Assembly (NCBI RefSeq): GCF_030066995.1
Contig: NZ_JASJAP010000001.1
Coordinates: 665,230-729,229, forward strand
Source of the DNA: Erythrobacter sp.
Lineage (GTDB): Bacteria > Pseudomonadota > Alphaproteobacteria > Sphingomonadales > Sphingomonadaceae
Reading direction: 5' to 3'
DNA length: 64,000 bases
Position 1 is the first letter of the stretch, and each line of letters begins with the position of its first letter. Position numbers and translations under genes: made by a program. The notes below the pieces were generated by a model, which did not search any database, was not told the origin of the DNA, and saw only the letters and a program-made list of their open reading frames with translations. This document shows positions 1-64,000 of this stretch, piece after piece.

Positions 1-84
1 ACGCCGCCGGATGGCGGTGCCGTCTTCGGTGGGGCGGGAATCTTTGACCTGGGTTTCTTCGTGAGCGCAAAAGGGGCAGCGCAT
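1..84 (-). CDS. nrdR: Transcriptional repressor NrdR, N-terminal fragment cut by window edge
   Basis: Only the first 28 codons are inside the window. They read MRCPFC, then CxH and a [14 protein letters not shown] tract, which is the zinc-ribbon start of NrdR. NrdR is the ATP/dATP-sensing repressor of ribonucleotide reductase genes. The ATG at 84-82 is fixed by the first cysteine pair. It is the last visible member of a minus-strand run rpiB-glyA-small membrane protein-nrdR. The ATP-cone domain lies outside the window. Confidence 0.9.
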
Positions 85-93
85 TGGCGGGCG

Positions 94-303
94 TTACTTC
101 TTGATCCGGTGATAGAAGGCAAACCCTGCGCCCGCCACGAGCCCGAGCGGCAGGCTTACGACGGGCAGCAAGGCGCCGGCCACCGCGCCGATGGCGGCGC
201 CGGTCAGCACCGGCTTGGTCGAAGGGTGATGCATACCCTCCTTCGCCATGCCGCTCAGCTCCTGCTTGGCGTCTTCGACCCAATCGTTTTCGTTGTCGCT
301 CAC
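94..303 (-). CDS. Small membrane protein of unknown function
   Basis: This is a 69-residue protein with an acidic N-terminus (MSDNENDWVEDAK), a hydrophobic glycine/alanine-rich stretch around residues 33-64 that could make one or two membrane passes, and a basic tail (HRIKK). It lies 7 bp after glyA and 9 bp before nrdR on the same strand, so it is probably co-transcribed with them. I do not recognise a family. The spacing and the composition make it a likely real gene. Confidence 0.7.
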   Translation of the reverse strand: MSDNENDWVEDAKQELSGMAKEGMHHPSTKPVLTGAAIGAVAGALLPVVSLPLGLVAGAGFAFYHRIKK

Positions 304-310
304 CTTCGCC

Positions 311-1621
311 TCACTTGCCGGGATATACGGGAAAATCGGCGCACAGTTCGCTCACGCGCGCGCGCACGCTTTCTTCCACCTGCGCGTCGCCCTCAGCGCC
401 GTTCTGGGAGAGGCCGTCCACGACCTCTGCGATCAGCGCGCCCACTGTGCGGAACTCGACCGGGCCAAAGCCGCGCGTTGTGCCCGCCGGTGTGCCCAGA
501 CGCACGCCGCTGGTGACAAAGGGAGAGCGCGTATCGAACGGGATCCCGTTCTTGTTGCAGGTGAGCCAGGCGCGATCGAGGCCCTTTTCGGCGTCCTTGC
601 CGGTCACGCCTTTGGCGGTGAGATCGACCAGCATCGAATGATTGTCCGTGCCGCCCGAACAGATGCGCAAACCGTTCTCTTCAAGGCTCGCCGCCAGAGC
701 GCGCGCGTTCTCGACGATGCGGTGCGCATAGGCCTTGAATTCGGGGGTCAGCGCTTCGCGGAAAGCGACGGCTTTTGCCGCGATCACGTGCATGAGGGGG
801 CCACCCTGAAGGCCGGGAAAGACCGCCATGTTGAGCGGCTTGGTGTATTTCTCATCGTTCCACAAGATGATGCCGGAGCGCGGGCCGCGCAGGCTCTTAT
901 GCGTCGTCGAGGTGACGATATCGCAGTGCGGGAAGGGCGAGGGGTGGGCGCCGCCCGCAACAAGTCCGGAAATGTGGCTCATGTCGCACAAAAGGATCGC
1001 GCCCACTTCATCGGCAATTTCGCGGAAACGGGCGAAATCCCATGTCCGCGAATAGGCGGTGCCGCCGCAGATGATCACCTTTGGCTTGTGCTCGCGCGCG
1101 GTCGCGGCCACGTCGTCCATGTCGATCAGCTCGTCATCCTGGCGAACGCCGTAGCTCACGGGGTTGAACCACTTGCCGCTCATATTGACCGGCGACCCGT
1201 GCGTCAGGTGCCCGCCGGAATTGAGGTCGAGCCCCATGAACGTGTCGCCCGGCTCCAGCAGCGCGAGAAACACCGCCTGGTTCATCTGGCTGCCGGAATT
1301 GGGCTGCACATTGGCGAAATGGCATCCGAACAATTGCTTAGCGCGATCAATTGCCAGCGTTTCGACCACATCGGCGTATTCGCAGCCGCCGTAATAGCGC
1401 TTGCCCGGATAGCCCTCGGCGTATTTGTTGGTGAACACGCTGCCGGTCGCCTCGAGCACCGCTCTGGACGCGATATTCTCGCTCGCGATCAGCTCGATCT
1501 TGTCGCGCTGGCGGTCAAGCTCTTTCTCGATGGCCGCGGCGATATCCGGATCCGCGGTGGCGAGATCGTCATGCCAGAAGCCGTGCATCGGGTCCGTGAG
1601 GTGGGAGGGCTGAGTGCTCAT
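311..1621 (-). CDS. glyA: Serine hydroxymethyltransferase
   Basis: Interconverts serine plus tetrahydrofolate with glycine plus 5,10-methylene-tetrahydrofolate, the main source of one-carbon units. The protein has 436 residues, a normal length. The family motifs [31 protein letters not shown] and the PLP-lysine motif [11 protein letters not shown] (lysine near 242) are all present. The start overlaps the rpiB stop by 4 bp (ATGA), which indicates translational coupling in the rpiB-glyA-nrdR operon. Confidence 0.97.
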
Positions 1622-2097
1622 TGATGGGTCTCGATATGATCGGGCAGGTTGGGCGGGGTGCCAAGCTTGGCAACGCGGCGCTGATGGCGGCCATCAGGAT
1701 TGCCCGCGTCGGCAAATTCGGTGTTCAGAAAGGTAGCTACGCACGACTTTGCCATTTCGATGCCGATCAGCCGCGCGCCAAGCGCAATCGCGTTGGCGTC
1801 GTTGTGTTCGCGAGCGAGGGCGGCGGACAGCGGTTCGGACACCAGCGCGCACCGCACCGCCGGATGCCGGTTGACGCTGATCGAGATACCGATGCCCGAT
1901 CCGCACAGCGCAACACCGCACTCGGCGGTTCCATCGGCGATGATCTCGGCGAGGCGATAGCCGTAATCGGGATAATCGACGCTCGCGCCGGGCTCTGGGC
2001 CAAGGTCGGCGACTTCGTGGCCCTCATCCATGAGCCATTCGGCAAGCTGCGCCTTCATCTCGGTCGCGGCGTGATCGGAAGCAATGGCAATACGCAT
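1618..2097 (-). CDS. rpiB: Ribose-5-phosphate isomerase B
   Basis: RpiB/LacA-family isomerase that interconverts ribulose 5-phosphate and ribose 5-phosphate in the pentose phosphate pathway. The start [11 protein letters not shown] at 2097 is chosen because it gives the family N-terminus with the D8-H9 pair. The open frame continues upstream to 2448, but that extension has no family character. Also visible are DYPDYG (residues 41-46) and the catalytic-cysteine segment [11 protein letters not shown] (C65). Length is 159 residues. The last 4 bp overlap glyA. Confidence 0.93.
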
Positions 2098-2324
2098 GCG
2101 CGCTTCATAGGGGAGGGCGCGGCAACACTCCAGTGGCCAAAATGCAGTTTTCGACGCAGCGCTTTCGCGCGCATGAAAATCGCGCAGAAGTATCGCGCGT
2201 GGAAAACGCGAAGCCGCTTGCGCACAGGTCTTGCGCCGAGGGCTTGCGGCGCGATGCGCAATCGGTAACGTTCCGTGCCCATGAGTTCGATCCGACCCCA
2301 GGCGCTTGTGAGCGGTACAGGCTT

Positions 2325-3029
2325 GTGAGACGTACAGGGACGCGACTGGCCGCCCTGTTGCTCGCGCTTGCGGCGCTGTGCGCCGTTCCGCTCGCCCCGG
2401 CTCGCGCAGCGGCGAACGATCCGGGGCGTGTGCCAGAGAAGGTCTCAAGAGCCTCCGCGCTCGATCCGGGCCATGGCGCGGTGATCGTTTCGGTGCGCAG
2501 CGAGCTGTTTCTTCTTGCCGAGCTCAATGTCTGGTTTCTGCGTGAGGGCGGTGACATCGCCAACGAGGCCGATCTCATCCGGGTTTCCCGCAAGGAAAGC
2601 AGCCTGAGCATGGGAGGCAATTCGACCACCAAGTACAAGCCGCTCGCGGTCCAGTTGCCCGCGGGCCGCTACCGTCTTGTCGGGCACGGGGCGAAGTGTG
2701 AAAAGGTGCCCGCACCCAATGAGCGGTGCCTCGCCGATGTGAAATTTGCCGGTATTGGCGAGACCGTCTCGTTCCCGAGCCGCGGTTATGACGAAGGTTC
2801 GCCGGTGTTCGAGGTGCGTGAGGGCGAACTGACTGTGGCGGGTGACTTCGGACTTACTGCGCGCAACACACTCGAATGGTCCGAAATCCCGCCTGAGAAG
2901 CTTGGCAAGATCGCCAGAAAGTTCGCCTCGCTCCCGCGCGCGCCCGCGCCGGAAGTGGCCGAGGATTATCGGCTGAAATACCCGCTGCGCCCCCGCAGCT
3001 ACAACGACGATCGCGGTCGACGCTATTGA
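2325..3029 (+). CDS. Secreted protein of unknown function with signal peptide
   Basis: The frame is open from 2133, but the first part has no protein character and overlaps the rpiB promoter side. A GTG at 2325 gives VRRTGTRLAALLLALAAL and a cleavage site near ARAAA, a clear Sec signal peptide, so I place the start there. The ribosome site is weak, so this start is uncertain. The mature part is about 205 residues, with a beta-rich look (RLVGHGAKCEKV, VFEVREGELTVAGDFG). It has two cysteines that could pair, and a basic C-terminus. I do not recognise the family. Confidence 0.7.
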   Translation: MRRTGTRLAALLLALAALCAVPLAPARAAANDPGRVPEKVSRASALDPGHGAVIVSVRSELFLLAELNVWFLREGGDIANEADLIRVSRKESSLSMGGNSTTKYKPLAVQLPAGRYRLVGHGAKCEKVPAPNERCLADVKFAGIGETVSFPSRGYDEGSPVFEVREGELTVAGDFGLTARNTLEWSEIPPEKLGKIARKFASLPRAPAPEVAEDYRLKYPLRPRSYNDDRGRRY

Positions 3030-3126
3030 CGCACGGCCGGGCTCGGTGGCCGAAGGGTCGCCGGGCGTTTCGGTCCGTGAAGGCCGCGCGGCGCCGGTGC
3101 GGATCGAGGTATGGTTCTGGCCGCGC

Positions 3127-4158
3127 TCACCCGCGCAGCCGCAACCGCCTCAACAGACGGCGCGGTTGCCAGACGGCATCAAAGATCGCCGCAATCGGTG
3201 CGCCGGCAAGGCTGATGCTCCCCAAGCCCAGTTTGCGCAGGAGCGCGCCGGCGCTCGATCTTGGCGCCAGCCATGCAAAGCGCGTTTCCTCGGCCAGATG
3301 CTTCTCCACGAACATGATGTAGGCCGAGGTGTCCTGATAGATGTCGAACAGGCGGCCATACCAGCGCCGCGAGCCGTCAGGTGCGGGGGGCTTCCACGGC
3401 TTGGTACCCTGCGCGTGAATGATCAGCGGAAGCCCCGCGCGTGCGACCTGCAACCGCTCATTGAGGGTGAACCCCAGCGGCCCGAAGAGTTGCAGGATAT
3501 GCCGCCCGCGCCTCAGGAAGCGGACATCGATATCGGCAAATTCGCGCGAACCCAGTAGCGCGGTCAGCACGTCCTGATCGCCCATCATATGCGCCGGGCG
3601 GGTGTGCCACTCGGCGGCCTGAGCGGCCTTGTATTCGGGCCTCGACAACAGCTCCTGCCACGCCTCGATCAGGCCCCGATGGTGGCTGGTCACGCGCAGG
3701 AAGCAGGAATTGACCGTGAACGGCAATTGGCGCCCCGGCTCAAGCAGCCACCCGCGCGTGCGGCGGTGATGGCTGTCGTCCCAGGCGCCCCAACTCGCCT
3801 CTTCGGTCGCGATCAGCGCGTCATTGGGGCACTGCGCGAGGAAATCGGAAAAATCGCGCGCCACCAGCAGATCGGCGTCCAGCCAGATCACGTCCTCGTA
3901 GCCGTCATCGAAGGCCGCGGTCAGGATCTCGGGCTTGACGTTCCAACTGGTCGAGGCCGGGAGCTGCGCGGGCCGCCAATCGACCCCAGGGTACCGGGCA
4001 ATCCAGTCGGCAAAATCCTCGCGCGCGGGATTGTGGTACAGTCGCAGGCGCGCATGCGGGATCGCTTTCTTGAGGCTGGCGACCAGGACGCGCACGCCGT
4101 CTTCGCATTCGGGCCGGTTCTCATAGGCGCAGATCAGCGGAAGGGGGTTGGCTTGCAT
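3127..4158 (-). CDS. Putative glycosyltransferase (nucleotide-sugar transferase fold)
   Basis: This is a 343-residue cytosolic protein. The start MQANPLPLICAYENRP at 4158 follows a non-conserved extension that reaches 4245. The segment YEDVIWLDADLLV contains a DAD triad (about residues 94-96), typical of the metal-binding DxD of GT-A transferases. A later GDQDVLTALL segment resembles the acceptor-side region of GT8-like enzymes. The C-terminus is strongly basic. The sugar donor and acceptor cannot be told from sequence. It is convergent with the upstream secreted protein. Confidence 0.7.
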   Translation of the reverse strand: MQANPLPLICAYENRPECEDGVRVLVASLKKAIPHARLRLYHNPAREDFADWIARYPGVDWRPAQLPASTSWNVKPEILTAAFDDGYEDVIWLDADLLVARDFSDFLAQCPNDALIATEEASWGAWDDSHHRRTRGWLLEPGRQLPFTVNSCFLRVTSHHRGLIEAWQELLSRPEYKAAQAAEWHTRPAHMMGDQDVLTALLGSREFADIDVRFLRRGRHILQLFGPLGFTLNERLQVARAGLPLIIHAQGTKPWKPPAPDGSRRWYGRLFDIYQDTSAYIMFVEKHLAEETRFAWLAPRSSAGALLRKLGLGSISLAGAPIAAIFDAVWQPRRLLRRLRLRG

Positions 4159-4252
4159 CCTGTCCCTTTGAAGCCTTCGAGTGGGAAAAAGCGTGGGCGC
4201 CGCGTCGCGTGTGGCGGCCCTAGACCCTAAGGCGGTGGGCGACAAGCGCGCG

Positions 4253-4900
4253 TCAGCCGAGCTTCTTGAGCTCCTTGGTCAGCCATTTCCACAAGGCGTC
4301 GATCTCTTTGGCCGCCTTGCTGTCGGGCTTGGTTTCGGTCGCCGTGTCGCCCTTGGCAACCGAGCGGTGGAAGGCCGCGCGATCGCCCAGCGCCACGGGG
4401 CAGATGTCGAAGCCCATCTCCTTCGCCGCCGATTGCGCCTCCCCGGTCAGCACGGTCGCGCCCGAGGGAACGGAATTGAGCACCACATAAGCGGGTTTCC
4501 TGGCGAAGCTCACAAGGTCGGCGACGGGCTCCAGCGCGGCGAGATCGAAGGCGCGCGGCTTGGTGGGGATGAGGACGATATCGGCCGCTTTGATCGCCTC
4601 GCGCGCAGCGGCGTCGGCGTGCGGGGGCGTGTCGATGACGACGAAATCGACGCCGTTTTTCTGAGCGCTGGCAATGGTCCGCGCGAGCCGGGCTGGCGGA
4701 CTGGTGACTACCACAGGCAAAAAGTCCCCGCGCCAATCGGACCACGCCGCCGCCGTCGCCTGCGGGTCGGTGTCGATCACACAGCTTTCAAACTTAGCCT
4801 GCGCCGCGCGGGTCGCAAGGTGAACGGCGAGCGTGGTCTTGCCCGAGCCGCCCTTCTGGCTGGTTATGGCGATGGTGATCGGTTCGGCAGATTTGGACAT
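4253..4900 (-). CDS. ParA/MinD-family ATPase, orphan
   Basis: This is a 215-residue deviant-Walker P-loop ATPase. KGGSGKTT is at residues 16-23, DTDPQATAAAWSDW follows, and FVVIDTPPHAD provides Walker B. The short form without an N-terminal helix-turn-helix resembles IncC/ParA partition ATPases of plasmids and cargo-positioning ATPases. There is no parB or parS next to it. Its neighbours are rpoD and a glycosyltransferase. It may position a cell-surface or cytoplasmic cargo. That role is a guess from the family. Confidence 0.85.
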   Translation of the reverse strand: MSKSAEPITIAITSQKGGSGKTTLAVHLATRAAQAKFESCVIDTDPQATAAAWSDWRGDFLPVVVTSPPARLARTIASAQKNGVDFVVIDTPPHADAAAREAIKAADIVLIPTKPRAFDLAALEPVADLVSFARKPAYVVLNSVPSGATVLTGEAQSAAKEMGFDICPVALGDRAAFHRSVAKGDTATETKPDSKAAKEIDALWKWLTKELKKLG

Positions 4901-4952
4901 CGATCAATTCCGAATGAACGGCGAGAAATCAGTTCCCCGCCTAGAGAGCAGA

Positions 4953-5243
4953 TCAGAGCCCTAGCACGATCCCATGCTTCTTACAGAATCCAGCGTCTCC
5001 TGTCAGGAGCGTGACCTTGTCCCCTTCGGGAGGTCCGGCTTCTTCCCAACCACCATCGCTGAGTGAGTTTGCATGGCTTGGGTCATCCGAAAACAGATAC
5101 AACTCTTGCTGTCCGAGAGCTTTGCTTCCCTTGAGCAACAACGCCATGCTCTCAGGCGAACCAAGCGCGGCGAACAAAATGTCAAATCTGTCCCGGACAG
5201 CAGCCCAATTGTCGTCGGTGAAGGGTTTTGATTTCCAAGCCAT
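4953..5243 (-). CDS. Hypothetical protein, 96 residues
   Basis: The sequence is a small soluble acidic protein (MAWKSKPFTDDNWAAVRDRF at the start, a LYLFSDDP segment, ending KHGIVLGL). It sits 8 bp after the rpoD stop and about 50 bp before the ParA-like gene on the same strand. Coding use looks genuine because the opposite strand gives no better frame. I recognise no domain. Confidence 0.6.
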   Translation of the reverse strand: MAWKSKPFTDDNWAAVRDRFDILFAALGSPESMALLLKGSKALGQQELYLFSDDPSHANSLSDGGWEEAGPPEGDKVTLLTGDAGFCKKHGIVLGL

Positions 5244-5251
5244 ATCTGTCG

Positions 5252-7279
<2,028 letters not shown>

Positions 7280-7371
7280 GTACGTCGTCAATCCGTTAAT
7301 GCGACAGGGGCGTTACTGGTGGCTACCCTTGCGCGTTTATCCCGTTCCCGCCACGTGTGCGCCCCTGAGCG

Positions 7372-9255
7372 CTACGCGACCTTGTCCGTGTCGCCGTTCG
7401 AGGCGTCTTCTGCAAAACCGGCGGCAGCCTTGCGGCGGCCAAAAGCCTTGAGACGCTCTTCGACAGCGGTGAGCTGTTTGCGCAGCCGCGCCTGTTCGGC
7501 AAAGCTCCCTTCCGGGTCTTCGTCAAACCGCGCGATTGTCCCGGCCAGAGCCGCCTCGAGAGCCGGCTTCTGAACAAGCAACGCCACAGCCTCGGCCAGT
7601 TCCTCGCGCGCGTCTCCGGTGTCAGGGCCTTCTCTCAGGAAGGCGTATCGCAAGTCGTCCGGTGGGGCGGGTAAGCCGTGCTGGTCGAATATGGCGGTTT
7701 GATCGCGCGAATCAAGCGTTTCGGTGAGCTCGATCAACGATTCAATGATCGGCGCGGTTGCGGGGTCGATCTGGGCGAGCCGTGAAAGCGCTTCGGCGTG
7801 GCGCTCGATCTCACCCGGATGGCGCAGAAGACCGGCGATAACGGCGCTCAAAAGCCCTTCCCTCTGGCCGTGTGAAAGCAGCCTTTGGAGCGCGCTGCGC
7901 GCGGCGGGGGTCAGTGGCTGGGGCGCGCTGGCGCGAGCGTTCCATGCCCCGCGCCCTTCGCGGCGAGGCGTCGCGCTGCGCGCCGGACGGGGAGGATAGG
8001 CGAAAGCCGAGAAACGATCGAGCAATTCGCGGCGGTAGAGCGCGCGAATGTCGGCGTCCTCGATTGTGCCCACGTGCTCCATCAGCCGCGCCTTGAGACC
8101 CGCTTTGGCCTCCGGGCTGGTGAGCGGCTGTGCGTCTCTTTCGGCTTCCCAAAGGGCATCGAGCAGGCTCTTGGGTCTGGCGAGCAGGCGTCCCATCGCC
8201 CTTGGGCCTTGCGCCTTGATCAGATCGTCGGGGTCAAGCCCGGCGGGCAGGCGCACAATGCTAAGGCTGCGCATGGGCGCAAGCATGGGGAGCGCGCGGG
8301 AGATAGCGCGCATTGCAGCGCGCTGTCCGGCGGCGTCGCCGTCAAAACACAGCACCGGTGTCTCGACCAGCCGCCAGAGCATCTCAAGCTGCGTCTCGGT
8401 GAGCGCGGTGCCGAGCGGCGCGACGGCGTCCGGGAACCCCGCCTGCGCGAGCGCGACGACGTCCATATAGCCTTCGACCACAATCACACGCCCGCTCTGG
8501 CGCGAGGCGGGGGCGGCGCGGTGCAGGTTGTAGAGCGTGCGCCCCTTGTCGAACAGCGGGGTATCGGGCGAATTCAGATACTTCGCCACGCCCTCTCGTT
8601 TGTCGAGGATGCGGCCCCCGAAAGCGATGACGCGTCCGCGCTGGTCCTGAATCGGGAGCATGACGCGGCCGCGAAAGCGGTCATAGGCCTTGCCGTCCTC
8701 GGTGACGATGCGCATGCCGCTCTCGGCCAGCATTTGGGGCTCGAAGCTTGAAAGCGCGGATGAGAGCGCCTGCTTGTCCTCGGGCGCGTAGCCAAAGCCG
8801 AATTCGCGCAAGGTTTCGTCCGTGAGCCCGCGCCCGCGCAAATAATCGAGCGCCGTGCGGCCCTCAGGCCCTTTTAGGCGATCGACGAACCAGCCCTGCG
8901 CCGCGGTCGTCACATCGACCAGCTCGGCGCGCTTCTCCGCTTTCTTCGCGGCTTGCGGATCGGGGCGGGGCACTTCCATCCCCGCTTCCTCAGCCAGCTC
9001 CTTGATCGCGTCCATGAAGGAAAAGCCGCGCTGCTCGATCATCCAGGTGATGACATCGCCGTGAGCGCCGCAGCCGAAGCAATGGTAGAACTGCTTCTCG
9101 TCGTTGACGTAAAAGCTGGGCGTGTTCTCATTGTGGAAAGGGCAGCACGCCTTCCACTCGCGCCCGGCCTTCGTGAGCTTGGTCGTGCGGTTCACCACTG
9201 TGGAAAGGGTGACGCGCGCGCGCAGTTCGTCTTTCCATTGAGGGGTGATAGTCAT
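7372..9255 (-). CDS. dnaG: DNA primase DnaG
   Basis: Makes RNA primers at the replication fork. The 627-residue protein has the CHC2 zinc finger (C38, H41, C59, C62), the RNA-polymerase core, a TOPRIM segment (VIVVEGYMDVVALAQ, then CFDGDAAGQRA), and a C-terminal helical domain for DnaB contact. The start at 9255 gives the expected MTITPQWKDELRARV. It lies 92 bp upstream of rpoD, and the two are probably transcribed together. Confidence 0.97.
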   Translation of the reverse strand: MTITPQWKDELRARVTLSTVVNRTTKLTKAGREWKACCPFHNENTPSFYVNDEKQFYHCFGCGAHGDVITWMIEQRGFSFMDAIKELAEEAGMEVPRPDPQAAKKAEKRAELVDVTTAAQGWFVDRLKGPEGRTALDYLRGRGLTDETLREFGFGYAPEDKQALSSALSSFEPQMLAESGMRIVTEDGKAYDRFRGRVMLPIQDQRGRVIAFGGRILDKREGVAKYLNSPDTPLFDKGRTLYNLHRAAPASRQSGRVIVVEGYMDVVALAQAGFPDAVAPLGTALTETQLEMLWRLVETPVLCFDGDAAGQRAAMRAISRALPMLAPMRSLSIVRLPAGLDPDDLIKAQGPRAMGRLLARPKSLLDALWEAERDAQPLTSPEAKAGLKARLMEHVGTIEDADIRALYRRELLDRFSAFAYPPRPARSATPRREGRGAWNARASAPQPLTPAARSALQRLLSHGQREGLLSAVIAGLLRHPGEIERHAEALSRLAQIDPATAPIIESLIELTETLDSRDQTAIFDQHGLPAPPDDLRYAFLREGPDTGDAREELAEAVALLVQKPALEAALAGTIARFDEDPEGSFAEQARLRKQLTAVEERLKAFGRRKAAAGFAEDASNGDTDKVA

Positions 9256-9351
9256 GATTAAAAGGTGCCCTTTGTGGTACGTTGTGTCGAGCAGTTCCAG
9301 ACATGAGTTTTACACTCCCTGTGGACACTTGTCGAAGTCTTACGTGCGATC

Positions 9352-9467
9352 GGTCCTTCGAGACGCTCGGACTGTGTCCTCGCTCCTCAGGATGAGCGGG
9401 AGAACTGGAAAACCTCCGCTCATTTAGAGGAGGGACTGAGCTTGTCGAAGGCCCGTCTCGAAGGACC
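9352..9467. repeat. Imperfect inverted-repeat element between dnaG and yqeY
   Basis: The arm GGTCCTTCGAGAC at 9352-9364 is matched exactly in inverted form by GTCTCGAAGGACC at 9455-9467. The decamer CTTGTCGAAG occurs inside at 9441-9450 and again outside at about 9328-9337. The 220 bp between dnaG and yqeY hold no gene. This looks like a dispersed intergenic repeat of the type found in many sphingomonad genomes. No T-run follows either arm, so I do not call it a terminator. Confidence 0.65.
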
Positions 9468-9476
9468 TGTGGGAGC

Positions 9477-9929
9477 CTAGCTCAAAGCCGCTTTCACAAG
9501 TCCACTCGCCAGCTTCCCGTCGAGCACTGCGCCGTGCTTGGCTTTGAGCGCGCCCATCACCTGGCCCATGTCCTTCATGCTCGACGCGCCGGTTTCGGCT
9601 TTGATCGCCTCGATCGCGGCCCTGGTCTCTTCCTCGCTCATCATCTGCGGCAGGAACTCCTCGATCACGGCGAGCTCAGCGGCTTCGGCGGCGGCGAGTT
9701 CTTCGCGCCCGCCCTTTTCGTACATCTCGATCGATTCGCGGCGCTGCTTGGCCATCTTTTGCAGCACACTCGTCACCAGCGCGTCGTCATCGATGTCCTT
9801 GCCGCTGGTGCGCTCCTCGATATCGCGATCCTTGATCTTGGCGCTTATCTGGCGGAGCGCGGCGGTGCGTTCCTTCTGCTTGGCTTTCATCGCGGTGATG
9901 GTTGCGGCCTTGATGTCGTCTCTGATCAT
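9477..9929 (-). CDS. GatB/YqeY domain protein
   Basis: This is a 150-residue protein that matches the YqeY family, related to the tail domain of the GatB amidotransferase subunit, which binds tRNA. The start MIRDDIKAATITAMKAK at 9929 is the family N-terminus. The 23 upstream codons are not conserved in character. YEKGGREELAAAEAAELAVIE, EFLPQMMSEEE and the C-terminal GALKAKHGAVLDG are typical. Its role is not well defined in the family. carA is divergent from it. Confidence 0.9.
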   Translation of the reverse strand: MIRDDIKAATITAMKAKQKERTAALRQISAKIKDRDIEERTSGKDIDDDALVTSVLQKMAKQRRESIEMYEKGGREELAAAEAAELAVIEEFLPQMMSEEETRAAIEAIKAETGASSMKDMGQVMGALKAKHGAVLDGKLASGLVKAALS

Positions 9930-10085
9930 ACTTTGTGCAATTTCGATACATTGTGGATGAAACGGTGTTGAGCGCGTCTCTAACCTGTCATCCCCCAAGA
10001 GGCTAGGTTGACGTGCACCGGCCTCGCGCCTAGCGCATGAGACTTAGCGACATCGCTGGAAAACCTCACTGGGAAGGGCCCGCTC

Positions 10086-11273
10086 ATGGCTTCTGCTGCC
10101 TCCACTCCTGCGCAACCAAAAGGCGCGACGGGTTGCCTCGTTCTGGCCGATGGCACGGTGGTGTGGGGCAAGGGCTTTGGCGCCAGCGGACACGCGGTGG
10201 GGGAGGTGTGCTTCAACACCGCGATGACGGGCTATCAGGAGGTGATGACCGATCCCTCCTATGCGAGCCAGATCGTCACCTTCACCTTTCCGCATATCGG
10301 CAATGTCGGCGCGAACCCGGAAGACGTCGAGAGCGCCAAGGGCGTCGCCAGCGCGGTGGGCTGCATCACCCGCGAGGATGTGACCAAACCCAGCAATTTT
10401 CGCGCGATGGAGAATTTCGCCGCGTGGATGGAGACGAACGGCAAGATCGGGCTGTCGGGCGTGGACACGCGCGCGCTCACCCGCCGTGTGCGCCTGTCCG
10501 GCGCACCCAACGCGGTGATCGCGCATTCGCCCAAGGGGGTCTTCGATATCCCCGCGCTTCTGGCCGAGGCGCGCGAGTGGGAAGGGCTCGAAGGCCTCGA
10601 CCTGGCCATCACCGCCACGCGCGATGCCAAGGAAGACTGGGGCGGGGGATACTGGCGGCTTGGCCATGGCTACACCCGCGCCGACTGGTCGAGCACGCCG
10701 CATGTGGTCGCGGTCGATTACGGGGCGAAGGACAACATCTTCCGCAACCTCGCGCGCGCTGGCGCGAAGGTGACGGTGGTCCCGGCCAAGACCGATTTCG
10801 ACGCGATCATGGCGCTGAAGCCGGACGGCGTGTTCCTCTCCAACGGCCCCGGAGACCCCGCAGCGACCGGCGAATACGCGGTGCCGGTGATCCGCAAACT
10901 GCTGGAGGCGGACATGCCGATCTTCGGCATTTGCCTGGGCCACCAGATGCTCGCGCTCGCCGCGGGCGCGAAGACGGTGAAGATGCACCAGGGCCATCGC
11001 GGCGCGAACCATCCGGTTCAGCGGGTGGGCGAGGGATGGGGCGAGACCACCGGGCTTGTCGAGATCACCAGCATGAACCACGGCTTTGCGGTCGATGCGG
11101 ACACTCTGCCCGACACCCTCGAGCAGACCCATGTAAGCCTGTTCGACGGCTCGAATTGCGGGATAGCGGTGAAGGGGAAGAAGGCGTTCGGCGTGCAGTA
11201 CCACCCGGAAGCCTCGCCCGGGCCGCAGGACAGCTTCTACCTGTTCGAGAAGTTCGTCGGGGGTCTGGGGTGA
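10086..11273 (+). CDS. carA: Carbamoyl-phosphate synthase small (glutaminase) subunit
   Basis: Releases ammonia from glutamine for CarB in arginine and pyrimidine synthesis. Length is 395 residues. The N-terminal CPSase domain holds FNTAMTGYQEVMTDPSY. The class I amidotransferase triad is visible as C283 (FGICLGHQML), H373 and E375 (YHPEASPGPQD). carB follows about 1.7 kb later, separated by a DUF559 gene on the opposite strand and two unknown exported proteins, so the usual carA-carB adjacency is interrupted here. Confidence 0.97.
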   Translation: MASAASTPAQPKGATGCLVLADGTVVWGKGFGASGHAVGEVCFNTAMTGYQEVMTDPSYASQIVTFTFPHIGNVGANPEDVESAKGVASAVGCITREDVTKPSNFRAMENFAAWMETNGKIGLSGVDTRALTRRVRLSGAPNAVIAHSPKGVFDIPALLAEAREWEGLEGLDLAITATRDAKEDWGGGYWRLGHGYTRADWSSTPHVVAVDYGAKDNIFRNLARAGAKVTVVPAKTDFDAIMALKPDGVFLSNGPGDPAATGEYAVPVIRKLLEADMPIFGICLGHQMLALAAGAKTVKMHQGHRGANHPVQRVGEGWGETTGLVEITSMNHGFAVDADTLPDTLEQTHVSLFDGSNCGIAVKGKKAFGVQYHPEASPGPQDSFYLFEKFVGGLG

Positions 11274-11291
11274 GACGTCTCGCTCAACACT

Positions 11292-11311
11292 CCCTTCCCC
11301 TTGGGGAAGGG
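11292..11311. repeat. GC-rich palindrome downstream of carA
   Basis: CCCTTCCCC-TT-GGGGAAGGG is a perfect 9-bp-arm palindrome 18 bp after the carA stop. A related stretch (CGCACCCACCTCCAACCCC) follows at about 11363-11381. It belongs to the same family as the elements at 11754-11860 and 16964-17070. It could stop transcription in RNA form, but there is no T-tract. Confidence 0.6.
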
Positions 11312-11400
11312 CCGGGGATGGGGGGCCGGCGGTGATGGGGAAGGGCTTCTTCCCGGGCGTCGCGCACCCACCTCCAACCCCCTGCCTTGAAGGAGGGGAC

Positions 11401-11802
11401 TCAGGCGTTTCGCGCTATTTCGATTTCTCGGCCGATGGTTTGCAGGACGCCGTCCATGTTGGCGAGAATGTCGTTATTCCAGAAGCGGATGACGCGATAG
11501 CCGAGGGCTTCGATGGCTACGGTTCTCCCCGCGTCGCCCTCTTCGGAGTGCTGCCCCCCGTCGCATTCGATGGCGAGGCGCAGGCTGCGGCAAGCGAAAT
11601 CGACGACGTGATCACCGATGGGGCACTGGCGGGTGAACTTGATGCCGAACAGGTCGCGGTTTCTGATGTGAGACCAGAGCGCGCGTTCGGCGTCGGTCGG
11701 GTTGTTGCGCAGGTTGCGCGCCACCTCGGTCAAACGCTTTTTTGGCAAGGTCGTACCCCCATCCCCAACCCCTTCCCCCGGGGGAAGGGGCCCATACCAC
11801 AT
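11401..11802 (-). CDS. DUF559 endonuclease-like protein with repeat-derived N-terminus
   Basis: The body from about residue 20 (LTEVARNLRNNPTDAERALW, then FGIKFTRQCPIGDHVVDF, LAIECDGGQH, YRVIRFWNNDIL) matches the DUF559 family, related to the very-short-patch-repair endonuclease fold. The acidic and glutamine residues of the nuclease core are visible (D-F, E-C-D-G-GQH). The first 18 residues (MWYGPLPPGEGVGDGG) are encoded by a dispersed palindromic repeat. A TTG at 11748 would give the more usual start LPKKRLTEV, so the true start is uncertain. Confidence 0.75.
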   Translation of the reverse strand: MWYGPLPPGEGVGDGGTTLPKKRLTEVARNLRNNPTDAERALWSHIRNRDLFGIKFTRQCPIGDHVVDFACRSLRLAIECDGGQHSEEGDAGRTVAIEALGYRVIRFWNNDILANMDGVLQTIGREIEIARNA

Positions 11803-11860
11803 ATTCGCGCGGTTACCCGCCCTTTCCCCTCCCTGTGGGGAGGGGTTAGGGGTGGGGGTA
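11754..11860. repeat. BIME-like inverted pair of palindromic repeats
   Basis: Two related GC-rich palindromes face each other. The left has a perfect 11-bp-arm palindrome at 11769-11790. The right has 8-bp arms at 11826-11833 and 11838-11845. The outer flanks TACCCCCATCCCCAACCCC and GGGGTTAGGGGTGGGGGTA are inverted copies with a few mismatches. The pair covers the 5' end of the DUF559 gene and ends just before the exported protein at 11869. Confidence 0.75.
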
Positions 11861-11868
11861 CGGCGTTG

Positions 11869-12453
11869 ATGGCCGCCGCTCTCTTCGCAACCCCTCTCGC
11901 CGCGCAAAACCCGGCCCCGGCGAACCCTATGACACCTCCGCCGTCCTCCACCTGGCCCGGCGCGGAAATCGTGGACGGCGTCGCCTTCCAGGGCGATGGC
12001 TCCATCAGAATCGAAGCGGGGCCCGGCGGCCTGCCGATCCTCGCCTTCTGGCGCCCGATCCTCTTCAGGGAAGACACCGACAAGCCGGTCGCTGGCCGCA
12101 TGGATTGCAAGGTTGTCGCCACCGATCAGGCCTTTGCCGAGGAGGCGTTCGATCCCGACGCGCTCCACGCGCAGGTGGCTGAGGCGCGCGAGCGGCAGGG
12201 GTTTCGCGATATTGATCGCTTGCGCGATATCGGAGAGGACACCCGCCAGCTCGACGTTGTGGGGCGCCGCGGCAATCCGCGCGAGCATTACGTGCTCAGC
12301 TATATCCTTGTGCGCGATGATCAACGGCTGATAGATATCCGCCGCAACTGCACCTTTGTCACGGGCCGGGGTGTGTCACAGCCCGACGTGCTGCCATACG
12401 TCTATCGCTACACGAAGATCAGCTACGCTTTTGTGCCGGGGGGAAACACGTGA
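11869..12453 (+). CDS. Exported protein of unknown function
   Basis: This is a 194-residue protein with a short signal-like start (MAAALFATPLAAQNP). The upstream frame stays open to 11332 but consists of repeat sequence and the complement of the DUF559 gene, so I start at the ATG 11869. The N-terminus has no positive charge, so the signal peptide may have been shortened when the repeat inserted. The mature part has PGGLPILAFWRP and a two-cysteine pattern (MDCKVVATD, RRNCTFVTG). It overlaps the next gene by 1 nt (TGATG). Confidence 0.6.
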   Translation: MAAALFATPLAAQNPAPANPMTPPPSSTWPGAEIVDGVAFQGDGSIRIEAGPGGLPILAFWRPILFREDTDKPVAGRMDCKVVATDQAFAEEAFDPDALHAQVAEARERQGFRDIDRLRDIGEDTRQLDVVGRRGNPREHYVLSYILVRDDQRLIDIRRNCTFVTGRGVSQPDVLPYVYRYTKISYAFVPGGNT

Positions 12454-12995
12454 TGCGCGCGCAGCTCTGTCTACCTTTCGCCGCGCTCGCTCTGGGTGGG
12501 TGCAGCCTTCTGTTCCCTGAGGACCCGCGCGTCGGCGATGAAGACGAAGGCGTGTGCCAAGGGCGGGTGCGCACCAGCCTGACCTATCAGCAATCCGAAG
12601 AGCTGCGCACCTCATCGGGTCTGTGGGTGCCGACCTTCACCTATGACGTGACCAAGCTTGACCTTGCCGCGATCAAGGCGCTGACGGTGCCGGGGACCGA
12701 TGACACGGCGGGCACGCGTCTGATGCAGGAAACGAACCGGACGAGCACTGCGGTCGAACGCTTCATGCAGATGGAGGTCGACCAGAAGGGCGCGTTTTTC
12801 CTTGGGCGTGACCCAAGCCTGTATCGAGTGCGCGGCCAGGCGCAGCCGTCAACGCAGATCCTCAAATCGGGCTGCGCGCGCCAACAGGAAAACATGCGGC
12901 TGATCGCGGTTTCCTGGGAGCGCTATCAGCTAAGACCCAAGGCCATTCCCGATCCCGAAGAGACCGACAGCGGCGCTTCGGCGGACAACGATTAA
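12453..12995 (+). CDS. Putative lipoprotein of unknown function
   Basis: The 180-residue protein starts [20 protein letters not shown] and carries a lipobox LGGC (cysteine near residue 17), so it is likely exported and lipid-anchored. The mature part is acidic at the start ([12 protein letters not shown]), and three more cysteines may form a disulfide. It is coupled by a TGATG overlap to the exported protein before it, and carB starts 20 bp later. The two may act together at the envelope. I do not know the family. Confidence 0.75.
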
Positions 12996-13015
12996 GCGCC
13001 AGAGAGACAACAAGA

Positions 13016-16339
<3,324 letters not shown>

Positions 16340-16464
16340 ACGATTACGTTCGATCCCCCCACATTTCGATGCAGGCGGGCCGCTCATCAAAGGGCGGTAG
16401 CGGTTGAAATGACGCTTCGATCGGAAGCGGGCGGGCCGAACGCCTGACTAGGAAAGAGACGGTA

Positions 16465-16941
16465 ATGGCAACGATGGAAAAGGTTCCGATGCTGGCTGAG
16501 GGTTATGAGCGGCTGACCGCTGACCTCAAGACGCTGCGCGAGGAACGCCCCCGCATTGTCGATGCAATCGAAGAAGCCCGCGCGCATGGCGATCTGTCGG
16601 AAAACGCGGAATATCACGCCGCCAAGGAACGCCAGGGCCAGGTCGAGGCGCAGATCGGCGATCTGGAAGACAAGATCAGCCGCGCGCAGATTATCGATCC
16701 CAAGACGCTGTCGGGCGACAAGGTCATCTTTGGCGCGACCGTCACCCTGCTCGATGAGGACGACAAGCCGGTCAAGTATCAGATCGTGGGCCAGACCGAA
16801 GCCGACGCATCGCAGGGCCGCATTTCCTACACCTCGCCAATCGCCCGCGCGATGATCGGCAAGCAGGTGGGCGAAGAGATTGAGGTGACGGTGCCTTCGG
16901 GCGACAAGTTTTACCTTGTCGAAAAGATCGAATTCGTTTGA
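16465..16941 (+). CDS. greA: Transcription elongation factor GreA
   Basis: Rescues backtracked RNA polymerase by stimulating transcript cleavage. The 158-residue protein has the N-terminal coiled coil with [18 protein letters not shown], including the acidic tip, and the C-terminal domain ending [10 protein letters not shown]. Length and motifs are normal. It follows carB by 125 bp on the same strand, an order seen in other alphaproteobacteria. Confidence 0.97.
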
Positions 16942-16945
16942 CGGC

Positions 16946-17070
16946 TCGCGGCTTTAGCCGCGTCGCACACCCACCCCCAACCCCTCCCTCAACGGAGGGG
17001 AGGATCTTTGATCTGGCGTAAACCCAATCCCGCTCCCTAAAAGGAGGGGGTCAGGGGGTGGTGGTGCGAG
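16946..17070. repeat. Inverted pair of GC-rich repeats at the end of the GNAT gene
   Basis: The left copy runs as CGTCGCACACCCACCCCCAACCCCTCC from about 16961. The right copy is its inverse, GGAGGGGGTCAGGGGGTGGTGGTGCGAG at 17043-17070. The outer sequences GGCTCGCGG and the complement of GCGAGCC extend the symmetry. The right copy supplies the last codons of the GNAT gene. It is the same family as 11363-11403 and 11754-11860. Confidence 0.7.
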
Positions 17071-17557
17071 CCTTCAGCCGCTTCTCCATTGCGTAGTTAT
17101 GGATCGGCACCGCGCCGTTCGGACCTTCAATGGTGAAGTCCCGGCGGTGCGTGACGCCGTATCCGGCGCGCTCAAACGCCGGTCTGGCGAGTTCGCTTGC
17201 CTCGGTGTAGAGGCGCTCAATCCCTTTCCCCCGCGCGTGGTCTTCAGCCGCCTGCAACAGCGCGGCGGCCAAGCCCCGGCGGGTATGATCGGGGTGGTTG
17301 TAGAGCCGGTCAAGATGACCATCGGGTTCGAGCAACGCGTATGCGACGGGGCAATCGGTATCGTCCACTGCGACGAACACCGCGTGTCCCTGCGCTGCGC
17401 GTTCGCGATACATCGCCGCTCCGCCGTGCCGCGCGGACCAAGCCTCGACTTGTTGCTTTGAGTATCCGCGCGCGCCGACCACGCGGATCGCCGCCAAAGC
17501 AAGCGCGCTTAGCGCTTGGGCGTCTTCATCGCGAAAGGCGCGGATCGAGTAGGCCAA
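17051..17557 (-). CDS. GNAT-family N-acetyltransferase
   Basis: The 168-residue protein has the GNAT fold signals RLYNHPDHTRRGLAAALL, the acetyl-CoA loop, then YTEASELARPAFERAGYGV. It transfers an acetyl group from acetyl-CoA to an amine. The substrate cannot be told. The final residues (KARTTTP and stop) are encoded by the dispersed repeat at 17043-17070, so the native C-terminus may have been replaced. A GGGGAAGGGGCC tandem tract lies just upstream at 17576-17604. Confidence 0.85.
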   Translation of the reverse strand: MAYSIRAFRDEDAQALSALALAAIRVVGARGYSKQQVEAWSARHGGAAMYRERAAQGHAVFVAVDDTDCPVAYALLEPDGHLDRLYNHPDHTRRGLAAALLQAAEDHARGKGIERLYTEASELARPAFERAGYGVTHRRDFTIEGPNGAVPIHNYAMEKRLKARTTTP

Positions 17558-17570
17558 GAGGTCGCGGTGC

Positions 17571-17606
17571 GAGGCAGGGGACGGGGAAGGGGCCGGGGAA
17601 GGGGCC
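17571..17606. repeat. GGGGAAGGGGCC tandem tract
   Basis: Two direct copies of a GGGGAAGGGGCC-like unit stand between the GNAT gene and the DUF4170-type gene. The sequence matches one arm of the palindromes near carA, so this looks like a partial member of the same repeat family. Confidence 0.5.
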
Positions 17607-17622
17607 CGACACGACCAAAGCC

Positions 17623-17853
17623 TCAGACTTCCGGCGTCAGCAGCTTGTGGATGTGCACCACCACATATTTCATTTCCGCATCGTCCACGGTGCGCTGCGC
17701 CTGCGCGCGCCAGGCTTCGACCGCGGCCTCGTAGGAGCTGTAGACGCCGACCGTGTGAATGCCTTCGGGATCGACGAATTCGTGGCCGCGCGGATCCTTT
17801 ACCCGGCCACCCATAACAAGGTGGAGGCGCTGTGTCGGGGTTGCTTCTTCCAT
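17623..17853 (-). CDS. DUF4170-type conserved small protein
   Basis: This 76-residue protein (QRLHLVMGGRVKDPRGHEF near the start, then VGVYSSYEAAVEAWRAQAQ and MKYVVVHIHKLL) matches the DUF4170 family, which is nearly confined to Alphaproteobacteria. No function is known. I infer the family from memory of its pattern of a GGRV turn followed by an SYxxAVxAW helix. It is soluble, single-domain and stands alone. Confidence 0.75.
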   Translation of the reverse strand: MEEATPTQRLHLVMGGRVKDPRGHEFVDPEGIHTVGVYSSYEAAVEAWRAQAQRTVDDAEMKYVVVHIHKLLTPEV

Positions 17854-17974
17854 GCCTAAAGCCTTTTTCTAGCCGGCCCTTGCTGGCCGTGCGTGGGACG
17901 TGAGGCAGCCCATAGCCAAGCGGACGCGCGGCGCAAGCCTACCAAAGGCTTATCAATCGTTGTCGCGTCCCGCG

Positions 17975-18550
17975 TTAACCCGATACGCGGTTTCTGAGGT
18001 CGCGAGCGGCGCGCGCGGCGCGGCGGCGTGTGCGCTGGGTGACCGTGCGTGTCGCATCGGCGGCGGTGCCGGCGGCGTATTGTGCATCGCGCTTGGCGCT
18101 GCGGGCCTTGGCCGCGGCGCTGTCGCCCAGGTCTTCAAGCGCGTCTTTCCCGGCGCGCGTGCCATCGAGGATCTCATCGATCAGTCTGATCCCGTAAGCA
18201 ACGAGCGAATCCATCAGCAGCGTGCCGACATCTCTCGAACGCTTTTTCGCCGCCTTGCCAACGCTGTTTGCAGCGCCCGTCGCGACACCGCCGACGGCTT
18301 TAGCCGTGCCGCTCGCTGCGTTTCCCGCCGCTCTCCGACCCGGCTTCGTCAACAGGCCGATGACAAGGCCAAGCGCGATGGCGCCGCCCACGACCTGAAG
18401 CGGGTGCTGCTTGACGTATTGGGTCGCCGTTTCGGTCGCCTCGCGCGCCTGATCGGCCAGCGTGCGCTCCGCGATGCGGCGCTCTCTGGCCTCGATCTTG
18501 GCGCGCAGCTCGTCTCGCGGTTCACTCGGTGCGCTCGGGGATTGGGTCAT
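17975..18550 (-). CDS. DUF883/ElaB-like membrane-associated protein
   Basis: The 191-residue protein has a charged N-terminus, a single hydrophobic segment (LQVVGGAIALGLVIGLL near residue 50) and a long lysine/alanine/arginine-rich helical C-terminus. The layout resembles inner-membrane ribosome-associated ElaB/YqjD proteins with DUF883, but the hydrophobic segment is not at the end, so family membership is not certain. It is the last gene of a three-gene overlapping set and overlaps its neighbour by 4 bp. Confidence 0.65.
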   Translation of the reverse strand: MTQSPSAPSEPRDELRAKIEARERRIAERTLADQAREATETATQYVKQHPLQVVGGAIALGLVIGLLTKPGRRAAGNAASGTAKAVGGVATGAANSVGKAAKKRSRDVGTLLMDSLVAYGIRLIDEILDGTRAGKDALEDLGDSAAAKARSAKRDAQYAAGTAADATRTVTQRTRRRAARAARDLRNRVSG

Positions 18551-19107
18551 CGGGTCTCTCCAGCGGTCAGATCTTCGGGTTCTATGGGTTCACCGGCATT
18601 GGGCGATAACTGGCGCGGTTCTGGCGTCTGATCCTGAGGCGGTTCTTGCGCCGTCTCATGGGTTGGCTCGTGCGTGTACGCCGCGCGGTTGTCCGGTTCT
18701 TCCGGCTGCGCGTCAAGCGCCGCGCGCTCATCGCTGTCGGTTTCGACGCCTGTCTCCGGCTCCTCCGCCTCTTCCGCCTCCACCTCCTCCGGCGGCTCAT
18801 CGCCATCCGCATCCGTGGGCTCGGCAAGGCCGAGCACTTCCATGATGGGCTCACGCGCAAACCACACGGCGAGCAAGGCGATCAGAATGGCCAGGATGCC
18901 GCGCTGATCGTACGCGTGCCCCTTGGCCACTTCATACACGTCTTTCGCGCCGTCTGCGATGCGCCCCGAAATCCCTCCGGTGACGCGCTTGGCGACCGCT
19001 TTGCCCGAAAGCGAACCGCGCGCGTGCTCGATATCCGCCAGCAACACCTCGCGCGCCGCTTCGCGCAGCGCGCGGTCTTCGTGGAATTCGTCGGGGAGGC
19101 GTGTCAT
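18547..19107 (-). CDS. Membrane protein with acidic/proline-rich tail, unknown function
   Basis: The start MTRLPDEFHEDRALREAARE at 19107 is chosen because the longer frame to 19269 is only the antisense of the next gene. Length is 186 residues. An amphipathic N-terminal half (LADIEHARGSLSGK) is followed by one hydrophobic helix (GILAILIALLAVWF, about residues 70-85). A low-complexity Glu/Pro/Thr tail makes up the rest. It overlaps both neighbours by 4 bp, so it is translationally coupled to the holin-like protein and the DUF883-like protein. Confidence 0.7.
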   Translation of the reverse strand: MTRLPDEFHEDRALREAAREVLLADIEHARGSLSGKAVAKRVTGGISGRIADGAKDVYEVAKGHAYDQRGILAILIALLAVWFAREPIMEVLGLAEPTDADGDEPPEEVEAEEAEEPETGVETDSDERAALDAQPEEPDNRAAYTHEPTHETAQEPPQDQTPEPRQLSPNAGEPIEPEDLTAGETR

Positions 19108-19628
19108 TCGCCTTCCTCCTGCGGCGGCTGCGCGTCTGGCGATAGGGCCGCATCGCTCGGCGGGCTCTCGAACATCTCGCCCACCAGACGCCCCCGCGAG
19201 ATCGCGATATACACAAGCGCGCCAACACCCAGCAGCAACAGTCCGACAACGATGGCGATCGCGCCCCAAATGGTCACAAAAGGTGCCAGCGCGATGACGA
19301 AGCCCACCGCGAGCGCGATCACCGCAATGTGAAACAGGATCAGGGCGAGAACGACCGCCAGCGCCGCGATCCCGACACTGCGACCGACAAGCTTGGCGCG
19401 CGTCTTCTGGAAGGCGAGTTCGGCTGTGGCGTACAGCCCGGCGTCGTCGATCAGCGCGCCGAGTTCCTCGATAATCGTCTCGTCGTGGAGCGGCGCGGGC
19501 TCGCTTGGATCGGTGTCGGGCGCGGTGGAGCTGTCGGGGCTGCCTTCGGGGCCGCGATCGGGGTCAGGGGCAGGCGCGACGGACGGCTCTGCGTCCGCGC
19601 CGGTTCGGCCTTGGTCCTTGTCCAGCAT
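19104..19628 (-). CDS. Phage-holin-superfamily-like membrane protein
   Basis: This is a 174-residue protein with an acidic, proline-rich N-terminus and two adjacent hydrophobic helices (VGIAALAVVLALILFHIAV and a second around residues 115-140). It ends in an acidic tail. The arrangement resembles the actinobacterial and proteobacterial phage_holin_3_6 family (DUF1469), often found next to DUF883/DUF3618 proteins. It is first in the overlapping three-gene set. A role in envelope stress is plausible but only inferred from such neighbourhoods. Confidence 0.65.
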   Translation of the reverse strand: MLDKDQGRTGADAEPSVAPAPDPDRGPEGSPDSSTAPDTDPSEPAPLHDETIIEELGALIDDAGLYATAELAFQKTRAKLVGRSVGIAALAVVLALILFHIAVIALAVGFVIALAPFVTIWGAIAIVVGLLLLGVGALVYIAISRGRLVGEMFESPPSDAALSPDAQPPQEEGE

Positions 19629-19692
19629 CGCCTAGTCCCGAGCGCGCGTCATCCGGCCCGCTCACCTGGGCGGGCGCGGCTGAGCCTTGCCC

Positions 19693-20334
19693 TCAGGCCC
19701 GCGGTCCGCGGAACATGCGCGCGAGCATGAACCCGGCAACCGCCGCCAGACCCACGGCCACACCGGGGCTGCGGCGGACGAATTCGCGCGCTTCATCGCC
19801 CAGTTCCTCGACGCTCTTCGATTCCAGCTTGGCCGAGGTTTCCGCGAGCGTGCGCGAGGCCTTGCGGGCGTAATCGCCGTATTGCTCACCCAGCTGCTCG
19901 TCGATCTTGGACGCGCTGTCGCCCACGACCGAGCCCAGCGAGGCGATCCCGTCGCTTGCAGCCGCCTTTGCGTCGGTCGCCAGATCGGACGCCTTGCTCT
20001 TCGCCTTCTGGCCGTAGGCGCGCGCCTCGCTCATCAGATCATCGCCCGCCGCGCCCGCGCGCGTCGAGGCTTCGCTGCGCAGCGCCGCTGCGCCCGCTTT
20101 GGCTTCTTCGAGCGCGGCGTTGAAGCGGCTCTTGGCTTCGGCCGCGTCCGCGCCGGTGGCGCCGGTGGCGTCGGTCCCGCTCGTCTCGCTCGTGTCGCTC
20201 GTGTCGCTCGTGTCGGGGGCCTTCGCGGTGGGGCCGGTCTTGGTCGGCGCCGCTTTCCTGGCCCGGGTGCGCTTGGTCGGGGCGCCCTTGGCGGGTGATT
20301 TTGCGGGGGTTTTTCCGGTCTTGGTTTCAGCCAT
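19693..20334 (-). CDS. Histone H1-like/DUF883-type protein
   Basis: The 213-residue protein has a lysine/alanine/proline-rich N-terminus like histone H1 tails (TPAKSPAKGAPTKRTRARK). A Ser/Asp/Thr tract encoded by a 9-bp tandem repeat follows, then long alanine-rich helices, and a C-terminal RRSPGVAVGLAAVAGFMLARMF segment that fits the DUF883 glycine-zipper membrane anchor. It may tether DNA or ribosomes to the membrane. It is 64 bp upstream of the holin-like gene in the same direction. Confidence 0.7.
   Translation of the reverse strand: MAETKTGKTPAKSPAKGAPTKRTRARKAAPTKTGPTAKAPDTSDTSDTSETSGTDATGATGADAAEAKSRFNAALEEAKAGAAALRSEASTRAGAAGDDLMSEARAYGQKAKSKASDLATDAKAAASDGIASLGSVVGDSASKIDEQLGEQYGDYARKASRTLAETSAKLESKSVEELGDEAREFVRRSPGVAVGLAAVAGFMLARMFRGPRA
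20179..20214. repeat. 9-bp minisatellite inside the histone-like gene
   Basis: Four units of GCTCGT(C/G)TC run head to tail. On the coding strand they give the TSDTSDTSETSG tract. A change in unit number would not break the frame. Confidence 0.8.
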
Positions 20335-20542
20335 GTTGTTTCATGCCCTCCATGTCAGTGTGTGTTCAACGGCAAGCGTACTCGATTTACAAGCCTTTTC
20401 GCTATCGGTTGCGATTTGTCCTGCCATTCCCCGCCTTGCGCCGCGCGAAAGCTGCGCATAGGGGATGAGGCAATTCGGGTCGATCATCGGGGCCATGGAT
20501 CGAAGTCAGGGCCGCGCGCGGCGCGTATCGACTGCGATTTGA

Positions 20543-21913
<1,371 letters not shown>

Positions 21914-21956
21914 CCCGACCGCAACCCAGCCGGCGCATCCGCGCCGCGCGGTGCGA

Positions 21957-22745
21957 TCAGCGACGCGCGCCCCGACGGTCGGAGTTGAGCCCCGCGCTGC
22001 TGGCGAAATAGGTGTCCATCGCCTCGAGCGCCTTCGGGGTAAGGCGCACGAGCACGCGGCGCTGATCATCCGGATCGTGTTCGCGTTCGACAAGGCCCTG
22101 ATCGGCGAGCACGCCAAGCCAGCGCAATCCGGTTGTCGGCGGTGAGGCGGAACCGATGCAGGCGCTCGACACCGAGACGGGTTTGTCTTCAGCCTGGGCG
22201 ATGTAGAGATCGAGCAGGATATCCCAGCCCGGCTCTCCGAACAGCTCGGTGTCGCCAAAGATACTCGTGCGTTTGCGGCGCTTGGCGTAGGCCGAGCGCG
22301 CCAATTCGGCGAATACCTGGCGTTTCTCCCGCTCTGAAAGGTCGACCAGCTCGGCTGCGTTATCAGGGCTGCCGACGGGCAATGGCGCGCAGCGTTCCAC
22401 GGAAAAAGCGCTGGCGACCGCACCAAACGCCCCGGAGCGCAACTGCTCGGCGATAGCGATCAACTGATCGGCGAATGGCTTCAGATCCGGCGCATCCGTG
22501 CGCGGCCGATCGCCGCGCTCCAGCCCATTGGCCTCACGCGGGAGAGGGGAGCCGGATGGCCTTCGGGTCGAAGGGCGCGCAATGGCCGAGGCCGCCGAGG
22601 GCTTCAGTGCGGCCAGCGCGCGCGGGCGGTGGGTGAGGGAGCGCGAAGCGCGCTGGTCAAGCGACGAGTTCGGATCATCGCCGCTGTCGTCATGCGACCC
22701 GTTGAGAGCGCGGCGATTCAGACCGGGATCGAAGGCGTCATCCAT
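21957..22745 (-). CDS. MarR-like winged-helix transcriptional regulator with long N-terminal region
   Basis: This is a 262-residue protein. The start at 22745 is supported by GGAGG (complement of 22754-22758) 8 nt upstream. An ATG at 22760 would leave that site inside the gene. The C-terminal 110 residues form a winged helix: IFGDTELFGEPGWDILLDLY, then SSACIGSASPPTTGLRWLGVL, then LVEREHDPDDQRRVLVRLTPK, the MarR wing and dimer end. The N-terminal 150 residues are low in structure. The ligand is unknown. It is convergent with eno. Confidence 0.75.
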   Translation of the reverse strand: MDDAFDPGLNRRALNGSHDDSGDDPNSSLDQRASRSLTHRPRALAALKPSAASAIARPSTRRPSGSPLPREANGLERGDRPRTDAPDLKPFADQLIAIAEQLRSGAFGAVASAFSVERCAPLPVGSPDNAAELVDLSEREKRQVFAELARSAYAKRRKRTSIFGDTELFGEPGWDILLDLYIAQAEDKPVSVSSACIGSASPPTTGLRWLGVLADQGLVEREHDPDDQRRVLVRLTPKALEAMDTYFASSAGLNSDRRGARR

Positions 22746-23044
22746 CCCGCAGGCCTCCATTGCGGCGCTGACTGAGAAGGACAGCCCGTTCTGGCTGCGT
22801 TTGCACCGGTGTTTGCTTCGGCGCTCTCATCGGCGCTCTCGTCGGCGTTCGCATCGGCGTTCGCATCGGCGTTCGCATCGGCGTCTGCATCGATGATTTC
22901 GACAGCATCGACAGCACCGACAGAATCGATAGGGGCATGAGCGCAGGGGTCATGACGTGATCGCGGCCTCCGACAGGGGGAGACACTCACCCGAGCGATC
23001 GGCGCCGGGTCCGTAATGTTCCCCTGTTGCCTAACTTTGTAACG
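22746..23044. other. Repeat-bearing stretch with no clear gene
   Basis: About 300 bp between the winged-helix gene and the small PANG-repeat gene. A minus-strand frame at 22718-22990 would read an Asp-Ala-Asn repeat, and another frame reads a Met-Arg-Thr-Pro repeat. Neither has convincing flanking protein sequence, and both overlap the regulator start. I therefore call no gene here. Confidence 0.5.
22821..22892. repeat. 12-bp minisatellite, six units
   Basis: There are six head-to-tail units of a 12-mer, the central three identical (GCGTTCGCATCG) and the outer ones with two to three changes (GCGCTCTCATCG, GCGTCTGCATCG). It lies upstream of the winged-helix regulator and within its likely 5' leader. 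Confidence 0.85.
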
Positions 23045-23404
23045 TCAGTCAGTCGCTTTGGCTTTACGGGCAAATACGTGGGGCGCCGGAAAATCGGTCC
23101 TAAAGGTCCGTTCTGGTTGCTTTTTTTCGATGCGCTCCCGCCGGTTCGGCGCGCCCTTCGTCGCTCTAGCAGGAGGCGCCGGGGCCCGGGCCGCATCGCG
23201 GCGCAATTGGTGAATGGCGGCGTCCAGATGCGCGGCCGCTTTCAACGCGCCGATCCGGTCCAATTCGATCAACTGGCCTTCCAGAGTGTGAAGGATACGC
23301 GTGCGAAGTCCATCTGCGCCGTGTGCAGGGCCGTTTGCAGGGCCGTTTGCAGGGCCGTTTGCAGGGGCGTTTGCAGGGGCGTGTGCCGGTTTGCCGTTTT
23401 CCAA
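23045..23404 (-). CDS. Small protein with PANG repeats and amphipathic helix
   Basis: The 119-residue protein starts at a TTG (23404) preceded by CAGGAA with 7-nt spacing. The N-terminal third is built of PAN/PANG repeats encoded by a 12-bp minisatellite. It then shows a well-formed amphipathic helix LRTRILHTLEGQLIELDRIG and AAAHLDAAIHQLRRDA, and a basic tail. The helix has the leucine spacing of a small dimer. I do not recognise a family. The repeat may change in copy number without frameshift. Confidence 0.6.
   Translation of the reverse strand: MENGKPAHAPANAPANGPANGPANGPAHGADGLRTRILHTLEGQLIELDRIGALKAAAHLDAAIHQLRRDAARAPAPPARATKGAPNRRERIEKKQPERTFRTDFPAPHVFARKAKATD
23318..23389. repeat. 12-bp minisatellite, six units, in coding sequence
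   Basis: Six units of (G)CCGTTTGCAGG-type 12-mers, three in the middle identical. In the coding frame of the minus strand they give PANG/PAHG repeats. It is unrelated in sequence to the 12-mer at 22821, though period and unit number agree. Confidence 0.85.
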
Positions 23405-23561
23405 GGTCGAGTTCCTGAAGCCGTTATGCGCCGCGCCCTCGTGATCGGGGCGCTTGTGATCCCAGAGCCAAAACCCCTCCCAAACGGACCGTTTTGAATC
23501 GTGTCCAAAGCGTTTCGGCGGCCTCCGGTATCACCCCTAAGCCTGTCGTAAAGCTATAGAG

Positions 23562-23575
23562 GGAAACTACGTAGT
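23562..23575 (+). promoter_or_regulatory. Possible FixJ-type site outside the island (weak)
   Basis: GGAAACTACGTAGT is a near match to the island consensus GGYAAYTACGSAKA and contains the palindrome CTACGTAG. It lies between ribH and the PANG-repeat gene. With no other support it may be chance. Confidence 0.3.
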
Positions 23576-23621
23576 CGGCGGCCAAACGACCGAGATCGTC
23601 GGTGCATCGAAGCGCGGGCGA

Positions 23622-24041
23622 TTAACCGAAGCGCTCGACCAGCTTGAGCAGCGCAATCGCCGCCTTCGCCGCTTCGCCGCCCTTGTCCTTCTGGGCCGGG
23701 TCGGCGCGGACCAGCGCCTGCTGTTCGTTTTCGGTGGTAAGGATGCCGTTGCCGATGGGAATGCCGTCCATGGTCAGCGCCATGATCGCGCGCGCGCTTT
23801 CGCCTGCGACGATTTCGAAATGGTAGGTTTCTCCCCGGATAACCACGCCGATGGCGACGAACGCGTCGAAATCCCCGCTCTCGGCAGCGAGCGCGATGGC
23901 GCCGGGCACTTCCAGCGCGCCGGGCACCGTCAGCACCTTGGCCTCGTGTCCGGCGGCTTCTATGGCCGCCTTTGCGCCGGCGATGAGCATGTCGTTGAGG
24001 TGCGCGTAAAATCGCGCTTCGACGATGAGGAAGCGGGCCAT
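23622..24041 (-). CDS. ribH: 6,7-dimethyl-8-ribityllumazine synthase
   Basis: Condenses 5-amino-6-ribitylaminouracil with dihydroxybutanone phosphate to lumazine, the penultimate step of riboflavin synthesis. Length is 139 residues, normal for the short form. Visible are [31 protein letters not shown] and the phosphate-side segment [15 protein letters not shown]. It lies 15 bp downstream of ribB, so the two form an operon. Confidence 0.97.
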
Positions 24042-24056
24042 GGTCTCTTGTGTCCT

Positions 24057-25319
24057 TCAGGCGATGGATTTGAAATCGGTGATGGTGATGCCGTAGCCTT
24101 CGAGCGCGACCAGATCGGGGCGCGAATTGGACAGGAGCACCATGTCGTGGACGCCCAGATCCGCCAGGATTTGCGAGCCGATGCCGATATTGCGGATCTC
24201 CTCGTCCTTGGTCCAGTCGCCGCCTGTGCCCACGCGCGTGGTGAGGATGACGATGACGCCCGAGCCGTGCTCGCCGATCGCGCTCATCGCACGCTGGAGC
24301 GTGTTCTGACGCGGGCCCGGGGCACCGAGCACGTCGTCGAACACGGAGATGGGATGGACGCGGGCGAGGGTGGGCTCGCCTTCGATCACGCGGCCCTTTT
24401 GCAGCACATAGGCCTCTTCGTTCGCGATGCGATCGCGATAGGTGATGAGCCGCCAGTGGCCACCGTAATCGCTCTCGAACCCGCTTTCGCCGAGCCGCTC
24501 GACCAGATGATCGTTGCGCATGCGGTAGGCGATGAGATCGCGGATGGTGCCGATCTTGAGATCGTGCAGGCGGGCAAAGCGGACCAGGTCGTCGAGCCGC
24601 GCCATCGTGCCGTCCTCGTTCATGATCTCGCAGATCACCCCCGAGGGATTGAGGCCGGCGAGGCGCGAGATGTCCACCGCCGCCTCGGTATGCCCGGCGC
24701 GCACCAGCGTACCGCCGTCGCGCGCGGAGAGGGGGAAGACATGGCCGGGTGTGACGATATCGTCGGCGCCCTTGGTTGCGTCGATCGCGACCGCGACGGT
24801 GCGCGCGCGGTCGGCGGCCGAGATGCCGGTGGTGACGCCTTCCTTCGCTTCGATCGAGATCGTGAAGGCGGTCTGCATCGCTTCTGTGTTGTTGCGGCTC
24901 ATCGGCTCAAGGCCGAGCGCATCGACGCGCGCGCGGTCGAGCGCGAGGCAGATGAGCCCGCGGCCATGGGTCGCCATGAAATTGATCGCGGCGGGCGTTG
25001 CCATTTGCGCAGGGATGATGAGATCGCCCTCGTTCTCGCGATCCTCGTCATCGACCAGGATGTACATCTTGCCGTTGCGCGCCTCGTCGATGATTTCCTC
25101 GATCCCGACCAGAACGGGGCGCTCATCGTTGGAATTGAGGAAGGCTTCGAGCTTCTGGAGGGTTTCGGCGGTCGGGTTCCAGTCATCCTGCGCCGCGTCG
25201 CGCAGGGTGTTGGCGTGGAGGCCGGCGGCGCGGGCGAGACCGGCGCGGGTCATCTCGCCGCTGGTAACGAGGTCGCGCACGCGCTCTATGGTCGATGGTG
25301 TGACAGTTGATGTGTTCAT
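24057..25319 (-). CDS. ribB: 3,4-dihydroxy-2-butanone 4-phosphate synthase with N-terminal HTH and degenerate GTP cyclohydrolase II domain
   Basis: This protein has 420 residues in three parts. Residues 10-62 look like a small Xre-type helix-turn-helix (GEMTRAGLARAAGLHANTLR, then ETLQKLEAFL). Residues about 70-275 are a complete RibB domain (ILVDDEDRENEGDL, MATHGRGLICLAL, GHTEAAVDISRLAG, CEIMNEDGTMAR). Residues about 285-420 align with GTP cyclohydrolase II, but the zinc cysteines and the QEGRNIGL motif are gone, so only the dihydroxybutanone step should work here. GTP cyclohydrolase II must come from another gene. ribH follows. A dyad at 25331-25348 precedes the start. Confidence 0.93.
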   Translation of the reverse strand: MNTSTVTPSTIERVRDLVTSGEMTRAGLARAAGLHANTLRDAAQDDWNPTAETLQKLEAFLNSNDERPVLVGIEEIIDEARNGKMYILVDDEDRENEGDLIIPAQMATPAAINFMATHGRGLICLALDRARVDALGLEPMSRNNTEAMQTAFTISIEAKEGVTTGISAADRARTVAVAIDATKGADDIVTPGHVFPLSARDGGTLVRAGHTEAAVDISRLAGLNPSGVICEIMNEDGTMARLDDLVRFARLHDLKIGTIRDLIAYRMRNDHLVERLGESGFESDYGGHWRLITYRDRIANEEAYVLQKGRVIEGEPTLARVHPISVFDDVLGAPGPRQNTLQRAMSAIGEHGSGVIVILTTRVGTGGDWTKDEEIRNIGIGSQILADLGVHDMVLLSNSRPDLVALEGYGITITDFKSIA

Positions 25320-25675
25320 GCAGGCTCAATATCACATTTCAATGTGATTGCAAGGCGAGGCGCGGCGCCCCTCAAGCGGTGTTTGATCAACTAACTCCGA
25401 GCCGCGTGGGCTTAATCCCATGCCAATGTCGTTCAACAGGACGATTGTGGGGCTGGTGGACGCCCCAGCGAATGGGAGCGTGCGGTGCACAGGGTGTTGC
25501 CGCTGAGCGCTGCGCAAGCGATACCGATCCCCTGTCACGAGCCACGATCAGGCCGCCAGAGCCTGCGCGCTGCTCGTTCATGCAAGGCAACAAGGCACGG
25601 CGCCGGGCGAACCACGTAGGTTTCCGCATATAGGCGAAGCCGTCCACCAGGTACCCAAAGCGCGGGAGCGAGGCG
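25320..25675. other. Intergenic region between ribB and the TauE/SafE gene
   Basis: About 356 bp with the ribB operator at one end and the promoter of the transporter at the other. Frames seen inside have no protein character. I see no riboswitch, tRNA or terminator hairpin with a T-tract. Confidence 0.5.
25331..25348. promoter_or_regulatory. Palindromic operator candidate in front of ribB
   Basis: ATCACATT-TC-AATGTGAT is a perfect 8-bp-arm dyad centred 20 bp upstream of the ribB start codon, where a repressor would block the promoter or ribosome site. Because RibB itself carries an HTH, self-binding is a direct hypothesis. There is no FMN riboswitch signature nearby. Confidence 0.6.
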
Positions 25676-26440
25676 ATGGAATTGTTCGATTTTTCCTGGT
25701 CGGAACTGCTTCCCTTCATAGCCATCGGGTTCCTGGCCCAGCTGATCGATGGCGCGCTTGGAATGGCGTTTGGGGCGGTCACGACCACACTTCTGGTCGG
25801 GTTCATGGGCGTGCCGCCGGCGCTGGCCTCCTTCAAGGTTCACGTCATCAAGGTCCTCACCAGCGGGGTGTCGGGCATCAGCCACGCCGTCGCCGGGAAC
25901 TTCCACAAGCGCCTCTTTGTGATGATCCTGCTTCCCGGCGTTCTGGGCGGAGTAGTCGGCGCGTATGGACTGACCCAGGTGGATGGCGAGGTGATCAAAC
26001 CTTTCGTTTTTGCCTATCTTTGCCTTCTGGGCATGCTGCTCGTCTTCAAGGGGGCGAAAGGCAGGCTTCGGCGCCGCGCACCAAGAGGGCTTTTGCCGCT
26101 CGGGTTTGTGGGCGGGGTGCTGGACGCGGTTGGGGGAGGGGGATGGGGTCCTGTCGTGAGCTCCGGCCTGATGCTGCAGGGCACCGAGCCTCGCAAAGTG
26201 GTGGGCTCGGTGAACAGCGCGGAATTCTTTGTGGCGATCGCCATTTCAGGGGCATTTCTGGGGCAGTTCGGGTTCGAGCAGCTGGCGGGCGCGACCATGG
26301 GTCTTTTGATCGGGGGCGTGCTCGCCGCTCCTTTGGGAGCCCTTGTGGCAAAATATGTGCCGGCGCCGACCATGCTTGTACTCGTCGGCGTCGTCCTGAC
26401 CGCGACGACCGGGTACTGGTTGATCGACAGCGTTTTGTGA
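25676..26440 (+). CDS. TSUP-family (TauE/SafE) membrane transporter
   Basis: This is a 254-residue protein with about eight hydrophobic helices. It starts MELFDFSWSELLPFIAIGFLA and contains the paired segments AFGAVTTTLLVGFMGVPP and SASFKV-like turns typical of TSUP exporters of sulfite, sulfoacetate or other organosulfur anions. GGVLDAVGGGGWGP is the second repeat signature. The substrate cannot be told. It stands alone and opens the accessory region. Confidence 0.85.
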   Translation: MELFDFSWSELLPFIAIGFLAQLIDGALGMAFGAVTTTLLVGFMGVPPALASFKVHVIKVLTSGVSGISHAVAGNFHKRLFVMILLPGVLGGVVGAYGLTQVDGEVIKPFVFAYLCLLGMLLVFKGAKGRLRRRAPRGLLPLGFVGGVLDAVGGGGWGPVVSSGLMLQGTEPRKVVGSVNSAEFFVAIAISGAFLGQFGFEQLAGATMGLLIGGVLAAPLGALVAKYVPAPTMLVLVGVVLTATTGYWLIDSVL

Positions 26441-26530
26441 CGGCCTTCGCGGAACTCCTCGATGCGGGAGGCTATCGACGAGACCGCGCTCCCGCACGGT
26501 GCGCAAGCGCTCGGGCCGCGTTGAAATCGA

Positions 26531-27442
26531 TCACAGGCGATGGCGCGCGCTGGTCTGCGCGATCAGATCGTGCGCTTCGGCGACCAGCGGCGCCGAGATG
26601 TCGATCCGATTGCTTGGGTGCGCCACGCTGTTGCAGCTGATCAGTCCCGCAAAGCCGCTCGACTTGACCACCTTGTCTGGCAGTTTCTCGGCAAGCGCGT
26701 GGACCGCAATGTAGATCGCTGGAGCCCCGGCCTGTTGCGAGATCAGTTTGATGATCTCGGCCATCGTCCCGCCGCTCGAGACGATGTCGTCAATCACGAC
26801 GGGTGTCATATCGGGCGTCAAACCCTCAAGCAGACCTGTGATCTGTACATCCCGATCTCCAAATCGCCGCTTTTCGAGTACGGCGCACGGCGCACCCACG
26901 TGATTGGCGACCCGCTCGATCCATGGCGCGCTTTCGCTGTCGGGACCGACCAGGAAGGGGTTTTGGACATGGGCCTTTATCCAGTCCCCGATCGGGCCCG
27001 ACGCCACCGCCGCGCGCGCCGGGATCGAATACACGTCGCCAAGCCTCGCAATCCGATGCAGGTGCGGTTCGAGCGTGACCAGCCAGTCGAAGTGGCGCGA
27101 AAGAATCTTCGCAAAGCTGTAAGCCGAGACGGCCTCACCCGGACGGAACGCTCGATCCTGTCGCATATAGGCCAGATAGGGCGCAATCAGGCCCACCTGG
27201 TGAGCGCCTTGCTGGCGGGCCGCATCGGCCGCGAGCAGCAGCGGCACTGTGCGTTCATCGGGTCGGTCCAGGCTGCACAGGAAGACGACCGCGCGATTAT
27301 CGACGGCCGTTTCGAGCCGAACGCAGGATTCCCCATCGGGGAAACGTCGATGCTCCAGGATACCGCGATCCATATCGCCTCTGGCGCAGACATTGTCGCT
27401 TAGATCATCAACGGCATGGAGCGGGAACAGCAGCGGCTTCAC
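26531..27442 (-). CDS. Ribose-phosphate pyrophosphokinase-like protein
   Basis: This 303-residue protein belongs to the PRPP synthetase fold, which makes PRPP from ribose 5-phosphate and ATP. RRFPDGESCVRL, RQDRAFRPGEAVSAY and the PRPP loop VIDDIVSSGGTMAE are present. The usual PDxGG segment is replaced by GPDSESAPWIERVA, so it is a divergent paralogue and not the housekeeping Prs. It overlaps the phosphorylase gene by 4 bp (ATGA). Together with a phosphoribosyltransferase at 52.4 kb it suggests purine or pyrimidine salvage. Confidence 0.85.
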   Translation of the reverse strand: MKPLLFPLHAVDDLSDNVCARGDMDRGILEHRRFPDGESCVRLETAVDNRAVVFLCSLDRPDERTVPLLLAADAARQQGAHQVGLIAPYLAYMRQDRAFRPGEAVSAYSFAKILSRHFDWLVTLEPHLHRIARLGDVYSIPARAAVASGPIGDWIKAHVQNPFLVGPDSESAPWIERVANHVGAPCAVLEKRRFGDRDVQITGLLEGLTPDMTPVVIDDIVSSGGTMAEIIKLISQQAGAPAIYIAVHALAEKLPDKVVKSSGFAGLISCNSVAHPSNRIDISAPLVAEAHDLIAQTSARHRL

Positions 27443-28977
27443 CTCACGCGCTCCTCGATCAGATCGGTGTTCGCCCGGTAGTAATCGAGCGCGTATTCGA
27501 GCTCGCCGATGCTCTCGCCATGAAGCGTGATGAGCCGCTGCCCCACCTCCACCGGATCACCGATATTGACGTGCAGCTCAACCCCGGCGGCGGGAGATCT
27601 TGGCGCTCCGGCGAGCTTTGCGAGGCGAGCGAGGCGGCGATTGTCGACGGCCACTATGCGTCCGCTGCGCTCGGATTCTATGGCGTGCTGGAACGCCGCT
27701 GTCTTGGGTCTTCGAAACCCGCCCTGCGCCTCGCAGATCGCGACGAACTTCGCCATCGCGCGGCCATCGTCAAGGATCGCTGTGGCGGTTTCCCTGCCTT
27801 TTCCCGGCGCACAAGCGCCGCCCATTTCGAGGATCGCCGCGGCGAGGCCCAATCCTCGCTGTCGCAGCTCAAGGGGCGCATCGCGATCGCATTCCAGCAC
27901 GGCAAGAACATCGCGCGCCTCCAGAGCCGGGCCGATGCCATCGCCGACCGGTTGCAGGCCATCGGAAATGACCGGCTCAACATAGAGGCCGAAGGCGGCT
28001 CCGACGTCCTTCATGAATGCGGTGAGTTCCTCCGCATCCGCGTTCGATCTGACCTTGGCGGTCGGTCCCACGGGCATGTCGATCAAGACATGGGTCGATC
28101 CGGCGGCGATTTTCTTGGAAATCACCGATGCAACCATTTGCGAGGTGCAGTCGAGCTCCAGTTCGCGCTCCACGCGGATCACGAGATCGTCGGCCGGAGA
28201 AAGCTCAACTCCGCCTCCCCAGACCATGCAACCGCCTTCCATTTCGACGACTTTGCGCATTTCATCGCTGTTGAGATCGACACGGGTCATCGTGGCGATG
28301 GTGTCCGCCGTGCCTGCTGGTGACGTGATGGCCCGCGAAGAGGTCTTCGGAATGGTGAGACCGGCGGCTGCAACGATGGACACGACAATCGGCGTTGTCC
28401 GGTTGCCGGGCAGGCCGCCAACGCAATGTTTGTCGACGACAACTTCGCTCGGCCACGCCAGGCGGTCGCCGATCGCCACCATTGCGCGCGTCAGGGCCAC
28501 GATTTCGCTGGTTTCCGGGGACTGGCTGGCGAGAGCGGCGATAAACGCGGATATCTGCACATCGGACAGCCGCCCTTCGACGATGTCGCGAAAGATCGCT
28601 GTCGCGCCCCTGGCATCCATCCTGTGGCCATAGACCTTGCTGCGCAGCGGCCCCATCGAGTCAAGGCTGCGCGGGTGATGCAAGGTAACGCTGTCGCCCG
28701 GGCCTAACCCCAGCTTGCGCCAAACGGTTTCCGAAAGGCCGATCTCATCGATGGCAACGACAGCGTTCTCGACTTGATACAGCCGCGCAATTGCTTGCCG
28801 ATCCTTGTGCCGCAGTTCGACCCTTGCGCGCTCGGTCAGGCCTTCGGACCGGGCCACGGTGCAGCTCTGGTTGACGATCGCGATGGTTTCACGCTGAGTG
28901 TGCAATCTCAATCGCTTGGCCTTGAGCGGTACAAGCTCTCGCGGGCTATCCAGATCAAGGCTTGGGGAAGACACCAT
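27439..28977 (-). CDS. Archaeal-type AMP/thymidine phosphorylase
   Basis: This is a 512-residue enzyme of the archaeal thymidine/AMP phosphorylase family. It keeps the extra N-terminal domain of about 85 residues (LKAKRLRLHTQRETIAIVNQ onward) and the motif KHCVGGLPGNRTTPIVV, SRAITSPAGTADTI. In archaea this enzyme converts AMP plus phosphate to ribose 1,5-bisphosphate plus adenine. The bacterial substrate is unsettled. The start at 28977 is used because the frame continues only as antisense of the upstream gene. It is flanked by a beta-CASP nuclease-like gene and a PRPP synthetase paralogue, all one operon. Confidence 0.9.
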   Translation of the reverse strand: MVSSPSLDLDSPRELVPLKAKRLRLHTQRETIAIVNQSCTVARSEGLTERARVELRHKDRQAIARLYQVENAVVAIDEIGLSETVWRKLGLGPGDSVTLHHPRSLDSMGPLRSKVYGHRMDARGATAIFRDIVEGRLSDVQISAFIAALASQSPETSEIVALTRAMVAIGDRLAWPSEVVVDKHCVGGLPGNRTTPIVVSIVAAAGLTIPKTSSRAITSPAGTADTIATMTRVDLNSDEMRKVVEMEGGCMVWGGGVELSPADDLVIRVERELELDCTSQMVASVISKKIAAGSTHVLIDMPVGPTAKVRSNADAEELTAFMKDVGAAFGLYVEPVISDGLQPVGDGIGPALEARDVLAVLECDRDAPLELRQRGLGLAAAILEMGGACAPGKGRETATAILDDGRAMAKFVAICEAQGGFRRPKTAAFQHAIESERSGRIVAVDNRRLARLAKLAGAPRSPAAGVELHVNIGDPVEVGQRLITLHGESIGELEYALDYYRANTDLIEERVR

Positions 28978-28979
28978 CC

Positions 28980-30338
28980 TCACAGCTCTACCCGTTCGCG
29001 ATGCTCCGGAACTCGCGCCGTCCAGCCAAATTGCTCGGCTATCTTCAGTCGGAACTGATCGGCCGATTGGGCTTCGCCGTGGACGACGAAGCATTCCTTC
29101 GGGGGCTGCGTGAAGCCGCTCAGCCAGCGCAGCAATTCGTGCTGGTCCGCATGGGCGGAGAGCATGTCGAGGGAGACGACCTCTGCCCTGACCGGCACGT
29201 ACTGGCCATGGATCTTGATGGCCTCGGCTCCTCTCAGCAGAGCCGCACCCCTGGTCCCGCCCGCCTGGTATCCAGCCATCACGATTGTGCTGCGGTGATC
29301 GGGAGCGTAGCGCTTGAGTCGGTGAAGGATACGCCCGCCGGTCACCATACCGCTGGCGGAGATGATGATTTTCGAACCCGGTTCGGTGTCGAGCCGCTTG
29401 GAATGCTCGACGTCGCGTGTGTAGATCACATCGTCCCAGGCATCGCGGCATTGCGCGGCGCTGAGACGGTGGTCATCGGCGTGTTGGCAAAACAGATCGG
29501 TTGCGCTGCACGCCATCGGACTGTCGAGATAGACCGGCACATCGGGGAGAACTCCGCGCTGACGCAGGGCGTTGATGTGGTAAAGCAACGCCTGCGCGCG
29601 CCCCACGGCGAAAGACGGGATGATGACGCTGCCGCCGCGCGCGATCGTCCGCGTGATGATGCTCTCCAGTTCTTGTTGCGGTGAGAGATCGGGGTGGAGG
29701 CGGTCGCCATAGGTGGATTCGACCAGGAGATAATCCGCCTGCGGCACCGGCTCGGGATCGAACATCAGCGGATCGCCGTAACGACCGAGATCGCCCGAGA
29801 AGACGATGCGTTCGCCATCCACTTCCATCTCGACGGTGGCCGCGCCCAGGATATGACCGGCGTAGCGGAACTTTACCGAGCAATCGGCTGTCACCCGGAT
29901 CCGTTCTCCAAAGGGTTGGGGCGCAAACGACTTCAACGAATGCAGCGCATCGGCCCTTGTGTAGAGCGGCAGGGCGGGGTTATGCTTGCTGAGGCCGCGG
30001 CGATTGGCATAACGCGCGTCCGCTTCCAGCAAATAGCCGCTATCGGGATGGAGCAACCGACACAGAGCGCGCGTTCCCTTGGTGCAGATGACCTTGCCGG
30101 CAAATCCGTTTTTCACCAGCAGCGGCAAATAGCCCGAGTGATCGAGATGCGCGTGGGTCAGAACCACAGCGTCGATGCTTTGCGGATCCACCGGCAAGGG
30201 GTTCCAATTGCGCGACCGGAGCACCTTGTACCCCTGAAACAGGCCACAATCCACCAGCACCTTGCTGCGCTCCGTCTCCACAAGGAACTTCGATCCGGTG
30301 ACTGTGTCAGCGGCACCAAGAAAAGTCAGATGAACGAT
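28980..30338 (-). CDS. Beta-CASP metallo-beta-lactamase RNA-processing protein
   Basis: This 452-residue protein belongs to the RNase J/CPSF-73 type MBL fold. It has HAHLDH near residue 62, SGDLGRYG, ESTYGDRLHP, YLDSPMACSA, the beta-CASP segment IIISASGMVTGGRI, and a terminal HGE. It is probably an RNA exo- or endonuclease. The conserved N-terminus (VHLTFLGAADTVTGSKFLV) has no ATG, GTG or TTG. An ATC at 30338 stands 6 nt after a GGGAGG ribosome site. A GTG start at 30281 would remove beta-strand 1. It is the first gene of the phosphorylase operon. Confidence 0.9.
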   Translation of the reverse strand: MVHLTFLGAADTVTGSKFLVETERSKVLVDCGLFQGYKVLRSRNWNPLPVDPQSIDAVVLTHAHLDHSGYLPLLVKNGFAGKVICTKGTRALCRLLHPDSGYLLEADARYANRRGLSKHNPALPLYTRADALHSLKSFAPQPFGERIRVTADCSVKFRYAGHILGAATVEMEVDGERIVFSGDLGRYGDPLMFDPEPVPQADYLLVESTYGDRLHPDLSPQQELESIITRTIARGGSVIIPSFAVGRAQALLYHINALRQRGVLPDVPVYLDSPMACSATDLFCQHADDHRLSAAQCRDAWDDVIYTRDVEHSKRLDTEPGSKIIISASGMVTGGRILHRLKRYAPDHRSTIVMAGYQAGGTRGAALLRGAEAIKIHGQYVPVRAEVVSLDMLSAHADQHELLRWLSGFTQPPKECFVVHGEAQSADQFRLKIAEQFGWTARVPEHRERVEL

Positions 30339-30407
30339 AACCCGCCTCCCGCCAGCAAACTTCGCTGTCTTCGATGCTCAGTTCAAACGACCCCGTGCAG
30401 CGGCGCC

Positions 30408-30421
30408 TATCCGTAAATGCC
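30408..30421 (-). promoter_or_regulatory. Candidate FixJ-type site upstream of the MBL-phosphorylase operon
   Basis: GGCATTTACGGATA on the minus strand fits the island consensus GGYAAYTACGSAKA and lies about 70 bp in front of the MBL gene start. The core TTTACGGATA is identical to the site at 51231-51240. Confidence 0.45.
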
Positions 30422-30504
30422 CGAGTGTCCGTCTCCCCAAGAGACTGCCTCCCCGACAGACTGCGCGCCTTCGCCTCCGGTATCAATGGTGAGGTTGTCG
30501 CCGG

Positions 30505-31158
30505 TCAGTCGGGCGCTCGCGCGCCGCTGTCCATTTTCGCGTCTTCGCCCACACCCGCGGCAAAGGCGATACGCAGCAAGTCGGACAGGTTGGAGACTTT
30601 CAGCTTTCTCATGAGGTTGGCGCGGTGGATCTCGACAGTGCGCGGGCTGATCTCGAGATCGAAGCCGATCGTCTTGTTGGGGTGCCCCTTCGTCAACCCG
30701 ACGAGCACATCATACTCGCGCTTCGTCAGCCGGTTGACCAGCAGCTCCGCCTCTTTGCGTCGTTTGCTCTTTTCGCCGGACCTGTCGAGCTGATCGAACG
30801 CCTCGCCAACAGCCTCGAGCATGGTTTCCTTCGCGAAGGGTTTTTCGACAAAATCGACCGCCCCGTTCTTCATTGCGCGCACGGCGACGTCTACGTCACC
30901 GTGTCCGGTCATCACCACAACCGGAAAGGGTAGCCCGCGTTCGCGCAGCTCCGTCTGGACCTCCAACCCGTCGATCTCGGGCATCTGGATATCGAGCAGC
31001 ACGCAGCCACGATCCAGCGAGCGCGCGTCTTTCAGGAATTCGACGCCATCGACATAGGGTTCGACCTTGTGACCGGAGGTCTTGAGCATGAAGCCGACCG
31101 ATCGACGGACTGACTCATCGTCATCCACAAGGTAGATAGGATAGTCACTACTCGTCAT
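30505..31158 (-). CDS. fixJ: FixJ-type response regulator
   Basis: This 217-residue protein has a receiver domain with VDDDESVRRS and the phospho-aspartate D56 (LLDIQMPEIDG), KPF at the end, and a LuxR-type helix-turn-helix (LTKREYDVLVGLTKGHPNKT, then ISPRTVEIHRANLMRKL). This is the FixJ layout. FixJ proteins activate fixK and microoxic genes after phosphorylation by FixL. The gene overlaps the kinase gene by 11 bp. Confidence 0.92.
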   Translation of the reverse strand: MTSSDYPIYLVDDDESVRRSVGFMLKTSGHKVEPYVDGVEFLKDARSLDRGCVLLDIQMPEIDGLEVQTELRERGLPFPVVVMTGHGDVDVAVRAMKNGAVDFVEKPFAKETMLEAVGEAFDQLDRSGEKSKRRKEAELLVNRLTKREYDVLVGLTKGHPNKTIGFDLEISPRTVEIHRANLMRKLKVSNLSDLLRIAFAAGVGEDAKMDSGARAPD

Positions 31159-32308
31159 TGCCGGTCTCCGCGAGTGGGACGGTGAAATGGAAGGCGGTGC
31201 CTCCTAGCGCAGAGGGTTCTGCCCATATCTTGCCGTTATGCGATTGGACGATGGAGTGGCAGATCGACAATCCAATTCCCATTCCGTTCTGCTTGGTCCC
31301 ATTGAAGGGATGAAACAAGCGTTCGGCGACAGTCTGATCGAGGCCCGGGCCGCTGTCCATGACTGACACCATTGCAAAGCCGTCGCTGGTCTTTTGCGTT
31401 CGCACTCGCAATTGCCGGTGTCGGGATTCGAGCATGGCTTCGAGCGCATTGCGGATCAGGTTGTGCATGACCTGCTGGATCTGCACCGGATCAACGATAA
31501 CTTCATCCGCCTCGCGATCGATCTCGGTCTCAAAATCGACGCCTTTCCCATCGCCGTTCATAAGCGCAAGCGCGGAGGCTTCCTGGATAATGCGACGAAG
31601 GCTTGCGATTTGGCGTTCGGTTTCACCGCGCTTGATGAAATCGCGCAGGCGGTGAACGATTTGCCCCGCTCGCAACGCCTCGGCTGCGCATTCGTCGAGC
31701 GCTTCGCGAACCAACTCGATGGTTTCCGGAGTGGGATCACTCAAGAGGTCGCGGGCCGAATGCGCGTAATTGGCAACAGCGGTCAGCGGTTGGTTCAATT
31801 CATGGGCCAGAGACGTGGCAAGCGAGCCCATCGACGAAATGCGAGAGACATGGGCAAGTTCGCTTTGCAGCTTGTGCAGTTCGCGTTCGGTTTGATGGCT
31901 TTCCGTGAGATCGCGTATGTAAGCGACGAAGCCGCGCTGCTCTCCGAAATCGAGAACGCCAATCGATAATCGGATCGGAAAGGTGCTGCCGTCACGATGC
32001 CTGGCTGTGGTAACACGGTCAGTGCCAACAACTCTGGCCTCACCGGTTTTCTTGGATCGATCGATGCACCAGTCGTGTCCTTCACGATCGGGCGATTGCA
32101 TCAGCAGGTATACGCTCTCGCCGACGACGTCTGCCTCGCAGTAGCCGAACATCTGCTCCGAGCCGGTGCTGAACGCTACAATGTTTGCGTCTTCGTCCGA
32201 AATCACCATAGCGTCCGGTACGGTGTCGATGAGTGTATGAAGCTCTTCTGCGCTTCGCTCGGAAGTAAACGATTTCAGACTCATTCTTCTGATGGAATTC
32301 TCGGTCAC
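31148..32308 (-). CDS. fixL: FixL-type PAS sensor histidine kinase
   Basis: This 386-residue soluble kinase has one PAS domain (about residues 20-137) and a HisKA/HATPase part. It keeps the haem ligand position of FixL: H78 in the segment REGHDWCIDR, and the arginine in GTDR (R98) that binds oxygen in rhizobial FixL. The dimerisation histidine is H169 (AHELNQPL). ATP-binding boxes NALEAM, DSGPGLD and GMGIGL are present. It has no transmembrane segments, unlike S. meliloti FixL. An oxygen-sensing role is a strong inference. Confidence 0.9.
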   Translation of the reverse strand: MTENSIRRMSLKSFTSERSAEELHTLIDTVPDAMVISDEDANIVAFSTGSEQMFGYCEADVVGESVYLLMQSPDREGHDWCIDRSKKTGEARVVGTDRVTTARHRDGSTFPIRLSIGVLDFGEQRGFVAYIRDLTESHQTERELHKLQSELAHVSRISSMGSLATSLAHELNQPLTAVANYAHSARDLLSDPTPETIELVREALDECAAEALRAGQIVHRLRDFIKRGETERQIASLRRIIQEASALALMNGDGKGVDFETEIDREADEVIVDPVQIQQVMHNLIRNALEAMLESRHRQLRVRTQKTSDGFAMVSVMDSGPGLDQTVAERLFHPFNGTKQNGMGIGLSICHSIVQSHNGKIWAEPSALGGTAFHFTVPLAETGNDE

Positions 32309-32838
32309 CGCATCCTCCGTCGGCTCGCGAAAGTAAGTCCGTCCAGTCTTACGCTCTTACGGCAATTACGGATATTTAGCGAGTCACTACTCGGCGCGTT
32401 GCTGACCGGTGACCAGCGTAGCCATTTGTGGCGCCCCATCGATGGTCGTATAGGCGATGAGAAGCCAAGCGGATGAGTGAGCGGTCGACCGGACAACACT
32501 GCTGCGCAACAGCTGGCTACGAAGGCCGGACATACCGGACGAAGACGCGCCCGCATTACACGATCACCAAGGGCAGCGGCATCTTCATTTCTGCGGCTCG
32601 CCTGTCCGACAAGCCGGCGCGCGGAGACACGATACAAGGCGGGATAAGCTGGGTTTTGCTCGACTGCGCCGCCCGCTATGTAGAGGCAATGGGACTTACA
32701 AAGATCGCGCCGCTGTAATGCGCTCGGCAAAAGGAAGGGTTTGTCCTTGAGCGAGAGTTGGGCTTCACGATCCGTCCGTGTCCAAGCGAATCCGATCCGG
32801 TTTTCGCACAAGAGGCGGTCTGAACGGTGCCCTAAGCG
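32309..32838. other. Long intergenic region between fixL and the cation ATPase
   Basis: About 530 bp. It holds the TTACG repeats near fixL. An 81-residue plus-strand frame at 32473-32718 (MSERSTGQHCCATAG...) has no recognisable domain or ribosome site, so I do not call it. Promoter sequences for both directions must lie here. Confidence 0.5.
32361..32374 (+). promoter_or_regulatory. Candidate FixJ-type site upstream of fixL
   Basis: GGCAATTACGGATA, with two further TTACG copies just before it (32349 and 32357). The site is about 55-65 bp upstream of the fixL start, where autoregulation by FixJ would act. Confidence 0.45.
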
Positions 32839-35439
32839 ATGACCAAGACGGATTTCGCCTGGCACGCAGTAAGCGCTGAGCAGGCTCTTTCGGAACTGGG
32901 CTCTGGAGAGGGTGGGATTACCGAGGCGCAGGCCGACGCTCGTCTTGCTCAATTCGGACCCAACCGGCTGCCCGAGGCGCGGATGCTCGGGCCGCTTCAA
33001 ATATTCCTCCAACAGTTTCGCAGCCCGCTCATATATCTTCTTGTTGTCGCCGGAGTTCTCTCGCTGGTGCTCGGTGATCGCTGGGATGCGATGTTCATTT
33101 TCGGCGTCCTTCTGCTCAACGCCGCGATCGGAGCTTTCCAGGAACTGAAGGCCGATGCGAGCGCACGCGCGCTGCGATCTCTCGTGCCCCACGCCGCCCG
33201 TGTTAGAAGGAGCGGCGTTACGAGAGATATTGCATCCGAAGATATCGTGCCGGGCGACGTGGTGGAATTGGAAAGCGGCGTATCGGTCATTGCCGATATG
33301 CGGCTGATCGAATCCGCCGGGGTCGAGGTCGATGAGTCGACCTTTTCCGGCGAATCCATGCCCGTGACAAAGCGGGCGGACGAAAAACTCTCCGAGCAAA
33401 CCCTGGTCGCCGACCGCACCAACATGCTTCACGCGGGCACATCGGTGGTCGAGGGAAGGGCGCTGGCGGTGGTCACGCAGACGGGCGCTGCATCGCAACT
33501 GGGCCACATCGATCGCACCCTTGCCCAGGCGGCGAGAAGCGCTGAGGCGATCCCGCTTGTGCGCCGAATGGCCGTACTCGCTCGTCAGATTGCAATTCTT
33601 GCGATGGCGCTAATCCTGGTGCTGGGGGCTTTGCTTGCGGTGGAAGGGCAGGGGTGGCGGGAGATAGTGCTACTCGCGATCGCGCTGGCTGTTGCGGCCA
33701 TCCCGGAAGGACTCCCGATCGCTGTCACGGTTGCGCTCTCGGCTGCGGCCAGCCGAATGGCGCGGCGCAAGGTAATCGTGAGGGCACTTCCAGCGGTCGA
33801 AGGATTGGGCGCCTGCACCCTGATCGCCAGCGACAAGACCGGCACCCTTACGGTCAATCGATTGACGGTTGAGCAGGTCGCGCTGCCGGACGCCACTGGA
33901 ATTGCGCGAGCCGACTGGCTGTCTGATAGTGTCGACCACGCGCTATCGCGACTGGCCGAGGCGGCAGGTCTATGCAACGAAGCTAAGCTCGGCGCGCTTG
34001 GAAGCCCTGTAGGCGATGCAGTCGACGTGGCCTTGCTGGATTTCGCGCGCGAAAACGGAACCGATGTCAAGCGCTTGGTCGAAGCTGATCGTTTGTCGAT
34101 TGTCCCTTACGAGCCTGCGCTTCGATACGCAGCGGTCGAGGCCGAGTTCGGCTCGCAAGTTCGCACGGTTGTAAAAGGCGCGCCGGAAACCGTGCTTGCG
34201 ATGTGCAGGAATATGGACCGGGACGCGCTGCCGATCGCCGACAAGCTTGCGAAGGAAGGATACCGGGTCCTCGCCCTTGCCGAACGGCAGCAGCAAAACG
34301 GCGACGGTCACCTTCACGATCACTTGCACGATCTTGAGCTTCTCGGCTTTGTTGGTTTGACCGATCCGCTGCGCCATGGAGTAGTCGAAGCGGTCGCCAA
34401 GTGCCGCGAAGCCGGTGTCGCAGTCGCGATGATAACCGGCGATCACCCCGCCACCGCGCTTGCCATCGCACGCCAGCTTGGGATGGACGCCGACGAAGGC
34501 GATGTGGTGACCGGCGAGCAGTTGCAAACGCTGCCCGAAGACAGCGAGGCCTTCACAAGCCGCGTACTCTCTGGTCGGGTTTTCGCGCGTACGGAACCCG
34601 CGCAAAAGCTCGCGATCGTAAAGGCGCTGGAGGAAGCTGGCCACACGGTCGCAGTCACGGGCGACGGCGTCAACGACGGACCGGCGCTGCGTATGGCGGA
34701 TATCGGTATCGCAATGGGGCGCGGCGGCACCGATGTCGCCCGCGGCGCCTCCGATCTGGTGCTCGCCGACGACAACTTCGCAACCATTGTCGCCGGGATC
34801 GAAGAGGGTCGCGTCACCTTCGTCAACATCCGCAAGATCGTGCTGTTCATGCTTGCGACGGGCGCAGCGGAAATCCTCATGTTCCTGCTGGCGATCTCGC
34901 TTGGCTTGCCGATGCCGCTCACGCCCGTGCAACTGCTCTGGCTAAATCTCGTGACCAATGGTGTGCTCGACGTGACCCTTGGCTTCGGGCGCGGGGATGG
35001 AGACGAACTCAAGCATCCCCCGAAGCGCAAGCTGGCGTCGCTCCTTGATCGCGATGCCCTGGTTCTGATGATGCCGGGAGCGGTTCTGATGACCGCGATT
35101 GCCGTGTGGGTGCTGCATGATCGGATCGCGCTTGGAATGTCGATCGAGGATGCCCGCAATCACGTGCTTTTGATGGTTGTGACGTTCCAGATCGCCTTCC
35201 TGCTCAGCATCCGAAACCTGACGCTGCCCTTCTGGCGCTGGCACGCGCCTGAGAATGGCTGGATGTTCGTCGGGATGGGCGTTGCCATCTTGCTGCAAAT
35301 CGCCGCGATGAATGTCCCGCTTTTGCAGAGTTTTCTCGATACGGATCGGGTCGCGCCGAGCTTTCTCTTGCTGTGCTTCGGTGCGGCGCTCGCGGTGCTC
35401 TTGGCGACCGAACTTGCCAAATTTGGTCTGAGGCGCTGA
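32839..35439 (+). CDS. P2-type cation-transporting ATPase
   Basis: This is an 866-residue P-type ATPase with the N-terminal cytoplasmic domain, DESTFSGESMPVTK loop, PEGLPIAVTVAL, phosphorylation motif SDKTGTLT (D332), MITGDHPATA and TGDGVNDGPALR. The PEGLP motif and length place it with the calcium/sodium-type P2 pumps, close in style to mycobacterial CtpF. In helix M6 the sequence is LNLVTNGVLDVTLGF, with asparagine where SERCA has aspartate 800, so its cation is unclear. It stands alone, divergent from fixLJ. Confidence 0.9.
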   Translation: MTKTDFAWHAVSAEQALSELGSGEGGITEAQADARLAQFGPNRLPEARMLGPLQIFLQQFRSPLIYLLVVAGVLSLVLGDRWDAMFIFGVLLLNAAIGAFQELKADASARALRSLVPHAARVRRSGVTRDIASEDIVPGDVVELESGVSVIADMRLIESAGVEVDESTFSGESMPVTKRADEKLSEQTLVADRTNMLHAGTSVVEGRALAVVTQTGAASQLGHIDRTLAQAARSAEAIPLVRRMAVLARQIAILAMALILVLGALLAVEGQGWREIVLLAIALAVAAIPEGLPIAVTVALSAAASRMARRKVIVRALPAVEGLGACTLIASDKTGTLTVNRLTVEQVALPDATGIARADWLSDSVDHALSRLAEAAGLCNEAKLGALGSPVGDAVDVALLDFARENGTDVKRLVEADRLSIVPYEPALRYAAVEAEFGSQVRTVVKGAPETVLAMCRNMDRDALPIADKLAKEGYRVLALAERQQQNGDGHLHDHLHDLELLGFVGLTDPLRHGVVEAVAKCREAGVAVAMITGDHPATALAIARQLGMDADEGDVVTGEQLQTLPEDSEAFTSRVLSGRVFARTEPAQKLAIVKALEEAGHTVAVTGDGVNDGPALRMADIGIAMGRGGTDVARGASDLVLADDNFATIVAGIEEGRVTFVNIRKIVLFMLATGAAEILMFLLAISLGLPMPLTPVQLLWLNLVTNGVLDVTLGFGRGDGDELKHPPKRKLASLLDRDALVLMMPGAVLMTAIAVWVLHDRIALGMSIEDARNHVLLMVVTFQIAFLLSIRNLTLPFWRWHAPENGWMFVGMGVAILLQIAAMNVPLLQSFLDTDRVAPSFLLLCFGAALAVLLATELAKFGLRR

Positions 35440-35486
35440 TTTCCGGTTCCCAGGGCTGCCGAGCGGTGCCAGTGGGACGCGCCCGA

Positions 35487-36644
35487 TCAATCGCGCATGG
35501 CCACCCGCATTCCATCCTCGATCATGCTGCCGGGATTGATGATGACAACCGCACCATCATCCAGCCCACTGAGCAGCTGTGCGTGCTCGTCGTTTAACTG
35601 GCCCAACTCCACGGTGGTCACACGGGCGCGCCCGTCAATCACCGCGAAGACCTGCCATTCGCCATTGGGTCCGCGAAACAGCGAACCGATGGGCAGTCTT
35701 AGAGTGTCGTTATCACGCCATAGCTCAATGGTCGCATCGATCTGGTAGCCATGGCCAAGTCTGGCCGCCTGCGAAGCGGGATCGGCATCGAAGCCGACAA
35801 TGACGTTTACGCGCTGTTCCTCGATCCCGAGAGCCGAAATTCTGAGCTCCCCAAAGGGCTCGACCCGCTCCACTTTGCCGACCAGCGCATCGGGGCCGCC
35901 CCACTGCGTGATTTCGACACGGTCACCCGGCGTCACTCGCACGGCCTCGCGCGACAGGAGGTCGACCACGACTTCGATCGAGCTCGGATTACCGAGCGTT
36001 ACCAGCGGGGTTCCTTCGGTGATGACGCCCTCGCTTTCGTTGATCACGGAAAACACCTCGCCCGAAGCCGGAGCGCGCACATCGATCTTACCTCCGCTGC
36101 CTTCGCCGCTCGGGTTTGCGAGCATGGCGCGAAGCCGTGCAACATCGGCGCGCGCCTGTTGTTGAGCCGACCGGTCGGTGGCGACACGGGTGCGCGCCGC
36201 CTCAAGCTCGGCCTTCGGAAGGAAACCGCGCTTGAAGATCGCTTCGGCCCGTGCAAGGTCGCGCTGCGATTGCTGATACGCCGCCCTCGCTCCCGCCTCC
36301 GCCGCTTGCGCTGCAGCGAGAGACCCGCGCATTTCGTCCCGAGTCCTTTGGTCAAGCGGGCTTGAAGGGCGACCGGTCATTCTGGTGACGAGTGCGCCGC
36401 GGCTGACGGTATCGCCTGGCTCCAGCTCGATGCGCGAAAGGTAGCCTGTGACAGGGGCTGAAACCACATACAGCTCGTGCGCGCGGGTCACTCCGTCATC
36501 GGTGATCCCGACCGTCATCGGCCCGCGAGAGACCGTGTCTGTGTCCACCGCGACCGCTTCCGGCCATAAGGAATAGACAAGCGCTGCGATTAGCAGGGCA
36601 GCGATCAGGATCGCCCAACGCCAGCGTTTGATCCGTTCCATCAT
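35487..36644 (-). CDS. HlyD/MacA-like periplasmic adaptor (membrane fusion protein)
   Basis: The 385-residue protein has one N-terminal membrane helix (WAILIAALLIAALVYSL), a long alpha-helical hairpin (about residues 115-190, TRDEMRGSLAAAQAAEAG), a lipoyl-type segment APVTGYLSRIELEPGDTV, and a beta-barrel part. It links an inner-membrane ABC transporter to an outer-membrane duct. Its start overlaps the stop of the FtsX-type permease (TGATGATG), so adaptor, permease and ATPase form one system. Confidence 0.88.
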   Translation of the reverse strand: MMERIKRWRWAILIAALLIAALVYSLWPEAVAVDTDTVSRGPMTVGITDDGVTRAHELYVVSAPVTGYLSRIELEPGDTVSRGALVTRMTGRPSSPLDQRTRDEMRGSLAAAQAAEAGARAAYQQSQRDLARAEAIFKRGFLPKAELEAARTRVATDRSAQQQARADVARLRAMLANPSGEGSGGKIDVRAPASGEVFSVINESEGVITEGTPLVTLGNPSSIEVVVDLLSREAVRVTPGDRVEITQWGGPDALVGKVERVEPFGELRISALGIEEQRVNVIVGFDADPASQAARLGHGYQIDATIELWRDNDTLRLPIGSLFRGPNGEWQVFAVIDGRARVTTVELGQLNDEHAQLLSGLDDGAVVIINPGSMIEDGMRVAMRD

Positions 36645-39007
36645 CAGTCCCGTGCTTTCAAAACTCGGACCATGTCGAGCCGCATAACGCGCCGAGCGAC
36701 GACGATGGCAGTCAGCATGGCTGCGAACAGAACAACGGTGGCGGATTCAGCGTATGTCGCGTTGGAGGGCGCAAAAGGCAGGCGGAACAGGTCGGATCCG
36801 AACATTCGCAGCATCAGTTGCGCCAGCCAGTATCCCGTAAAGAGCCCTACAGGGAGAGACGCGACGACCAGCAGGGCGATTTCGCCGATAAGCACGACCG
36901 CCACTTCGAACCGGTGGTATCCGAGCACTCGAAGCGTAGCGAGTTCATGCGCGCGCTCGGAGAATAGGATGCGAGCGCTGTTATAGACAACACCGACCGC
37001 GATCGCCGACGCAAAGCCGATGTAGAACACTATCATCGTGTTGATATTCTCATCGATCATCTGTTCGAACCTAGCCATTTCCAGGTCTCGGTCACCGATG
37101 CTAAGCACCGTCGGCATCGCCTTGAGATCCCTGAGAATGTCCGCGCGCTTGGACGCGTCGATAAGCAGCATGGCCGCACCAGCCGGGGCGCCGTCACGCG
37201 CCAGCACCTCAATGGTGCTTGGAGAGGCATAGGCGCGATTGCCGATGAACTCGTCGACCATCGCGCCGACGGTCAGCATAGCCTCGGTGCGCCTTCCTCC
37301 CAGCATCTTCACATAGACATTCTCGCCTGGCTCAACGTCCAGCTGGTCGGCCAATTGACGGCTCAGCATCAGGCCGCCCGGCGGCATGTCGATCGCGTTC
37401 CCAGCCTGATCGATCCGCGCAATCAGCTTTGCATCGGGAGGAACCGCCTCCAGCGCCGTGCGCTCCACCCGGTTGCGGTTGCTCATTTCGACACTGAGGC
37501 CGCGGACAGGTTCTACTCGCAGCACGCCGGGCATCTGCGCCAGCTCGTAAAGCACGTCTTCGTTGCGAGCCTCGGTAAAGGTGACGGAGATATCCTGCTG
37601 CTGCGAGCGGAAGAAATAGGATTCGAGCATGAACTTGCTTGAATCGATGAATTGCAAAGTCGAGAATAGCAGCCCCATCGACAACGCCACGCCACCAACC
37701 GTCATCGCCGAGCGGGTCGGCCAACGCGCAATATGCCGCACGATCATGTGGCCAATAGCAGTGAAACCGGCTTTCCGGCCTATGCGCTCAACTGCACCGG
37801 CGCGATAAATGGGGGGAGGGGGAGGCGACATGGCCACCGCTGGCACCAAACGTGCCGCCGACCAAACGCCACTGACTGCACCGATGGCCGCCGAGGCGAC
37901 CGCCAGCAAGCCAGATCCCAGAAAGACGCTCGGCGCCAGATTGAAGCGCAGAATTGGGAAATGATAGTGCCGCGCGTAGAGCTCGGTCAGTGATCGCGCC
38001 ATCCAAATCCCTGCGATCGTTCCAAGTATTGTGGCAAGAATGGCAATCGCGATCGCGAATTTGAGATAATGCCAGACGACGGCGGCATCCGAATAGCCGA
38101 AGGCCTTGAACAAACCGATGAGTGATCTTTGCGTAAGGATCATCCGGCCGAGCACGACGTAGACAAGGAACGTGGCGACCAGCAAGAAAACGGGCGGGAA
38201 GATCCGAACCATGGCTTCAAGCTGATCGAGCTCGCTCTCGAGAAAGACATGGCTTGGATGATTGTCGCGGCCATAGGCGCCGGTCCCGCCATAGGGCTCA
38301 AGTATCCGATCAATCGCGCGGATCACATCCGCTTCCGATGCGCCGCGTTGGAGTTTGACCGACAGAGCGTTGATCGCCTCGGTCCGGTCGGTGGCCGCTT
38401 CGAGCGCTCCTTCACCCATCCAGAAGACGCCAAAGCGCGTATCGTCTGGCACGATATCGCCAGGTGCAAGCGCGTTGACGTAGTTGGGAGCCAAGCCAAT
38501 TCCGACGACCCTGAGGCGTTGCTTTCGCCCATAGATGATTGCATCGAACTCATCGCCGGGGCCAACGGCATTGGCGAGCGCGAAGGGTTCGTCGACCACG
38601 ACCTCTCCAGGCTGGTTAAGCGCCGGCATCCGCCCACTTTTCAAGGTGACGAGGTTGATCCGATCCCGCCCTCGCTCATCGACCGATTGCAGCAATGCGC
38701 GCACCGCCTCGACCCTATCTGGGAAATCGAGGATGGCATATTGGAGGATCGATCCCTGCGCCTGCTGGACGCCCTCGATCTTGGCTACTTGATCGATAAC
38801 GCTGCGAGGCGCTCGCGTCATACTCGCGAACACGTCTCCAAAGTTGTTCTCCGAGTAGTAAAGCTCGCGGGTGTCAAACAACGAGCGGTGAACGCCCATT
38901 GACAGGATGAAGGTGGCGGAAGCTGCGGCAAGCACGACCGCGATGGCCAGCGCCTGTCCACGCATGCGCCACAGGTCGCGCATGAGTTTGAGGTCGAGCG
39001 CCTTCAC
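36644..39007 (-). CDS. FtsX-family ABC transporter permease
   Basis: This is a 787-residue membrane protein with two FtsX/MacB_PCD halves. A signal-like first helix ([20 protein letters not shown]) precedes a large periplasmic domain. A first membrane block lies near 270-400 and a second near 670-787 ([42 protein letters not shown]). The layout matches DevC/MacB-type permeases, but the ATPase is a separate gene. The cargo may be a lipid, peptide or macrolide-like compound. Confidence 0.88.
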
Positions 39008-39744
39008 CAGGTGATCTCCGACGGGTGGATGCGGTGTGTGTTGCTTTCGATCCGCGCGATCTTGCCGTCGAGAAAATGGAACACCCGGTCGGCCATCGCG
39101 GCTATCCCGGCGTTGTGCGTGATGATCAACAACGTAGTGTCAAGCTCACGATTGGCGGCTTCCAGCGTTTCTAGCACTCGTACACCGGTTTTGCTGTCGA
39201 GCGCTCCGGTCGGCTCATCGCACAACAACACGCCGGGTTGCTTTGCTATGGCACGGGCGACAGCGACGCGTTGCTGCTCTCCTCCAGAGAGTTGGGCCGG
39301 GTAATGGTGCCTGCGGTCGGCTAACCCCACCAGCTCAAGAGCGTCCGCTGGGTCCATCGGATTGGTTGCGATATCGGTGACCAGACGGACGTTTTCTTGT
39401 GCGGTCAGGCTCGGGATAAGGTTATAGAATTGGAAAATGAAGCCGATATGCGCGCGGCGAAACCGGGTCAGATCGCGATCATCCAATGCAGTCAGTTCGA
39501 TCTGATCGTAGTGGAGAGTGCCCGATGTCGGTCGATCCAATCCTCCGACAATGTTGAGGAGCGTGGACTTTCCGCTGCCCGAAGGACCGAGAAGCACGAG
39601 GATTTCTCCCTTGCGAATGTCAAAATCCACTCCGCGCAACGCGTGCACTTCGGTTTCGCCGGTGACGTAGATCTTGCGCAGGTCGCGGCCCGAAAACGCG
39701 CTCCGGTCCATTTGCATTGTGTCCGCTTGGCCATCGACGTGCAT
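39004..39744 (-). CDS. ABC transporter ATPase (MacB/LolD/DevA type)
   Basis: This 246-residue ATPase has Walker [10 protein letters not shown], the Q-loop [14 protein letters not shown], signature [16 protein letters not shown] and Walker [12 protein letters not shown]. This is the lipoprotein/macrolide export branch. It overlaps the permease start by 4 bp. A TACG element lies about 35 bp upstream. Confidence 0.93.
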
Positions 39745-39776
39745 GGCGCCAGAATAACGAGGCGTGGTCGCCGCGC

Positions 39777-39790
39777 CTTACGTAGATGCC
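39777..39790 (-). promoter_or_regulatory. Candidate FixJ-type site upstream of the ABC export operon (weak)
   Basis: GGCATCTACGTAAG on the minus strand, 33 bp before the ATPase start. It matches the core and the GGCA end but differs at the G after TACG. Confidence 0.35.
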
Positions 39791-40035
39791 GCAGTTTCGG
39801 GCGCTGAGTTTGCGAGCTAAGAAAGCACAGCGATGCCGCCGAAACGAACGAGGATCGCTGCCATGAGGCCACCCGCTTGGGCGACCCCATCTAGCATTCA
39901 AATCCCTGGCGAGCCGTATCCGCCAGCATCCATTTCGCTGTGCGCAACAGCATAGGCCAGGAGCCGCACGCTCGCCCTCCAATCCCAATGAACCTTGCAC
40001 CGACTTGATCTGAGTGCGTCCGCGACCCTCGGAGG

Positions 40036-40049
40036 TTTGCGTAGTTACC
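40036..40049 (-). promoter_or_regulatory. Candidate FixJ-type site upstream of DUF2267-ppsA-pfkB
   Basis: GGTAACTACGCAAA on the minus strand (TTTGCGTAGTTACC on plus), 65-78 bp before the start of the DUF2267 gene. It differs from the 43970 site by two bases. The plus-strand form resembles the CGTAGTTnCC pattern I recall from rhizobial FixJ targets. Confidence 0.5.
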
Positions 40050-40113
40050 CGCTTTGCCGCTGCTCATAGCCTTGGATATTTCCTCGCTTGACGAGGGCAA
40101 ACGGGAGACTGTC

Positions 40114-40554
40114 ATGAGTACCACAATCCTGCCACTGTTCGACAAATCCTTGCAGACAACCGCAATCTGGCTTGAAGAGATTCAGTCCGAGATCGGCCCG
40201 GACCGAGCGTTCGCCTGGCGGGTGCTGTCGGTTGTTTTGCAAAACCTGCGCGATCATTTGCCGCTTGAACTGACCGCCCATCTGGGTGCGCAACTGCCGA
40301 TGATTGTGCGCGGCACATTCTACGACAAGTTCGATCCGACCGGTCTTCCCAAACAAGAACATGGGGCTGACGATTTCCTGACTTCGATATCCGATGGACT
40401 GCACGGCAGTCGCGGCGTTGACCCTCGAGAGGCTGTGCATTCTGTCTTCGGTGTTCTCGACCGCCATCTGTCGCGAGGCCAGATCGACAAGGTCATTCGA
40501 TCCTTGCCACGCGGAATCCGCGCGATGTGGCCGGAGACGGAAGCAGCCGACTGA
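40114..40554 (+). CDS. DUF2267 family protein
   Basis: This is a 146-residue soluble protein. The start MSTTILPLFDKSLQTTAIWL at 40114 is supported by a nearby GGGAG. IGPDRAFAWRVLSVVLQNLRDHLP, HLGAQLPMIVRGTFYD and FGVLDRHLSRGQIDKVIRSLP are the helix pattern of DUF2267. Function is unknown. The family commonly sits beside universal stress proteins and oxygen-limited metabolism genes. It is the first gene of the ppsA operon. Confidence 0.85.
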   Translation: MSTTILPLFDKSLQTTAIWLEEIQSEIGPDRAFAWRVLSVVLQNLRDHLPLELTAHLGAQLPMIVRGTFYDKFDPTGLPKQEHGADDFLTSISDGLHGSRGVDPREAVHSVFGVLDRHLSRGQIDKVIRSLPRGIRAMWPETEAAD

Positions 40555-40601
40555 AGACAGCCGTCGGAGACGATCGACCCGCAGGAACGGGCGGGAGTAA
40601 A

Positions 40602-42992
40602 ATGAAAGCTGATCAGATCATTCGTTGGTTCGATACGCTATCTCGCGACGATGTGGCGATCGTCGGCGGCAAGAACGCTTCGCTCGGCGAAATGATCAGC
40701 GCACTTGCCGTCCGGGAAATTCGTGTGCCTCCAGGGTTTGCGACCACGGCGAACGCATTCCGCAAATACTTGTCCGCAAATCATCTGGAACCGGTGCTCA
40801 GCGAAGAATTGGCCAAGTACCACGATGGCACGTCAAGCTTGTCGCAGGCTGGTAAGGCGATCCGCACTGCCATCTTGGCCGGCGAATGGCCTGAGGACAT
40901 CGCCCAGGCGATACTCTCTGCATATCGTGAGCTGTGCGAGCTTGCGGGTGAAGACACCGCCAGCGTCGCTGTGCGATCCAGCGCAACAGCCGAAGACCTG
41001 CCCGACGCGAGCTTTGCCGGCCAGCAGGAGACCTTCCTGAACGTATACGGGGAGAAGGCATTGCTGGATTCCTGCAAGCGCTGCTTTGCCTCGCTCTACA
41101 CAGACCGTGCCATCGTCTACCGAGAACTGAAAGGATTTGCTCACGAAGCGGTCGCGCTCTCGATCGGTATCCAGCGGATGATCCGCTCTGATGCGGCTGG
41201 GGCAGGTGTGATTTTCTCGATTGACACCGAGACTGGATTTGATCGCGTTGTGCTGATCAATGCGGCCTGGGGGTTGGGTGAGAGTGTCGTGCAAGGTGCC
41301 GTTGAGCCTGACGAATACCATGTCTTCAAACCGCTGATAGAGGGCGCTGACCTTGTACCGATCATCGAGAAGAGGAGCGGGCTGAAGCAGCGAAAACTGG
41401 TCTATTCCTCAGGTCAAAGTGGCGCCCGCTGGATCGATACCGAAACAGCTGAGCGGCAGAGCTATGTACTTTGCGACGCAGAAATCCTGATACTCGCGCG
41501 CTGGGCGACGATCATCGAAGAACACTACGGCTGCGCGATGGATATAGAATGGGCGAAGGACGGGGCAGACGGTGACCTGTTCATCGTTCAGGCACGACCG
41601 GAGACCGTACAGGCGCAGACGCGGGCCGATGTCTTGCACACTTCTAGAGTGCTCAGGCCCGGGCCGGTTCTGGCGAGCGGACAAGCGATTGGATCGGGAG
41701 CCGCGTCAGGACCAGTTTGCGTGATTGCTGGCGCGGACGAGATCGATCGCTTCGTCGATGGCTCGGTCCTGGTTACCGGCGTCACCGATCCCGACTGGGT
41801 TCCGGTGATGAAGCGCGCTGCGGCGATCGTGACCGATCATGGCGGGCGCACTTCCCACGCCGCGATTGTCAGCCGCGAGCTCGGCGTGCCTGCTATCGTC
41901 GGATGTGGCGATGCTACGACAAAACTCGAGGATGGCCAGCGGGTGACGGCCAACTGCACTGAAGGGGATCGCGGTCTCGTCAACGATGGCGAGGCAGATA
42001 TCTGCCAGGAAAGCATCGATCTCTCTTTGCTGCCTGCAACCCGCACGCAGGTGATGCTGAACCTCGCGGATCCCGGCGCGGTCTATCGCTGGTGGAAACT
42101 GCCTGCCGATGGAGTGGGATTGACCCGGATGGAATTCGTCATTTCAAGCCGGATCAAGGTTCATCCCATGGCCCTGATAGAGCCTATGCGCGTCGCCGAT
42201 CCTCGCCATAGGGTTGCAATCCGACAATTGACGCGTGGGTTTGACAGCCCGACCGAGTACTTTGTTGACCAACTTTCGCGCGGGCTCGCGCGGATCGCCG
42301 CGCTCCAGTTTCCCAGGAAAGCCATAATCCGGTTCAGCGATTTCAAATCCAACGAGTACGCCGATCTGATTGGCGGGCGGGTTTTCGAGCCGTTTGAGGA
42401 GAACCCGATGCTCGGATTCCGCGGCGCGGCGCGATATGTCTCGCCACTGTTTCGGGAGGCGTTCGCGCTGGAATGCCAGGCAGTGCGCCGCGTGCGCGAA
42501 GTCATGGGATTTACCAATGTCGCGGTAATGGTGCCATTCTGCCGCACGGTCGGCGAGGCCGATAGAGTTCTGGCCGAGATGGCTGCCAATGGGCTTGAGC
42601 GCGGTAAGCAAGGGCTTGAGGTTCTCGTCATGTGCGAAGTGCCAAGCAATGTCGTACTCGCCTCAGACTTCGCCCAACGCTTCGATGGCTTTTCGATCGG
42701 GAGCAATGATCTCACTCAATTGACGCTCGGGATTGATCGTGATTCCGAATTGCTCGCGGAACAGTTCGATGCGCGCGATCCTGCGGTGATGTGGATGATC
42801 CGACATGTTATTGACGCGGCTCACAGGCACGGCGCTACAGTCGGCCTGTGTGGCCAGGCGCCGAGCGATCATCCCGAATTCGCGGAGTTCCTGGTCGAAT
42901 GCGGGATCGACTCGATTTCGGTCAGCCCCGATAGTTTTGTAGAGGTCAAGAACCACGTCGCTGTGGCCGAGGAAGCCATTTCCAAGATGTAA
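40602..42992 (+). CDS. ppsA: Phosphoenolpyruvate synthase
   Basis: Converts pyruvate, ATP and water to phosphoenolpyruvate, AMP and phosphate, allowing gluconeogenesis from three-carbon acids. Length is 796 residues. The start MKADQIIRWFDTLSRDDVAI at 40602 follows a GGGAG site. The N-terminal ATP-grasp part (VRSSATAEDLPDASFAGQQET), the phosphohistidine swivel (GGRTSHAAI, near residue 419), and the C-terminal PEP domain (IGSNDLTQLTLGIDRDS, VGLCGQAPSD) are complete. pfkB follows 23 bp later. Confidence 0.96.
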   Translation: MKADQIIRWFDTLSRDDVAIVGGKNASLGEMISALAVREIRVPPGFATTANAFRKYLSANHLEPVLSEELAKYHDGTSSLSQAGKAIRTAILAGEWPEDIAQAILSAYRELCELAGEDTASVAVRSSATAEDLPDASFAGQQETFLNVYGEKALLDSCKRCFASLYTDRAIVYRELKGFAHEAVALSIGIQRMIRSDAAGAGVIFSIDTETGFDRVVLINAAWGLGESVVQGAVEPDEYHVFKPLIEGADLVPIIEKRSGLKQRKLVYSSGQSGARWIDTETAERQSYVLCDAEILILARWATIIEEHYGCAMDIEWAKDGADGDLFIVQARPETVQAQTRADVLHTSRVLRPGPVLASGQAIGSGAASGPVCVIAGADEIDRFVDGSVLVTGVTDPDWVPVMKRAAAIVTDHGGRTSHAAIVSRELGVPAIVGCGDATTKLEDGQRVTANCTEGDRGLVNDGEADICQESIDLSLLPATRTQVMLNLADPGAVYRWWKLPADGVGLTRMEFVISSRIKVHPMALIEPMRVADPRHRVAIRQLTRGFDSPTEYFVDQLSRGLARIAALQFPRKAIIRFSDFKSNEYADLIGGRVFEPFEENPMLGFRGAARYVSPLFREAFALECQAVRRVREVMGFTNVAVMVPFCRTVGEADRVLAEMAANGLERGKQGLEVLVMCEVPSNVVLASDFAQRFDGFSIGSNDLTQLTLGIDRDSELLAEQFDARDPAVMWMIRHVIDAAHRHGATVGLCGQAPSDHPEFAEFLVECGIDSISVSPDSFVEVKNHVAVAEEAISKM

Positions 42993-43015
42993 GTCTCGCA
43001 AGGGAATGCCATTCG

Positions 43016-43948
43016 ATGATGAACATCGCCACGCTGACGCTAAACCCGACAATTGATGTCGCCTATATGGTCGACCAGCTGACGCATACGGACAAGCTGC
43101 GCACGCCTCCGCAGAAGGTCGATCCCGGCGGTGGCGGTCTCAATGTCGCACGGGTCTTCGTGCGAATGGGAGGCAATGCGCGCTGTGTTTACCTTGCTGG
43201 CGGGTCGACCGGAGTGGCGCTGGATGCCCTGCTCGACCTGCACCAACTGGTTCGTGAGAAGATCGCGATTGCGGGTGAAACGAGGATCAGCGCTGTCGTT
43301 TGCGATACGTCCTGTGGGCATGAATACCGGATCGTCCCCGCCGGACCGGAGGTGAGCGAGGTGGAATGCGAGGCTTGCCTGCGCATTATTGCCAAGCTCC
43401 GCTGCGATTACCTTGTGATGAGTGGTTCGCTTCCGCGCGGCGCGCCTGTCGATTTCTATGCACAGGTGGCGGCTGTCGCCCATCGCCGTGGCATCCGGAC
43501 GGTGCTGGATACGTCGGGCGAGGCCTTGTCAGCAGGCGTCGCGGCGGGCGGATTGGAGTTGATCAAGCCCAATCTCAAGGAGTTTCAGCAGCTCGTCGGA
43601 GAAGAGCTGACCAATGTCGAGGCGATCGGAGAGGCGGCACGCGGTATCGTGACCGGAGGTGGAGCAAGGCTCGTTGTGGTCAGCATGGGCGAGCGTGGCG
43701 GTGTGATGGCAAGTGAGGACGGCGTGATCGAAGCGCGAGCGTCCAATGTGGAGACCAGGAGCGCAGTCGGAGCCGGAGATAGCTGTGTTGCCGCCATGGT
43801 CCACGGACTGGCCAGCGGTAGAAGCAACGAAGCCGCGTTCAGGCTGGGTGTTGCTGCGGGAAGTGCAGCCTTGATCACACCGGGCACCGGTCTTGCGGCT
43901 GCATCCGATATCGACGCGCTTTATCGCCAATCACTAGAATCTCATTAA
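43016..43948 (+). CDS. pfkB: PfkB-family sugar kinase (6-phosphofructokinase II type)
   Basis: This 310-residue ribokinase-fold enzyme starts MMNIATLTLNPTIDVAYMVD, typical of 6-phosphofructokinase II and 1-phosphofructokinase. DPGGGGLNVARVFVRMGG and the C-terminal anion hole and base SAVGAGDSCVAAM are intact. The substrate is likely fructose 6-phosphate or a related sugar phosphate. It adjoins ppsA, so opposing glycolytic and gluconeogenic steps are encoded together. This gene type is also a DosR-regulon member in mycobacteria. Confidence 0.92.
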   Translation: MMNIATLTLNPTIDVAYMVDQLTHTDKLRTPPQKVDPGGGGLNVARVFVRMGGNARCVYLAGGSTGVALDALLDLHQLVREKIAIAGETRISAVVCDTSCGHEYRIVPAGPEVSEVECEACLRIIAKLRCDYLVMSGSLPRGAPVDFYAQVAAVAHRRGIRTVLDTSGEALSAGVAAGGLELIKPNLKEFQQLVGEELTNVEAIGEAARGIVTGGGARLVVVSMGERGGVMASEDGVIEARASNVETRSAVGAGDSCVAAMVHGLASGRSNEAAFRLGVAAGSAALITPGTGLAAASDIDALYRQSLESH

Positions 43949-43969
43949 CTGCTCGGCTCGCTACGGCGA

Positions 43970-43983
43970 TCTGCGTAATTACC
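43970..43983 (-). promoter_or_regulatory. Candidate FixJ-type site upstream of the alcohol dehydrogenase gene
   Basis: GGTAATTACGCAGA on the minus strand, an exact match to the consensus GGYAAYTACGSAKA. It is 56-69 bp before the start of the dehydrogenase and suggests an internal promoter in the gap after pfkB. Confidence 0.5.
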
Positions 43984-44038
43984 TGCGCATTCTGAGGCCT
44001 CAGAGTTCGTTCCGCGATTCATATCAAGGAGCAAACCA

Positions 44039-45115
44039 ATGGCCGATCTCATGAAAGCGGCAATCTTCATAGAACCAGGGCGGATAGTCCTCGGTGAAAA
44101 ACCGATACCCGATGTCGGCCCGCTCGACGCGTTGATCCGGGTCACGACGACAACCATCTGTGGGACCGATGTCCATATCCTGAAAGGGGAATATCCGGTC
44201 GAGAAAGGGTTGACCATCGGGCACGAGCCGGTGGGTGTGATCGAGAAGCTCGGATCGGCGGTCACCGGCTATGAGGAAGGGCAACGGGTCATTGCCGGTG
44301 CGATAACCCCCGCGGGGACATCCTATGCCTCGCTTTGCGGATGCCACGCACAATGCGGCGCTCAGGGCAAACATGGCTTCAAGGCCATCGGTGGTTGGCG
44401 GTTCGGCAACACGATCGACGGGTGCCAAGCTGAATATCTTCTGGTCCCCGATGCGATGGCCAACCTCGCGCCCGTTCCCGACGGTCTGACCGATGAACAA
44501 GTCCTGATGTGTCCCGACATCATGTCAACCGGCTTCAGCGGAGCGGAGTCTGGCAAGATCACGATCGGTGATACGGTTGCCGTATTTGCTCAAGGTCCCA
44601 TCGGCTTATGCGCGACCGCAGGCGCTCACATAATGGGCGCGACGACGATCATTGGCGTGGAAACGATTCCAGAGCGCCAAGAAATGGCACGCAAGATGGG
44701 TGCGACTCATATCGTCGATTTCAATAAGGTCGATCCGGTCGACGAGATCATGAAGATCACCGATGGGCGGGGGGTGGATGTCGCGATCGAAGCGCTAGGC
44801 CTGCAGGAGACGTTCGAGGGCGCAATGCGCGTTCTTCGTCCGGGAGGCACTCTGTCGTCGCTCGGCGTCTACTCGGGTGACCTCACCATACCGCTGGAGC
44901 CGCTTGCGGCCGGTCTCGGCGATCACACGATCCGCACGACGCTTTGCCCGGGAGGCAAGGAGCGGATGCGGCGGTTGATGGATGTGGTGGCATCCGGACG
45001 GGTTGATGCGGGGCAATTGGTGACGCATCACTATCCGCTCGACTCTATCGAAGATGCGTATGAGTTGTTTTCACATCAGCGCGACGGTGTGCTCAAGATC
45101 GCCATCAGGCCGTAG
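44039..45115 (+). CDS. Zinc-dependent medium-chain alcohol dehydrogenase
   Basis: This 358-residue MDR enzyme has zinc ligands C41 and H62-E63 (ICGTDVH, GHEPVG) and a third acidic ligand in the MCPDIMSTG segment. The Rossmann part is FAQGPIGLCATAGAHIMGA, and the GVE at the end of strand 2 indicates NAD+ preference. Closest in style to secondary alcohol/isopropanol dehydrogenases of fermenting bacteria. It may reoxidise NADH when respiration is limited. It lies after pfkB and before the LptB-like gene. Confidence 0.92.
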   Translation: MADLMKAAIFIEPGRIVLGEKPIPDVGPLDALIRVTTTTICGTDVHILKGEYPVEKGLTIGHEPVGVIEKLGSAVTGYEEGQRVIAGAITPAGTSYASLCGCHAQCGAQGKHGFKAIGGWRFGNTIDGCQAEYLLVPDAMANLAPVPDGLTDEQVLMCPDIMSTGFSGAESGKITIGDTVAVFAQGPIGLCATAGAHIMGATTIIGVETIPERQEMARKMGATHIVDFNKVDPVDEIMKITDGRGVDVAIEALGLQETFEGAMRVLRPGGTLSSLGVYSGDLTIPLEPLAAGLGDHTIRTTLCPGGKERMRRLMDVVASGRVDAGQLVTHHYPLDSIEDAYELFSHQRDGVLKIAIRP

Positions 45116-45146
45116 CTGGATAAATGGAGGCAAGGCAGCCCTACAG

Positions 45147-45875
45147 ATGCAGGTGGATCGAGACGTCCTAGAGGTTATCGAGATCCACAAATCCTTCCGC
45201 AGAAGAGAGGTTCTTAAAGGTGTTTCCCTGCGCGTCCCCCAAGGAGAGGTTGTTGGCTTGTTTGGCCGCGATGGTGCAGGCAAGACCGTAACCTTTTACT
45301 GTATCCTTGGACTGATCAAGTGCGATGCGGGCCGGATCATGCTCGGCAATCGCGACATTTCGCGAATTCCGTTTTACCGGCGCGCCTTGTTGGGATTGGG
45401 ATACCTACCAGAACAACCGTCGATCTTTCGCGGACTCACGGTTGCCGGGAACATCAGGGCTATGCTCGAGATTGTCGAGCCGGATCCCCAGGCACAAAAT
45501 CAGAGATTGGAGGAATTGCTCGATGACCTTCGCATTGGGCATCTGCGCGATGCGCGCGCTACGTCCCTTTCAGGCGGAGAGCGACGTCGCTGCGAAGTCG
45601 CGCGGGCCTTGGCGCTCGACCCCACTTTTATCCTGCTCGACGAACCCTTTGCGGGGATTGACCCGCTGACCATTGCGAGCATCAAGGAGATGATCCTTGA
45701 CTTCAAAGAACGTGGAATAGGGGTCTTGATCACCGACCAGAATGTGCCAGAGATGCTCGAGATAATAGACCGCGCCTATTTGCTGGATGATGGCGTGATG
45801 GTCTTTTCCGGTTCACCCCAACAATTGCTTCAGGATCAGGACGTGATTGCGCGATACCTTGGGCAGCAAGGATAG
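45147..45875 (+). CDS. LptB-like ABC transporter ATPase with altered Walker A
   Basis: This 242-residue ATPase has LSGGERRRCEVARAL and DEPFAGIDPLTIASI, the LptB hallmarks. The start MQVDRDVLEVIEIHKSF at 45147 is used; the longer frame reads only into adh. The Walker A is GRDGAGKTVT in place of GPNGAGKTTS: proline-asparagine is replaced and the second threonine is valine. No LptF, LptG or LptC lies nearby. It is probably a paralogue of the essential LptB, with unknown partner. Confidence 0.85.
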   Translation: MQVDRDVLEVIEIHKSFRRREVLKGVSLRVPQGEVVGLFGRDGAGKTVTFYCILGLIKCDAGRIMLGNRDISRIPFYRRALLGLGYLPEQPSIFRGLTVAGNIRAMLEIVEPDPQAQNQRLEELLDDLRIGHLRDARATSLSGGERRRCEVARALALDPTFILLDEPFAGIDPLTIASIKEMILDFKERGIGVLITDQNVPEMLEIIDRAYLLDDGVMVFSGSPQQLLQDQDVIARYLGQQG

Positions 45876-46432
45876 ATCCTGGCGCGAATTCTCTGCGAGT
45901 TGAGACGGATTAGAAAAAGCGCTCGAAGCAGGTGGGGGGCAATCGGACGGCTTTGAGCCGGTCGGCACGTGACCATCATTCGATTGACCACTCCACTCGG
46001 CAGATATCGCGACCAAACAGGAGCAGTGCGTAGTCGTTCCGACCTGCAGCTGGACGGCCTGAAGTTGTCCTTTAGTCGATCTGAACCGCGGTTCGCTCCA
46101 TCTTGCTAGAAACACCGTGAACGCGGACCCTGCAGCGATCATGACGGCTTTGCACGCCCCATAGCTCATTCAGGCATGCTGACCCGAACGATGGCACTGA
46201 TGCCGTATTCCGCCTCGTCCTGAACGCACGCGATGCCTTCAAAAAGAGCCCCGCTGGGAAGCGGGGCTCAGGTTTTGCGGGTGACATGAAGCCAGCCCTC
46301 TGGGTCGGGACTTCGAGATATTGGGAGGCGCGCGATCAACCAATAAGTGATTGTACCTAAGTGATGACGGCAGTCCCTGGGCGCGGCAATCTATCGTGGG
46401 CGAGACTTCTCGGCCATACTCATCGGGGCGTA
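45876..46432. other. Intergenic region of about 557 bp without a recognised gene
   Basis: It lies between the end of the plus-strand adh-LptB run and the minus-strand membrane protein, so both strands end here. Apart from the terminator at 46241-46269 I see only frames without protein character. It may hold remains of decayed sequence. Confidence 0.5.
46241..46269 (-). terminator. Rho-independent terminator of the membrane protein-slipin-NfeD run
   Basis: On the minus strand GAGCCCCGC-TTCCCA-GCGGGGCTC forms a perfect 9-bp stem, followed at once by TTTTT (complement of 46241-46245). It is about 165 bp after the stop of the membrane protein gene, in the correct direction. Confidence 0.85.
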
Positions 46433-46876
46433 CTATGCGGTCGAACGCCATCTCTTGCGATAGATCGCGGTGCCAATAACTGCAGCTAGGGGCGCTTCGA
46501 AGAAGCCCCACGCAATCGAAACAAGCGCAATCGGAAGCGTCACGAACCCGTTCGCCCAAACCGAAAGCAGAAACATGACGTATGCGATTAGCCAGAACGT
46601 CATTGCAGCGGCAATCGCAGCTCCGAAGTCTGTCCTGAAGGATGCACGCATACTTGCGAACATCCACATCAAGACCACGCCATAAAGTATTGTGAGCAAC
46701 CCACCGCCGACGAGCTGGGCCGATCCGGCTTCTTCTATTCCAAATGTTCGGCGCAGCTCCGCCCACGGCTCGGCCAAGACCATCGCGTTGAGGACGTATT
46801 CGCCGATAAGGATCACGAGGCCCGCCGATAGGCCCGGCAGCAGCAAGCGGGTTGGGCGTATGTCGTTCATTGCCAT
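46433..46876 (-). CDS. Four-helix membrane protein of unknown function
   Basis: The 147-residue protein has about four hydrophobic helices (LLLPGLSAGLVILIGEYVL, LLTILYGVVLMWMF, AAAMTFWLIAYVMFLLSVW, TLPIALVSIAWGFF) and a basic end. It follows slipin by 35 bp and is last before the terminator. I do not recognise a family. Confidence 0.8.
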   Translation of the reverse strand: MAMNDIRPTRLLLPGLSAGLVILIGEYVLNAMVLAEPWAELRRTFGIEEAGSAQLVGGGLLTILYGVVLMWMFASMRASFRTDFGAAIAAAMTFWLIAYVMFLLSVWANGFVTLPIALVSIAWGFFEAPLAAVIGTAIYRKRWRSTA

Positions 46877-46911
46877 TGCCTGGTCCTTTCGAGAAAAGCC
46901 CCGCTGGCGCG

Positions 46912-47682
46912 TTATCTGCCCGTCTGCTTCAGCAAATCGCCGAGGTCCATCGGGAAGGGGAATATGATCGTCGAACTGTTCTGTTCGTTGGCAAGCACGT
47001 TAAGCGTGGAAAGGTAGCGCAACTGCATTGCCTGAGGTTCTTCGGCGAGAATCTGCGCTGCATCGAGCAGTTTCGTTGCCGCCTGATGCTCGCCTTCGGC
47101 ATTGATTACCTTTGCCCGGCGTTCGCGCTCGGCTTCCGCCTGGCGCGCGATCGCTCGCACCATCGATTCATCGATATCGACATGCTTGATTTCGACGTTG
47201 GCGACTTTGATGCCCCATGCGTCGGTGTTTTTGTCGAGGATTTCCTGAAGATCCTCATTGAGCTTGTCACGCTCTGAGAGCATTTCGTCCAGCTCGTGCT
47301 TGCCAAGCACCGAGCGCAAGGTGGTTTGCGCCAACTCACTGGTTGCTAACGCGAAATCCTCGACTTGGATGATCGCGCTCTCGGGGTCGACCACGCGGAA
47401 ATAGACCACCGCGTTGACCTTCACCGATACGTTGTCTTTCGAGATTACATCTTGTGTCGGGACATCGAGCACGATGGTGCGCAGATCGGTCCGCACGATC
47501 TGCTGCACGAAGGGGATCAGAATTATGAGCCCAGGACCCTTCACATCGGTGAACCGTCCCAACGTAAACACAACTGCGCGCTCGTACTCGCGCAGAATCT
47601 TGATCGCAGCCCAAAGAAAGAGAACAACGAGAGCCAGCAGCGGGATGAAGAACCCGTAATCGATGAATTGTTCCATCTTCAT
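46912..47682 (-). CDS. Slipin (SPFH/stomatin-like membrane protein)
   Basis: This is a 256-residue stomatin family protein. It has an N-terminal hydrophobic anchor ([20 protein letters not shown]), the SPFH domain ([33 protein letters not shown]) and a C-terminal coiled coil ([20 protein letters not shown]). Slipins scaffold membrane domains with NfeD proteases. Its start overlaps the NfeD stop by 4 bp, the usual slipin-NfeD pairing. Confidence 0.94.
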
Positions 47683-49040
47683 TTCCTTTTCGTCACCTTG
47701 TCGGCCTCCTCTTGGCGCGCGACTGATAGGCTCAGGCCGTTCATCGCTTCGATCACGACCCGGTCATCTGGCTTGAGCTCGCTCGGACCAGACGCATTCC
47801 AGCGCTCGGAATGGACAAAGACGTGCCCTTTTCCGTTATCCCAATCGAGGACGGTGCCTGATGCTCCGAGGAGCTCTTCTGCACCGCTGACGATGCGTCG
47901 TCCGAAGGAGCGGAGACCCACACGAGACACCAGAATTAGAAGTCCGGCGCTAAAGACGCTGAGGGCGGCGATGAGCGATGGATCGACGCGAAAGTCCGGA
48001 AGGTCGGTGTCGAACAGTACGGTGGCACCGAGCACGAAGGATACTACGCCTCCGATACCCAGAACACCGAAGGAAGGCGCGAACGCCTCTGCCACCATCA
48101 GCCCGACCCCAAGAACGATCAGCGCTACGCCGACGAAGTCCACCGGCAGCACGGCAAGGGCATAGAGGCCGACAAGCAAAGAAATCGCGCCGATAGTGCC
48201 CGGCACCAGCGCCCCAGGATTGAGAAATTCGAAAATCAGTCCATAGAAGCCGATCATCATCAGGATGAGCGCGATGTTGGGGTCGGTGATGGTCGCAAGG
48301 ATCCGTGTGACCCAATCTTGTTCGATTTCTCTGACAGAAAGCACAGTGGTTTCGAGCGTAAACGTCTCGCCATTTATGGTGTATTGGCGCCCATCAAGCT
48401 GCGAGATCAGCGAAGCTATGTCGGGCGCGACAATCTCGATCACGCTCCGCTCAAGCGCGCCTTGGGCCGACAGGCTTGCCGCGCTTCGAACTGCCCTTTC
48501 CGCCCAGTCGCCGTTGCGCCCGCGCATTTCTGCGAGTGAGCGGATGTATGCGGCTGCATCGTTGACTGCCTTTCGCTCCAGCGCTTGGCCAGGGATCGGT
48601 TCGCCCTCGCCATCTTCGTCAGCTTGATCGGATGATGGCATGGCACCGATCTGAACTGGGGTAGCGGCACCTAGATTGGTGCCAGGCGTCATCGCTGCAA
48701 AGTGGCTAGCATAGAGTATGAAGGTCCCCGCGCTTGCCGCCCGCGCCCCGCTGGGATGGACATAAGCGGCTACGGGGATGGGCGATGCAAGGATTTCACG
48801 GATGATCGCGCGCATCGAATTATCGAGGCCACCTGGCGTATCGAGCATTATGACGACAAGCGCCGCATCGGCTTCTTGCGCCTGTTCGAAGCCATCTGAG
48901 AGATAGGCGGCCGTGGCGGGGCCGATCGCTCCGTCCACCCGAAGAACGATCGCTTCGCCAGCGCTCGCGCGGACGGGGAAGGTTAGGAAGAGGAACGCAG
49001 TGGCCGCGGCAGCCAGCAGAGCCAGCCAGCGCAGCATCAT
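47679..49040 (-). CDS. NfeD family membrane serine protease (ClpP-like + NfeD)
   Basis: This 453-residue protein has a signal peptide ([18 protein letters not shown]), a ClpP-fold protease domain with the Ser-Lys dyad in RAASAG (S103) and ERKAVND (K157), a block of membrane helices, and a C-terminal OB-like NfeD domain ([15 protein letters not shown]). The start at 49040 is supported by AGGAAG upstream and by the signal peptide. It cleaves the C-terminus of its stomatin partner, the next gene in the operon. Confidence 0.92.
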
Positions 49041-49159
49041 CGATAGGCGCTTCCTGAAAGTCACTCGTGCGCTCCATTCTTCGTCATCTCCATCGTACTG
49101 CCCAGGAAGCGGTACGAAGGTCTTGAGATGGTGCGCTATTGCGACAGATTGATCGATGT

Positions 49160-49174
49160 GCGGATATACGCAAT
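49160..49174 (+). promoter_or_regulatory. Weak TACG element upstream of NfeD
   Basis: CGGATATACGCAATC contains the TACGCA half but has changes in the GGYAAY half. Noted only because it lies in the 187-bp gap upstream of NfeD. Confidence 0.2.
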
Positions 49175-49227
49175 CTAACTGATAGTTGCGCAGATCGGCC
49201 AGGGCGAGAAGGCTCGCCTTGGGTTCC

Positions 49228-50724
49228 TCAGGCAAGCGCCGACAATCGTTTGATCGCCTCTTCACTCAGTTGTTCTGCCGTTGCCTGGTCTCTGGCAATG
49301 ACCAGGAAGTCGCACCCGCCATAGGCAAGTCTGCCGGGGGTTAGCAGTACAATGCCAGACGTCTTACCCTGTCGAAAAAGGATATCGTCGCAACGTTTCA
49401 GCAATTGCGGAACAGCTATTGGAATACCATCGGGATCGAGATAGCTGAAGACCAGAAACCCGTGCTTTCGCCAATTTCCAACCAGCCTGTTGGCAAGCGT
49501 CATGGGAATTGACATTCCGCCCCATCGGCCATTGCATTCAACCCAGTGGATACGCGCGCTTTCCTCTGTATCGCCCACCACGACAGCGTCGAAGCTGCAA
49601 CGCCCGAAATATCCAAGTCTCTGAATTAGGGCACCAAGGAGGGCCGCTTCGTGGGCAAGCCGCTGTCTCAACTGTTCACCGAGCGTGCTGGGAGCGCCGC
49701 CCACAAACCGCGAAACGCTGCCGCTTGTAGCCTGATCGAAAACCGCTTCGACTATTGGCGGGCCTTTGCTGGAAAGAGGTATCCATAGTTGAGCAGACGG
49801 ACTGCCCAGCAACGGCCCTTCCCACGCTGTAATCTGCAGGGGGAAGGGGCTTTCCCAACCGCGTTGATTGATCGCCTCTGCCAACCGCGCTGCGATTGCT
49901 TTGGCCGGCAGCTCGGTGAATGCTGCACTTTCTAGCACCATGTTACCAAGCGAGGCAGCGCTACGCGGCAATTTGAGTCCGACGACATGGTGCTCCTTCA
50001 CAAATCGTCGCAAATGGCCGACGAGTGATGACATTCCATAAACCGTGCGGTTGTGCGGGACGGCGTCCCGGCCCAGCAGCAGCGCCGCGCAATGCGCGAA
50101 CCAGAGCTTGTCATTAACAGCGCGCGCAAGCGTCGGACCAGGTCCTGCCACATGGACCGGTACTCTGGCCCGTTCGGCGATTGTCTTGGCAAGACGCCAT
50201 ACGCCTCCGGTTGCCATATAGGGCAGCAGGTTGATCCGTCCTGCATTGATTGCGATGCCAGTCGCCTTCGTGACAATCGCTTCGTCCTGCAGGCATGCCT
50301 TTGAGAGCGATTGGACGGGATCGGCGATCAGGGGAGCCATAGTCGTGACCGAACCGAGGCCGAGGACGTCGCGGCAATACCGCTCAAAATCCGGATCGCG
50401 CTTACCGTAAACGACAAGCAGATCGCCCTCACTTGCAAGCATTGCCGCGCGATAGGATAGGTTGCGGTTGGAATTGCGTTCTTGAGCTAACTGGATCCCG
50501 CTGTGGTCCTCGATCACCAATAAAGGGGCATCAACCAGGCCTCTTGAGCATAGCGGGCCGAAAGGGGGTGCGCGATCAAGCCCAGGTTCCTCGCGCAGCA
50601 ATTGCTGAGCAATCAAGTCGGTATGCTCTTTGTCATCTGCGTCAATCGCCACTTCGTAGTCGCTATGAAAGACTAGTTCGCGACGAGCGACCGCTTGATT
50701 GGGAGGATGCGATGCGACATTCAT
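49228..50724 (-). CDS. ATP-grasp family ligase of unknown substrate
   Basis: This 498-residue protein has an ATP-grasp-like C-terminal half: LGYFGRCSFDAVVVG, then IHWVECNGRWGG, the metal-binding E-x-N-x-R pattern of carboxylate-amine ligases. The N-terminal 200 residues look like a pre-ATP-grasp domain. The start is coupled to the hemerythrin gene by TGATG. Such enzymes make peptide-like bonds, but I cannot name the product. It may modify a small molecule or protein under the same oxygen-related control as its neighbours. Confidence 0.7.
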   Translation of the reverse strand: MNVASHPPNQAVARRELVFHSDYEVAIDADDKEHTDLIAQQLLREEPGLDRAPPFGPLCSRGLVDAPLLVIEDHSGIQLAQERNSNRNLSYRAAMLASEGDLLVVYGKRDPDFERYCRDVLGLGSVTTMAPLIADPVQSLSKACLQDEAIVTKATGIAINAGRINLLPYMATGGVWRLAKTIAERARVPVHVAGPGPTLARAVNDKLWFAHCAALLLGRDAVPHNRTVYGMSSLVGHLRRFVKEHHVVGLKLPRSAASLGNMVLESAAFTELPAKAIAARLAEAINQRGWESPFPLQITAWEGPLLGSPSAQLWIPLSSKGPPIVEAVFDQATSGSVSRFVGGAPSTLGEQLRQRLAHEAALLGALIQRLGYFGRCSFDAVVVGDTEESARIHWVECNGRWGGMSIPMTLANRLVGNWRKHGFLVFSYLDPDGIPIAVPQLLKRCDDILFRQGKTSGIVLLTPGRLAYGGCDFLVIARDQATAEQLSEEAIKRLSALA

Positions 50725-51212
50725 CACGCGGTACCCTGCGCCCGGACTGCGGTCCAGGTAGGCGCCTCCTCACGCAACTGCTTGAGAGCTGCGAGTAGTT
50801 CTTTCTGGCGCTTCAGTGGGATACGGCCTAAAGCTCCGAAATGTTCGCCGCATTCGTCGGTGTGGGTCTGCATCGCTTCGATTTGTCGTAACAGCTCGGA
50901 GCGTTCTGCTGGTGTGAGAGTGCCGCGCGCTTTGAGCGCCAGAAGTCTATCGATCGCTGAATAACCGCGCTCATGTTCGCGCTCGAATGCATCGACTTCA
51001 GAGTCTCCAAGCAGTTCGCGCAGTTCGGGGTAGAAGTGCCCTTCCTCGAACGCGATATGTGCACCAGCGGCCCGATCGAGGTCGCGCGCGGCCACGCTTG
51101 CCCCCTCATCATCGCCAGCTCTCAGGGCGACCGCAATATTGTGCAGCCCTCGTCCCAAAGTGGCATGATCGCGCCGAAATTCGTCGAACAGCTCGCGCAC
51201 GGCATCGCTCAT
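50724..51212 (-). CDS. Hemerythrin-like HHE-domain protein
   Basis: This 162-residue four-helix protein starts MSDAVRELFDEFRRDHATLG at 51212. The long frame to 51536 is antisense of the divergent gene. Iron ligand pattern: H16, H52-E56 (HIAFE), H80 and H117 with a nearby acidic residue and H124. HHE proteins bind a di-iron centre and sense or carry oxygen, or repair iron clusters. It is divergent from the amidotransferase gene across 62 bp. Confidence 0.88.
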   Translation of the reverse strand: MSDAVRELFDEFRRDHATLGRGLHNIAVALRAGDDEGASVAARDLDRAAGAHIAFEEGHFYPELRELLGDSEVDAFEREHERGYSAIDRLLALKARGTLTPAERSELLRQIEAMQTHTDECGEHFGALGRIPLKRQKELLAALKQLREEAPTWTAVRAQGTA

Positions 51213-51226
51213 TGGCCGAGCCTCCG

Positions 51227-51240
51227 TGGATTTACGGATA
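51227..51240 (+). promoter_or_regulatory. Candidate FixJ-type site in the hemerythrin/amidotransferase divergent promoter
   Basis: TGGATTTACGGATA shares the ten-base core TTTACGGATA with the site at 30408-30421. It sits in the 62 bp between the two divergent starts and could control both. Confidence 0.45.
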
Positions 51241-51274
51241 CTGCGAGGAGAAGCGAACGCCGAGAAGGCGCTGC

Positions 51275-52099
51275 ATGTGCCGCCTGTACGGATTTCGCGC
51301 GACGGAGCCAACCAAGGTCGAATGCACGCTGGTGCATGCGCAAAACGCGCTGATGGTCCAGAGCGCGGCTGACAGGTCCGGCAAGAGCCACGCGAACGGG
51401 TGGGGCGTGGCGACTTTCGAGAGCGATCTGCCGCACGTGGAGAGGCAGGCGTGGGCAGCCTATCACGGTGAGCATTTTCAGCGCGCTGCGGCGCGGATCT
51501 ACTCGAAACAGGTGGTGGCGCATGTTCGGCGGGCAACGGTTGGCGCGCCGAGCCTTGAAAACACGCATCCTTTTTCGGACGGGGGTTGGGTCTTTGCTCA
51601 CAACGGCACGGTGCCGCATTTCGACGAGATTAGGCCCTCGCTGCTCAGGCAGATCCCTGTCGAACGCCGAAGGCTGGTCCTCGGGCAGACTGATAGCGAG
51701 CATATCTTTCATCTGATCAGAGCGCTCCAGGTCGGTAGGCCGGGGCATCCGACATTCCAAATCGTGCGCGAAGTGGTCGGGTGGCTTGCTGACAGAGTTC
51801 GTGAGATCGACCCGAATGCAAAGATTGGGCTGAATATTATTCTCACCGACGGACGCGACTTGATCGGCACTCGAATTGGGCGCCCGCTTAGATATGTCGA
51901 AAGAGCGGGGGTGCGCGATTGTGAGATTTGCGGCTTCCCTCACGTGAACCATGATCCACAGACGGACTACCGTGCGATTGTTCTGGCGTCGGAACCGATC
52001 AGCCATGAGCGCTGGCGTGAAGTCCCCGAGAACGCCATTTACAAGATCTGTTCGGATTGCCGGATCGCGTGGGAGCCGCTCGAGTTGGGAGCAAGATGA
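51275..52099 (+). CDS. Class II glutamine amidotransferase-like protein (YafJ type) with C-terminal CxxC pairs
   Basis: This 274-residue protein starts MCRLYGFRATEPTKVE, with cysteine 2 as the N-terminal nucleophile. The start at 51275 follows an open frame that begins inside the neighbour. HVRRATVGAP, ENTHPFSDGGWVFAHNGT are the Ntn-hydrolase motifs. The C-terminus has two CxxC-type pairs (CEICGFPH, ICSDC) that may bind zinc or form a disulfide. There is no synthase domain. The ammonia acceptor or peptide substrate is unknown. Confidence 0.85.
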   Translation: MCRLYGFRATEPTKVECTLVHAQNALMVQSAADRSGKSHANGWGVATFESDLPHVERQAWAAYHGEHFQRAAARIYSKQVVAHVRRATVGAPSLENTHPFSDGGWVFAHNGTVPHFDEIRPSLLRQIPVERRRLVLGQTDSEHIFHLIRALQVGRPGHPTFQIVREVVGWLADRVREIDPNAKIGLNIILTDGRDLIGTRIGRPLRYVERAGVRDCEICGFPHVNHDPQTDYRAIVLASEPISHERWREVPENAIYKICSDCRIAWEPLELGAR

Positions 52100-52368
52100 G
52101 GTGCGGTCGTGGCGAGCCATGATGGAGTACTCCTAGGCCCGCCGGTGGTCGCCTTCATTAGGTAAACGTCCGCGGGCTATCGGCATCGGCCCAAGACCAT
52201 TGCATTGGCGCCGAAGTGGAGGTCGTATCGCCATTCGTGTCCAATAGCGTGCCATCATGCAGTCTGGGCAATACTCCAGCTACGTGTGCTTTGCATGGAA
52301 ACCGGCGGGGCCGTGCGAACCGTGCGATTGCGCGGGATTACATTGGTCGTCAACGCAGTCTGAATTGA

Positions 52369-53043
52369 TCACTCGCCTGATTGCGACGCACCATTGCGCG
52401 CGAGTTCCAGATATCTGACCACCTCTGTATCGCTGGTTTGTCCGAAGTCTTCGTAGTGTGCGCCGACTGCATAGAAGGGTTGTGGCTTCTGAAGGCAAAT
52501 GACTTGATCGCACAAGTCCGCCAGTCTTGTGAGCGCCTCGAGCGCACCGACGGGGGCCGCAAGCACCACTTGGTTCGCCCCGGCTTTCTTCACCGCTCTC
52601 AGCGCCACCTCGGCCGTGCTGCCGGTAGCGATGCCATCGTCGACGAGAACGGCGGTGCGGCCCGATAGCTCAAGAGGCCAATCCAGCCCGTAGGCTGATC
52701 GGCGGCGCCGGATTTCTTTCAGCGATTCGGCAACAAGGCGTGTGATGTACGACTCGCTTGCTCCGGAAGCGGCTGCTGCCTCGTCGTCGATCATGACTTC
52801 TGGATCCTCACCGTCGACGAGCGCTCCGATTGCGAATTCCGCGTGACCTGGTGCTCCGAGCTTCTGCACCATCACAAGATCAAGCGGTGCGCTGAGTTCC
52901 TTGGCAATTTCGTATGCTACCGGCACACCTCCTCGCGGAAGAGCGAGAACTACTGGATCGGCCAAATCCAGCACGGCGACTTCACGCGCTAGAGCAAGAC
53001 CGGCAGTCGTTCGGTTTGCAAAGGCGTGAGAGAATTTCTTCAT
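52369..53043 (-). CDS. Phosphoribosyltransferase
   Basis: This 224-residue protein starts MKKFSHAFANRTTAGLALAR. The PRPP loop is AVLVDDGIATGSTAE, and LALPRGGVPVAYEIAKEL is the early conserved loop. It is the DosR-associated type I PRTase family found with universal stress proteins and erythromycin-esterase domains. The base substrate is unknown. It lies just after the glucan synthase gene and could share a promoter with it. Confidence 0.88.
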   Translation of the reverse strand: MKKFSHAFANRTTAGLALAREVAVLDLADPVVLALPRGGVPVAYEIAKELSAPLDLVMVQKLGAPGHAEFAIGALVDGEDPEVMIDDEAAAASGASESYITRLVAESLKEIRRRRSAYGLDWPLELSGRTAVLVDDGIATGSTAEVALRAVKKAGANQVVLAAPVGALEALTRLADLCDQVICLQKPQPFYAVGAHYEDFGQTSDTEVVRYLELARNGASQSGE

Positions 53044-53146
53044 GTTGCCCTCCGAGGATATAGCGCTCAAAGGTTTGCTCTCCCCCGCCGTCGGTCGAAA
53101 TACGTAAGTCACCGCGCGCTTGCTCCAGAATGAGAACGCTCCGCTT

Positions 53147-56100
53147 CTAGATCGAGACCGCTGCGTCCGCCCGGTCATCCGAAAGCGGGTCTTCGATGAC
53201 GGCCTTGACCTTCAAGACTTGACCGGATTTCGGGAAGGACACGTCACGTCGCCGGTAAGGTCGGCCGTCAACCGTCAACTGGGCGCTTGTTCGACCGGCC
53301 ACTTTGCCGATCTGTGTCACTTCCAACTCGATTGTCCCACCCTGGTGTGTCAACCGGGCTCGATACCCGTCCCAGCCATCGGGGAGCGACGGAGCAATAT
53401 GGAGTTTCCCGTCACGAAGCGTCAGGCCAAGGATGCCTTCGACTGCAAGGCGCCAGGTCCAAGCGGCTGCACCCGTGTACCAGCTCCATCCTCCGCGTCC
53501 CCGACGATTGCCGACCGACCCTATGTCCGCAACCACGGCGTAGGGTTCTGTGCGGAAAGCGTCAGCGTCATGCCGTGTCAGCGCATGATTGATCGGATTG
53601 AGCATATTGAAAATGCGATACGCGTGCGATCCTTGCCCTGTGCGCGCAAGGGCAAGGCCTAGCCAAGCCGCGGCGTGGGAGTATTGCCCGCCATTTTCGC
53701 GAATTCCAGGTGGATAGGCCTTGATATATCCGGGATTGTGCATGGCTTTGTCGAATGGAGGCCAAAGCAAGCGAGCAATTCCAGCATCGTCGTCCACCAG
53801 CTCGCGTAGCGCCGCTTGAAGCGCAGAGCGGCTTCGCGATGATGCACGCCCGGCGAACACAGACCATGACTGTGAAATTGAATCGATCATGCATTCATCG
53901 TTTTCCTGAGATCCGAGCGGTGAGCCTTCATCATCATAGGCGCGGCGATACCATTCGCCGTCCCAGCCGCTTTCCTCCGCGCTCCTGCGCCATTCTGCCG
54001 CCTTGCGTGCCCAGTGGCGAGCGTGCGCCTCGCGTCCAACCAAACGTTCGCAATGAGCCATTGAGGCCGCGCATACAGAAGCAAACCAAGCCAACCAAAC
54101 GCTCTCACCGCGTCCTTTGTCTCCAACCCGGTCCATCCCATCGTTCCAGTCCCCTGCGCCAATGAGCGGCAGACGATGGCTACCCAGGGACACTCGCTCA
54201 AGCGCGCGTTCGCAGTGCTCGATCAACGGGCGGGGATTGGCTGCGAGTTCGAATTGGGCGTAGCGATCATGCTCCCCGTCGGTCAGCGGTGGACCGGAAA
54301 GGAAGCGCACCTCTTCCTCCAAGATGGAAACATCGCCCGTCGAATACACGTAATGCGCGGTTGCATAGGGCAGCCATAGGAGATCGTCCGAACATCGGGT
54401 CCGCACACCCCTTCCGCCGGGCGGATGCCACCAGTGAAGAACGTCGCCCTCTTCGAACTGATGCGCTGCGCATTCGAGGATATGGGCGCGCGCTCGAGCC
54501 GGATCGGCTACCAGAAATGCCAGAACATCCTGCAACTGATCGCGAAACCCGATCGCGCCGCTCGCCTGATAGAAACCGGTCCGGGCAAGAATGCGCGACG
54601 AAAGGCTTTGGTAGAGCAGCCAGCGATTGACCACGATATCGAACGCGGGATCTGGCGTGGTGACTTCGACGCAGCCGAGAAAATCATCCCAGATGGCGGC
54701 GACCTCGTCTCCGGATTTCCGCGCCTTGCCTTTCTCACGCCACTTGCCTGCAAGTTTGAGCGCAGCCTCCGGATTCTCCGCCTCTCCGAGCGCGAATACG
54801 ATTTCTATCTGTTCCCCGCGCGCAAGATCAGCGTGCACTTGCAAGGCAGCACAGGAATCGCCGCCTGCGATTTCGACCCCAGAGAGCCCCCACCTCGTGA
54901 GGCCCGCCGGTCTGGCGGGATCGCCATTTCGGCCGACGAATTCCCTTCGGTCCGTTGTATAGCCGTGCGCTTCGCAATCCGATGTGAGAAACGCAGTTCG
55001 ACCGGCAAACTCTCCGTTCCAAGGGTTCGTCGCAAGGATCGCTTGCGTCTCGGCATCGAACCGACAGGAGACGTGGCGCCGTGAAACACTTGGCAGCGCC
55101 CCGAGCAGCCATTCGGCATAGTAGGTGGCGGTAATGCGCCGATCGCGCGCGCCGAGGTTGCGCAAAGTCAGCCGCACCAACTTGACTGGATCACTAGCGT
55201 CCACCGAAACCTGCATGCACTGCTCAAGGCCGCGGCACGCGCGAAGCCATTCGGTGTAGCCGGTGCCATGACGGATCTGGCAAGTGGCATCCCTACCAGC
55301 CGGATTGGGCGTCACGCTCCACACGTCGCTGGTTTCCTCGTCGCGAAGGTAGAGAACCTCACCCTGACGATCGCTCACCGGATCGTTGGTCCACGGCGTC
55401 AGGCGGTATTCGCCGCTATTGATCGACCAAGAAAAGCCCCCGCCCGATTCTGTGACGAGAGTGCCAAAGTCTTCGTTGGCAAGCACATTCACCCAGGGCG
55501 CTGGCGTCGACATGCCTGGGGCGAGGTGGATGACATACTCACGACCGTTGCGGGTGAAGCCTCCGTATCCATTGTCGAATACCAGGTCATCTGGTCGCTC
55601 TGGTGGGCGCTCGTGCTCTGGTTCATAGTCGAGCGAAGTCAGGATCGGCGGCGCTTCAAGCGGGGTCGCTGGAGTTCTAAGCTGCTCAGAAAGCGGGCCT
55701 TGCGATGCGTCGATTATCGCCCACGCCATCGCTTCGAGCAGCCTCACTTGCTCCATGCCTACCTGATCGGAAAAGACCAGATGAAAGCCGCCGTGGCGAC
55801 CCAGCATCTCGACAGCTCCGATAGCGCGTAGCAATTGCGCCAACTCGTCGCGGACGGGTTCGAGGTATGCAGATCCCAGCGTCTTGAGGATCACTACATC
55901 GACCTCTAACCCTGCACGACGCCAAATCTGATGCGCGCCGACGAAGAACTCGAGCGATGGATCGTCTTCAAAATCGCCTTTGAGCAACAGGATCGGGCGA
56001 TCGCCCGATATAGCCATGCCCCAAAGACTGGCCTGCCCAAGACGATTGTCGCGGATCTTCTTTGGCGAAGGACGCATAGCCTCGCTTGGATAAGTCAGTA

Positions 56101-59100
56101 CGGAACCCAGTGCGTGCACTAGCGGCAAGTCGGCGGGTTCAATCCTGGCCCGACTCAGCGCGCGCGACGTTTCCGCCTCAGCGTCGTCGAAGAGCCATCG
56201 AGACGCTGAGAGTGTGGCGTGCCGGTTTAGTATTTCGAGCGCTGCCGAGCGCGAGGCTGCAGCAATGGTCACAAGGCAAAGCTCTGTGCTTTGTCCGGGG
56301 TTCAACTCTAGCTTCGTCTGTAGAGCCGCCACCGGATCAAGCGTCCAACCCTGATTCCCTTGCAGCGGGAGCGTCGCACCTTGTGGAGAGCGAAGCGTGC
56401 GATTGCGCCCAATGAATTCGCGGCGATCGGTATCGAATAGCGAGTTTTGGACAGGACCATCGGCACCGATTAACGTTTGCAACAAGACCGGGGGCGTATC
56501 CTCTGGTTTTTTGGGGCGGCGCGTGAAGATGAGTGCGGAAGGTTCGTCAATGCGCTCGCTGCGGATGAACAACTTGCTGAAGGCAGGATGGCGTTCGTCC
56601 TCCAAAGGGGGTGCCAAAACGATCTCGGCATAGGTGGTGATCCGCAGGACCCGTCTGTGCTCGCTTTCGTTGGCGATGGTCAGTCGGCGCAATTCGATAT
56701 CGTCGTTGGCTCCGATCGTCACTTCGAGCCGAGCGAAAATGCCATTCTCTCGCCGCTGGAATTCAGCGCAATGGGTGCGAAACAGCACGCGTTCGTCATG
56801 CGCTTCGACACCGGTTGGCTGGAGTGTCGCGGACCAAACCTGTTCCGAAAGCTCGTCGCGAATATAAAGCCATGCCCCCTGAGCATCGAGTGTCGGATCG
56901 GGTGCGAAACGGGTAAGAGCCTGGCCTTGCCAGTTAAGGCCTCCGCATCCCGCCGCTGAGATGCTGCTGGCCATACGGCCGTTGCCCATCAGCAAGGCCT
57001 GCGGGTGGCGACTGGCCGTCGGGACCCATTCATGGCGGATACGCCGCATTCCGAGCTCCGCCTTTCCGCCTTCATCGACCTCGATCCGTTCGATCTCGGC
57101 GGGAAGCTCATGCGGGATCTGTTCCCATAACAGCAAAGTCGCCAAACCGAGGCGCGGATCGCGCAGGAACCGTTCGATCAGAGCATCACCAGTCAGCAAG
57201 TTTCCGATCGCGCATACGATCATCCCCTGGTGATGCGCCATAAAGGCATTGACAGGGGCAAAGGCGCTCTTTGGATGGTTTCGATCTCGGGTGAAGTCGA
57301 TCGCTTCCCAAAGCCCGTAACGGCCTGCCGCTCCCATTTTCACGAGCCGCTTGAGATTCCGTTGTGCGGAAAGGGGATCTACCGCCAAAGCAAGCGCAGA
57401 AGCGTAGGGCGCAACGACCAAGTCCTGCGCCAGCCCGCGACGCAGGCCTAACCCCGGCACGCCAAATGCACGATAGCGGAAGCGGTGCTCGGGATCACGA
57501 GCGGCGTAAGCTGACTCCGAAACCCCCCACGGTGCCCGGTTCTGCTTACCATGGCGACGCTGGATCTCGACCGCCACCCGGTCGCTTTCGCCAAGGAGCG
57601 TTTCTGGCCCGCCCGGCATCACCAGTCGTGGCATAAGGTATTCGAACATGGACCCGTTCCACGAAACCAGCGCCAGACCATCGCTCGCTCGCGTCACCGG
57701 TCGTCCAAGGTGGAACCAGTGTTCAATTGGCGCATCGTTCTTGGCAATCGCGAAGAAGCTGGCAATCCGCGCTTCCGACGCCAGCAAGTCATAGTGATGC
57801 GTGTCTGTCTTTGCAGTGCTGACGTTATGACCGATAAAGAACAGCCGCCGCTCGTGATCGTACAGCCAGGCGAAATCCATCTGCCATGCGAACTGCTCGG
57901 CTTGATCGGCAAGTCCGATAAGGTCACCATGTATAGCAAGCTCACTCGATGTATCGCGCAACATGTCGTGCAGGTGGTGGTGCAACCGCTCAACCCAGAT
58001 ATTGAGATCGCCGACCTCGCCCGGGCGAGTTTCGACTGTCTTTCGCATCACCCGTCCGGCCTCGCGCTCGAGCGTCGAAAGGTCATGATTGACGAGGTTG
58101 CGCAGGTTTGCGAGCTGGGTTGAACCGCTATTCTGAGCTGCTTGTGTAGCGTCTCTAAACTCTGCCAGGACTCCGAGAAGATGATTGCTGCTCGCCCACT
58201 TGCGAGCCTGATCTTCGATAAGGGCGATTATATCTAAAAGGCCTGTCCAACGCTGTGGCTCGAGCGTTTTTTCTTGGGCTGAATCGCGCAAGGTCTGAGC
58301 GAAAACCAGCAGGGAGGCAGCGAGATTGCCACTGTCTACAGTCGAGACATAACGCGGTTCGAGAGGACGGAGATGATGCGTCTCGTACCAGTTTAGGAAA
58401 TGCCCCCGATACCGCTCCATCCTTTCGAGGCTGTCGAACACATTGCGCGCGCGCGCGGCGAGCTCAGCCCGGCCGACAAAGCCCATGTCCCAGGCGCTGG
58501 CGGTCGAGAGCAGCATCATTCCGATGTTAGTCGGAGAGGTTCTATGCGCGATTTCCTCGTGCGGCTCACCTTGGAAGTTGTCTGGGGGTAGCCAATTGTC
58601 GGACGGACCGGCAAAAGTCTCGAAATAGAGCCAGGTCTTGCGCGCCAGTTGCCGCAGGAACGCAATGTCTAGGAGTGATCTATCCGGTTCGCCACTGCGC
58701 CGGGGGCGCTCGATAAATTGCGTGACCTCAGGTGCGAGCAGCCAAGGCAGTAAAAGCAGCAACGCAGGCAGCAACGCCGCAGGTCTGGTCAAGGCTATTG
58801 TCGCAGCAATACCAAAAGCGAGCGAGACCGATGGAGTCATCATCCGCCAGTGGTGCAGTCGCCTGTTTGTGTGGTCGCCTTCCTTCGCCGAATGTGCGGC
58901 GGACACCCATTCGAGCATGCGCCGCTTTGAGACGACGCGGCGCCATAGTGTGATCCCTATGGCGTGCAGCGACAGCAGCGCCTCGTGGAGCATGTAGACA
59001 ATCACCAGCAGCCATCGCCCCGCTTGATCGCCCAACCTTTTCCAGAATCCGTAAGAAAGGCCGGTGCGTCGTCCGCGTGCGAGGCCGCTCATCAGGTCGA

Positions 59101-61378
59101 TAAACAGCTGCCCGGCCGGAGCGAGCAGCACCAGCGCGGTCCAGAACCACGGATTGCCGGGCAGGAGTAACCACCCTGCAAGCGCAAGCAAGACCAGTCC
59201 AGGCGCGACAAGGCTACGCCTCAGATTATCGAGGACCTTCCAGCGATCGATTCCTCGAATGGGGTTTTGAATCAGCCTTCCAGCGGCATCGGGAATCCGA
59301 TGCATAAGCCAGGGCAGCAGCTGCCAGTCGCCCCTGATCCAACGGTGCAGGCGTTTGGCGTATTGGCGGTAGCTGTCGGGGAAACCTTCGTAGAGAACAA
59401 TGTCGGTTGCAAGCGCGGCTCGGCCCAGCGCACCCTCCAAAAGATCATGGCTCAGGATCGTGTTTTCGAGCACTCGGTTATCGACGCTTCTGTGAAAGGC
59501 ATGCAGATCGTAGATGCCTTTGCCGACGAATATTCCGCTGCCGAAAAGATCCTGATAGATATCAGATACCGCACGGCTATAGATATCGATCGCCGTTTCG
59601 CCCGTAAAAAGCCTCGCGAAGCGCGTGCGCCGTCCGCTCTCGGGCGAAATCTCAACTCTTGGTTGGATGATCGAATAGCCGCGAGTTATCCGACCGCTCT
59701 CGCGGTCCCACTGCGGGCGATTGAGCGGATGGGCCAATGTTCCCGCCAGTCTCGCAACCGATTGTGATGGCAGGATCGTGTCCGCATCAACAGTCATTAC
59801 GAAGCGGGTGGTATCGAGCGCCAGCACGTCGCCAACTATCAGCGAAAACGCTTCACGCTCGCCTTCGATCAGCATCCGATTGAACTGCTCAAGCTTGCCG
59901 CGCTTGCGCTCCCACGCCATCCAACAGCCCTCGCTGTCGTTGAAGAGCCGAGGTCGCAGCAAGAGACTGAAGGGCTTGCGCGTGCCGTTTCGATACCGCT
60001 TGTTCAATCTATCCAGCGCCGCTTCAAGCGCATCAAGGATGCGCTCGTCACCCGGCATGATCTCTGCCGGAGCATCCGCCAGATCGGCAAGCAGCGCGAC
60101 CTGTACGTTGGGGCTGCGGGTCGCGAGCCAGTGCATCTCTATTCGCTTGGCGAGGCCTTCGATCTCGCGTTCGTCCGCTATGATAACCGGGACCGCGATG
60201 GTCACCGGGAAGGCACTCGGAACGCCATGTTTCTCGTCAAGCTTCGGCAAGAGGCGCGGCTCGGTTACCCTCGTGATCAGCCAATGGACCAGCGTGATGG
60301 CAAGGATTGAAGCCGGGATCTGGCTCAGGAGAAGGGCTGCGGTCCATTCCGACCAAGGCGCCATCGTGCGCGCGAGATAGGCGACCGGAAGGATGGCGCA
60401 GGCGATGCCCGATACAACCATTGCAAGGCTGAAGAAACGGCCTGGATGGCTCAACAACGTCCGTTTTGCCTGTTGTTTCCACCCGGGTTTGGCCGAGAAT
60501 TGGTCCTCGAGCTGGCTGCGTCCGTCGTCAATCAGCCAATAACCGACGTGATGGGCAACCTCCTCCGCGCCTTTCGCGCGCGCGAGCGCAAGAGAGGCCT
60601 TGGCGACATCGGTTTCCTGTGCTCCTCCCCATTCGGCAATTTCCTCGACCGCCCTGCGGTATCGATCGCGAGTCTCGAAATCCATTCGGCTATAGGCCTG
60701 CGCGGGATCCTTCGCGAGAATCGCTTCGACAAGGCTCACCCGCTCGAAAAACACCTCCCAGGGTATTCCAGCCAGTTCCGAGAGATTGGCGATCGATCGG
60801 GCAACGCGATCGGTCGCGCCAAGCGAGTGGGGTTCGCTGGCGCAAGGGGAGAGAGGAAAGCTGACCTCGACCTCGCCCGAGAGCATCGGCGTCAGGGATG
60901 CTACCAATATCTCGATGCACGCGAGCCTCAGCATGGTGGGGAAGGCCCACAATTCAGCAATCGTGAGCGATTGATGGATTTGATAGGCTTGGATGAAACC
61001 AACCGCGTTGCTTAGCGAGAGCTGAAGATGCGTAGCGCGGAGCAATGCGTGTGCCAAAGCGAACACACGTGGCCCCGGAGGTTCTCCATCCACAAGGGCA
61101 GGCAGCTTGAGATAGAACTCGCGCGGGAGATCCTTCCGAATCTGCTGTAGGGCCCGGCTTACATGATAGTCGTTGTCGAGCAGCCATTCCGCTGCCTTTG
61201 CGACCTCAGGGGCTGGCTTGCTGCAGGCCTTTCGCGCCGCGTGAAGCCAGCGTTCAACCGCTTTGGGATTCTGCAACGCCCCGATCGGCATGGCTGGCTT
61301 GCGGGTTATGTTGTGTACTGCGCCGAGCTCTTCGCCTACGTTCTCAACGGTCGAAGGATTGTCGGGATCGTGCGCCAC
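53147..61378 (-). CDS. Cyclic beta-1,2-glucan synthase (NdvB/ChvB/Cgs type)
   Basis: This 2743-residue multidomain enzyme polymerises and cyclises beta-1,2-glucan from UDP-glucose at the inner membrane. It has N-terminal membrane helices (about 320-375), a GT84/GT2-type catalytic part with DADTILP (about residue 531) and RLHRWIRGDW (about 676), more helices, a glucoamylase-like domain (near 1195) and two GH94 parts (GFRDQLQD near 2278). A GTG start overlaps the stop of the universal stress protein gene (TAGTG). Length is typical for the family. Confidence 0.95.
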   Translation of the reverse strand: MAHDPDNPSTVENVGEELGAVHNITRKPAMPIGALQNPKAVERWLHAARKACSKPAPEVAKAAEWLLDNDYHVSRALQQIRKDLPREFYLKLPALVDGEPPGPRVFALAHALLRATHLQLSLSNAVGFIQAYQIHQSLTIAELWAFPTMLRLACIEILVASLTPMLSGEVEVSFPLSPCASEPHSLGATDRVARSIANLSELAGIPWEVFFERVSLVEAILAKDPAQAYSRMDFETRDRYRRAVEEIAEWGGAQETDVAKASLALARAKGAEEVAHHVGYWLIDDGRSQLEDQFSAKPGWKQQAKRTLLSHPGRFFSLAMVVSGIACAILPVAYLARTMAPWSEWTAALLLSQIPASILAITLVHWLITRVTEPRLLPKLDEKHGVPSAFPVTIAVPVIIADEREIEGLAKRIEMHWLATRSPNVQVALLADLADAPAEIMPGDERILDALEAALDRLNKRYRNGTRKPFSLLLRPRLFNDSEGCWMAWERKRGKLEQFNRMLIEGEREAFSLIVGDVLALDTTRFVMTVDADTILPSQSVARLAGTLAHPLNRPQWDRESGRITRGYSIIQPRVEISPESGRRTRFARLFTGETAIDIYSRAVSDIYQDLFGSGIFVGKGIYDLHAFHRSVDNRVLENTILSHDLLEGALGRAALATDIVLYEGFPDSYRQYAKRLHRWIRGDWQLLPWLMHRIPDAAGRLIQNPIRGIDRWKVLDNLRRSLVAPGLVLLALAGWLLLPGNPWFWTALVLLAPAGQLFIDLMSGLARGRRTGLSYGFWKRLGDQAGRWLLVIVYMLHEALLSLHAIGITLWRRVVSKRRMLEWVSAAHSAKEGDHTNRRLHHWRMMTPSVSLAFGIAATIALTRPAALLPALLLLLPWLLAPEVTQFIERPRRSGEPDRSLLDIAFLRQLARKTWLYFETFAGPSDNWLPPDNFQGEPHEEIAHRTSPTNIGMMLLSTASAWDMGFVGRAELAARARNVFDSLERMERYRGHFLNWYETHHLRPLEPRYVSTVDSGNLAASLLVFAQTLRDSAQEKTLEPQRWTGLLDIIALIEDQARKWASSNHLLGVLAEFRDATQAAQNSGSTQLANLRNLVNHDLSTLEREAGRVMRKTVETRPGEVGDLNIWVERLHHHLHDMLRDTSSELAIHGDLIGLADQAEQFAWQMDFAWLYDHERRLFFIGHNVSTAKTDTHHYDLLASEARIASFFAIAKNDAPIEHWFHLGRPVTRASDGLALVSWNGSMFEYLMPRLVMPGGPETLLGESDRVAVEIQRRHGKQNRAPWGVSESAYAARDPEHRFRYRAFGVPGLGLRRGLAQDLVVAPYASALALAVDPLSAQRNLKRLVKMGAAGRYGLWEAIDFTRDRNHPKSAFAPVNAFMAHHQGMIVCAIGNLLTGDALIERFLRDPRLGLATLLLWEQIPHELPAEIERIEVDEGGKAELGMRRIRHEWVPTASRHPQALLMGNGRMASSISAAGCGGLNWQGQALTRFAPDPTLDAQGAWLYIRDELSEQVWSATLQPTGVEAHDERVLFRTHCAEFQRRENGIFARLEVTIGANDDIELRRLTIANESEHRRVLRITTYAEIVLAPPLEDERHPAFSKLFIRSERIDEPSALIFTRRPKKPEDTPPVLLQTLIGADGPVQNSLFDTDRREFIGRNRTLRSPQGATLPLQGNQGWTLDPVAALQTKLELNPGQSTELCLVTIAAASRSAALEILNRHATLSASRWLFDDAEAETSRALSRARIEPADLPLVHALGSVLTYPSEAMRPSPKKIRDNRLGQASLWGMAISGDRPILLLKGDFEDDPSLEFFVGAHQIWRRAGLEVDVVILKTLGSAYLEPVRDELAQLLRAIGAVEMLGRHGGFHLVFSDQVGMEQVRLLEAMAWAIIDASQGPLSEQLRTPATPLEAPPILTSLDYEPEHERPPERPDDLVFDNGYGGFTRNGREYVIHLAPGMSTPAPWVNVLANEDFGTLVTESGGGFSWSINSGEYRLTPWTNDPVSDRQGEVLYLRDEETSDVWSVTPNPAGRDATCQIRHGTGYTEWLRACRGLEQCMQVSVDASDPVKLVRLTLRNLGARDRRITATYYAEWLLGALPSVSRRHVSCRFDAETQAILATNPWNGEFAGRTAFLTSDCEAHGYTTDRREFVGRNGDPARPAGLTRWGLSGVEIAGGDSCAALQVHADLARGEQIEIVFALGEAENPEAALKLAGKWREKGKARKSGDEVAAIWDDFLGCVEVTTPDPAFDIVVNRWLLYQSLSSRILARTGFYQASGAIGFRDQLQDVLAFLVADPARARAHILECAAHQFEEGDVLHWWHPPGGRGVRTRCSDDLLWLPYATAHYVYSTGDVSILEEEVRFLSGPPLTDGEHDRYAQFELAANPRPLIEHCERALERVSLGSHRLPLIGAGDWNDGMDRVGDKGRGESVWLAWFASVCAASMAHCERLVGREAHARHWARKAAEWRRSAEESGWDGEWYRRAYDDEGSPLGSQENDECMIDSISQSWSVFAGRASSRSRSALQAALRELVDDDAGIARLLWPPFDKAMHNPGYIKAYPPGIRENGGQYSHAAAWLGLALARTGQGSHAYRIFNMLNPINHALTRHDADAFRTEPYAVVADIGSVGNRRGRGGWSWYTGAAAWTWRLAVEGILGLTLRDGKLHIAPSLPDGWDGYRARLTHQGGTIELEVTQIGKVAGRTSAQLTVDGRPYRRRDVSFPKSGQVLKVKAVIEDPLSDDRADAAVSI

Positions 61379-62418
61379 TAGCCAAATCTGAAGGCTGACT
61401 GACCATCGCTATCGTAGACAGCGTCGGGCAACCCCGTGACCAGGTTAGGTCGCACCATCAGAACAGGCATCGTGCAGTGACTGGCAAGGTATTCGGCTAC
61501 GCTACCACAGGGGACATCGCTTAATGCGGTCGAACCATGGGAAGACATGACGACCAAGTCTGCCTGCAATTCTTGAGTCAATTTGCAGAGGGCTTGACGG
61601 GGTTCGTCCGGCCCGAGCATTCTGACCCGGACGTCAATATCGTCCTCCATTGCCCTTAGTCGCAACTGCTCAAGCGAAGAGCGCGCAGACCGCTCGTTCT
61701 GACGTTCGATCTCTTCTCTAAGCTCGCTCGACCGGCCGATCCCGAATGAAGTGAGCCCACTCAAGCGAGGCACCACATGGCAGAGAACGAGCTGCGCCTT
61801 GTGAGTGCGCGCGATACGACGAGCCACCGGGAGAACGCTCTCTGCCCTTGGGGATCCGTCGATCGGCACCACGATCCGCTTGTAATGCACAGGCCCACTG
61901 TGATGGTCAGGTGGCACAAGAAGCACCGACACTGATCCGTGCTCAAGGATGTGCAGGGCGGTCGAACCAAGACCGCTTCGATCGCGATCACGATTCGTGG
62001 CGAGCGATAAGAGCGCCGCTCCATTCGCATGCGCCCAGTCAACGAGTTCATCACCCGGATCACCCGTTAGCAGCATCTGCCCGTCCTCGCTCGTCACACC
62101 GATCTGGTCGGCGAGTTGTCGAAGCGACTTGCGCTGCGAGTGCTGGCGAAGCTGCCAGGCGATAGGATCGGCAGGCAGGCCCGAACTGTTATCCTGAGGC
62201 AACACACGCGCCAGCACGACATCCAGAGCCAGGCTGCGAGCAATTGCGACTGACTGAGCGCCGACGAGGTTTGCGCACGGCGTTTCATCAACACACGCCA
62301 GCAAGCAGGGGCGAACCTGAATACTGCGTTCGCTTTCGTTGAATTGCACTGCTGCCGTCCGGCCGATTGGCGGTGAATTGGCGGTCTGACCTGTGGGGGC
62401 ATAGCGGCTGGCGTGCAT
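61378..62418 (-). CDS. Tandem universal stress protein
   Basis: This 346-residue protein has two UspA domains. The start at 62418 is set by AAGGAGG five to six bases upstream. The first domain ends LLSLATNRDRDRSGLGSTAL and the second IVVPIDGSPRAESVLPVA with the G-x2-G-x9-G-S/T nucleotide motif (MSSHGSTALSDVPCGSV). Usp proteins bind ATP in starvation and low-oxygen stress. Its stop overlaps the glucan synthase start by 1 nt, so the two are coupled. Confidence 0.92.
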   Translation of the reverse strand: MHASRYAPTGQTANSPPIGRTAAVQFNESERSIQVRPCLLACVDETPCANLVGAQSVAIARSLALDVVLARVLPQDNSSGLPADPIAWQLRQHSQRKSLRQLADQIGVTSEDGQMLLTGDPGDELVDWAHANGAALLSLATNRDRDRSGLGSTALHILEHGSVSVLLVPPDHHSGPVHYKRIVVPIDGSPRAESVLPVARRIARTHKAQLVLCHVVPRLSGLTSFGIGRSSELREEIERQNERSARSSLEQLRLRAMEDDIDVRVRMLGPDEPRQALCKLTQELQADLVVMSSHGSTALSDVPCGSVAEYLASHCTMPVLMVRPNLVTGLPDAVYDSDGQSAFRFG

Positions 62419-62679
62419 CAATTCCTCCTTTGAAAAGGCAAGCACGCCCTTTCTGCGAGCAGAAGGATGCGGAGCGGAAGGCGGCGTCACTATACGCAAC
62501 ATCCCGTAAACTAGCCCAGGCGCGTGGGTGATTTCGGGTTGCATGAGTTTGGCTTGTTTTGCGTTGAGGCCGCCAGAGTCTCGAGAAGCGCTCCGCTCCG
62601 GAACATCCCTTAGTTACGCCGTCCGCAGGTCGGCGCATCACGCGAGACCCAGCCCGACGATACGATACGAGGATTCATT
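62419..62679. other. Divergent promoter region between usp and acs
   Basis: About 260 bp. It contains two imperfect TACG elements (about 62485-62500 and 62610-62622) that are too degenerate to claim. No gene is seen here. Confidence 0.45.
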
Positions 62680-64000
62680 TTGTCTCACGAGACAATCCGC
62701 AAATCCGAAGCGACCAGGCGAGCGGCGGTCATGCGTGACTATGACAAGGCCAAGCGTGACTTTGGTTGGGACACATATCGGGGGTGGCTCGACAGCGACG
62801 CGGGAAGCTGGCTCAACATCGCGTACGAGGCGATTGACAGACACGTCGTGGAAGGCCGCGGCACCAAGGAAGCGATACGCTGGGTCGGCAAGACTGGAGA
62901 ACGCAAGAGTTTCACCTACGGCGATCTCAAGCGGGAAACCGACCGTTTCGCCCGTATTCTCGCCGACAACGGTCTCGGCCAGGGAACAAGGGTCTTTTCG
63001 TTGCTTGGCCGGGTACCGGAACTCTACATTGCAGCCCTCGGGACGCTCAAGGCCGGCGGCGTTTTTTGCCCGCTCTATTCCGCCTTCGGTCCGGAGCCAG
63101 TGCGCTCTCGTCTTGAAATCGGCGAAGCCAATGTGCTGCTCGCATCCCCGCGGGACTACGTGAAGAAGGTCGAGGCGGCGCGTAACGATCTACCGCATCT
63201 GACGCATGTCTTCCTGACCCCAGGCGCCGATCCTCGGCCCGATGGCACAATCGATCTGGCTCAGGCGCTGGCAAACACCGAAGCGAAATTCGAGTGTGCG
63301 CAGACCGATCCTCAGGATATGGCGTTGCTGCACTTCACCAGCGGCACGACCGGTAAGCCCAAGGGCGTGGTCCACGTTCACGAGGCGGTGGTGATGCACA
63401 ACGCTACCGGCCGTATTGCGCTTGATCTGAGGCAGGACGATGTAATCTGGTGCACCGCCGATCCGGGATGGGTGACGGGCACATCCTACGGTATCATCGC
63501 GCCGCTTTGCGCAGGTGTAACCATGGTGATCGATGAAGCCGAATTCGATGCCCAACGTTGGTATACACTGTTAGAAAGTGAACGGGTTACCGTATGGTAC
63601 ACCGCGCCCACCGCGATCCGGTTGTTGATGCGTGCCGGAGCCGAACTGGCGCAGCGCTTCGACCTGTCTCATCTCCATTTCCTCGCCAGCGTGGGCGAGC
63701 CTCTCAATCCCGAAGCGGTGGTGTGGAGCAATGAAGTCTTCGGGATGCCGTTCCACGACAATTGGTGGCAGAGCGAGACCGGCGGCATAATGATCGCAAA
63801 CTACGCTGCGATGGACGTGAAGCCCGGTTCTATGGGCAAGCCGCTCCCAGGCGTGGAGGCAGCGATCCTGGACACTGAGGGTCACAACGCGCTTGCGATC
63901 GACGAGCCGATGCGGCCGGGTCATCTCGCCCTGCGCCCAGGTTGGCCATCGATGTTCCGCAGTTACCTCGGCCAGGAGGAGCGATACAATCGGAGCTTTC
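62680..64000 (+). CDS. acsA: Acetyl-CoA synthetase (AMP-forming), 3' end outside window
   Basis: The frame runs from a TTG at 62680 (GAGG 8-12 nt upstream) to the window end with no stop, at least 440 residues. An ATG at 62731 (MRDYDKAKRDFGWDTYRGW) is an alternative start. The adenylation motifs are LLHFTSGTTGKPKGVVHVHE, WYTAPTAIRLLMRAG, SVGEPLNPE and HDNWWQSETGG. It converts acetate (or propionate), ATP and CoA to acyl-CoA. It is divergent from the usp-glucan synthase unit. Confidence 0.93.
   Translation, partial: MSHETIRKSEATRRAAVMRDYDKAKRDFGWDTYRGWLDSDAGSWLNIAYEAIDRHVVEGRGTKEAIRWVGKTGERKSFTYGDLKRETDRFARILADNGLGQGTRVFSLLGRVPELYIAALGTLKAGGVFCPLYSAFGPEPVRSRLEIGEANVLLASPRDYVKKVEAARNDLPHLTHVFLTPGADPRPDGTIDLAQALANTEAKFECAQTDPQDMALLHFTSGTTGKPKGVVHVHEAVVMHNATGRIALDLRQDDVIWCTADPGWVTGTSYGIIAPLCAGVTMVIDEAEFDAQRWYTLLESERVTVWYTAPTAIRLLMRAGAELAQRFDLSHLHFLASVGEPLNPEAVVWSNEVFGMPFHDNWWQSETGGIMIANYAAMDVKPGSMGKPLPGVEAAILDTEGHNALAIDEPMRPGHLALRPGWPSMFRSYLGQEERYNRSF

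Follow-up and report, generated by a model that had tools for sequence, protein, structure and literature searches.

A RibBX protein with an N-terminal helix-turn-helix domain and a conserved dyad at its own gene: a probable autorepressor of riboflavin synthesis in Sphingomonadaceae

The ribBX locus and its product

The window, i.e. the whole stretch of 64,000 nucleotides of Erythrobacter sp. DNA that was analysed, carries on its minus strand a gene (24057-25319, ATG start) for a protein of 420 amino acids. The protein is comprised of a helix-turn-helix (HTH)-like domain, a dihydroxybutanone phosphate (DHBP) synthase (RibB) and a GTP cyclohydrolase II (GCHII)-like domain called X, and is referred to below as HTH-RibBX. 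The DHBP synthase domain, residues 74-265 (24525..25100, minus strand), matches Pfam DHBP_synthase with 275.8 bits. Its motifs, DDEDRENEGD, GHTEA and ICE, are present, and the motifs of this domain are invariant across 32 aligned members. The best sequence match among solved structures is 6mnz (373 aa, named DHBP synthase), and the alignment with it starts at residue 71. A whole-genome protein search returned a single match in the Erythrobacter sp. genome, so that HTH-RibBX is probably the only DHBP synthase of this genome and still a working enzyme.

The X domain, residues 278-415 (24075..24488, minus strand), is a degenerate relative of GCHII (Pfam GTP_cyclohydro2, 96.8 bits). The only cysteines of the protein are residues 124 and 230, none of them in the GCHII-like half, and the zinc site of GCHII has therefore been lost. 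The first-pass annotation of this DNA had already described the GCHII half as devoid of zinc cysteines, and there is indeed none after residue 230. The ribA equivalog model scores the 420-aa protein at 27.9 bits, its cut-off being 205.85. A separate GCHII gene (ribA), which is a better match than the X domain, is found elsewhere in the genome (G000:C5:182684-183190, 194.8 bits).

Judged by these domains, the protein is a RibBX with an extra HTH. The RibBX proteins of Shewanella oneidensis, Aeromonas salmonicida and Bradyrhizobium share with it RibB, the cysteine-less X domain and the separate ribA. According to the accessible part of PMC10012899, which cites the original 2013 RibBX paper and mentions no HTH, the X domain of S. 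oneidensis RibBX has no GCHII activity and modulates the activity of RibB by a mechanism left unexplained there. The HTH-less RibBX proteins collected in this work (54 of 202 loci) are without the N-terminal domain of HTH-RibBX.

The gene of lumazine synthase, ribH (23622..24041, minus strand), lies 15 nt downstream of ribBX and presumably belongs to the same operon. The ribE gene is located on another contig of the genome and is immediately preceded by an open reading frame (ORF) that by eye is RibD-like. Two arrays of 12-bp tandem repeats are situated elsewhere in the window, at 22797-22892 (8 copies) and 23318-23386 (5.8 copies), inside small minus-strand ORFs, where they encode ADANADAN- and ANGPANGP-like peptide repeats.

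The N-terminal domain

The N-terminal domain (about residues 10-65; 25125..25292, minus strand) resembles HTH domains of the Xre or Cro/C1 type, although weakly by each single measure. The first-pass annotation had placed an HTH-like region ahead of a full RibB, and the reading frame agrees with this description: the RibB match is the one given above, and the HTH_3 match is weak, 17.1 bits over residues 22-62 of the whole protein and 21.0 bits for the domain alone, with a Pfam cut-off of 23. HTH_3, HTH_26 and HTH_31 are matched by 20-21 of 37 family members (E <= 0.1). A profile search of solved structures with the HTH found nothing below E 0.08. The AF2 model of the domain has a pLDDT of 81.5 (the full-length model was poor and was left out). 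Its Foldseek neighbours, all with E above 0.1, are largely Xre/Cro-C1-type regulators and include restriction-modification controller proteins. In the segment where recognition is expected, the residues invariant among the 37 members include G, L, H, N, L and R; W-N-P, likewise invariant, comes after it.

The relatives of the N-terminal region gave 3360 protein matches, and all 120 that were listed contain a RibB domain. When the class was searched with the HTH alignment, up to 20 first-look candidates being scored in each genome, 10 of 289 genomes had a match. The match is strong (E below 1e-35) in three genomes, all from the window's family; in the remaining seven it falls in an open frame no longer than 280 aa, too short for the fusion. 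The HTH-RibBX fusion appears to have arisen within this family, the Sphingomonadaceae. Its holders among named genomes (the 80-locus set described below) are Porphyrobacter, Novosphingobium, Sphingopyxis, Blastomonas, Allopontixanthobacter and other Sphingomonadales. In one sister-family genome a relative of the HTH stands alone as a protein of 94 aa (L204:1446-1730, minus strand), and its gene adjoins an opposite-strand ORF resembling, by eye, a phage-type repressor. No dyad of the kind described in the next section is found at this standalone gene with fewer than 2 mismatches, as chance predicts.

The dyad and the putative promoter

Directly upstream of the HTH-RibBX gene lies an exact inverted repeat, ATCACATT-GA-AATGTGAT on the minus strand (25331..25348), the core of which, TCACA-N6-TGTGA, occupies 25332-25347. 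It is proposed here as the operator of an autorepressor. The first-pass annotation had reported a perfect dyad 12 bp before the start codon; the repeat is exact as reported, but it is separated from the ATG by 11 nt. With up to 3 mismatches allowed, the dyad is the sole match in the window (0.11 expected), and the 3.3 Mb genome has a single TCACA-N6-TGTGA site.

Because an E. coli-type scan of this stretch of the window found no promoter, the promoter elements were deduced from conservation. The putative -35 element, TTGCAA (25348..25353, minus strand), and the putative -10 element, TATTGA (25326..25331, minus strand), stand at the two ends of the dyad, and the start codon follows 6 nt after the -10 element. 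Among the 148 relatives that have the HTH (HTH+ loci, see below), TTG is found to the left of the dyad in 100, TA directly after the core in 94, and both in 72. The right arm ends with GCTA in 9 loci, which matches GCTANAWC, the alphaproteobacterial -10 element known from Caulobacter. The first in-frame start is mostly 12-13 nt from the dyad (12 nt in 67 loci, and no more than 15 nt in 123 of the 148). Since the -10-like element stands just before the start codon, transcription would begin at about the ATG and a leaderless ribBX mRNA is expected. The lower frequency of Shine-Dalgarno-like 4-mers in HTH+ genes (22/148 versus 29/54 in HTH-less, or HTH-, genes, with the starts crudely chosen) fits this expectation. 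The position of the dyad between the -35-like and the -10-like elements suggests repression of this leaderless mRNA.

The logo of the dyad over the 148 HTH+ loci is approximately aTCACATtnnaATGTGATA, with near-invariant half-sites and a variable spacer and flanks. In 39 of the 148 loci the best dyad has a second one (up to 2 mismatches) at a distance of 29-34 bp, compared to 2 sites of the reversed control (7 in all within 100 bp). Nearby second operators are common among cooperative repressors. A weak second dyad, with 1-2 mismatches, lies 44 bp further into the gene in 28 loci, of which 27 are from the genus and one is L032; it is absent from the window's gene and is a possible coding-region operator. 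The first nine codons of the 30 genus-level loci use ACA for threonine in 62 of 72 cases, versus 61 of 751 in the gene body (the wrong ATG was taken in one of the 30, L025). This bias hints at a further DNA-level signal at the start of the coding region.

Co-occurrence of the HTH and the dyad

The main set of relatives consists of 202 RibBX loci. They come from 195 genomes, of which 36 belong to the genus (the window's own included), a further 141 to the family and 18 to the order. Five of 149 family genomes, the genus genome G006 and the order genomes G038 and G056 are without a match. Partial matches in the order relatives G048, G050 and G055, the RibBX match of the order relative G052 and weak second ribB matches stand outside the 202 loci. 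The HTH state was assigned with an HMM built from 30 genus-level HTHs, and these 30 seeds sit among the loci assigned to the HTH+ class. The scores split the set cleanly into 148 HTH+ loci (73.5 or higher) and 54 HTH- loci (3.2 or lower).

TCACA-N6-TGTGA is found just upstream of the HTH in all 148 HTH+ loci, where it is perfect in 108, has one mismatch in 35 and two in 5. None of the 54 HTH- loci has the dyad at one mismatch or fewer, and four have it at two. The reversed control pattern never falls below 2 mismatches in the HTH+ loci. Within the HTH- loci it matches twice, once with 1 mismatch and once with 2. The case that had been named with the first-pass annotation as evidence against an operator, an HTH fusion without the dyad, was thus absent from the survey. 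The second set, 80 loci from named genomes, behaves in the same way: the dyad (up to 2 mismatches) is present in 11 of 11 HTH+ loci, at least two of which belong to the 202-locus set as well, and at up to 1 mismatch in none of the 68 scannable HTH- loci, one of the 69 being without upstream sequence.

The distribution of the HTH on a FastTree tree of 201 rows (L203 was omitted as too short) needs 12 changes of state, of which at least 8 fall on branches with support. A comparison of 8 independent pairs showed the dyad changing along with the HTH in an average of 7.5 pairs and in the opposite sense in none (median p 0.0078, range up to 0.031; 7.7 pairs at the 2-mismatch threshold), although the two are neighbours and a single event may move or remove both, which limits the evidence from co-change. 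The comparison as it stands supports the notion that HTH and dyad form a pair.

Other sites in the genomes

The strict form of the dyad, TCACAT-N4-ATGTGA, occurs in the 149 family genomes at 65 places in 63 genomes, and its reversed control at none. HTH-RibBX genes are preceded by 61 of the 65 and HTH-less RibBX genes by none. The four sites away from HTH-RibBX are L210, L211, L212 and L213. L210 is inside the end of an ORF; L211 is between ORFs about 1.5 kb from ribBX, and the ribBX dyad of that genome (L056) has 2 mismatches. The form TCACAY-N4-RTGTGA was found at 24 places in 22 of 33 further genus genomes, 23 of them before HTH-RibBX, and both HTH-RibBX copies of G036 are preceded by it; the reversed control gave 2 places in the 33 genomes.

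Nineteen genus genomes carry a second, standalone ribB (L313-L331). These genes have no Rfam match and no dyad with up to one mismatch; a dyad with two mismatches is present at L323. A trans regulon that includes the second ribB was rejected because of the missing dyads. The dyad appears to be nearly a single-target motif, located at the HTH-RibBX gene.

The FMN riboswitch and the ribE context

The FMN riboswitch (RF00050) is the usual feedback control of bacterial riboflavin genes. An Rfam scan of the window gave no family at threshold, and the first-pass annotation had likewise seen no FMN riboswitch. The searches of multiple genomes, which used stricter filters and may have lost weak matches, found this riboswitch in none of the 149 family genomes, in 10 of 80 genomes of the order (the ten belong to sister families) and over the cut-off in 31 of 190 genomes of the alphaproteobacterial class. 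In two genomes of one sister family (G040 and G052 of f5; L312), it is directly upstream of a standalone ribB, not of ribBX, a position that a further scan confirmed for G052. By these counts, the window's family is one that lost or never had the FMN riboswitch. The earlier suggestion that the HTH replaced riboswitch control agrees with the absence of the riboswitch from the family, but HTH-less members of the family are also without one, and the HTH is therefore not the sole riboswitch-free state.

The HTH-less genes have a different neighbourhood. RibE is encoded upstream of 43 of the 54 HTH- genes versus 39 of the 148 HTH+ genes, in a stretch that reaches at most 1 kb upstream of residue 70 (and is shorter in short loci), so that HTH-less ribBX is mostly located behind ribE and HTH-ribBX mostly is not. 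The 39 HTH+ genes behind RibE keep the dyad.

A model of autorepression and its alternatives

We propose that HTH-RibBX is both a DHBP synthase and the repressor of its own gene, which would act through TCACA-N6-TGTGA in the ribBX-ribH promoter, and we assign to this reading a probability of about 0.8. The N-terminal Xre-like HTHs would be paired by homodimerisation of the enzyme, and the pair would bind the dyad between the -35-like and the -10-like elements. The bound dimer would cover the promoter and hence repress it by blocking RNA polymerase. As the mRNA would begin at or a few nucleotides from the start codon, it would offer no leader for a riboswitch. The idea that the enzyme represses its own operon, put forward in the first-pass annotation, has gained comparative support from the co-occurrence, from the co-change on the tree and from the placement of the site on the putative promoter.

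Whether a ligand takes part is a matter of speculation. FMN, riboflavin or the substrate ribulose 5-phosphate might tune the repression by binding to the enzyme or to its X domain, and plain concentration-dependent autorepression is equally allowed. The more elaborate form of the proposal, in which a flavin or ribulose 5-phosphate on the X or the RibB domain controls operator binding, X is the sensor and the whole is a vitamin B2 feedback with a leaderless mRNA in place of a riboswitch, is tentative and falls somewhat short of even odds.

The dyad could instead be bound by a separate transcription factor, the HTH of RibBX being a relic or an aid to oligomerisation. The score of the HTH below the Pfam cut-off (17.1 versus 23 bits) leaves room for such a factor, as the binding of this domain to the dyad is a prediction. 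However, neither the 54 HTH-less RibBX genes nor the 19 standalone ribB genes of the genus have the dyad (up to 1 mismatch), and the scarcity of other sites in the genomes would be odd for an independent regulator. A factor of the CRP type, whose sites have the opposite orientation, TGTGA-N6-TCACA, disagrees with the data: this pattern is perfect in none of the 148 HTH+ loci and has one mismatch in three, and a CRP/FNR-type site was rejected for its wrong orientation. Altogether a separate factor is unlikely.

Activation of the promoter by HTH-RibBX, rather than its repression, is an even poorer prospect. It is brought to mind by the restriction-modification controller proteins among the fold neighbours of the HTH. 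Such proteins can be autoactivators. Nevertheless, the dyad fills the spacing between the -35-like and the -10-like elements, where a bound dimer should exclude the polymerase.

Mere linkage would have the promoter, the dyad and the HTH gained and lost jointly as one segment, with the function of the dyad not tied to the HTH. The HTH and the dyad of the window are within about 40 bp, and one event could yield their joint presence, but half-sites that stay near-invariant amid a variable spacer and flanks in 148 loci need selection, and the 11 HTH-less genes for which no ribE was seen in the upstream region all differ from the dyad by 3 mismatches or more, which leaves linkage a very slim chance. 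The chance is just as slim for an RNA hairpin in the leader (an attenuator or a translational element), to which the perfect inverted repeat close to the start codon and a complementarity of the inner pairs slightly above independence (126 of 148 versus 119.4, 119 versus 109.7 and 71 versus 64.9) might point, and which was rejected because the pairing excess over independent half-sites is small and absent from the outer pairs, the inner pairs often have a C/A mismatch (14 and 16 of 148), Rfam gives no match and the putative start site is downstream of the dyad.

Relation to known enzyme-repressors

BirA and PutA are metabolic enzymes with a fused DNA-binding domain that repress their own pathways. 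They differ from HTH-RibBX in the enzyme, the DNA-binding fold and the ligand, and the dyad of HTH-RibBX is found at essentially one gene. The archaeal riboflavin kinase-regulator RbkR is listed in PMC8305020 as an enzyme that doubles as a gene regulator, and it carries an HTH at its N terminus. Compared by this description, RbkR and HTH-RibBX are alike in joining an N-terminal HTH to an enzyme of the flavin pathway, and are unlike in the enzyme and in the domain of life. Two features of enzyme-repressors of the BirA, PutA and RbkR kind are seen in HTH-RibBX, namely the fused putative DNA-binding domain and a conserved candidate operator at its own gene, which is present only with that domain.

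A literature search, with subscription papers mostly outside its range, yielded no description of an HTH-RibB fusion or of its operator. Of two recent reviews of riboflavin regulation, the accessible text of PMC12542839 has no mention of helix-turn-helix, RbkR or Sphingo-, and that of PMC13028884 none of helix-turn-helix or RbkR.

HTH-RibBX probably adds an autorepressing member to the enzyme-repressors such as BirA, PutA and the archaeal RbkR. An enzyme of the pathway appears to control the transcription of its own gene through a predicted operator that occurs once in the genome, which would make HTH-RibBX a compact single-gene feedback device. The role of the X domain of RibBX becomes directly testable in this system. 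If the ligand-sensing form of the proposal is true, one bacterial family would have a protein-based feedback of vitamin B2 synthesis, and the X domain would have a role as a sensor.
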